From: Liolophura sinensis
Lineage: Eukaryota > Mollusca > Polyplacophora > Chitonida > Chitonidae
Reading direction: 5' to 3'
DNA length: 64,000 nucleotides
Assembly: GCF_032854445.1 (NCBI RefSeq)
Contig: NC_088303.1
Location: forward strand, 13,461,501 to 13,525,500
Shown here one piece after another: positions 1-64,000 of this stretch; positions within the stretch are counted from its first letter, which is position 1; each line of letters starts with the position of its first letter. The translations under genes were made by a program, and so were the position numbers. The notes under the pieces were generated by a model that worked only from the letters and a program-made list of their open reading frames with translations, had not been told where the DNA came from and did no database searches.

Positions 1-1
1 T

Positions 2-1133
2 CGTGTGATGACCCCTGCCTCATCGGTACAGTCAGACGGGGAACAGAACTCTGACTGGGATAGCTGGAGTGATGAGGAGGAGGTATACTGTTAACTGCTT
101 TATCTCAGTGTAATACATGCTTGGAGATATGGAATCTCTTTATCTGTAATTATATTCTTTTTAATGTTTCTCCACAAAGAGATTTCATGCGAGTTAAAAC
201 AATTTGGTAAATATCATGTCTTTTTTTTTCACCGCTGCACAGCTTGTGAGAATGGAGCACAAACAAACCCTTTACAGTTAAAGCCAAGATGGAATTTTGT
301 CAACAAAAGGGGGGTTGTATACAATAATGTTTCAAAAGTCTATTTGTTTTTGGTTTTTTTCAGTGAAAGACATTTTAGAGTACAAGTTGGAAAAGCAGTG
401 TAACATTTTCATAGATTTCATGTTTTTTGTTTACTTTGATGAAAGTGCAGATGATGACATAATTGTTGTCTTCGTGCATGCTGAGTGTGTTATCACTGGG
501 GCGTCATTTACATCTTACTTTATGTATATTTTGACTAGGACCAGTCAGTTGAGATGAGCATGTTTGCAGATTTCTTGGAAAAACTTCAGTTTAAATCAAC
601 AGGTAACACATTAACATGATGGTCTTAATTTATTTGATAAATATTTTCATGTGTTGTCTCTCAGTCAGAAGGACACACTAAATGTTGCGTTGCATTGGCG
701 ATTACTTGCCGTTCTCCAAACAAGACATGCACCTTGAGCTCTTTGGGGTTTACATTTCCTGTGAAACTGACTGCCAGAAAACATTCTTCAGTATGGTGTT
801 AAACCAAAATCAAAGAAATACATGTAACAAAACAGAAGAAATTCCTTTATGTCCCTTATTTTTTTCTCCAAAACCTTTGAAGATTAAAGATGTGCTGGTT
901 CATTTTGGAAGCTAACTCTTTACTTAGCATTGCCTTAAAATTTTAGATTGCTGTTTGCCACTGTTGCATTTTCTGTGCCCTGACATCATTGGATGAGTGT
1001 CCTGACATCATTGGATGAGTGCCATTCTATCTTGATTGTTTCAGGCAACACCTCTGTATTTAAGACAGAAATCCAAAAGCTGGTAGACTCGGACAAGAGG
1101 CTTATACGTACCTTGCTGGATAACAGTATATGA
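2..1133 (+). CDS. C-terminal three exons of an unidentified protein (5' part outside window)
   Basis: I read three exons: 2-82, 539-602 and 1045-1133. The first ends in an acidic stretch (NSDWDSWSDEEE) and then a GTATAC donor. The second follows a CTAG acceptor and reads DQSVEMSMFADFLEKLQ before a GTAACA donor. The third follows TTTCAG and reads from NTSVFKTEIQKLVDSDKRL to LLDNSI and a TGA stop at 1131-1133. Phases agree at both junctions (0, then 1), which supports a real gene rather than chance frames. The tail is an acidic linker followed by two short helical-looking segments. I do not recognise the family; a large HEAT-repeat trafficking protein is one weak guess from the DWD-rich acidic tail. 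The second intron holds a perfect-looking 22-bp tandem duplication at 979-1022. Everything upstream of base 2 is outside the window. Confidence 0.6.
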
Positions 1134-1252
1134 TGTGGGTTTATATGCAATTTTAGTAACGAAATTCTGGTCATTTCCTGTTGTGTGAACTTACATTTGA
1201 CATGGACTTCTGTGTAGTTGTTTAGGGGTGTGGTGGGGTTTGGGAAGGGAGG
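1134..1252 (+). other. Probable start of 3' UTR of the upstream gene
   Basis: This stretch follows the TGA stop directly and contains no further coding frame. No convincing poly(A) signal is visible before the duplicated block that starts at 1253, so the transcript end is not placed. Confidence 0.3.
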
Positions 1253-1696
1253 AGTTTCACTGGTTGTAGGGCTGGGGAGAAAGTCCGTCCTGTATTATAT
1301 AGTACTGTAGTGATTTCTTCCAAGCATTATCTGGATCATTGAATAAGTGAATCTGTTGGTATAAAAACAACCATTAGCTAAGTGAGTGTGTGATCTGTTT
1401 TAAGCTATTTTGACTTTTCTGCATATTGTTCCCTAGGCCAGTTCTAGACTAGATTTTAATCCCTCATCTTCTGTACTGATAATTCTGTATTAGTCATGCC
1501 TTATATTTAAGCTGTGGAATATCTGGAAAGTGGGCATGTGTCATTATTGTACTTGCACACATTTTCCCCAATTTTTGTTGTATTTTTGGTATGTATTTAC
1601 TGTAACTAACATACAGCATTCCTCCTAAGGGGTTTTCCCTTAAACACCAGGATGAGACATTACTGTGTTTTTGGACTGGTGTTTCTCTTAAAACTT
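1253..1696. repeat. 444-bp duplicated unit, intact first copy
   Basis: The unit has two parts, A (1253-1444, 192 bp) and B (about 1447-1697, 251 bp). The same A sequence recurs at 1697-1888 and the same B at 3985-4235. Lengths match exactly, and by eye I see only two substitutions in B (near 1503/4041 and 1676/4215) and none in A, so the duplication looks recent. No coding potential was found in it. Confidence 0.9.
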
Positions 1697-1888
1697 AGTT
1701 TCACTGGTTGTAGGGCTGGGGAGAAAGTCCGTCCTGTATTATATAGTACTGTAGTGATTTCTTCCAAGCATTATCTGGATCATTGAATAAGTGAATCTGT
1801 TGGTATAAAAACAACCATTAGCTAAGTGAGTGTGTGATCTGTTTTAAGCTATTTTGACTTTTCTGCATATTGTTCCCTAGGCCAGTTC
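1697..1888. repeat. Second copy of duplicated unit, part A
   Basis: Begins exactly where the first copy ends, in direct tandem, and matches 1253-1444 over 192 bp. It is cut off after the GGCCAGTTC motif, where a 2.1-kb segment intervenes before part B resumes at 3985. Confidence 0.9.
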
Positions 1889-1891
1889 AGT

Positions 1892-1958
1892 TCCTCCAAT
1901 ACTGACTGCTGTTCTATGAGTGAAATATTTTTGAGTACAGCGTTAAACCCAAGTTAAA
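1892..1958 (+). mobile_element. SINE 3' tail fragment
   Basis: Contains a diverged copy of the conserved SINE tail (GAGTGAAATATTTTTGAG, then an ACAGCGTTAAACCC block). It sits at the left edge of the 2.1-kb segment that interrupts the duplicated unit. Confidence 0.6.
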
Positions 1959-1969
1959 TGGTGCCTATA

Positions 1970-2480
1970 GGCAGTGTTTCCATCCACTGTGGTAGAACTG
2001 TGTCCATCCACTTGGTAGAATTGTGGTTGAACTGTGTCCATTTACTGTGGTAGAACTGTGTCTGTCCACTGTGGTAGAACTGTGTCCATCCACTGTGGTA
2101 GAACTGTGTCCGTCCACTGTGGTAGAACTGTGTCCATTCACTGTTGTAGAACTGTGTCCATCCACTGTGGTAAAACTGTTTCTGTGCACTGTGGTATTAC
2201 TGTGTCCATCCACTGTGGTAGAACTGTGTCCATCCACTGTGGTAAAACTGTTTCTGTGCACTGTGGTAGTACTGTGTCCATCCGCTGTGGTAAAACTGTT
2301 TCTTTCCACTATGGGAGTTTTGTTTCCTCCACACTAGTCTCCCCATAGCTACCACAGTAAAACTCTTTTCATCCACAGTGGTAGAACCTGTTTCCCTTGA
2401 GTACAAATGTTTGTCCTCTGTGCTAGAACTGTTTCTGTCCACGGTTATAACCATTGCTCCTGCCAACATTGTTACCACGC
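1970..2480. repeat. 24-bp minisatellite array
   Basis: About twenty tandem units of roughly 24 bp are built on CCATCCACTGTGGTAGAAC plus TGTGT. They are near-perfect in the centre (2010-2300) and decay to the right. The period is a multiple of three and the unit lacks stops in several frames, so long overlapping frames appear on both strands. These are a by-product of the repeat, not genes. Confidence 0.9.
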
Positions 2481-2569
2481 ACTTGGTAGATCAGTTTGCA
2501 TAATTTTTTACCATTATAGTAAACTTTGTCCATTGTGGTACACAAATAATGTGCGTCCATTACATTAGT

Positions 2570-3115
2570 CCTGTTTACATTGTGGTAGAACATTTCTGTC
2601 CAGTAGAACTGTTTCTGTCCGCAGTGATAGAACCATTATTATTTCATTTATGGTAGTTTACCCATAATTTCTATGCACTCTGCTAAGCTCATATTTCTAT
2701 CCAGTATAGTAGAACTCCATCCAGTGTAGTACACAAGTAATGGACAACCATTGTGGTAGATCTGTAGTCTGTATCAAATGTGGTACACAAAAAATGTACG
2801 TTCATTGTGGTAGAACTATCGTCTCTGTCCAGTGTGGTACACATAATGTACGACCATTGTGGTAGATCTGTAGTCTCTGTCCAGTGTGGTGAACGAATAA
2901 TGTACATTCATTGTAGTAGACCTGTAGTCTCCGTCCAGTGTGGTGCACAAATAATGTGCATTCATTACAATAGTCCTGTTTACATGCAATGTTGTAAAAT
3001 GTTTCCATGTAGTAGAACCATTGTATTAAACCAGAATTTATTGGTCTTAGAACTGTAGTCTCTGTTTTGTGTGGTACACAAGTAATATCCGTCCATTGTG
3101 GTGGAACTAATTTGT
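2570..3115. repeat. Second, longer-period minisatellite related to the 24-bp array
   Basis: Degenerate units of about 60 bp alternate a TGTGGTACACAA block with an ATTGTGGTAGAACTG block. The second block shares the GTGGTAGAACTG core of the neighbouring 24-bp array, so the two arrays probably have a common origin. It is about six units long with clear decay at both ends. Confidence 0.75.
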
Positions 3116-3984
3116 ATTTAATACCCTGTCATGTAAGGTTTAAATTGACTAAATTCTTTACTATGTACATATGAGTATAACAAGGCATCTAACTAGCTTC
3201 AGCAGTCACACAAAGTGTTTCAATATAATTACAAATTAAGCTTTATTGCTATGTAGTAAGAAAGCTGTATTAAACCAGTATTTATTGGTCTTTCAGATAT
3301 TTGATACGTTGCAATGAGAACTATTTATTGTTATGTGAAGCCTAGTGCCTTATTGTGCTAAGTCATTGTCATCACTGGCAGTTTACATGAACTAACAGTT
3401 GTGTGGGTTTTTCTCAGCCACTGAAGTACATTGTACATCTGATGTATGGTTATTTAACTTTTCCTTTAACTTATTTAGGACCGTGTTATTAGTGCTTACT
3501 AGCAGAACCAAGATTCTTGTAAACATGTAATCACATTGTACAACGTTTTTCAAGACTATTTTTGAAGAGAATGTCAACCTTCAGTGAAAGTTAAAAGGTA
3601 AATCTTGATTCAAATCAGATCATCTTAGCTTTTTGGACAGATAGTTTGTCTGTTTGGTGTGACTGTCATCTGCTCAGCAGTACTATCATTGCTGCGTGTA
3701 CAGGAGTAAAACCTCCTATTTCAGCACATTAAACAAAAATGGCAATTGTTATGTAACACCAATAATTTGGGGAAAATGAATCTGGTCCTGTTCATTTGTA
3801 TGTGATTCTTGTAACCTTTACAATGCTTTATTTGAATTTTAGAATATCTTCAAAAAGACCTGACCTGCGCTGTCATGACCGTAGGGCTGATGTAAAACTA
3901 TTTTTTTTTATTCTGGCTCATTGATTTTAAGGAAATGGGGGATTTCCTGTTCACTGTTACTTGGTCTTTAAAGGGATTCAAAAT
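3116..3984. other. Non-coding right part of the 2.1-kb segment
   Basis: AT-rich sequence between the minisatellites and the resumed duplicate. A short phrase containing TATTAAACCAG and TTTATTGGTCTT occurs twice (near 3025 and 3270). I see no gene, RNA or mobile-element coding sequence. Confidence 0.5.
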
Positions 3985-4235
3985 GACTAGATTTTAATCC
4001 CTCATCTTCTGTACTGATAATTCTGTATTAGTCATGCCTTACATTTAAGCTGTGGAATATCTGGAAAGTGGGCATGTGTCATTATTGTACTTGCACACAT
4101 TTTCCCCAATTTTTGTTGTATTTTTGGTATGTATTTACTGTAACTAACATACAGCATTCCTCCTAAGGGGTTTTCCCTTAAACACCAGGATGAGACATTA
4201 CTGTGTTTTTGGACCGGTGTTTCTCTTAAAACTTA
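3985..4235. repeat. Second copy of duplicated unit, part B
   Basis: A 251-bp near-identical copy of 1447-1697, in the same orientation, ending at AAAACTTA. With 1697-1888 it makes the second copy of the 444-bp unit, split by 1889-3984. Confidence 0.9.
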
Positions 4236-4946
4236 TCGAAATGATCGATATATTACATTTAAGATTTTAAAATATTTATCTATAAAAGGTCGATAAATTT
4301 TTAATCTAATAAGAATTGAAATCTGAATTCCATCACCAAGTGCTTGTAAAATAATTAAAACAACATCCCTGGAAAATAGCACTACCACACTTTCATGACA
4401 CTAAAAATAAATAAATAAAAATTCAACAAAGTTGTAAACATATAGTGCTATAACCTGAGATCAGTTTTGTGTGAAGAAAGCAGGGGATACACTGAATATT
4501 GAAGTCAACATATTGGTGTTGTGTATTTCGGCCTAACCGCATGCCATCTACATGAACATACAGCTGTGTACAGTATATAGATATAGCATGAATATTTCTT
4601 TTCGCTGCTGTATACGCTGTTAACACCAGTCACACTTTGATAAAGGTCACCATTCAGTGAACAGGTTTGTATCGATAGTGCACCACAACTGAACCAAATG
4701 AATGGTAGGAGACCAGTAAACACAAGTCGATAAGGCTGTAACATATACGTCTTATTCCGGAATACTAAAAGAACAGGGCAATATTTGAAGTTTCCCTTGT
4801 TTTGTTGTAAACATAGTGATATACATAGTCTCAGATGTCATCAGATGAATAGTCAAGCGTGTGTGCAAGGAAGTTCTAGATCTGAAACACAGATCATTCG
4901 GTTCCTGTCTTTATCATTTTACACCTCCCCATATGCATATACTTTG
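4236..4946. other. Intergenic, nothing recognised
   Basis: AT-rich sequence with short chance frames on the minus strand (4423-4744). None resembles a known protein, has matching splice sites or shows a domain motif. Confidence 0.5.
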
Positions 4947-5200
4947 GTGCCACCGTGGCCTAGTGGTTAGCGTGCTAGCGGAGCAGAATGATCCTGAAGC
5001 CTCCCACCAATACAATTGCTGTAAGTCCAAGTCACAGCTCATACTGGCTTCCTCTACGGCCGTACATGGGAATGTCAGGCAGCGACCTGCGGATGGTCAT
5101 GGGTTTCACCCTGACTTGGCCCGGTTTCCGCCTACCATAATGCTGGCCGCCGTCGTACAAGAGAAATATTCTTGAGTATGGTGTGAACACCAATCAATAC
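4947..5200 (+). mobile_element. tRNA-derived SINE, near full length
   Basis: The 5' head has a box-A-like GTGGCCTAGTGGTTAGCG and, further on, a diverged B-box region. The body continues through GCGACCTGCGGATGGTCATG and a CCTACCATAATGCTGGCCGCC block to the conserved tail ending in a CACCAATCAATAC block. It shares head, body and tail with the other SINEs listed here, which defines the family. Confidence 0.85.
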
Positions 5201-6317
5201 ATCTTATACCTGATGTTCTTCAACCAATGCCTACATTGTCTTTGGTAACAGAATCATTGTAACTGTAAAAACAAGTTACCCTTTGGACCTCGTAATTCTA
5301 CCACATATATGACACGTAATTGAAATATTCCATCTGCGTGTTTTTAATAAAAACGCGTCCACTCAAAAACTATAGGTCTTTTGAAGAATAAGATCCTAAA
5401 GAACAGGAGGCGGTAAGACGGAGTTTGGGTCCATCCCCGGCACGGTCAATGCCATGCATACAGAGAGCTATCACACACGTCAAAAACAGAAAACAATAGT
5501 TTCAAAGTTAACTTTCTGTTGGCTTGTTTCGGCATCACAATACTCTCACCGTAAACTCAAGCAGGCCTACATTCTGGTTTCAAGTAAAATTTTCAAGTCT
5601 TAAAAGTAAATAAAAGGAATGAAGAAAGATATGTATAACAGTCAACCTGCCCTATGCGGCCATCTGTCTTTAGTGGCCACTTTTTTCGTTTCCCTTTACT
5701 GACCACATGCGACAGGTTTGACTGTATACTGAAAACACCCAGTTGCTGAGATAATTTCTTGTTGATTTCATTTGTCTGTTGGTGTAGAGCTCAACCTTTG
5801 CGTTGTTTGCATATTTGCACCTTTCGCTTCCTTGTCAGACAAGTTCTTGGAAGGGCCAGCCTTGGAACAAAGTCTTTTTTTTAACGCAAGCGTCCATATA
5901 TGGTGTATACACATGGTAGGTTTGTTGCTGGCATTCTGTAACGCGGTCAGTAGGCCTATACAGAAGATCGTCCATGTGATTGCTTCATGAATTGTTATTT
6001 AACGTTGCTTCTTGGCTTCACTCGGCTGATTTCTTGCCATCAGGAGATATATCTCGATGGATAATGACGTCCATATTTTTTCGGTCAAATGTGATGACAT
6101 AATGACCCCAGCTAACTGAAATGGAAAACAAATGAACACGTTAACCCCTGAAAGGTGTTAGCCATTTAGCATCCAATCACCGTAGTTAAGTCTAACAGTG
6201 ATTATCCTTGTGGTGTTGCGGGTTATGTGCAAACATCGTAACAGAATTTTTAGAAGATTCGGTTCTTATTTAAAGTCACCGTTTGATAGCCAGGGAGTTC
6301 AGTACACTTAATTGTTT
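5201..6317. other. Intergenic, nothing recognised
   Basis: No frame with protein-like composition, no RNA gene and no tandem array is visible here on either strand. Confidence 0.45.
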
Positions 6318-6540
6318 GTTTGGCTGGTGTTTAACGTCATTTCCATCATTATTTCGGTCATGTATCACGAGAATGTCTCCTTGTAACAGGCCGGATCTAA
6401 TGCCGACATATTTATAATGCTGCCTGACTGGAACGCCATGCCCAAGACGCCACCACCACTCAGTCGGATATACTGACACCGGGCCAATCAGTATTTGGTC
6501 GATTCCTCTCGTGCTAAGCGCCACGCATGGTAATACCAAG
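6318..6540. repeat. Diverged interspersed repeat
   Basis: Contains GGTGTTTAACGTC near one end and ATACTGACACCGGGCCAATC near the other. These phrases recur in related, diverged form at 33690-33910 and 41267-41405. The minus-strand frame here is repeat sequence, not a gene. Confidence 0.5.
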
Positions 6541-6835
6541 AGTACCTATGTTAAAGGCCATCCTAGCTACAGGTATGACTCCAGTTAATTAAAGTTCATT
6601 GGTTAGAGAACATTGGTTAAGGGCCTTCATATATGACTGAAATGTGTACATCAGCAGGAGGTTTGGCTCAGAATCGCGGGAATTGCCTTGGTACAGGTAG
6701 GCATATTTTGTATGGCAGACGAACAAGAGATCAGCGGAGGGTACTTTTCCCGGTGGTCTGACTTGTGTGTACATCTTCAGGTCTGAAAATAACTTTGTCT
6801 TGTGGTATGCGACCTTCAGGGAGAAATAATTGGTC

Positions 6836-6900
6836 GATGTCGTCGTATAAGTGAAATATCCTTGATCACGGTGTAAAACACCAATCAAATTAATAAATTA
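6836..6900 (+). mobile_element. SINE 3' tail fragment
   Basis: Carries only the conserved tail (GTATAAGTGAAATATCCTTG, then the GGTGTAAAACACCAATC block and an AT-rich end), so it is a 5'-truncated insertion. Confidence 0.7.
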
Positions 6901-7483
6901 ATCATTTTGTACCGGTGAATCAGTGTGATTGGATCATTTTAATTTGTTATTAAACCGAGTCATATGGTGGTGGTTTAATTTCGTGTGACTATTTAAAATT
7001 CATATAATTTGATACTGAATAATGGAAGCCTGCTAACCTTGACCTCGTATTTCATAGCATTTATACTGTAAAACGGGATGACGGAACATTGCCCTAATAG
7101 GAACACCTGATACATGGATAGGTTGATAAGATGTGTTTAATGTTAAAATAAAGCTGTCAAAAAGGTTGATTTTGAGCCTATACCTTCTATAATCACTATG
7201 GCCTTCTTTTGAAGTACATGTGTATAACATGTAACATCTGGCACTTATCACGTGGTAAAATCTATGTGGGCTGTATATAAAATCAACTGACTCACGGTTG
7301 CACAAGTACAGAAAGAGGAACAAACCCCAGCCGATCAACAGTGTCACCATCAGCATCTCTCTTTTCCGTATTGTCCACATTTTGGATCGATCTGAAACTT
7401 AGTATAGAGTACAAAACTTGGTGAAAATTTTATGTAAGGCTTCTATATCTTTTACATGTACTACAGAACAACAAACTCCAAGC
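6901..7483. other. Intergenic, nothing recognised
   Basis: A minus-strand frame at 7033-7380 begins with an apparent hydrophobic segment. It has no recognisable family, no second exon and is followed by a SINE, so I do not call it a gene. Confidence 0.4.
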
Positions 7484-7735
7484 AATGCAATGGCGTCCTA
7501 GTGTTCAGCGTTATAGTGCAGCATGACCCAGGAGCCCCTCACTAGTGCGATTGCTGTTAAAGTACAGCTCATGCTGGCTTCAACTGCGGCCTTACATGAG
7601 AAGGTCTGGCAACAACTTTTGGCAGATCGTTGGTATCTCCCAAGCTCCGTACGGTTTCTTCCCACTATATTGCTTGCTGCCATGATATAAGTGAAATGTT
7701 CTTGAATAGGGCGATAAACCCCATTCAGTTATACA
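7484..7735 (+). mobile_element. Diverged tRNA-derived SINE
   Basis: The head is degenerate, but the middle (CAGCTCATGCTGGCTTC and a GGTCTGGCAACAACTTTTGG block) and tail (TATAAGTGAAATGTTCTTG) align with the other SINEs. It is older than the 4947 and 8488 copies, judging by the number of changes. Confidence 0.75.
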
Positions 7736-7922
7736 GGCCTACATGTACCATGTGGATGTCCGACATTTTCCGCGTGCATAGAATGCCATATACCGTAACG
7801 TATTTTGACGCTTTAATTTAACGGATGGCCATTTCATATTGTGCTTGTCTAGGTGTGTGCGTACTGATGATATATTGCAGTCCGATGTTAAGAGAAAGTC
7901 TTACATCGGTTGTTTTTCATCG

Positions 7923-8005
7923 TTGAAGGAAAATAAAGACGACATCTGAACATACAATTGCTATTTATTTTTGAAGGAAAATAATAACGACATTTGAATA
8001 TCCTT
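7923..8005. repeat. Short tandem duplication
   Basis: A phrase starting TTGAAGGAAAATAA and running through ACGACAT..TGAA is present twice, at about 7923 and 7971. It is a local duplication of about 48 bp with a few changes. Confidence 0.65.
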
Positions 8006-8039
8006 TGTGGTAGGTATATTTACATATATAGGTTCTATA

Positions 8040-8310
8040 TAGGACCAATCGGAGCCTTGTGGTTAGTGTACTAGTGTGGGGCATTTACACAGGAGGCTCT
8101 ATTATAAATGCGGTCACTGAGAGTTCAAGTCCAGCTCATGCTGGCTTCCTCTCCGGTGGTAAGTGCGAAGGTCTGTCCGCAACCTGCGGACAGTCGTGAA
8201 TTTCTTCATGGCACTGCCCGGTTTCCTCCCACCATAATGCTGGCCGCCGTCATTTTAGTGAAACATTTTTGAGTACGACGTAAAACATTAATCAATAAAT
8301 AATAAATTTT
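8040..8310 (+). mobile_element. tRNA-derived SINE
   Basis: Full head-to-tail structure: box-A-like region at GGAGCCTTGTGGTTAGTG, B-box-like GAGTTCAAGTCCAGC, CTCCCACCATAATGCTGGCC in the body, a diverged tail and ATCAATAAATAATAAAT at the 3' end. Confidence 0.85.
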
Positions 8311-8485
8311 GGGAACCATTTGGTGTAGAATGAAAGTCAGATACATTTATTCACAAATGTGCTCTAAATGAAGATGTGGTGCATGCCCGAAAAATTTATT
8401 TGAGTTAAAATTTGGTCTTTCCTCCAAGAAATGTGTTAATGCATATTTTAATCTCATATATGTTTTTAACATACTGTATAAATAT

Positions 8486-8752
8486 ATGGGCCTCCGTGGC
8501 CGAGAGAGTTAGCACGCCAGCGCGGCGAAATGACGGAGCCTCTCACCAATGCAGTCGCCGTGAGTTCAGCTCATGCTGGGTTGCTCTTCAGCAGTACGTG
8601 GGTAGATCCGCCAGCACCCTGCGGATGGTCATGGGTTTTCCTTCCACCATAATGCTGGTCCCCGTCGTATAAGTGAAATATTCTTCAGCACGACGTAAAA
8701 CACTAATCAAATAAATAAATACAATAAGTAAATAAAAATAAATACATAAATC
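8486..8752 (+). mobile_element. tRNA-derived SINE, full length
   Basis: Starts GGGCCTCCGTGGCCGAGAG, the best-preserved box A in the window. It continues through GTGAGTTCAGCTCATGCTGG to the tail TATAAGTGAAATATTCTTC, followed by a long AATAAATA-type 3' run. A plus-strand frame across it (8412-8672) is only SINE sequence. Confidence 0.88.
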
Positions 8753-8929
8753 TATCACAATTCAAATTCAACACATGTGTTTGTATATATATTAGCAATA
8801 AATTTACATTCCAAAAAATGTATTAAACAGCATCCCATCTATATGTTTTACGTTTCATCTATGAAAACTAGACTTTACTAACTTTAGAATTTGTATACAT
8901 GCACTGTTTAGAGCTACGACTGAACGATT

Positions 8930-9240
8930 GATTGGTTGATTAGTTAAATGGTGTTTTACGTCCATTAAGGTGCACTACCTAGCTCTTAACGTCGTGCTTA
9001 AGACTTTTTCACTTATATGAGGGCGGTCAGAATATAATGGATAGAGGAAACTGGATGCCCGGGGTAAACCACTGATCTTCGCCAGGTATCTTCTCATTCT
9101 TATCTTATTCTTGGTGAGGAAATAATGAGCAGTTTGCTCGATTATTCCAATTTCCTCAACCCATAAACAAGATCGCTGTCATATAGTGGAGTAAACGATT
9201 CTTGAGCACGGCGTTCAGCGGCAATCAAATAAGTAAATAA
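8930..9240. mobile_element. Inverted pair of diverged SINE ends
   Basis: The left part (8938-9035) reads as an inverted SINE tail (AAATGGTGTTTTACGTCC, then TTTTTCACTTATATGAGGGC). The right part (9165-9240) reads as a forward tail (CGATTCTTGAGCACGGCG, then a CAATCAAATAAGTAAATAAA end). Between them is a CGGGGTAAACCACTGA phrase that recurs at 28.1, 43.0 and 55.3 kb. Confidence 0.6.
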
Positions 9241-10277
9241 AACCAAAGTTACTATAGTATATGTGTTATAGCAACATTAAAACTCATCCTCGTTTTCAAT
9301 AAGAAGTACACCCATAGTTAAGTGTATTAATACGAGTACTCACTTAATTGTCTCCTAATTTCCTTTCAGCTCTTCCTCTTTATTGTTCCATTAATGAACG
9401 ATGCTGTTGGTAGATGGAATTATTAGCAACATAAAGCACTGTGACATCGCTCCATGCGGGGATGAACTGGCTAAACGTCCGATATTTCTTTCATCATGTG
9501 TTATTGTTCACAGTATGGACTGATCCAATAGTACCACATGCACCAGCTGTGAACAAAAAAACAGACACAACAGAGTAGTAGTATGCATATAGATCCAGTC
9601 TTACATGCAGCTTAACAAATAATTGTATACGCACGCACCTATATATATGCCACAGCTGCTGCTCTAGCTGATACATGGCTGTTTTGGTTTTCGGTGCTGA
9701 ATTACTGTCAGATAAATCGTAACATGTCGACACTGCGGCATAATGAGGTCGATACATATTTATACGTTGTGATATATATATAAACTCAGATATGTTGGGT
9801 ATGTATTTATACTCTATATAACAGCGTAAAAACTTTATACAACTAAGAAATTTTAAAGAAAGTTTACCTTTTGCATGCTTGCGTTTAGGATACAGATTTT
9901 TATGTAATTTCTACTTGAAAGGAAAGTTGTTTCTTTTTTTCTTTCTTTTCGGCCTGGCCGTCTTTTAAAACAGTCCGTTTTATATTATGCCAGAGGGTGC
10001 ATTGTGTATACAAATATTACTTACATGACTGGTTCACAATGACAGACATTACATATACACGGTATAAGCGTGTTTACATATATATGGGATTTGAAGTCTA
10101 GTGCCGGTATAACACTTTGTACAGGACTACAGTTATATAGACAGTACATGCTTTAATTACGCAGAGGGTGAAATCACAAACATATAGGCTATAGACACGA
10201 CAAATAAAAAGAGAAGCTCAACATTGACCTCTCTGTATTTTGCTTAAGTTTTCTTTGTCATCATTTGTGAGACCTTG
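9241..10277. other. Intergenic, nothing recognised
   Basis: AT-rich sequence with scattered ATATAT runs near 9770. No coding, RNA or repeat structure that I can support. Confidence 0.45.
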
Positions 10278-10500
10278 CAGGGCGCGTATTTATCAAGCAA
10301 CTTAAGACTTAAGTCATAAATTGCAAGCCCTTAAAAAGCCAAATTCAAAGCAGGAAAGAGCTCAACTTGTTGGCGGCACATTGGTCTGCAGTAATGAATC
10401 TGTGTACAAAGTCTAAACTTTCTAGAGTGAAACGTTCTAGTTGTAGGTGTGTTTGAATTTTTGACTCGAGTCTCAAGACGTCTGATAAATACAAGCCCTG
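10278..10500. mobile_element. MITE-like element with about 40-bp inverted termini
   Basis: The left end reads CAGGGCGCGTATTTATCA, then a CTTAAGACTTAAGTC block. The reverse complement of the right end reads CAGGGCTTGTATTTATCAG, then CTTGAGACTCGAGTC. The inverted termini therefore pair over about 40 bp. The inside is non-coding, so it would be non-autonomous. The CAGGG ends suggest the hAT type, but no clear 8-bp target duplication was seen. Confidence 0.6.
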
Positions 10501-11139
10501 GGTTCGATTCCACACAGCCAATTTTGACTTAAGTCAAAACTTAAAATAATATTTTAGGGCATCTTTTTGGGCTCTGTGAATGAAAATTATGAACACCCTA
10601 TGAATGTTATCTTAAGACAACTGTGTCAAAATTTCAAGTTCCATTACCAAAAACTAAGCATTTTGGCAAGGTTTTAGATTTTCATATAGTCAGAATTCTG
10701 TTTGTGGAATAATTCGATACATGTTAAACATGAAAAAATATAAAATTTATTCAATCATTCATTTATTTGAATGTCATGCTGATTTTTTTTGGTAATCCCA
10801 AGAATCAGTAGAATGCAAAATTAGGGTGAAGCATAAGTGGAAATAACTGGATAGAGCCTATATAATAATAAAAACTGAGAAATACACATCTATAAAAACG
10901 ACTGTGTACGACATGTACACACATTTGTGTACTTAAGGTGTACACAACACAGTGTTCCACCAATACACATGTTTTCTCCAGTACACAAGTACCCCCATAT
11001 AAAAGTGTAGATGCTCAATTTTGTTTGCAGTTTACCTTGTACACAGTCGGCTTTTAGAGAACGGAGATGTGATCTATTGGCAGGTATTATCGGTATAAGT
11101 GTTATACTCATTACATCTTACGGTCGTGGCTGTATGTCG
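10501..11139. other. Intergenic, nothing recognised
   Basis: AT-rich, without credible frames. The minus-strand frame at 10890-11111 shows no domain and no splice partner. Confidence 0.45.
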
Positions 11140-11470
11140 TTTTATCCCGCATAAGGCGAAATACTCCGCTATTCGTTGAAGCACAACGACCACATGGGTA
11201 CAGATATATTCTCGAATCCTGCAGACGACGTCAAATGCGTCTGCTTAGCTTATCTCCCTTTGTTAGGTTGTAAATACGATGGTCACACCGCTGAAGCTAT
11301 TCACTTATACATCGTTCTTCTGCACTGAATTAATCATAGATGGGTCTTTGCAGGATAACTTCGTTACCTGCTGACGCCTCGCCCAATATGAGCATTATTG
11401 ACACCATATATTTGCATATCCTATCACTGAGTGACCATGTAATTAATAATATCCTTTGGCATTATGCACG
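11140..11470. repeat. Interspersed repeat related to the foldback element at 30.58-31.06 kb
   Basis: Shares with the 30.6-kb element the phrases AAATACTCCGCT, GGGTACAGATATATTCTC, TTATCTCCCTTTGTT, CCCAATATGAG and CTATCACTGAGT, in the same order and orientation. Only the right-hand arm of the inverted repeat is present here. Confidence 0.75.
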
Positions 11471-12027
11471 TTACAGTCTTCAGCATTCATTTGGTGTTTC
11501 GACATGATATGCATGGCGTTTACTATATTCCTTTCCAAAACGATATTCTGCTCAGTAGTGAAATAAATTCTGTCATGACATTTGTTCATTCAAGGCTTTG
11601 AGTTTTTCACTTTCTGTGTATCACCCCAGCCCCTCCCCCAGCAATATGGAGTAAAACACGTTTGCCAACTTTTTACATTTTCAATACCTGTAATCGTTAA
11701 ACACATATTTCTAACCTGCTTCTCTCATTGAAAGTCAGCGATCAAAAGTAAAATATCGTGTGCTGTGTATTTGTGGCGCAATATAGGCCTATATGTGATG
11801 CTGTATATTGTATTGACATTGTCCTATCCAACGTCATTTACATCTGTCGCCTCTTACATCACTTATTTATTACAATCCACAGTGCACATTACAGGACCTA
11901 AACAGGTAATGGCGTTATCAACTGGATGGTTATTCCATGTAGGTCTATACAGCTTCGCAGAGCGGTCTATAAATAATACATTGGCCTAGTCTCCTGCATT
12001 AAGCAAGCTCTTATTTATCGCCTTTGA
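11471..12027. other. Intergenic, nothing recognised
   Basis: No supported feature. The plus-strand frame at 11765-11989 has no family resemblance and no splice structure. Confidence 0.45.
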
Positions 12028-12235
12028 TTTATTTATTTATTTTATTGGTGTTTTACGCCGTTCTCAAGAATACTTCACTAATACGACGGTGGCCGGCATT
12101 ATATGGGAGAAAACCGGGCTCTAACCCACGAGCATCCTTCCCATGTACAGCGAGCTCACAGCGGCCGCATTGGTGGGAGGTTCAATCCTAGGTCATTGTG
12201 CCACGCTGGTGTGTTAACCACCTCGGCCACCTTAA
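12028..12235 (-). mobile_element. tRNA-derived SINE, inverted
   Basis: Reads on the plus strand as the reverse complement of the family: an ATTTATTTATTTTATTGG start, then GTGTTTTACGCCGTTCTC, the CCGGCATTATATGGGAG body and finally CCTCGGCCACC from the tRNA-like head. Confidence 0.85.
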
Positions 12236-13175
12236 TTTTATATGTATACACATCATGAGGGCTAATGTAAACTCATGATCATACACAGTTACAAATAAAT
12301 AAGATTAGTGATCTCACTAAATGGCGATCTGCTTGATACGCTATACACATATAAAGATCGGCGACATTTTCATGCCCACACAAACTTTTATAAATCTACC
12401 CTACTCAAGTTGTACTCATCTTTAGTCAAGTCGTAGGCCAACTTCGTTAAAGTCGTTCTACACTCCATGCAGTCAGGTCTAATTAATAATAATTCACCAC
12501 AAACTTCTGTATGTTATTTGTTTCTTGCGTAAGCGTGTATATCATACTCAAAAATATGTAACTTAATAAGGTATATATAGCCTGCGCTATGACGATGCTA
12601 ATTATAATCGACAGATATTCGATTCTTGTTGTGATTTTTAAAACTGCATAGGCCTATGTCGCAAGAAGCGGTACCGGTATTGATTTTAACAATAGAGACT
12701 GAAAGCAGCGCGTACAAGAAACACTCATTGGTCATTCCACTGAAAAGTTTGAATACGTATATACGTCATTTACGTAGCGTCAGCCTTTTTTCTGTTACCG
12801 GTATTTATTTATTTTAGTTCAAAAGCGGGCGAGGTCTTCACATCTGGCGGCCTCATCCAGGTAACGCCTTTTTTAAAATGGTGGTGGTGGTGGAGGGGGA
12901 GGGGGTGGGTTAAGAGGTCAGGGGGTGGTCAAATAACGAAACCCACATGGAGAGGGTCCATCTCTAGCCAACATACAGAACAATAAATGTAAACCCCCTA
13001 CCGATAGTATGAATCAGTGACGATCGAGTTCCTGCATGTTACAAACTGTATCAAGTAAGGTTAAAGATCCTTTCTTTATTCATTTACCTCATTGAATGCA
13101 TGTAATGCACTATAACAGCAATAATTTTCAAGATTGTACATGTTTATTTTGAATGGCTGTATAGTATATGGGAAA
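12236..13175. other. Upstream region of DNAJA2-like gene
   Basis: Contains a GGTGGTGGTGG run followed by a G-rich stretch near 12877-12930 and otherwise no repeat or gene. It is the likely 5' flank of the J-protein gene. Confidence 0.4.
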
Positions 13176-13182
13176 TATAAAG
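13176..13182 (+). promoter_or_regulatory. Candidate TATA box of DNAJA2-like gene
   Basis: TATAAAG lies 154 bases before the ATG, at a plausible distance for a start of transcription near 13210. I looked for heat-shock elements (alternating GAA/TTC at 5-bp spacing) between here and the ATG and saw only isolated half-sites, so inducibility is not supported. Confidence 0.35.
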
Positions 13183-13336
13183 GCTGTGCGCAGAGCGAAA
13201 CTCCCAGTGACACTCCGTCGACATCGATTTGCGAGAAGTTCCGTTAGAGTTATCGAACTTGGCTTCTCATGCTGCTAGGCGACAGCACTGCAGGGATTTC
13301 GATGTGACGTCATTACTTCCTTAACCTCGCGAGAAG

Positions 13337-16300
13337 ATGGCCGACACCAAATTATATGATATCCTTGGGGTTTCGAAAAACGCATCTGACAATGAAATCA
13401 AAAAAGTAAGTAAATTAAGCTGAAGGTTTATAGATACAGATATGATAGAATATGGAAACTGACCAATTGCAGGCCCAAAACGGACGCTTGATTGAATGTA
13501 TGCCTAGTTTAGCACCTTTTACGACAAGCATGACAAAGCATCGTGATTTTCCAGAGAGATCTTTTGGGTGTATGAACAGGCGATAGACTGTTAGTTTTTG
13601 AGATATTTGATAAATCTGTGAGTTGGTTCAAAATTAAAAATTTGGTGTTTAGGTAGGAATCCCAAGGAAAAAGCAGTTATGTCCTCATAACCACATGGTA
13701 GGGATAAACTAATGTGGAACGCCTTCCTTTTAGCTGCGTGGTGTGTCGTAAGGTTACAACATGTTCTGAGGAAGGGCTCATATAATATCCGTTAACTTCG
13801 ATTTAACTGATAACAGACAAAGATCTCCTGAAAAGTCGATTTCAAAGTTTAAGAATTAGATGGTAGGCCTACAACTTCACGAGAGCATATTTTGTTCATT
13901 TTGCTTTCCAGTCTAAATCATTACGTAAACATTTTATTGTAGAGCCTTGCCCACTGATTTAATCTTTAACCTTTAAGTTTAAGTCCCCATTGATGACCTT
14001 TACAAATTTAACAAATGGATTATGTTTATTTCAAAATGTATATAATATGTTTTCATTGTTTAGATACAAATTGTTTAGGTCTCTATATTACATGTAGGCT
14101 TCAGAATTACTCTCAAACTCTTTTAAATTCTATTTTACGATATTCCAAACCTGCCACATTTTTATACCACTCTTGGTTTGTCTCCTTTTCTGTGTGTATT
14201 CCATAGGCCCCTCAGGTTAAATACTGAAACACCAATATTCATCCTAAATGCTGGCAATGTGATATAGATTGATAAAAATGGATTCCCTTATAAAACATTT
14301 TGCTGAGCTCCCTTACGGTGAGAGACCTGTAATAAATCTCGTTGGTCCAAGAAAATAGCAAGTGAAACTTGATGGATTCCTCTCCTAGCACACCTGACTG
14401 TCCAGGGCCTTACTCTTTGAAGTGAACTAAACATTTTCAGACTGTCTTGGGACATTTTTTATTTACATCATTTTATCATGTTAAGCTTACCATTTGCTTT
14501 AATTTTCTTATAGTTGTTGAATAATTCAAAGCTGTTATAGACATAATTTTACACATAATGTCTGAAAATTAATTTTAATCAATATTTGTTTATTTTAGGC
14601 ATACTACAAATTAGCTAAAGAATATCACCCAGACAAAAATCCAAGTGCAGGAGAAAAGGTCAGTATCAGTGTGAAAAATTCCGGTAATATCTTATGGTAA
14701 CTTATTGTTTTCCTCTTGGGCCATGCGTGGGAAGGCCTACCAGCAACCTTGCGGATGGTCGTGGGTGCCCCCCAGGCTCTGCCCGGTTTCCACCCACCAT
14801 AATGCTGGCTGCCATCGAATAACTGAAATATTCTTGAGTACGGCGTAAAACACTAATCAAATAAAGAAATAAATCTTATTGTTATATTATATGTTCTGTA
14901 TTGAAAGAGTTTGATTTATTTCTGTAAGAGACCTGTTTGGCTATTTTATATTCTGAGTCTTTGTGCAGAGCTAATCTTGCAAAGTCTGTGTCAAATGCAT
15001 TATTATATGCACATATAACCATGTTGTAAACATGTATCACTTTTCAACATGGTGGTTGATGTCAATATTACTTTTTTTTTTTTCAAGTTCAAAGAGATTA
15101 GTTTTGCTTATGAAGTACTATCAAATGCGGAGAAGCGAGAGACATACGACAGATATGGGTTACAGGGTATTAAGGAAGGGACAGGGGGTTCAGGTAAGTT
15201 CTACTAGGTCCGATTGTTTTGTACCTGCTCCAATCCGGTCCTCGCACTATCTACACATATGTTTGTCACTTGAAACATTATCTTTGACTTCTAGAGCAAA
15301 TGCATGTCTTCCACATTAAAAAAGAGGGACCATCCAGAAACTCACACACATGCACTGGGTCGTTCAGACCCTCGGTAGTCTGTTTTGCTTGCTAGACTGT
15401 GGATCTTTGGTCTCTAGATTTTTCAGGCTCCTTACACGATTTCCTGTAACGATATCCTTAAACGATCCTGTCCACTTGAGTGAGACGTATACCAATATTC
15501 AACTGATGTAAATGGTCTTGAACACTTTCTTTTGGATGGCAAATAAATGCTCTCAAATATTACTTTTGAGTTCTGAAACTTGCAGTTTTCCATGACAATA
15601 TCTTCCTACCTCCTCCCCCCCCCTGCCCCCCCCAAAAGAAATCAAGACCATCAATAGATCTCTAAGAATTAGGCATTTTTGATGTGCATAATAAGCAAGT
15701 ATTACATTGCTTAATCACAATAATTTAGTCTTTCATAATAATATTTACCATTGTGTTTATGTCTCCTACTTGTTTTTTTTTTCAGGTGGCTTCCCTGGGG
15801 ATATATTTGGTGATATGTTTGGGGGTCTGTTTGGGTTTGGAGGGGGTTTCCCAGGAATGGGGGGTATGGGTGGGGGAAGGCGTGGCAGGAGGCGGGGAGA
15901 GGACACCATGCACTCTCTAAGGTAAGACAGCTGCTTAGGTGACATGTCAGGGAAAGTTGACCTTAAGTGGAAAAGTGTCCTGTATGAATGTTGCTCAAAG
16001 TGACATGCTGATGCTGACACATAGCAAAACAAGTTATTGTGATAATAACTCTTATGCATACAGCAGTCTTCTTTATTTTAATGGTGCATAAAATCCCATT
16101 CGCCAGTTGATTTTCTAAAAAAGTACGTCATGAAGAATATTTGCGTTTCTTTATTTTCTTGCAAAAGTGAATACATTACCTATACTTAAAATAACCCTCA
16201 TTTTAAGTCGCAAGAATGGAGTTTGTGTGCAAATTAATGATGAGGAGAGTAGGCTTCTAAAAGGGAGTCTGTGTAAATCGTAAATATATTGATTCATAGA

Positions 16301-19300
16301 GCTGAAGAATTTTTAAAACATTTACTTGTACCTGTTGAAGTCATTCAGCTGTTATGAAATATATATATACATATACATGTTTAACATATTTTTTTTTGCA
16401 GGGTTAGTCTAGAGGACCTGTATAACGGGAAAACTGCTAAACTTCAGCTTAGTAAAACAGTCATTTGTCCTAAATGTAATGGGTGAGTGTGCTAAGCTCA
16501 TTTGACCTACACATGAGATGCACCACATCAGAGCAACAGAAAAATCGGATGTTGTCACTCATACCCCACACACATACGGTTAAGGGGCCTCCGTGGCTCA
16601 TTTGGTTAGCGTGTTAGCACAGCGTGATGACCCAGCAGTCTCTCACCAATGTGGTCGCTGTGAGTTCAAGTCCAGCTCATGCTGGCTTCCTCTCAGGCCG
16701 TACGTGGGAAGGTCTGCCAACAACCTGCGGAAGGTCATGGGTTCCCCCGGGCTCTGTCTGGTTTCCACCCACCATATCGCTGGCTGTTGTCGCATAAGTG
16801 AAATTTTCTTGAATACGATATAAAACACCAATCAAATAAATAAAATAAATAAACACATATGGTTAAGAGGCAGAACTGGTTGAAGTAAGCACAAACAGCT
16901 GCATTCTTAGGTTATAGACTGATAGATTAAAATTGATAGCGTGTTGGTGCTTTAGATAATCTCAGTTTGAACAGTTTGACAGTCTTCTTGATATTTGTTG
17001 TTCAACATCCCAAAAGTAAAAAAAAAATGTTGCTGTTTAGATTTCCTGTTGGATAGTTTATCGGTGCACATATACATTTGGTCTTTTGTTATCTTTTTTT
17101 TTAACTGTAGTATATGACACTGAAAGACAGGAATAAATAGATTGTATACTGTATTTGTCCTAGTGTGGAATTTGCATAGATAATGTCTCCCAGTAGTTGA
17201 GAATTGCACATTGTGTTGACACAACATCAGGATGTTTACAAACATTCAGTAGTACTTACGATATGAGATATATAATATTTTTTGCCCATTTTAGGCGGGG
17301 TGGTAAAGATGGGGCAACCCAGCGCTGTCGGGTGTGCAGTGGGCGGGGAGTGAAGGTCACACTGCGTCAGTTAGGGCCAGGCATGGTGCAGCAGATGCAG
17401 AGCATATGTTCAGATTGCAGAGGGGAAGGTGAGGCTTACTCAAGAAAAATTTTAAAATTACAGGGTTCACAAGATGGGTAGAACAATTTTCAAAAGTAAA
17501 AGCAAAATTTGCAACTTTGTCATGGACAAAATTTTATGTCATTTACCGTACAGTTTCAGGTGTGAAAATCAAACATTAATACATGTACAACATTTGCTAG
17601 TTATGCAGTATGTATATACATTTGTTTTCTGGAATAAGATTTAATAAGAATAAGAGTTTTGTCTGTGTTGTACAGTAGACTTGTATTTTTCTATATTTCT
17701 TTAATTCAGATGTTTAAAGTTTTTGTGATTTTGTTTTGCAGGAGAGGTTATCAATGAAAAAGACAGATGTAAGGAGTGCAGGGGTAAAAAAGTGACACAA
17801 CAAACTAAAATCCTTGAGGTTCACATTGACAAGGGAATGAAAGATGGCCAGAAAATTCCCTTCAGAGGAGAGGGGGATCAGCAGGTTAGTGCAGCTTTAA
17901 AGCAGCATGATCTGGAAATTAAAACAAGCTTACTTTAGAACCGTAATATTCAATTTCTGATATCATATCCAGTCCATAAATTTTACATTATGAAAAAGAT
18001 TTGTTTTTCAGCTGAAGTTTGACATGTTAAAATGCACTGTCAGAGGAACACAAAGGCTCTGAGTTTATACTTTCAATACCAACACTTTTTCTGATAAGAA
18101 ATTAATCAAAGTTCATTAAAGAAATTGTATAGGTGGCCCTGAAAATTGTGCGAATCAATTAGAATCCAGCAAAATGTGTCACTTGGAAAAAGTTGGCAAG
18201 TATATGGCTTGTCAGTAAAAGCGACATTCGCATTTCGAGATGCGTGCCTCTAAACTTGCCACAACAGAACAGGTGGGGGGGGGGGGGACAAACTGACACC
18301 CAGCTGCAGACAGTGGCCTTTGAAGTTTGAGGTTGCAGCTGCTTTTCATGGCCAATAAAATGGCAACATTTTGAAGTAACACTTTCAGTTTCTCCGTTGT
18401 TTTTACTGTAAGTTGCTGCAAAAGGGTTATACTGCCTGCTACAAGAAAAAATATGTGTGATTTACATCACATGTCAGGAGATAATTTAAAAAGGGAATTC
18501 TCCGCCAAAATTGTTGGGTTGGCAAGAGACTGGCAATGTTAATTGCCTGTGTCAAGTTAGAACTTCTTGCACAGTTTATGATCTCTGTCCTGTTCATGAT
18601 TCATGAAAATGCCTGTACGGCTGATGTTAGCATACAAAATGCAAAGTCCCTGTCAGCTTTCATAGCACAGTAGTTAAATAGTGCATGTTATAAATTGTCC
18701 AAAACATCATATACTTAATGGGATGTGGTAATTTATTTATTTATTCAGCCATTTATTTCCTGTTTCTTTCATTTTTATTCCACAATCCTGTGCAAGAGAG
18801 AGAAATGTGACAGGGTTATGTAACTCTTTTCACACTGTAGTGATTATGGTGTTAGGGTTCATGACCATCATCATCGCACAGTGCTCATGTTAGATTCCCT
18901 TTCCGAGAAATTCATCATACAGGTTTTGTTGTTAGTGAGTCAGTCAGATAGTTAATGAGATAATTGTCTCTAGTGCAGAAGATATTGTTGTTATCATGTT
19001 TGTTCGCCTCTTTCTGAATTATGTAGCAGGTGAGACCAACTTGAACTTGTTCATTTGTTCACCAGTAGGAAGCCTATCAGAAATTAATGTAGTCTGATAA
19101 CGTTATACAGATCACCACGTATATTTTCCTTTGCTTGCCAGAATTCATAATTGGTTGCTAGCATTATATCTCCAAAACATTCAAACATCTTTGTTTGTGG
19201 TAGCAAATGTCTTTCAAAAAAAACTGTGATAGGTTTGTTGGTGGGGAAGGCTTCCTTTTGTTGTTGTTGTTGTTTTTTTTATCCAGCTAACAAATAGACA

Positions 19301-21743
19301 TGAGACTTTAGGAAGCTAATATCAAGAGGGCAAACAAATTTCTGTAAAAATCATCCTATTTGGAGATTCTGTTGAATTATGCTCAACAAATGCTTTTAAT
19401 GCTTAACTAAACAGCAGCCATGAAACTTATCACGAGTTTTTGGGTGGGTCCCCAAAACATATTTGGGCTGAACAAATAACCTGCTTGGTCGGGTCATATG
19501 TTGGGGAAACTCTGTTCTGAACTACTGCAGAGCCAAGAAGTTTTGGTTAGCTGAGGAACCATTTACCTATCATGCATGTATACCATATGTCGCAACAATA
19601 AATGCAATAGTGTTATTGGTTTATTTTTATTAGATTTAGATGTTTGTTTTAGACATCAAAGTTGGGATGATAGTGCTTTGTGTATCAGTAGGATAAGAGA
19701 TTATGTTTTTAGAGATTTTTGAGGGCAAACTTTGAGGATGACAACATAGACTCTAGGAAATAATATCATTAGTGAATTTGGAGGACTATTTGGGTGTTGT
19801 ACAAGGTACTTGTATTTGAGTGCTGTGTATTTGAACCTGCGTTATTTTGGTTGCAGCCTGATATGGAGCCTGGAGATGTAGTGATCGTGTTGCAGCAGAA
19901 AGAACATGAGCTGTTCCGCCGCAGTGGAGAGGACCTGTACTGTGCCCACTCCATCACGCTCACTGAATCCTTGTGTGGTTTCCAGTTTGTCCTCAAACAC
20001 CTGGATGGCAGAGACATCATCATCAAGCACCCTGCAGGCCAGGTCGTAGAACCAGGTACGCTTACTGATAGCCATTCTGGAGACTATGTAAATAGTGCAT
20101 ATTTAGAGGCAAATAAATTTCATAAGATTTGGCAGGGAATCTCACATTTTTCCAATTTTACATGATAGTGTCATTCTGCTTGTCTTTGGAAAATCTTCAA
20201 GAGGTTCATGTATAATTATGAAATCTGGAGAGCTGAACCACAGTGACTGAAAGTGAATTTCATAGGACAAAATTTTGTCTTACAGTTCTCTCTCTTACAG
20301 GAATAGTCAGTAGACTGAGTTTTGACCTAATATCGGAGATCAAATTTCATGTTCTTACATATCATTTCAACAGTTTGTTCCCAAAACCTCTGACGAAATT
20401 CAGTTGGATAAGATCTTGGGTAGTGTTAAAGGAGAAGAAAACATAAAACAGTGACACTATAGGCTGAAAAGAGCGCATTTTTTTCTATCTGGTGGTGCCT
20501 GCTGCATAATTTTGCAATTTTTCCTCGCCATACACATTGTCTGAAAACGGCAAAGCTGGCATAAATCACTAAGTTCATCGCTTCCTCCATCTTTAACACC
20601 CTGTAAATTATGCTGGGGAGTGTTGCCTCTCAGCCAATGAGAGTTGTTAAAACTGTTGGCTTGTTCGTGTAAACTCAGAACCTGTGTCCAGCATTCCGGT
20701 TTCCTGATTGTCAAGCGGAAAACAAACTGCACTGTTTGTTCTACCAGAAATGTACAAACTGCACTTTGGCAGTTTCCAACAGCAATTCTCCTCCTAACAC
20801 AGAAGACTTCAGGACTAGTTCTTAGGTAAAGTGGAGTTGCCCATAGCAGATTTTGGCGCTGACTTCATTTATAATTTATCAACTTGAGGTACATATTAGA
20901 ATGTTTTTTATGGCCTGCACCTGCGAGATAATGCATACTCTTTTCAATGGTATTTGTTATTTAAATTTTCTTCTTCTTTAAGGCATTTGTTTATGAATTT
21001 CAGGTTGTATTAAAGCAGTAATGGGAGAAGGTATGCCTAAATACAGAAACCCGTTTGAGAAGGGGAACCTCTATGTCAAGTTTGAAATCACTTTCCCCGA
21101 GAGTGGTTTTGCCTCCGCTGAAGCAATGAAGGTGAGCTTGGCCTTAACACAAGTAGATGAGATCCTGTACAAACTAACATAACTGAAAAGATCTATCAGG
21201 ATAATGATGTAAAACTAACATTCTGTCCTCTCTTCAGAGTTTGGATCAAAGATCAAATGTCTCCTCCACAGCTAAAGCATGCTTTTTGCCTGTTTATTTG
21301 CGAACATCTATTGGGTATGGTGTTCATATTTCATATTTGTGAACATCTTATGGTTAGGGACCTATGGTGTGAGTTCATATTTGTGAACATCTTATGGTCA
21401 GGGACCTATGATGTGAGTTCATATTTTTGAACATCTAATGGTTAGGGACCTATGGTGTGAATTCATATTTTTACAGCTGCAGTTACAAAATCTTGAAACA
21501 GTTATAGATGAATGTTTGATTGAGAAATAGAGGGAAGAGTGATGTTCTTGGTGTATGTTACAGGCCCTGGAGAAACTGTTGCCGCCACGCCCAAAAGTTG
21601 AACTGCCAATGGGAGAGCATGTGGAGGAGGTGACACTGTCGGACTATGATGGCCACGCCAATGACGGAGGTCGGCGCGAGGCATATGACGAGGATGATGA
21701 CGATGATCACCATGGACCGCGCGTCCAGTGCGCGCATCAATGA
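13337..21743 (+). CDS. DNAJA2: DNAJA2-like type I J-domain co-chaperone (10 exons, 411 aa)
   Basis: Exons: 13337-13405, 14599-14658, 15088-15193, 15786-15921, 16402-16482, 17295-17428, 17742-17884, 19857-20055, 21004-21131, 21564-21743. All junctions are GT-AG and all phases agree. J domain 1-70 begins [12 protein letters not shown] with the Hsp70-activating HPD at 33-35. A Gly/Phe-rich linker covers about 79-117. Four zinc motifs follow, starting at Cys146 (CPKCNGRG), Cys162 (CRVCSGRG), Cys189 (CSDCRGEG) and Cys205 (CKECRGKK). Next come the substrate-binding C-terminal domains (VFDxG-type J-protein folds are known for this class), an acidic run and CAHQ, a CaaX farnesylation signal identical to that of vertebrate DNAJA2. 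Vertebrate DNAJA2 is about 412 aa, so length and domain order are complete. Role (family knowledge): stimulates Hsc70 ATPase and delivers unfolded clients in the cytosol. The start is the first ATG after the TATA-like site and opens directly into the J domain. Confidence 0.97.
14712..14876 (+). mobile_element. 5'-truncated SINE in DNAJA2 intron 2
   Basis: Begins in the body (GGCCATGCGTGGGAAGGCC) and runs to the full tail (TGAAATATTCTTGAGTACGG and ATCAAATAAAGAAATAAA). It is in sense orientation, between exons 2 and 3. Confidence 0.85.
16584..16856 (+). mobile_element. Full-length SINE in DNAJA2 intron 5
   Basis: Head GGGGCCTCCGTGGCTCATTT, GTGAGTTCAAGTCCAGC (B box), body GTCTGCCAACAACCTGCGG and CACCCACCATATCGCTGGC, tail and ATCAAATAAATAAAATAAAT. 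It is a good reference copy for the family. Confidence 0.88.
17885..19856 (+). other. DNAJA2 intron 7 (about 2 kb)
   Basis: The longest intron of the gene. It holds a poly-G run at about 18274-18287 and a short TTG run near 19258, but no exon, SINE or RNA that I can support. Confidence 0.5.
21295..21475. repeat. 44-bp tandem repeat in last DNAJA2 intron
   Basis: About 3.5 units, each built on TTGTGAACATCTTATGG, AGGGACCTATG and GTGAGTTCATAT. It is wholly intronic (between exons ending at 21131 and starting at 21564) and not in the coding sequence. Confidence 0.75.
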
Positions 21744-23640
21744 GGAGCGCAGTCTCTAGCTGTATACAATTATTTATATGCATTTGTTGGACTGATTCAG
21801 ATACGCCTCTATGATTTCGTCCAGTTTCTTTTTTTTTTCTTTTTTTCCTTGGCTTTCTATTTAATGAATCTGATTGTTTATCTCACTCGATACTGGGCCA
21901 GAACTGGGAGCGTACCCCATGAGAGGTCTTAGACAAAGCCTTTGTGTAGTTTAACATGACACACACTGGCTTATTTCTGAACTGGTCACTCAGCGTGGAG
22001 ACATGGACCACTCGAGTTAGTATACAGAGAGACTGGACATACCAACTATTCTGACATAGGAAAAGAAACTGGATGTAAACATTGGAGTTTTTAGGCACAC
22101 ATTTGCTGACGAGGACTGAACAGAGGTCCTCTGAACTGCTGGTAATATTGTAGACATCAATAGAGAGGATTGTCTGTGCGATGTCGTGTGTGTTGACATC
22201 AATTATTTTAGTCTGATTTGTCTTACCCTCTTATCCGTGCTGTATTACAGTTGTTGAACAGATGAGGTATCAGTTCACTCGTCACGTATGTGATTCTAAG
22301 ACACTCTGAATGCTGCCACTTCTGCATTGATTCTGGCAAGATGGGGTGATTTTCTTTTTTTTAAGCAAATGCTTGTGCCAGAATTTTATCATATTTACTG
22401 TGGCAGTGTTTTGAGTCTGTTCTTAATGTTAAAGATGGATGTGCAGGTTACCATTAATATACCTGCTATATATTTTGGAAATTTTGCACAACTTGAATGT
22501 GAACTTTGGAAGGAGCTCTATTCAGATAATGTGTTTACAACCAGTCATCTGAAAACTCCCATTGTGTACTTGAGTTTTATCTTTGTGCACAGCCCTTATT
22601 ATGTGGAGGCTTCAAGATAAACTGAAATCAGTCATCCTCAGGAGCCTGTTTTACAAAGATGTCACAATAGCTGCATCTAGCGCATTCACCATGGTAACAT
22701 ATTTCCACCCTATGATGTATATGTTGTCATGGAAGTGATGCTGCGACTGCTGCGTTAAACTGACCCCAGAAATGTAAGTTTACATGTACTAAAACCACTG
22801 AGGTTAACCTAGTATTCTCAAAGAAATTACTAGGCTTGGAAGCGTTTTAAACATGACATTGTTCGTCCAGACATTCTGTACGCTTGCAGTTTTCGCTGAG
22901 GTCTATGTTTTATTTATCCAAATGCAGTAGCTTCAAGTGTTCTGTTGTTTTATAGTGTAATTCCTGTAATCTTGTATGCCTTCTGTATTTAAGAACAACT
23001 TAGCGTGTACATGTATCATATTGAAGCCCAAGAATGTTTTGTACTTTATGGGTGGCCATTTGCACACAAGTTTCACATAATCATTCTGTCAGTTCATTTT
23101 CTTCCTCCTGGGGCAGGTCCAGCTATGTGCATCGGGTATTTGTATTGACACATTACCATAATGAGAACAGGAGCAGATAGCTGTAACAAACAGGAGCCCC
23201 CCAGAATCATATCAGCACTGTGTACGTGTGTTTTCGATTTATTCTAGACACCAGGTGTGAGGATTTGCTGGGCTTATTCTGAAAGGAAGTGTGTCACATT
23301 ATACTAGAGTTCTTTTCGAGAAAATGTGACATTTGGAAGGCTGTCAAATCCCAAGCCTGAGACAGGCCCCCTTGGATGTCAGTTCTTAACAAGTGGTAGT
23401 GAAACAGTTAACTGTTTGTCTTTGTGTTGACTATAGCAGGAGTAGGTCAGAGGTGTGTCTCAGGTGTCCAGGGAGGGGGATACGAGAGAATGAGCGCGTG
23501 TGATTGCGTGACAGTTGTTGTAGACTGTAGTTGCTTTTGTTGTGAGGAAGGAAGAGCGGGCATTTGAGATGAAGTTCTGTCTGTTATATTCTCTCCTTCC
23601 TGTTGTATCTTACAAAAATAAATTTCCATTTCCTCTTGTC
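21744..23640 (+). other. DNAJA2 3' UTR
   Basis: About 1.9 kb of non-coding sequence after the TGA, ending at the only well-placed AATAAA (23617-23622). Small frames inside it have no protein-like features. The UTR end is inferred from the signal only. Confidence 0.5.
23617..23622 (+). terminator. Candidate poly(A) signal of DNAJA2
   Basis: AATAAA is followed after about 15-25 bases by a TTTCCTCTTGTC stretch, a reasonable cleavage context. It is the clearest plus-strand signal before the convergent PEPD gene. Confidence 0.5.
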
Positions 23641-24029
23641 AAGATTTTAACCTCAGTGCAGCGTTCTCGTTTGTCTTCATCAGCCTGCTTGTCATCAATG
23701 CATTTGCCCACAGATTGTTAACGCAGCTTTTATACTGCAAGGGGGTGTTCTGCCAGATTTTCTCTACGCATTATAAACCCTAGCCACTAGCCTAAAACAC
23801 TGAGGTACTATCTAAAAACAAAAAATAGTTGAGTCTGATGAATTGGTTTTCCAGACTTTTAAGAAATATGTTTACACGAAGTTCAGGATTTCATTGAAAT
23901 TATGGCCAGTTTTGTTCTTGTGGAAATTGACATAGCTGGAATATATTTGTGGCTCAGACTGGTAGGGAACATATACTGCAAAAGCAATATTTCCAAATTG
24001 CTTGTTAAACAAGATTTGTTACCTGCCAG

Positions 24030-24208
24030 TTTTATTTATTTATTTATATATTTATTTATTTGATTGGTGTTTAACGCCGTACTCAAGAATATTTCACTTA
24101 TACGACGGCAGCCAGCATAATTGTGGGAGGAAAACGGGCAGAGCCCTGAGGAAACCCACAACCATCCGCAGATTGTTGACAGACCTTCCCACGTACCCCT
24201 GCCAGTTT
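24030..24208 (-). mobile_element. SINE, inverted, between DNAJA2 and PEPD
   Basis: ATTTATTTATTTGATTGG leads into GTGTTTAACGCCGTACTC, AATATTTCACTTATACGACG and ends in the body near CAGACCTTCCCACGTACC. It lacks the tRNA-like head, so it is 5'-truncated. Confidence 0.85.
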
Positions 24209-24844
24209 GAGCCATTGGAACAAAGGCTATTGAAAGTAAATATGACACTACAAATCACTGAATCCCACCAAACCCAAGCATATTGTGCTATTCAAAGAAA
24301 AGTTTATTTTACCTTTGATGCAGGCAGCTACAGACACAAGGCTAAACAAGAAGACATTTAATGACCTTAAAGTAAATGTGCTGTATTTCAATTAAGTTTA
24401 GCATTTTTCAAGTGACATTTTGTTTGATTCTTATTGATGCTTCTACCTTAACGAGCGAATCAAGTTAAACTTCACAAACAACTTGTGTTTGCATCTGGAT
24501 TATCATTTTAAGACCTTGATGTGTTGCTGTAAGTGCATTTTTATATATCAAACTTTAGATGAATTACAGCACCTCATAACACTAAAATATACATGTAGCA
24601 GACAAGGTTCAAAAATGATTCACTCTACCACAAGTACAGGTGACGTATAAACTACACATCATCAAGTATTTTTGAACACAAAGTGAAGTCCATTTTAACA
24701 TTTTTATCAGAATCTTTTATGGTAATGCCATATGTTAGCAAATACCAACCACAAGATCAGTAAAATCACAGAATTGCTTTAGATGTGTGATTTGAGTTTG
24801 TTTTAAGCCCCTATTAATGATAATGTTTATATAATGCTGTCTGT

Positions 24845-24850
24845 TTTATT
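24845..24850 (-). terminator. Candidate poly(A) signal of PEPD
   Basis: AATAAA on the minus strand, about 33 bases after the PEPD stop codon. That is very close to the stop, so a more distal signal may be used instead. Confidence 0.3.
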
Positions 24851-24882
24851 TATCCAGAGTTATTTCCCCTCGAACTCCTCCC

Positions 24883-27800
24883 TCAATGTTTCTTGAGCTG
24901 TGGCAGTGGCTGATCACCTCTGGCACGTCCCTCTGCCATGATGGCCTCAATCTCCTCCACAGTACGAGGAACGCATGTCATCAACTCCATTCCTGTCTCT
25001 GTCACTACAATGTCATCCTCAATACGAACCTAGAAAAATGGAAATCACCATGTGATCCTCCCATTTTCTTCAGGGGCCTGTCATGCAAGTTCTTGCAATC
25101 TTGCATCAGTTTTGATACCACAGTGATAATGTCTGCCAGCAACCTGCGGATGGTCATGGGTTTCCCCTGGGCTTTGCCTGGTTTCCTCCCACCATAATGC
25201 TGGCTGATGTCGTATAAGGGAAATATTCTTGAGTATGGCGTAAAAACACCAATTAAATCAATCAATCAAACAATACCACAGTGACAGTAGTCTTCACTAT
25301 TTGTTATCATGGACTTGCACCCAACATATGTTTTGACTGTATTGTAAAGAGGGCTCTAGGTTCACATATAAAAGAAGAGGAACAAAGTATCATCAGACTG
25401 CTGAAGGCTGGCTCACAACAGTATTATCATTAGTGGTATATGAGGTTACAACATAAGGGCATAGCAATAATGCCAGTGTTAAAGCTGCTTTAAGGTACAT
25501 GTACCAGACTGCAGGAGGTCAAATCACATACAGGTCTCACCCAACTTTAGAAAGTATAACCCCAAGCAATGATACAACAGCTGTTAAAACTACTTTGTAA
25601 ATGACATACACCCATTTGATATGGCACACAAAAGATTGGGGCCTGTGTAAAGTATCACAAAGCAACGTACGCCACTTTTTTATCTTACATTTGTATGATA
25701 TTTTGTATGTCATACCACTGTCCTACCATTGTCCTATATATGTCATTATTGTACATGTACATCATCTTTGTGAAACTAAGTCCAGTTCTTTCCCATATAT
25801 GCTGAAAATGCTCACAAAATCATTTGCAATTTATTCATAAAAGTAAATGAAAGTTTTTTGGTACATACATGTATGCCCAAGTAGGTTTATTAGCAAAACA
25901 CTGAGCATGTAGACACACATACATTAATTTCCACAGGTAAGCTCGGATACAAAATAACCCACTTCTTCAATGTACGGAATTTCCATAGTTACTTCATTAA
26001 CACTGCAGAAACTCTTTCACTCAGTGTTCAATTTTACGCGCCGTGATTTTTGTTGGGTAGAAATTAACTTTACTTCATACGATCTTTTGTAGGATTCATT
26101 GCCACAAAAATAAAACCTCATGCTTAATACTGTCACAATATAGATGAAATTTTGCCAAGTCAGTAAAATTCATGACTGATTCTGCTTTCGAAAAGAAAAC
26201 AAAAGAGAAAAAACTTACCCCTCCAAAATTACGGAACTTGTCAATCTGCTCTTGAACCAGGAACTTGGCCTGATCAGGGTTCTGTAATGCCGCATCTAAC
26301 AACTGAGACCAGGAAAAAGCAGATTTAACATTGGTCAGATAACATTCAAATCAACAAAGCTGTTTTTGTGATTCTGATGACCTTTTCAACACTTTCAACA
26401 AGAAAAGCAGCCTCATCACTCAAACAACAGAATCTACATGTACTGTAAATCTTCAACCTTTTCAACCCCTAAAGCCCAGGGGGCTCCAGTCAGCAAAGGG
26501 AGTGGAGGGGAGGGGGTTGGGTAGGTGGTAGGAAGGGGTCGGTAATGGGCTGTCTCCCACTACCTTATTTCTCCTGCTGGTTGGAACAGTTGTAGGGACA
26601 GCACTATTGGTTGTGTTTTTGCTTTTTGTATACATAAATGTATATAGCCTCTGTTTTCAAACTACATGGTTTATCTTGTTTTATGTATGTTGCTGTAATT
26701 TTTGATTGGACTCTGAAGTACATGTTTCCTATTTCTTGTTTTCTCCGTGAAGGCCTTGGGGAAGAACCTTCCCCAATTTCATTTTAAATTGGCCGACCCA
26801 CCTTCGAAAAATAAAGATATTACTATTTTTATTATTTTCACAGTAGAATTTCTGCAGGTATGAGGATGGCACTAAAAAGGATGCATTTGTGCCAATAAAG
26901 ATACAAGCTTCATAAAACTGGGCAAATTATTTCTCCACACCCCATAGTTGATTCAGAACATTTCAAATATTCATTACAGATGTGATTCCTTCATTTGACA
27001 GCTTAAGGTATATGTAACAGCAGCAGCAGATCAACTTGAAGACGTATTGTGTATTTTTACCAAATTCAAATTAACATAAGTTTGACTATCACAGCAGGTG
27101 AAGTAAACTGAAGTGGACCTCTTCTTGTTTGGTGAGCAATGGATCCTCATCTATTATTCAGTCTGGGTGGGTGTGTATTTGGTATATGTATATCTGATTC
27201 TACAAACCCATATCCCTAAGTAGGCCCCTGGTGAGCACTGTGTACTTTATTTTGACAAACCTCTATGAGTAACTCACTCAACTGATGAAGGTTCCTGGTT
27301 CTATGGTCAGCACTGTGTACCTTATTCTGACAAACCTCTATGAGTAACTCACTCAACTGATGAAGGTTCCTGGTTCTATGGTCAGCACTGTGTACCTTAT
27401 TCTACCAAACCTCTATGAGTAACTCACACAGCTGATGAAGGTTCCTGGTTCTATGGTCAGCACTGTGTAACTTATTCTGCCGAACCTCTATGAGTAACTC
27501 AATCAGCTGATGAAGTAGACCCCTGGTGCTATGGTCAGCACTGTGTAACTTATTCCGCCAAACCTCTATGAGTAATTCACACAGCTGATGAAGGTTCCTG
27601 GTTCTATGGTCAGCACTGTGTAACTTATTCTGCCAAAGCTCTATGAGTAACTCAATCAGCTGATGAAGTAGACCCCTGGTGCTATGGTCAGCACTGTGTA
27701 ACTTATTCCGCCAAACCTCTATGAGTAATTCACACAGCTGATGAAGGTTCCTGGTGCTATGGTCAGCACTGTGTAACTTATTCTGACAAACCTCTATGAG

Positions 27801-30800
27801 TAACTCAATCAGCTGATGAAGGTTCCTGGTTCTATGGTCAGCACTGTGTAACTTATTCTACCGAACCTCTGAGTAACTCACACAGCGGATAAAGTAGACC
27901 CCTGGTTCTATGGTGAGCACCATGCTTCTCTGTAAGATTCGTGCAGTCCTCAGACTTCTCAGCCCTGGCTCATTTACTCTCTCTGTGCCCTGTACGATGA
28001 AAAGCATACAGGTGCATTATTTAAGTTTCTCAAAAATTTTTCTCTTACAAAACAGCAATCATTTTTATGGGTGGCGGAAACATGACTGCCTGGGATAAAC
28101 CACTGACCTTTGGTAAGTTACTGATAAGCTTTCCCACATGTGATGTAGAGACGTGCGCACCAGTTTGAATGAAGACAAGTGTTTGTCATCCAATGTTGGG
28201 CTGCTTAATGACAGGTGGTTCTTGTCCCCTCTTTTAACAAATTCTAGCTGACACGATTTCAGTTAAACTAGTTCACGTAAATCCAATCTTCTCAATTTTA
28301 AGTTTTCAAATTTAACAAACAACTTCGTACAGTAAAACATCTACTGCCAAACATAACTTGTGATATCTAAACTGCTTTATGTAGCAGAAACTGCATTAAT
28401 CCTCTTTGTGCCTCATTTCTGTGGCATTAGCCCATCTCATAAGTTGCTGGGTGATACCCACCTCTGGATAGCCACCAACATCGTGGGTGTCCACCCCTAT
28501 GAAGTGACCCAGCCCATGGGGCATAAAGACCGCCCCAAGTCTCACTTTCATCATGTCCTCCACATCACCCTGTAGGAGTCCATGACGCTTCAGCTCAGTC
28601 AGGTGAACACGGTCAGCCAGCAGGTGCATGTCTACCCAGTTCACACCTAGTACAACACAGTCCACCATCATGTGATAAAAGCCCTCCAGGCTCAATGGCT
28701 GTACATTCTGTCATAGCATAACCTGGTGGATGTACACTGAATGACCATAAAATTTATCCATGACAAACTTGCCCATTTTGAGAGTTCTATTAAGTTTAGA
28801 AAAGCTGTTTTGATGTTTCCTTGGAACATGAGATGATATACTACTGGTAAATTGTAAGTTTCGGCACCAAAAATAATGTTTTGTGACATTTATTTGCTTC
28901 TAAAAATGCGAAATTTCAAGGGTGAAATTTTATGTCATTTAGGGTAAGCACTGGTCTCTCCTGTTAGATCTGAACGCTTTATCGATGAGTAACGTTAGAA
29001 TGAGTGAGGGCTTGGGGTTTAACGTCGTACTTAACAATTTTTCATTCATATGACGACAAAGGAATCCTTAGAGTGCATGTTATGTGCCTCCTTGTTGCAG
29101 GATGGATTTCCACCGCTCTTTTATCTAGTGCTGCTCACTGAGACGCCTTACCGAAGGCAAGAAAGCCGCCCCACCCGAGCCATTATACTGATACGGGTCA
29201 AACCAGTCATTGCCCTATCCCCTTCATGTTGAACGCCAAGCGAGGAAGTTACAACTTCCTCTTTTAAGGTCTTAGGTGTGACTCAACCCAGGACTGACTC
29301 TGGATCTACCGCTCCCGAAGCGGACTCTGTGCCATCAGGGCCAGTAATCATGTTAGAAAGCGTCAATTAAATCCTACATATATACGTTGCATGACAGTCA
29401 CACTAGCAGATGTGTTTGTGCACGTCACACTAGCAGATGTGTTTTTGCATGTCACACTAGCAGATGTCTTTGTGCATGTCACACTAGCAAATGTGTTTTT
29501 GCATGTCACACTAGCAGATGTCTTTTTGCGCATCACACTAGCAGATGTTTTTTGCATGTCACACTAGCAGATGTTTTTTGCATGTCACACTAGCAGATGT
29601 CTTTTTGTACATCACACTAGCAGATGTCTTTTGCACGTCACACTAGCAGATGTCTTTTGTACATCATACTAGCAGATGTCTTTTTGTACATCATACTAGC
29701 AGATGTCTTTTTTTACGTCACGCTAGCAGATGTCTTTTTTTACGTCACGCTAGCAGATGTCTTTTTGCATGTCACACTAGCAGATGTCTTTTACATGTCA
29801 CACTAGCAGATGCCTTTTTGCATGTCACACTAGCAGATGTCTTTTTGCACGTCACACTGGCAGATGTCTTTTTGTACGTATATGTACCTTAAAAAACATT
29901 CTACTCCATTTCATTTAAATGTCATTCACCTGGTTTGACAGCTTCCATGACAGCCCGGCTGGACTTATACACAGTTTCCATAGATGATCTTCTGCTCAGG
30001 TGAAAATTTGCCATTAACTGGGTAACTACAGGTAATGTCAGAGGTGTAGCAGCAGTACTCAGAGCCCATATCAAAAAGGCTGAGGGGAAACGGAAACAAA
30101 TACATCATAGCCATTAGTACACAAAAATATTCTGAAACACAACACGTAGCACATTATTTTTTTTCTCCATTTCAACTGCTCTGTCAAGGTGTAGAACTTT
30201 AACATTATAACATCAACATTTTCTTAACTCAATCTTTAAAACATGATTTCTGTGTATCCTTGTCAAGTCTCCTTGGCATCAAGCTAAAGTTCAATGATAT
30301 GACACTTTGACAGAATAATTCACTCACCACATTTCTCCATCCACCATCTGTTTCTTATTGGGCTCTCCTGCATGCCCGTAGTGGAGGGTAGCTCCATTTA
30401 TACCACTTAGGGAGAAAAGAAATAAACACCATTCAGCAATCCAGCAATCTCACAATATAAGTAATTTATCCATGAGTAAATACTGAAATCCCCTCCCCAG
30501 CTGTCTCGTCACTGCATGTGGTGCTGCGATCGATAGAGGATGAAAATTTCTGCTAGTCTTCAGTGCCCAGTTTTTACACGTTATCCCATATCACACAAAA
30601 TACTCCGCTTTACATTGGACAACAACGGTCACAAGGGGTACAGATATATTCTCCAATCCTGCGGAAAAGATCAAATGTATATGCCAAGTAGGTTATCTCC
30701 CTTTGTTGGGTCCAATGAAGCTCACATCACTGAAGAAATTCACCATTAGATCGGTCTTCTGCACCGAATTGATGGGTTGTGAATGACCAATTCGGTACAT

Positions 30801-33800
30801 GGTGACTCAGTGATAGGATACGCAAATATATGAGTCAATAATCCTCATATTAGGCGAGATGTCAGTCTTTCCCAATATGAGTACTATTAACACCATATAT
30901 CTGCGTATTCTATCACTGAGTAATCATGTAACCAATATTATCCCTGATCAGACAAAATATTCTGCTTTTCATTGGGCAGCAACGGTCGCATGCGATAGAT
31001 ATATGCTCATATCCTGCAGAGGATGTCACATGTGTGCTGAATAGTTATCTCCCTTCCTTCGTCTGTCAAAAAAATTGTTACATCACCTGATAATGAAATT
31101 AAGCTTCTAAATATCAGCCCTAAAAACTTCTTGAAGGCCAAAGGAAAGTGCAGCCAAATATTGCGCACATATATCTCCTTGCAAAAAATCAGCCGGCAAA
31201 GACGTTGTTAAGTGAGGCACTCTCTCACTTCTACACAGATGTGCGAAAAACCGGGCGGCAAACAATAACCGGATGGCGAACAAACCCAGTCTGGCTCACT
31301 GGAAACAATCCATCATGGACTGAATCCCTATCTTAAAGCACCACCTTTCAATACAATCAAAGATGCAATGTTCATCAAGGCTAACAAGAACTGCACAGCC
31401 GCTATGGTGGAGCTGAAGGAGGCAGGACTGAGTGAGACGAAACATCTTCCTCCAATAAATGAGGCTGACAGGGCCAAGTTGTACAGCTCTTTACACATGT
31501 CCCTAAAAAACTCCCTCTGAGCTCTTCAAGAATGTTCAGTTTGATGTGGGATTTTAATTTTGTTGACGTCGAGTAGAAAATACGTGTTCCATGACCAAGT
31601 CCACATTTGTTGCCGACAATGATTTCAAAACTGGACTAAAATTTGTGGCCAAGAAACATGGACAGCTGACGAAAAACCAGAGAGAGACAGACAAGGAGTC
31701 AAGCTCTGGTGTCATGGCCGAGAGTCCAGGTGAATATAAAATATCAATAAATAACAAGTTGATTGTAATCATTAAATTTAGAGAATATCTCTCACAGTTT
31801 TTTTTACCATAAAAAAGTTATATTTATAAATAATTGATATGTAGCTTAAATTCAGGATTTAAATATAAATAAAATAGAACAACAAAATGTATAATGTGTA
31901 ATGTATAATATAATGCCCTGGTTGAATGCACCTATTAAACCCATGTCCAATGGCAATGGGGTTGTGTGTTCAAATCCAGCTCTGGCTGCTTTGCCTCTAG
32001 CTCAAGAGGTTTATCAGGTACCCGGAAAAGGTAGGTGGTACTTGACCCTGAGCACTCTGGTTTCCTCTGCCCAGAAGTCTTACCGCTGTCATACATCAGG
32101 TGGTCATACTTTCATGCTGCATTGCTCCATTATCCTTTGTTCAAACCCTTTTAAACATTAGATATTCAAATGGCATGATTTTGTTAAAATACTGACCAAT
32201 TTTCAAGGTCATGGCTTGAGTAGTCTGTACACAGGGTTAAAATGAAAACACAGCCTCAAAAACGCACGTTCCGGTGACCCACACTGCACCACCTGTAAGG
32301 TGTCATGAGTAGAGCGCGCGCTGCACCAGTGTGACACGCATCAAGGACTGCTGGAAAAAACTTACTCTTAAGGAGACTGGGGACTCAATCAGTTTGTGGA
32401 AGAAACATTTGCACGCTGTCTAAAGAGAAGATGGAGGATCAATTGATCACCTTTTCAAGTAGAGCATCATTTTGAAATGTCCAGAACATGCCTTTTTGAC
32501 TCTATTTTGATTTTGGCCCATGAACAGAAATCTTAAAGGATGAAATTTGGTCTGTATACTTAGGACATAATGGCTTTTGAGTGTGCAACTTTTTAAAAGC
32601 TGACATAAGAGGGTTTCAGAGATTTTGAGTGTCAAAGTATGGCCCATTTTTTTATGCCCACCTGATATATTAAGTAAAACATGTGAGTGAGTGAGTGCTT
32701 GGGGTTTAACGTCGTACTCAACAATTTTTCAGTCATATGACGACGAAGGAATCATTAGGGTGCATGTACATGTAATGTGCCTCCTTGTTGCAAGACGGAT
32801 TTCCACCACTCTTTTATTTAGTGCTGCTTCACTGAGACGCCTTACCGAAGGCAAGTAAGCCGCCCCGCACAAGCCATTATACTGATACGGGTCAACCAGT
32901 CATTGCACTATCCCCTTCATGCTGAACGCCAAGCGAGGAAGTTACAACTTCCTCTTTTAAAGTCTTAGGTGTGACTCGATCAAGGATTGATCCTGGATCT
33001 ATCGGTCCCGAAGCGGAGTAAAACATGTGAGCTCGGTAAATAAATAAATAGATGAGAGTGCATACTGAATTGCTTGAGTAAACGAACAAATAAATATGAA
33101 ATAAAACAAATAAAAAAACCAGTAAAAATCCACCACTTAGAGTAAAGAGTATTTATTTATTTATTTATTTATTTGACTGGTGTTTTACGCCGTACTCAAG
33201 AAGCCAGTACAGAGTAAGTGCTTTCTCACCTTCCACACACACAGGTGTAGGCTAGGTTCCTGGCCCCTCCATAATAATGGCAGTAATGTCGGAAGATGCT
33301 AAAACCGAAACCAACAACGGGGAATTAGGCCCATGGAGCAGAGCGAGGCTTTCATTCCATCAACACTGTAAGAACTGGTATCATTATACATTGAGACGAC
33401 GTCATCAATCATCAACTATCAAATTTATACAATCTTTGCAGGGCTCTTTCTCATATATTTATGGGTCAAAACTTCTTTTCAATGATTTTCAGTGAAAGCA
33501 AGGCTTGCCCCATGTGGACTGTTGCCTGTTTATTGTCACCCAGATCCCAGTCCTACAGATTTAGGCACTGAAAAATGTTTTTTTTGCATACAAATGGAAT
33601 GGATCAGGGCCAATCACTGTCAGGCTCTCTCCCATCCTAACCAACTTCTTCAGGCTCATGTGAAACTGGTTTAGATATAAGAGTGAATGAATAAATGAAT
33701 GCTTGGGCTTAATACTTAACAAATTTATACTTATACTTAATATAATTTTAACATTTGACAACAAGGAGTCATTAGATGTGTGTATATAGACTATGTCTTG

Positions 33801-36800
33801 GGGCAGGCCATGTGATGCCACTGAAGTATCATGTTGAAGACACCAGACATAAAACCTCACCCAGTCACATTATACTGACACCAGGCCAACCAGTCTTAAA
33901 GTCTTTGGTACAACCAAGGCAGACAATTTAACACTGGGCCACTGAAGAGGTGTTTTACATGTAGAAAAACAGTAGAACATACAATTTACGACTGAACAAC
34001 TCAAATAGCAATCACGTTTAATAAAGATAAGAATCTGTTCTGATCAAGAAAAGAGTGATGGATCTGCCAGCTATTTGGATTATTAGCAGAGCCACTGTAG
34101 TATAATGTAATTGACTGATTTATTTATTTATTTATATGATGTTTTACGCCGTACTCAAGAATATTTCACCTATACAACGGCTGCCAGCAATACAGTTGGA
34201 AGAAACCGGGCAGATCCTTGGGAAATAATGTGACTGAATGTAGGAATCATGAATATTCATGACAGGTTTACCTCATGACCTTGACATTATGATCCAGACT
34301 TTAGTAAAATGGCTTACCTCTCTATCTGATATTCAAACATGCCTGGTCTGATACTTCTCATCACCTGTCACACAGTTAAACAACCAGCGATTTAATATTC
34401 AGTTCTTCATCTTATTTGGCATTTTTTTCTTTTTGAAAAACCCTTTACTCACACATCAGTAGTTCGGTTTGTTAAGTGAAAGAAAGTGATCCAAGCCCAC
34501 AGATTTATTTATTTAATTGGTGTTTTATGCTGTACTCAAGAATATTTCACTTATGAGATGGTGACCAGGATTATGGTGCAAGGAAACCAGGCAGAGCCTC
34601 AGGGAGCCTCTGACCATCTGCAGGTTGCTGACAAACCTTCCCACACACGTCTAGAGAGGAAACTAGCATGAGCTGGACATGAACTCACACCCACTGCATT
34701 GATGAGAGGCTCGTAGGTCATCATGCCGCTCTGGTATGTTGACTACCTCAACCAAGGAGGCCCTCAGAGCCCACTGATCAAGGCACATAGTCTGCAATAT
34801 CAATGCCACTGGCCTTTCTGAGGGTGAAATGCTCTTCTTACAATCTGACCTAAGCTTCCTGCTTAATGCAAACAGAAAATAAGGCATGGATTTTAAGATA
34901 TATTTTTTTACACTAGCTATTGCCAAAAACAAATAAGCAACAAAAATAACTTTACAAACCAACACTATAAACATTGCTTTCAAATATATATATTTTTTTT
35001 ATACATCTTGGACTTCTTGAAAGGTTGAACAACAAATTTTGTTTCTGGCCGGGTTTAGAATACTGTAGAGTAGAAACCTTCATAATTTGTTTATACAGGA
35101 CCTCTATCTGTCTGTCTCTGTCATTTATCAACCTCGAAAGCCATGTGAGAAAACCATCAACTCATAATTCCAGGTTTACTTGGATGGCTTGGTATCAGCT
35201 TGTGACATACACCTTTGCTTTCAAGATGACTGCTATGACACAGGACTATGGTTTAAATGTCAAAAACAGCTGCATAAATACTGACATTTATAACAGTGAC
35301 ATAAAGAAAAAAATAAAGGTTTTCAAGTTAAGTATTACCTCTTTGTGAGCCTCACTACTGAGTCTGTTACTGTACCTCAGTACCTCCAGTTCCAGCTCAG
35401 ATTTGAACACTCGGCTGTGGACAGAGAGACAAGCAGACAAACAGCATATAACATATAGCCTTACTCAACTATTTTTGTAACTACATTACTACTTTTTTAT
35501 CCCTTGGTTTATGATTTCTTGATTAGCACACTTACAACTGTGATAAGACTTATGGGTGGATTCCATCAAGGAAGATTACCGCACCTATCACAAGGTTATT
35601 GAGAGTCTACAGACCTAAACTGACGCTGAAGAACAAGTGGTCTTCAGAAAGAAACCATAAATTTACAAAATTCAAAACTGTGTACAGTTAATGTGACAAT
35701 TGTACAAATAATGTGACAGTTGCATAAGTAATGCGACAGTTGTACAATTAATGTGACAGCTGCTTAATCCATGTGACAGTTGCGTAAGTAATGTGACAGT
35801 TGTACAATTAATGTGACAGTTGCATAAGTAATGTGACAGTTGTACAATTAATGGGACAGTTGCATAAGTAATGTGACAGTTGTACAATTAATGTGGCAGT
35901 TGCTTAATACATGTGACAGTTGCATACGTAATGTGACAGTTGCACAAGTAATGTGACAGTTGTACAATTAATGTGGCAGTTGCTTAATACATGTGACAGT
36001 TGCATAAGTAATGTGACAGTTGTACAATTAATGTGACAGTTGCATAAGTAATGTGACAGTTGTACAATTAATGTGGCAGTTGCTTAATCCATGTGACAGT
36101 TGCATAAGTAATGTGACAGATGTACAATTAATGTGAAAGTTGCATAAGTAATGTGACAGTTGTACAATTAATGTGACAGTTGCTTAATCCATGTGACAGT
36201 TGCATAATTAATCAAATGGGTGGCCAATTTATGTAACAGTTAAATAATTGTGAGACTGGCATAATTAATGTGAATTTCATATCTTGTTGAATTTTCCATT
36301 TTCCTCTGTTGATTTTTTTTCTTCAGGAAACATTAACACTGTCAACAAACATGAAATATATATTTAAAAAAATTTACAAAACTTTACTCCTAAGATACTC
36401 TGATTCCGCTTATAATAAGACTATTGAAAAACAAATTTCTAAGAGGAGTGATGCGAAAAGAATTTACCTCCAAGCATCCTATTTGCCATTGCGTTATGTG
36501 ACTTTGAAGTAAAATAGAACTCTAAAACTGTAACAGCTAGTATGAAAGATACATACCATTCACTGATAACTGGATGTAAAATTTTGTTGTCAACTGAAAA
36601 TCTGAAAGAAGAAAAGGTTACCAATAATGAGTACAAACATAATGATGCAACGCTTAAACTAAATGAAAATTGCTAATGGCGTTAATTTAAGTCAAATTTG
36701 CCTAGTTGCAAACATAAACATCAGAACTGCACTAAAATCTTCATTTGATGAGAGTTCAAAAAAAGTAAGTTAAAACATCACGTTTTATTCTACTCCACTG

Positions 36801-39800
36801 AATACCTGACAAAAATACAGTCAAAAATAACAACGTATACAACAAAAGATAGACAACTAATAAGATGAAATCATTAATTATGCAATTTTAATATCAAATA
36901 TAAAATTCCTCTTACAGTTGTTTAATGTTTTAACTGTTCGCTTATCTATTCAATGTGTAGATTTCAGTTTTAATATATGTGTTCAGAAATATATTCAAAG
37001 AACTGCTTACTCTCCAATTCCATCAAAGGCTGCCTCTTTACTGTAACTTCCACTGTCTGTGTTCAAACCATGCTGAAATATCAAATTCACATTTATTTCG
37101 AAAGTTGTTTCAACAGAAATAAAATGAAATTCATTGACACATTTCCTTTCGGAGAAGTACCAAGGCAAACCACATTTATAACTTTTAACTTTCAATGACT
37201 GCGATTTTGTAAATTTTTCCCCTATCATGACTTACCAAAACTAACAGCGCAGATGGCTCTTTCCCTTTCAGAACTGATTTTATCTGCAAACAAAAAAAAA
37301 TTCATAATTTTGAGGACATCATTCTGTGTTAAGATAAATGAGCTACAAACTTACATGTATATAAACATTGAAACACAGACACTGGACTTTAATGACTGTT
37401 ACAATAATTTTCAAATCTCATTCAAATCACACCATTATGCTACTATTTCTTACTATTCTCTTATTTTATATTTTATTGCATATGTATACATCAAAAGTAT
37501 TTAAGATCATAAAAACATTTACTTGCTCTAAGTCAAATAAGATGTGGGTAAAATCTGACTGTTGAAGTGAGTGAGTGAGTGCTTGGGGTTTAACGTAGTA
37601 CTTAACAATTTTTCGGTCACATGACGATGAAGGAATCCTTGAGTGCATATAATGTGCCTCCTTGTTGCAGGACGGATTTCCACCACTCTTTTATCTAGTG
37701 CTGCTTCACTGAGACGACTTACTGAAGGAAGTAAGCCGCCCCGCCTGAGCCATTATACTGATACGGGTCAACCAGTCGTTGCACTATCCCTTTCAAGCTG
37801 AACACCAAGCCAGGAAGTTACACTGATTCTTTGACAGAAAATTTTCCAGATTTCCTCATTTTTATTGTCCTTAAAGCCTTTATGCCAAAAAGTGGTTGAT
37901 GGCGTCCTCCTGTTGCATGGAGTTTACAGGAGACAACTTAATTCCATGTGACAAAGTCACATATGGAAAAGTTTAGCTGTAACTTGCTGAGAGTTGGTGG
38001 TTTATTCCAGGCACACTGGTTTAATTCACCCATACATGTGAAAACTGGACACTGTCTTATACATGTACGTGCAAAATTCTTGAGCATCAAATTAATGATA
38101 GTTTTTCACCCTTTCAATGAAATAAATAAATAATTATGAAGAATTAAATTTCTGTCTTAAGTAAATAAAGACATAAAATGTCTGCAGCTTCTATCATCTT
38201 ACATCAGGAACATAGTGCACCTCATCCACCCCATACTGAGCCATGAAGTCATCTGTGGTCTTCAATCTAAGGACAACAATATACAATATTTTAAAGAACT
38301 TCAAATCCTAAATGTGCTCAATAATATTATTTGTCTTCATAATGTGCCTAATCTAACTGTCTAATGAGGTGAAAACTTACCACGATTACAAACCAACACA
38401 ATCATAAATGTCATGAACGTACTGAATCATAAAGTTGGATAAATCAATATTAGCACTTGGCCTGATCTGTTAAGACAGAACCCATTTTCTTTGCACAGAA
38501 ATGTTTAAGGCACAAATGCATCTGATTACCTTCAAAAAAGCCATATGAAACTTCAAAAAAAAACAAAAATATATCCACCTTAACACTCATCGTTTTTAGC
38601 ATTCTCAGCTGTGTTAACCTACAATTGATTTCACCTCTTCACCTTCAATCAAATTAAACCAAAGCTAGCAGGATGGTCATCAGATTTCATGTATATTTAA
38701 AATGTAGTGTTCTTTTGGCCAATGTCATCAAAGTTTGAGGATACAGCTTTCAATGAGCACAAATTCAGCAGGTTGCCAATCAGCCACCAAGACAGATCTC
38801 ACACATTACTAACTTTCACAATTGAAGATTACTTCAAAAAATGTTGGCACAGCTTCTTCCGAACTTATTTATATTTACAACAGATATATTTTAATGAAGT
38901 CATTGTCCCATGCAAGTGAAACGGATTTCCTAAAAGATATCGGGCAAGTAGGATAGCTTTCCATGGCCATTGCAAGCGAGTGATGTACACCTCGCAACAA
39001 TTCTGTGGCAGAGGATTGCTTAAATTGGGCAGCAGGTGCACTAGGGGAGAGCTACTCAGAATTTTTAGATCACAGCTCAGACTACAGCAGAAACTCTTCG
39101 TCCTGAACAGACAAACACTTGGTGAATTTCACAGGAAGTGTTCTACGTGTATGGGAATGGTGTGTCACTCACAATGTTCAGTCTGTTATCAGGAAACCTG
39201 TTTATTTGCTCTCCTAATTCAATACATTATGTGTTTGTGCAGAAACAGTCATTTTCCCACTGGGATATTGTCCTATCTTCTAAACCAAACTCAAAAGACC
39301 ATTCTAAGGTTAACAGAACTCTGAGGATCGAGCAAAATGATTAATGATGACAACCAGTTTCCACCGTAAGTGGATACCCATACCTTCCCATCCAGACGGC
39401 ATAAGACTCGGGCAGTTTGGGGCAGAAGAGGATGGATTTGCCAGAATCAACCTCCACTGCCCCATAGAAGTCTGGTTCCTCCACTCCAAATGTCCAGTGG
39501 AAGTAAGACTCCTACAATGACATAACATAACAATATCTGTATAGGTTTATTTATTTATTTGATATGTGTTTTATGCCGTGCGCAAGAATACTTCACTATA
39601 CAACAGTAGCCAGCATCATGGTTGGAGGAAAACGGGCAGAGCGCCGGGGGAAACGCTCAGCCATCTGCACACTGCCTGTATACAATTCAATTATCAGCAG
39701 GATACATTATGCATTAATGTACACTATTGTGAGCATTACTAGAAAACCAATAGGTGGACAGACTGATGGACAGATCCAAATTAATATTCTTCGCCTTTTT

Positions 39801-42380
39801 GCAAAAATGTGGGATAATATAACTTGAAATGGTAATTTTCATAAAGAGAATGATATTACAAAACATGTTGGTAGAGATTATCAGAGCAGTTACCTGTCTG
39901 AAAAGTGGCTCATGGTCTGAACAGTACCTCATGACTGCCTCTCCCCCCTGCAGCACAACAATGGACCCCTTCTGTATGGTCCCACTGGATCTCAAGGCTT
40001 CACACAGGCGGCTGCGGTTCTGTTTGAACAGGGTCATAGGGACGGAAAGGGTGTGATCCCCACGGCAGAAGGCTGGCCTGAGCCAGACGACAGAAAGAAA
40101 CATTCAGTGCAATGATTTGATTTTGTAGGCCAAATCTACATTGATTGGGTTGGCCAAATTCAGGGCTTCAAAAAAAGTATAATTTTATTAGATTGCACAG
40201 AATAATGTCCTCAGAATATGCTTGAATAAACTTCTTGCAAACATGCAAAAAAAACGTTGAAGAATTACATCCCAGTACCTCACTTCATACAAAGAAAAAT
40301 CTGAAGATTTAAGGAGCTTTATAATGCATTGTTCCTTTTCTAATTTACTGGTTTATTACAGGCATAAAATTTAAGTTGGAATTGTTTTGACAAGCTAGAG
40401 GTCTGATAAAGTGCAGTCTGGCATGCGTACAATCATAAATCACTTAGTGTACACAGTTACAACTGCCATTAAGGATTTTGTCAGTGATGGGCCTAACCCG
40501 TCCTACACTATAACACGTCTATAAAAAAAAATGGTTCCTCTCCTAAAGTTTTCAGTTCAGATTTCTATACATCTTTGTTATTTTCCTCTGAGTGTTAATT
40601 TCTTAACACTGTCAAAATCCTGACCTTTTTCTCTTGCCTGAATAAAAAAAAATAGAATTTGCGAAACTGAGCTATCCTAACATTGGATGGTCTGGCCGCA
40701 AAGGCAAACTGATCTATTGTGGTATGATTTATACGTATACACACCTCAGTCAAGTGTAGGCAGGTCAAGCTACAACTTTCAATGTAAACCTTTCTATATA
40801 AACAGTATTTGTCATGCTTGTGCCAGTACACCTAGGCCTGGTTGTTCAAAACTGTCTAGAGACTTAACGGTGATACCAGATTTAGCTTTAATCCAGTCTT
40901 CAGTATTGTACTGAAAATTATCACGTGGCAGTGTATTAAATCTGAACTAAATCTACTTCTTTTCATTTAGCCTCTGTGCAACTGTATCGGTTGCTCAATT
41001 GTGCTAAATACATAAATATGCAATATGATTTAATAGCAATATTAGCTAACACATGTTTGAACAAATGGGTCCTGTATACATTACTTTATCAGCACTTACA
41101 AGCGTCAAAATGAACTTTCTTGACCACCATTAAAAAATCCACTGCTAAAACCATCTGTTCTGAAGAAATTTAACCTGTCTTGGGCATTCAGACATTCTAA
41201 TTCCGAGCACTCTGCTAACATGATATAATTAATTGTACTAGATTGGTCAACATAATTACAATTGACTTATTGACTGGGGTTTTAGAATTGTTTCGGTCAT
41301 ATCGTGATGGGGTCTTCCCTGAACAGGCTGGTCTCATCGATGACATGCTAATTCAACTGCCTCACTAAAATACCATGTAGGAGACACCAGACATGACACC
41401 CTCAACATAAAATCTCATAACAGAATTACTATATAGTATTCAATGGTCAAAATTAATTTGAAGCAAAGAAACTTCAGAGGAACACTTCTCACTATATCTT
41501 CTTTTGGATCGAAAGATTTACCTGAAGTTTCGATCAGAAGCTGTGTGAATTGGCCACCTTATATATACCTTGACCACTGAAAGTTTGCGTAAGAAGAAAG
41601 CCTTTCAATGAACCTGATCGGAAAGTCAATTGCGCACCAGTGCAATACGGACAAAATGGGCCAAATGTTCATAAACAAATAGAAGCACATGCTGATTCAT
41701 ACCAATGTAATCACATTACAAAATTTGCACAGATTGTAGTTTTTTAAGAACGTATATTTTTTCCAGTTTTCAGCTTGAAACTGACCTTTAGTCCATGTTA
41801 TGTTTCACCTGTCACAAAAACTCATTTAAAATGCATGACATTTGTTTAATAATGAATTATTTGTGACAGCCTATAATTACAATGCTTTGACCTGTGACAC
41901 GTGCAGTTACTAATTATTCCATCTATTTTCCCCCCAAGACATGAACGCATCATGGGAACGCACACCTGACATGATGACCTACATGTACCTGATAAGGTAT
42001 GAAAATTACAACCATAAAACCACATTCTATTTTCGTTTTCTTACTGTTCAAAATGTTTTTCAATTATTACCTATCTAACCAACTGTTGTGTCAGGTCTGT
42101 CAGTGTTAATTTTCCCTAACGGCTCAATCCCCTGGGCAAAGTCTTTTTCTTAAATCCTTCACGAAAACAAAAACTTATGAAAACTTTAATTTGCAACACT
42201 TTCCAAAAGTTTAGATCCCTAGCTGACGTCTCCTCCAAATGACATGAGACTGCATACAACATCAGCTGGAAGGAAACACGTGTGCATGATCTACATGGAC
42301 ACCACATGTAGTTCTCAACTGCCTAGAAAACAACAGTTACCAGCTAAGGTTTTAGGTAACATTACTTACTGCGCCTGCAT
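24883..42380 (-). CDS. PEPD: Prolidase, Xaa-Pro dipeptidase (16 exons, 494 aa after allowing one frameshift)
   Basis: Exons in transcript order (high to low): 42380-42370, 40077-39894, 39511-39384, 38266-38203, 37283-37236, 37072-37011, 36601-36557, 35414-35339, 34364-34318, 33298-33230, 30405-30328, 30079-29930, 28646-28462, 27989-27882, 26302-26219, 25029-24883. Splice sites are GT-AG and phases agree throughout except inside the twelfth exon. It hydrolyses dipeptides with C-terminal Pro or hydroxyproline in the cytosol (pita-bread metallopeptidase fold, two Mn ions; family knowledge). All five ligands are present: Asp274 and Asp285 ([13 protein letters not shown]), His368 (MPHGLGHF), Glu410 (LTIEPG) and Glu450 (VRIEDD), each two less than in the human enzyme. 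HYGH and GGYPE motifs are kept. Human PEPD is 493 aa. The first exon contributes only MQA plus two bases; that ATG is the only one joining in phase. Exon twelve has one extra base (about 29975-29979), giving a stop at 29967-29965. Confidence 0.95.
25128..25272 (+). mobile_element. 5'-truncated SINE in last PEPD intron
   Basis: GTCTGCCAGCAACCTGCGG through CTCCCACCATAATGCTGGC to the tail and an ATTAAATCAATCAATCAAA end. It is antisense to PEPD. Confidence 0.85.
26490..26835 (+). mobile_element. Possible 3' end of a non-LTR retrotransposon
   Basis: A G-rich then T-rich stretch ends in CCTTGGGGAAGAACCTTCCC (a hairpin-like phrase), then AAAAATAAAGATATTAC and a short TTA-type repeat. This is the usual look of a LINE 3' terminus. 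No reverse-transcriptase coding is present, so it would be a dead 3' fragment; a degenerate 3' UTR is the alternative. Confidence 0.3.
27218..27916 (-). repeat. 75/78-bp tandem array derived from a PEPD exon end and its splice donor
   Basis: Nine full intervals between successive GCACTGTG/GCAC marks (27235, 27310, 27385, 27460, 27538, 27613, 27691, 27766, 27841, 27917) are 75, 75, 75, 78, 75, 78, 75, 75 and 76 bp. On the minus strand each unit reads GTGCTGACCATAGAACCAGG (some GCACCAGG), then TTCATCAGCTG and GAGTTACTCA. The right-most unit is the true end of the PEPD exon 27989-27882 ([12 protein letters not shown]) with its GTGAGT donor. The array is therefore a serial duplication of the exon tail plus 5' splice site into the following intron. 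Units carry in-frame stops (TGA, TAG), so they cannot extend the protein. Confidence 0.9.
28060..28140. repeat. Fragment of a second dispersed repeat
   Basis: GGATAAACCACTGACCTTTG, then GTAAGTTACTGATAAGC and CTTTCCCACATGTGATG. Related phrases occur near 9075, 43020 and 55280, so this is an interspersed family distinct from the main SINE body. Confidence 0.5.
29001..29351 (-). mobile_element. tRNA-Pro-headed SINE (second family), copy 1
   Basis: Read on the minus strand, it starts with GGCCCTGATGGCACAGAG, a CCGCTTCGGGAGCGG anticodon-type hairpin (loop with CGG), then GGTTGAGTCACACC (B box). It ends in AAACCCCAAGCCCTCACTCA. GTTAGAA flanks both sides (28994-29000 and 29352-29358), a plausible target-site duplication. 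It lies in the PEPD intron between exons 12 and 13, in the same direction as the gene. Confidence 0.75.
29388..29880. repeat. 26-27-bp minisatellite in PEPD intron
   Basis: About eighteen units of GTCACACTAGCAGATGTC followed by TTTTTGCA or TTTGTACA variants. The frames across it on both strands are repeat artefacts. It begins just right of the tRNA-Pro-headed SINE and ends 50 bp before PEPD exon 12. Confidence 0.9.
29930..30079 (-). CDS. PEPD: PEPD exon 12, frame-broken
   Basis: The exon encodes [17 protein letters not shown] (two Mn ligands), then [14 protein letters not shown], after which the frame is lost. The expected continuation ([17 protein letters not shown]) is present one base out of register. 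The exon is 150 nt; the flanking exon phases demand 149. The extra base lies in the GGAAA run at about 29975-29979. As written, translation would stop at TAA 29967-29965. The run of short homopolymers makes a sequencing or assembly indel the simplest cause. Confidence 0.9.
30581..31060. mobile_element. Foldback (MITE-like) element in PEPD intron
   Basis: Two inverted arms of about 63 bp (30794-30856 and 30871-30933) are separated by about 14 bp: GACTCAGTGATAGGATACGC on the left pairs with GCGTATTCTATCACTGAG on the right. The arms are flanked by a pair of directly repeated segments (about 30581-30712 and 30939-31060) sharing ATACTCCGCTTT/ATATTCTGCTTT and TTATCTCCCTT. A relative is at 11140-11470. 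There is no transposase coding. Confidence 0.75.
31200..31733 (+). pseudogene. Degraded DUF3504/Crypton-type (tyrosine-recombinase-like) sequence
   Basis: Antisense to PEPD, within the intron between exons 10 and 11. Pieces in more than one frame read [17 protein letters not shown], then [59 protein letters not shown] and [19 protein letters not shown]. The order and spacing resemble the DUF3504 domain of Crypton transposons and the ZMYM/QRICH/KCTD1 proteins derived from them (from memory, no search run). Stops at 31518-31520, 31555-31557 and 31564-31566 and a frame change show it is dead. Confidence 0.6.
31893..32105 (+). mobile_element. Probable third SINE-type repeat with tRNA-like B box
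   Basis: Contains GTGTTCAAATCCAGCTCTGG (B-box match), then GGTACCCGGAAAAGGTAGG and CACTCTGGTTTCCTCTGCCC. The layout is SINE-like, but I see only one copy in this window, so the call rests on the B box and overall style. Confidence 0.35.
32688..33016 (-). mobile_element. tRNA-Pro-headed SINE (second family), copy 2, with target-site duplication
   Basis: Flanked by a perfect 15-bp direct repeat, AGTAAAACATGTGAG (32673-32687 and 33017-33031), the mark of LINE-type retroposition. The element runs from TGAGTGAGTGCTTGGGG at low coordinates to the tRNA-like head at high coordinates, so it is on the minus strand. The last 20 bases of the head seen in copy 1 are missing. Confidence 0.88.
33146..33203 (-). 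mobile_element. Short inverted SINE tail beside PEPD exon 10
   Basis: TATTTATTTATTTATTTG, then GGTGTTTTACGCCGTACTC. It ends abruptly about 27 bp from the exon's donor site, so it lies inside the intron's 5' region. Confidence 0.75.
33690..33910. repeat. Diverged interspersed repeat
   Basis: Has GAATGCTTGGGCTTAATAC at the left and TTATACTGACACCAGGCC at the right, related to the repeats at 6318-6540 and 41267-41405 and more distantly to the tRNA-Pro-headed SINE. Confidence 0.5.
34110..34230 (-). mobile_element. SINE tail, inverted, in PEPD intron
   Basis: ATTTATTTATTTATATGATG, TTTTACGCCGTACTCAAG, AATATTTCACCTATACAACG, CTGCCAGC. It is truncated in the body. Confidence 0.8.
34502..34750 (-). 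mobile_element. SINE, inverted, near full length, in PEPD intron
   Basis: TTATTTATTTAATTGGTG, TTTTATGCTGTACTCAAG, CAAACCTTCCCACACACG, CATGAGCTGGACATGAAC (B-box region) and then a degraded head. A minus-strand frame across its right part is repeat sequence. Confidence 0.8.
35681..36235. repeat. 20-bp (40-bp higher-order) minisatellite in PEPD intron
   Basis: Units AATGTGACAGTTGCATAAGT and AATGTGACAGTTGTACAATT alternate, giving a 40-bp higher-order period over about 550 bp. Variant units carry GTGGCAG or CTTAATCC. It starts about 270 bp upstream (in transcript sense) of PEPD exon 8. Confidence 0.92.
37567..37822 (-). mobile_element. tRNA-Pro-headed SINE (second family), copy 3, truncated
   Basis: AGTGAGTGAGTGCTTGGGG through ACGACTTACTGAAGG and GATACGGGTCAACCAG to CCAGGAAGTTACA, where similarity stops before the tRNA-like head. 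It is in the same orientation as copies 1 and 2. Confidence 0.85.
39546..39680 (-). mobile_element. SINE tail, inverted, in PEPD intron 2
   Basis: TTATTTATTTATTTGATATG, TGTTTTATGCCGTGCGCAAG, AATACTTCACTATACAACAG, then the body to CACACTGCC. It is truncated at the head side. Confidence 0.8.
40078..42369 (-). other. PEPD intron 1 (about 2.3 kb)
   Basis: Mostly unique AT-rich sequence. It contains the diverged repeat at 41267-41405 (GATACATG-type phrases, GGTTTTAGAATTG, TTTCGGTCATATCG). I see no exon or RNA gene. Confidence 0.5.
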
Positions 42381-43392
42381 TTCGGCCGTCCGTCTTAGAG
42401 CTATATGACAAGGGAGAAATAAATGACAACTCGACACACCCCCGTTGGTTGTGGATAGTGAAACTTCATGCGCTTCTTTGAGCAGCGCCACCTGTCGTTC
42501 TCTTGTCACAGGGGGAATAATGCTGATGGTACTTTTCATTCAATTATTTTGAGTATTTACAAATCTGTTGTCTACTAATTTCTTTCAAATTCTTATTGTT
42601 GACGTTTTGGGGGCAGGTTTATATTGGCCAAGCAGTTAAATGGATTTTCGTTAACTTTTGTCGATGTTGGGTAAGGCTACCTGATGAGATGCTTCGTTAA
42701 CTTGGATCAATGTTTGGTAAGCCTACCTGATGAGATGCTTAGCTCAGTCTCCTTCATTCATACACATAATGAACCGACATCATGTTGTCTAAATGTTCTT
42801 TAGAATGGTGTAAAACAACAATCAAATGGAGATTAGATGGAGTGGTTTTAATATCTTCATTGTTTTTGATCAAGTTCCTTACCAATCTAGAGGTTTTTGA
42901 CATCAAAGCCTACAGTGACAGCATGGGTTTATTTTATCTGTTTATTTCATTGTTGTTGAACACCATACTCAAGAAGTCTGCTCTTGTATGAAAGTGGCCT
43001 GTGTTATGGGTGAGGAAACTTAACGTGTACTGGGCAAACCACTGGCCTTAAGCACTGACAAACCTTGAATTCCCACAAGTGACATACAGATATCACCCCA
43101 CAACTGAACAAAACAAATGGTCTTCAACAAATGTCAGACTGCTCTAACAGCCCCTCAAACGTCGTTGACGGCTTATTGTCACCATAGCCCCACAAACGGT
43201 GAGATCTTGGGAATGTACAAATTAACTGTCTAAGGCTGGGTTTGAATCTACACCTCATGTTCCTAATGAATAAAAGGCAAAACATTTTCAGCATTCTGCT
43301 TTCTAGGGATGACTACCAACAATTAATGCCAAGTTTCTCATTTTCAAATCAGCAACATTCAGGACAAACAGCTTTAATAAAATAATATTCTT
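42381..43392. other. PEPD upstream region / gap to DEF8 3' end
   Basis: Immediately upstream of the PEPD ATG there is no TATA box at a convincing distance, so a TATA-less promoter is likely. Further right are a possible SINE tail remnant (AATGGTGTAAAACAACAATC, near 42804) and a CAAACCACTGGCCTTAAGC repeat phrase near 43033. Confidence 0.35.
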
Positions 43393-43398
43393 TTTATT
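43393..43398 (-). terminator. Candidate distal poly(A) signal of DEF8
   Basis: AATAAA on the minus strand in an AT-rich stretch 3.4 kb after the DEF8 stop. It is a possible end for a long 3' UTR, but other AATAAA words lie in between, so the choice is a guess. Confidence 0.25.
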
Positions 43399-46290
43399 CA
43401 TAAAATATTATAAATCACAAAATATTTTGTAATTACAAAGATTAATCACTGACTGGGCCTAACATCACTAAAAGGCAACCACACGGTAACCACACGTATC
43501 ATAAAACATAACACGTTTTTAAATGCTTACAAATATATCTGCATAGCAATACATAAAATAATCACTGCAGCTATGAAGAATATAGCTTAAATCACATGCG
43601 TGCACAAAGATACACATGCAAAAGCTGTACAGATTTACAGAGATACATGAATTATTAGAAAGCCACACAAACAGTTTGACTGTGTAACACACCATTTCAG
43701 CTGTGCACAACAAGTACTACAATGTAATATTTCATATATGTAAGTGCAGGCACATTATTCACACCTGTGTGTATCAGAGTGAAAGAAAATAGAACATGAA
43801 GCAGGCGTTAATTTTAGCATGAAGATAAATGGAAGCTATATCCGAAATTAGCTTATTTTTTAGGATTTATATCACTGGGTTAAATGTAAATGTAGGCAAA
43901 TCTAGAATTCTAAGGTGAGCAAAAATTCCGGAAAAAATTTATGCTCCAACCCAAATCAAGTAAGCACATTTTCACACCATCTCTGTCATCTTCACACTCT
44001 GGAAATAACTGATGCAATGTAACTAAATTTCATGGTAAATCAATCCATCAGGGACAAAAATATAAGTTTTATGTGCATTTAAAAATGTACGCTTTGGGTG
44101 TAAAATTTTATGTCATTTACCATAAAGCTATATAGATGTTGATTTTCCTAACTTGTAGGTGCTCATGTTTTTTCCTTACCAAAATCTGAATTTAATAGTA
44201 ATCAGAGATATGATATAAATACATCCCATTCAAGAAAAAGATGTTCAAAGCAAGCTATATATAGTGCTCACCAGCACTAACTTCTGCATGTCCAATTTAT
44301 TTTTCAATACATAGTTGAAGTCTTAACTCTGGGAGTGTCTGACAAAAATATTTTCCCTGGAGTGAACATGATTATATGCGAAACACAATAACGTTATTTT
44401 AGCCTTCAAATAAAGAATATACCACCAAAATGATTATGTGGCAAAAACAACAAAGTCACATAACATTCCTGCTAATTAAATCTCTAACATACTGGAAACA
44501 TACACTGTGTATGATATATTTATGTCAGAATACATACATACATATTTTATGTAAAACAAGTGGAGTGTGTTGTGTATGTGGAGTTAGGAACCATCATTTA
44601 ATTTACCCTGGGCATGTACATGTAGATGGCAGAGATCAGAGATCAACTGTTGTACACTGTATGGCCAGTGAGTTAAGTCAGACTTTTAAAGTCTGTCTCA
44701 ATATTAGACTTCAAATCTATACAAAGCAAACTCTAGTCTGCATGAAACTTTGTATCAGTTGCACTATAATCTGATTTACTTGACAGGTGTAACTACACTG
44801 GGTTTAGCTGTTCACTGTTTGAAACTATGACCTATATATAACGTTTATAAACGCTACATATGGCCTTTAAGTCAAGAATGATACAAAATTTCCCACTGTA
44901 AGTCCACAACATACATCTCTTAGCACCTTACCCTTGTTCACACATGTCAAATGATAAATTTTGCAATACTGCATTCTCCAAAATTTGAAAAAAAGTTTGA
45001 AATTTGTTTTGAAGATCTTTCACAATTAAGTGCTAACAAAATTCCATTCAAACAAACTAAAATAGCAACTATGTTATTTGCCAGAAGTGAGGCCCTGGGG
45101 TGTAAAAGCCAGGCTGCAATTTTTCAAAATCTTTATCGAATGACACAAAAGTGACCAGTCCTCCACTCAGCACATGTAATTACTCTTCACAGAACAAGTG
45201 TTTCACTCCTCAATCTTTCTATATCTTTATAAACTATAGACCATTATGAAGTTTTTATCTACCCTAAATTCTCAAAAAATTCATCAGTAAAGTACATCTT
45301 TAGATGCAATTCAAAAACACAATTCATAAGATTTTGAAAATGAAAAAAATTTTCACAGAAACTCTGAAATACATGTAACTTAGCCAGGTCAGAGTAACAT
45401 TCCTCTAATATGCCAAACAAGCACACTATGTCTGTGGTCAAATTTACTGAGGATTTAGGTGTAGGGTAACATACTTCATGTAAGATATTTTTTAAAATGA
45501 TGCAAAATTTTTTCCTAGGCTAGATGCAAAGCGACATGATAATGTATCCTGTGGAGAATGCATTTCAAAATTTGTGACATAGTGACATAGCAGTTCACAT
45601 TTGTGTTAAATGTAAATTTACATGTAGTCATGTCATGTTGTTATAATTGCGTTAGCTAATAAACAATGTGCTAATTATATCATTTTGCCCTTCGCAAGTT
45701 GTGGTTTTTGTACCTAGTGGAAATTGGTCTTTTGTGTACAAGTTTGCTGGAGTTTAGCAAATCATTCTACATTTGTGAGTCAAACAGCGACTTTATTAAA
45801 AACCAATTTAAATCATACACAAAAATGTAATATCTGACCTTGAGTATTAAAAATATGGGTGATGTTTCATAAATAATCTCTCAGTTTGATTTCCACATGA
45901 AATCCTAGTAAATATATTATGTAGGTATATACAGCTGCATATATAAAGCCATAAAATTTTCATGAAGGCAAGACTCTAATGGTGGTATGATGAACGGTGA
46001 AGGAAAAGTTTAGGTGACGGAACAACTAAACAGACTAGAACGGTGTTTTTGAGGAAAGCCTCAACTAAGCTTGTTCCCATCTCAGTATTACAGACAGCAG
46101 ATAGTCACGTAGCGACCACAGCTTAAAGTAGTAAATCCAGAAGAAACTGACATAGGTCTGGGTTGCATGTGGACGGTTCTTGATGCCCACAGCACTGATT
46201 GCCATGGTACATCTACACATACACAAAACAGGCATGAAATATTAAGAGAGCTTTATACAAGTGAGCTGCCCAGGGGTTCTGACTTCTTAG
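43399..46290 (-). other. Probable DEF8 3' UTR or downstream flank
   Basis: AT-rich, without SINEs, tandem arrays or credible exons over about 2.9 kb. That is unlike the repeat-rich introns around it and fits a long 3' UTR. No direct evidence of transcription can be read from sequence. Confidence 0.3.
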
Positions 46291-46804
46291 CTCTTCCGTT
46301 ACAACTGGGAGTTCTCATGAACGATGATCACTCATTAGTCAGGTTCTTCAAACTTCTCATGAAGGATGAATTTTATCTGGCATCTTCAGACATATAATGA
46401 AAGATGAATAACTAGTGTGAGTCCTCAGTCTTCTCAATCATGAAGAATGAATCACTAGCTGGGATCTTCAGCCTCCTAAGCCAAGAAGGACGAATCAATA
46501 GCTGGAGTTCTCAGTCTTCTTAGTCAAGAGGGATGAATCACACTAGCTGGAGTTCTCAGTCTTCTAAGTGAAGAAGGATGAATCACTACCAGGAATCCTT
46601 AGCCGAGGTCTTCAGACTGCTCTTTACTGATTTATCATTAGCTGAAGTCTTTTGGCCTCTAATGAATCATTAGCTGTGCGCGTCCAATTTGTAATGAATG
46701 AACGGGAGGACCATCTTTCATCATCTTGATGAATCTTAAGCTGTGAGTGTCCAATTTCTCATGTCCAATGCACCATCAAGAGGGAACTTTACACTGATGA
46801 ACTA

Positions 46805-62637
<15,833 letters not shown>

Positions 62638-62674
62638 GGCCTCACACTGACCATCAAGGTATAGATGTCAACCT
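62638..62674 (-). other. DEF8: DEF8 5' UTR segment with upstream splice acceptor
   Basis: On the minus strand a CCCTTTTTAG acceptor-like site lies about 37 bases before the ATG, followed by a TGA in frame with the start. This suggests a non-coding first exon further upstream (higher coordinates), which I could not place. Confidence 0.4.
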
Positions 62675-63504
62675 AAAAAGGGTCTGTAATACAAACACAA
62701 GTAACAACCACATCATTAAAGTGTAACATCATTATGGGATCACTATTTCTCAAAGAAACAGCTGTATAGAAAAATATATGATGACAGCAAAACAGAGGGC
62801 TACATGAAGTTCAACATTCAAAAGTTGTGATTTCACACGTTTGCAAAGAATATACCAGCAGCTCTTCCAAAGAAACACGACTAAAAGACGTAATTTTGTG
62901 GGTAGTTGCTAGACAGATCTGTCATGTTTGTCAGCTTAAATGATTCCATTAGGAACTTTCACAAAATCTTGTTTTAGAGCTGTGTTACTTTCTCTTGTTT
63001 AGACCTGCAGGAATTTCTGAAATTCTGATTATTGAAATCAACTGATTTATCAATGACTGAGTCAATGAACATGTCAGGTTTTATAACTGGACGTTACAGA
63101 ATCTGTTTAAATCTGAGTGTTGTTGCAATAAAAAATACATGGAGATTACACACTCCGATCATGGATAGGATGAAAGCTTGATTATTCAAAATTAGTGATA
63201 CAAGTGATAGCAAATTTAATAGGCCTATTTCTTAGCCCAGTGGTATACAGAGTTAATAAAGCATAGAGCACTAGGTGGCAGCCTATCTGTTCCACACGGA
63301 AAAACTACATTTACAATGGGAAGCTTGTTCTCATATACTGTCTATGCACAGATTCCCTAAGTCATCAAAAGTGTAGATTCATGTAGTTCACAAAAAGCCA
63401 ACATCACTGAACCACACTTGAACAGTCATCCAGCCATCTGAACTTTTGAATCAAACAAATCAAACCATTGTTCTGAGTTTGAACTTACACCAAGTTGATG
63501 TGCC
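62675..63504. other. Upstream/intron region of DEF8, nothing recognised
   Basis: AT-rich, no frame or repeat supported. Confidence 0.4.
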
Positions 63505-63595
63505 CTGTTTCCTCCCACCATAATGCTGGCCGCAGTCGTCTAAGTGAAATATTCTTCAGTATGGCGTAAAGGACCAAGCAAATAAATCAACTAAA
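63505..63595 (+). mobile_element. 5'-truncated SINE
   Basis: CCTGTTTCCTCCCACCATAA, TGCTGGCCGCAGTCGTC, TAAGTGAAATATTCTTCAG, ATGGCGTAAAGG and a CAAATAAATC end. Confidence 0.85.
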
Positions 63596-63622
63596 TACAC
63601 CACGTTGAGGAACGGTTCCTGC

Positions 63623-63743
63623 GGGCTGTTCAAAAAAAGACTTTTTGTTGCGAATTTATATGTTTTTTCTCTTTTATGCCTTTGAAAATAAGGTTACTTT
63701 AGTCAATGGATTTTGTTGTAAACCGTTTATCTTTTGAACAGCC
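63623..63743. mobile_element. Small inverted-repeat element
   Basis: Left end GGGCTGTTCAAAA, right end TTTTGAACAGCC: a short perfect inverted terminus around about 95 bp of AT-rich DNA. It lies just right of the truncated SINE. The target duplication is not clear. Confidence 0.5.
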
Positions 63744-64000
63744 ATCACATATGTTGCCTGAGGTTCCAGCATAAAACAAAACAGACATCAGTTGGGCTTC
63801 TCGATTCAAACTTTTCAACGGTTCAAATTTTATTGAAACAGTGTTTTACCAGTGCAGATTTGAACATCTTTTACATGCGCATAATTTAGAGATTTAAGTA
63901 ACACCAAACATTAGGATGACATTAGTTATAAAGTTTTGTGATATTTTTCTGCTTTGCCAGATATGGCCACGAGATATGGGTTATAGGTTCTAGTTGGTAG

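Follow-up and report, generated by a model that had tools for sequence, protein, structure and literature searches.

The prolidase gene PEPD, located on the minus strand of the analysed window (the whole stretch of 64,000 nucleotides), carries in the intron following exon 12 a tandem array whose units are copies of the end of this exon together with the start of the intron. Very probably, this array is a neutral minisatellite of the type known from amphioxus as mirages, and the native donor of exon 12 is still the one in use. An array made of the exon end and its splice donor had already been proposed in the first-pass annotation, and its units indeed align to the exon 12 end and the intron start over their full length.

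Gene context and anatomy of the array

With a human PEPD sequence as query, 15 exon pieces were obtained in order from 40076 to 24934 on the minus strand and arranged by hand; the exon numbering used here is our own. Exon 10 displays a one-base frame break in the assembly. When part of exon 11 is joined with exons 12 and 13, all 77 residues align with human prolidase (E 4.5e-29), and the stretches holding what we take to be the five metal ligands of prolidase, including RIEDD, are present in the gene. A search of the whole assembly (609 Mb) with exons 11-13 yielded a single locus with three matches, one per exon, all four candidates being scored. The concern that the exon called might itself be merely a repeat unit is not borne out, as exon 12 joins the upstream coding sequence without a break and the spacing of its donor to exon 13 is right (FIRC/LLDAAL vs. 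human FIDHLLDEAL).

Tandem Repeats Finder describes one array at 27229-27920 with a period of 75, 9.1 copies and a score of 1016, and scores the same array at periods 153 and 228, too. Units were delimited along the minus strand from a constant anchor point (Table 1). Of the nine units counted in the first-pass annotation, one is the exon's own end and the other eight lie in the intron, where a further, eroded copy follows; the latter was poorly placed by automatic alignment and, judged by eye, runs slightly past 27218, where the array had been thought to end.

Table 1 Features of the array-bearing region of PEPD (exon/intron boundaries marked by a slash)
Feature	Position	Strand	Remarks
PEPD exon 12	27882..27989	-	108 nt; source of the array unit; acceptor ...cgtacag/GGC
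Native splice donor GTGAGT	27876..27881	-	TGT/GTGAGT
U0	27844..27919	-	exon's own copy, 76 bp, 38 exonic and 38 intronic bases
TAG	27858..27860	-	earliest in-frame stop when the native donor is skipped
U1	27769..27843	-	75 bp; donor lost (ATTGAGT)
U2	27694..27768	-	75 bp; donor weakened (TGT/GTGAAT)
U3	27616..27693	-	78 bp; donor lost; AG before 27659 among the top two acceptor-like sites
U4	27541..27615	-	75 bp; donor weakened (GTGAAT)
U5	27463..27540	-	78 bp; donor lost; other best acceptor-like AG (before 27506)
U6	27388..27462	-	75 bp; donor same as native (TGT/GTGAGT); last exon-like base 27428
U7	27313..27387	-	75 bp; donor TGA/GTGAGT; last exon-like base 27353
U8	27238..27312	-	75 bp; donor TGA/GTGAGT; last exon-like base 27278
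Eroded ninth copy	27185..27237	-	TGCTCACC..AGGGGCCTACTT..TTTGTAGAATCAG; identity and low-coordinate edge by eye
PEPD exon 13	26219..26302	-	acceptor exon of the array-bearing intron; begins LLDAAL

The eight full intron units span 27843-27238, with six of them being 75 bp and two 78 bp long. Relative to U0, they carry 7-14 substitutions each, a 2-bp indel in every unit and, in the 75-bp form, a 3-bp gap, U5 being nearest to the exon copy with 7 substitutions and the 2-bp indel. Among themselves, they differ by 1-11 substitutions. The 38 exonic and 38 intronic bases of U0 are matched in all eight, so that the units, like those of mirages, span a genuine exon-intron boundary with sequence from both sides. 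Both translated types noticed before are present, namely Glu-type (LTIEPG) in five units and Ala-type (LTIAPG) in the remaining three (U2, U3 and U5). The two length forms, which had been taken to be one codon apart, are not that cleanly related, being separated by 3 bp plus three substitutions. An open frame of 151 aa that traverses the array (27402-27857) was not accepted as a gene; its frame differs from that of exon 12, and it stays open because the unit lengths are divisible by three.

Regarding the growth of the array, U2-U3 and U4-U5 represent a duplicated 153-bp dimer with 3 differences, and U7 and U8 differ at 2 positions. The suggested alternation of 75- and 78-bp units therefore exists over U2-U6, as a consequence of one such dimer having been duplicated, and not elsewhere in the array. 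This internal duplication suggests past turnover of the array. Three substitutions and the 2-bp indel, an insertion of TA, distinguish all eight intron units from the exon copy, as would be expected either from one founder copy or from a later change in the exon. The units share a Ser codon (AGC) where the exon now has Arg (CGC). Presumably, a tandem duplication took in the end of exon 12 together with the intron start, and the copies may then have multiplied via slippage or unequal exchange, including duplication of the pair of 75 and 78 bp. The motif TTACA occurs both in the exon (27935-27931) and in the intron (27851-27847), 84 bases apart, and slippage between the two sites would produce a unit 8 bp longer than U0; an origin of the array by microhomology is possible but unproven.

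Splice-site strength and predicted splicing outcomes

The initial count of three GTGAGT donors, two GTGAAT donors and three lost ones agrees exactly with U1-U8 (U6, U7, U8; U2, U4; and U1, U3, U5, respectively). Thus, GT is found in five and the full GTGAGT in three of the eight units, corresponding to the mirage trait of a splice signal in many, not all copies. Over all 73 hexamer windows of U0, a hexamer is kept in 2.8 of the eight units on average, compared with three for GTGAGT, and the mean corresponding to the five units with GT is 5.6. As retention of the donor hexamer is close to the unit average, the units look neutral. Selection on the decoy donors was considered and is unsupported, their hexamer being retained neither more nor less than the unit's other hexamers.

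Donors and acceptors were scored using consensus matrices, the acceptor matrix being a crude one. On this scale, the native donor of exon 12 obtains 1.03, the lowest of the 14 PEPD donors (others 1.53-6.72), and by U1 pairing energy it is the third weakest (-5.5 vs. -4.3 and -5.3). The donor of U6 equals this native value and those of U7 and U8 score slightly higher (1.22), which makes competition conceivable. Splicing from U6, U7 or U8 is predicted to extend exon 12 by 454, 529 or 604 nt, respectively, and translation of any such exon would end at the TAG at 27860-27858 after CVSYSEVR, with loss of exons 13-14 and one metal ligand. Hence, a first alternative is that the decoys are used to an appreciable extent, the extended exon 12 runs into this stop and the copy number of the array tunes the amount of functional prolidase. 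The weakness of the native donor next to three equal or slightly better decoys speaks for it, as does the use of donor-carrying repeats described in the cited passages on IFI6 (PMC4526556) and ABCA7 (PMC5954066). Nevertheless, this alternative is unlikely, as the native donor precedes the decoys and their use would imply exons of 562-712 nt. Moreover, the decoy donors show no sign of constraint and their scores are unexceptional, since of the 945 GTs that the gene span contains apart from the array, 67, some of them native donors, reach at least 1.03 on the donor matrix, and amphioxus mirages are reported without splicing disturbance in the passages cited here (PMC3087553, PMC3902484).

Far less probable still is that the array represents incipient exon or intron gain, in which the exon-like part of a unit is occasionally spliced in as a pseudo-exon, a model that has been published for amphioxus globin mirages (in the cited part of PMC3087553). 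The units do hold exon-like sequence with donors, and the best two of the 74 AGs in the array, located in U3 and U5, reach 1.42 on the crude acceptor matrix, exceeding three of the 13 native PEPD acceptors; on the same matrix, 67 of 875 background AGs score at least 1.42. At the nine unit starts, however, the upstream pyrimidine content is 27-40%, compared with 47-93% at the 13 PEPD acceptors, and an acceptor there would generate a 35-nt insert in the donor-keeping units, opening with TGC TGA in phase 0. Either of the two better AGs, combined with the next donor, would give a 79-nt pseudo-exon with a shifted frame, and neither 35 nor 79 is a multiple of three.

The missing sign of selection on the donors and the poor acceptors at the unit starts argue for use of the native site and for a passively carried, mirage-type minisatellite. 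The native donor, being first in transcript order and making the normal 108-nt exon, would stay in use, the array would be spliced out along with the intron, and its wholly intronic copies would drift without visible constraint. Altogether, the sequence evidence leans towards little effect of the array on splicing.

Locus specificity and further boundary repeats

Neither the whole array nor a single unit gave any match in the assembly beyond the PEPD locus, in a search that skips very common words. The units are thus not closer to a dispersed repeat than to the exon, which had been named as an outcome that would overturn the first reading, and the array is local, tandem, locus-specific and non-dispersed, as are mirages. 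A search of the whole assembly using U6 recovered the exon copy at E 8.7e-14 and 83% identity, and hence the likeness is not due to chance. It is scarcely credible that the array arose through misassembly or belongs to a dispersed repeat resembling the exon by chance: the assembly does have oddities, such as mitochondrial copies chained in one contig, one of them matched only partly, and the frame break in exon 10, but 1-11 substitutions between intron units are unlike the product of simple stutter, and array and unit are without a match elsewhere in the genome.

Comparison of 27 PEPD boundaries (14 donors and 13 acceptors, the acceptor of one piece not being placed) with the window at E <= 1e-3 revealed tandem copies at the exon 12 donor alone, with eight copies of 76-89% identity. 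The exon 13 donor shows a 31-base match at 9921, which is distant, on the opposite strand and looks incidental. From 34 Tandem Repeats Finder rows, 20 array intervals of the window were chosen, two of which overlap; among these, only the PEPD array contains clear PEPD exon sequence outside the exon. Two further intervals gave matches, one being a 19-bp repeat, present twice, that is itself part of exon 1, and the other matching over 17 bases (E 0.004). The window gave no matches when scanned against Rfam at gathering scores.

To estimate a base rate for such arrays, 79 further loci of about 3.2-4.4 kb each were surveyed around matches to P450 (30 of 99 listed), short-chain dehydrogenase (19 of 19) and kinase (30 of 138 listed) sequences. 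A locus was flagged if it contained a self-match with one foot in an exon, and the PEPD array was detected as positive control. If only the family match was considered as exon, L004 was the sole flag among the 30 P450 loci; here, the self-match is apparently due to a similar coding stretch lying further upstream, whose translation resembles that of the exon, and the locus was rejected as a boundary repeat. With the exon widened to its open frame, 49 loci gave additional flags at L048 and, as arrays, at L019, L027 and L028. Of these, L019 was discarded as an 18-bp repeat with two copies near an exon end, and L027 and L028 as long arrays near P450 matches in which no copied exon was seen. For the 30 kinase loci, short repeats alone were flagged (L061 and L071).

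Consequently, a boundary repeat was found in one of the 79 surveyed loci, L048, a proportion that is rough because several loci derive from one gene, many are single-exon and boundaries off the open frame are missed. In this locus, a dehydrogenase exon starts at 1484, and its acceptor together with its opening bases recurs at 1385 and 1287 with a period of 98-99 bp; the exon start was placed by means of CAG and the reading frame, and the coding stretch matches Pfam adh_short. The self-match covers 121 bases at 77.7%, comprising about 104 intron and 16 exon bases, with weak similarity deeper into the exon, and amounts to 91.5 bits, while 30 shuffled versions of the locus gave no more than 28.3. 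In contrast to the donor-side array of PEPD, the L048 repeat is located on the acceptor side. The earlier rating of such arrays as uncommon is therefore fair for PEPD (one of 27 boundaries) and roughly so for the genome (one of 79 sampled loci), the structure itself being already known.

Comparison with known systems

The name mirages was introduced for tandem repeats of exon-intron boundaries in amphioxus Adh3, and globin genes were later seen to carry them too (PMC3087553); repeats in lancelet PGBD5 were likened to them, with troponin C as a further case (PMC3902484). According to the cited passages, unit sizes range from 10 to 160 bp, both donor- and acceptor-side cases are known, and regular splicing is unaffected (PMC3087553, PMC3902484). 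The copies in BflGb6 are 81-100% identical, splice signals are kept in many, not all of them, and a globin mirage comprises 6 and 3 units in two haplotypes, as far as described in the part of the source cited (PMC3087553). Like the mirages of Adh3, BflGb6, BflGb9 and troponin C, the PEPD array consists of tandem boundary copies with splice signals in part of them, and judged by its sequence it shares the three structural mirage features that were compared. In contrast, the hosts differ, a lancelet in one case and a probable mollusc in the other, the gene here is PEPD, and instability and normal splicing are reported for amphioxus in those passages. Hence, the PEPD array belongs to a kind of structure that had already been described. 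Its interest, and what it adds, lies in the fact that such repeats apparently occur in a non-lancelet genome, and do so two times there; the literature searched yielded no mirage described from a mollusc.

Minisatellites carrying donors are known from human genes as well. The repeat unit of IFI6 (6-16) is 12 nt long, compared with 75/78 bp in the PEPD array. Two of its downstream units serve as donors and give isoforms (PMC4526556, citing Turri 1995), so that both genes have donor-carrying repeats downstream, whereas in the passage cited the IFI6 donors are used and those of PEPD are putative. The VNTR in intron 18 of human ABCA7 likewise includes the exon donor, at which the array starts, and some use is made of a cryptic donor located one unit further on, according to the cited section (PMC5954066). 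Its 25-bp unit is described there as intronic and donor-first, whereas about half of each PEPD copy is exon sequence.

In the PEPD array, nature has set up a test of donor choice: the splicing machinery is presented with a series of almost identical sites, of which the native one is weak and three decoys lying several hundred bases further on score equally or slightly higher. In lancelets, boundary duplication is a proposed route to new introns, and the PEPD array, together with the second example in the same genome, suggests that this process also operates in another phylum. As a tentative generalization, somewhat less likely to hold than to fail, mirages might be recurrent in minisatellite-rich animal genomes instead of a cephalochordate peculiarity, and boundary amplification may then be regarded as a general and countable process that supplies alternative splice sites as well as new introns.

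The host is likely a mollusc. Mitochondrial codes 4, 5, 9 and 14 all leave COX1 open, and the genetic code therefore does not decide the host group. The mitochondrial contig carries atp6 on the cox1 strand, followed by nad5, nad4, nad4L and cytb on the opposite strand, a gene order which, compared apart from cox2 and atp8, we take to be of mollusc and not of lancelet type.

Boundary repeat at an acceptor and arrays beside P450 matches

At a short-chain dehydrogenase gene (locus L048), a mirage, i.e. a tandem exon-intron boundary repeat, is located on the acceptor side, where two upstream intron copies of the exon's 3' splice site and first bases follow a period of 98-99 bp, intron sequence making up most of the repeated part. 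Long arrays of 35-bp units, comprising 28 copies at L027 and 42 at L028, were found at most 60 bases from P450 family matches, the unit sequences differing between these two loci.

Coordinates of the features (locus-internal for L loci, otherwise window positions)
Feature	Position	Assembly location
Acceptor-side mirage, short-chain dehydrogenase gene	L048 1287-1530	G000:C3, near 19272704
35-bp array	L027 1874-2857
35-bp array	L028 1-1467
PEPD exon 10	29930-30079
27-bp minisatellite	29397-29879
Similar pair of stretches	29020-29340; 32690-33050
Arg-Ser replacement, PEPD exon 12	27924-27929
Open frame	27402-27857

PEPD exons and neighbouring repeats

Exon 12 of the prolidase gene PEPD carries Arg-Ser in place of Pro-Gly of human LQPGMVLTVEPG, immediately upstream of the source segment of the exon-intron boundary array. 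An open frame of 151 amino acids, differing from the frame of exon 12, spans six array units because each unit is a whole number of codons long. In exon 10, the reading frame shifts by one base after KIIY, the sole break noticed across the gene, which may reflect assembly error, an allele or decay. About 50 bases past the exon 10 donor begins a minisatellite (18 copies) which matched no PEPD exon when these exons were compared with the window arrays. Two stretches that resemble each other by eye, both ending gtacgacgttaaaccccaagc..cactcactc, are of a type known from mollusc introns.

Mitochondrial copies in the assembly

A 108-kb contig (G000:C99) consists of chained mitochondrial genomes, with seven COX1 copies spaced by approximately 15.5 kb, one being a partial match only; a further single copy is present in C632.
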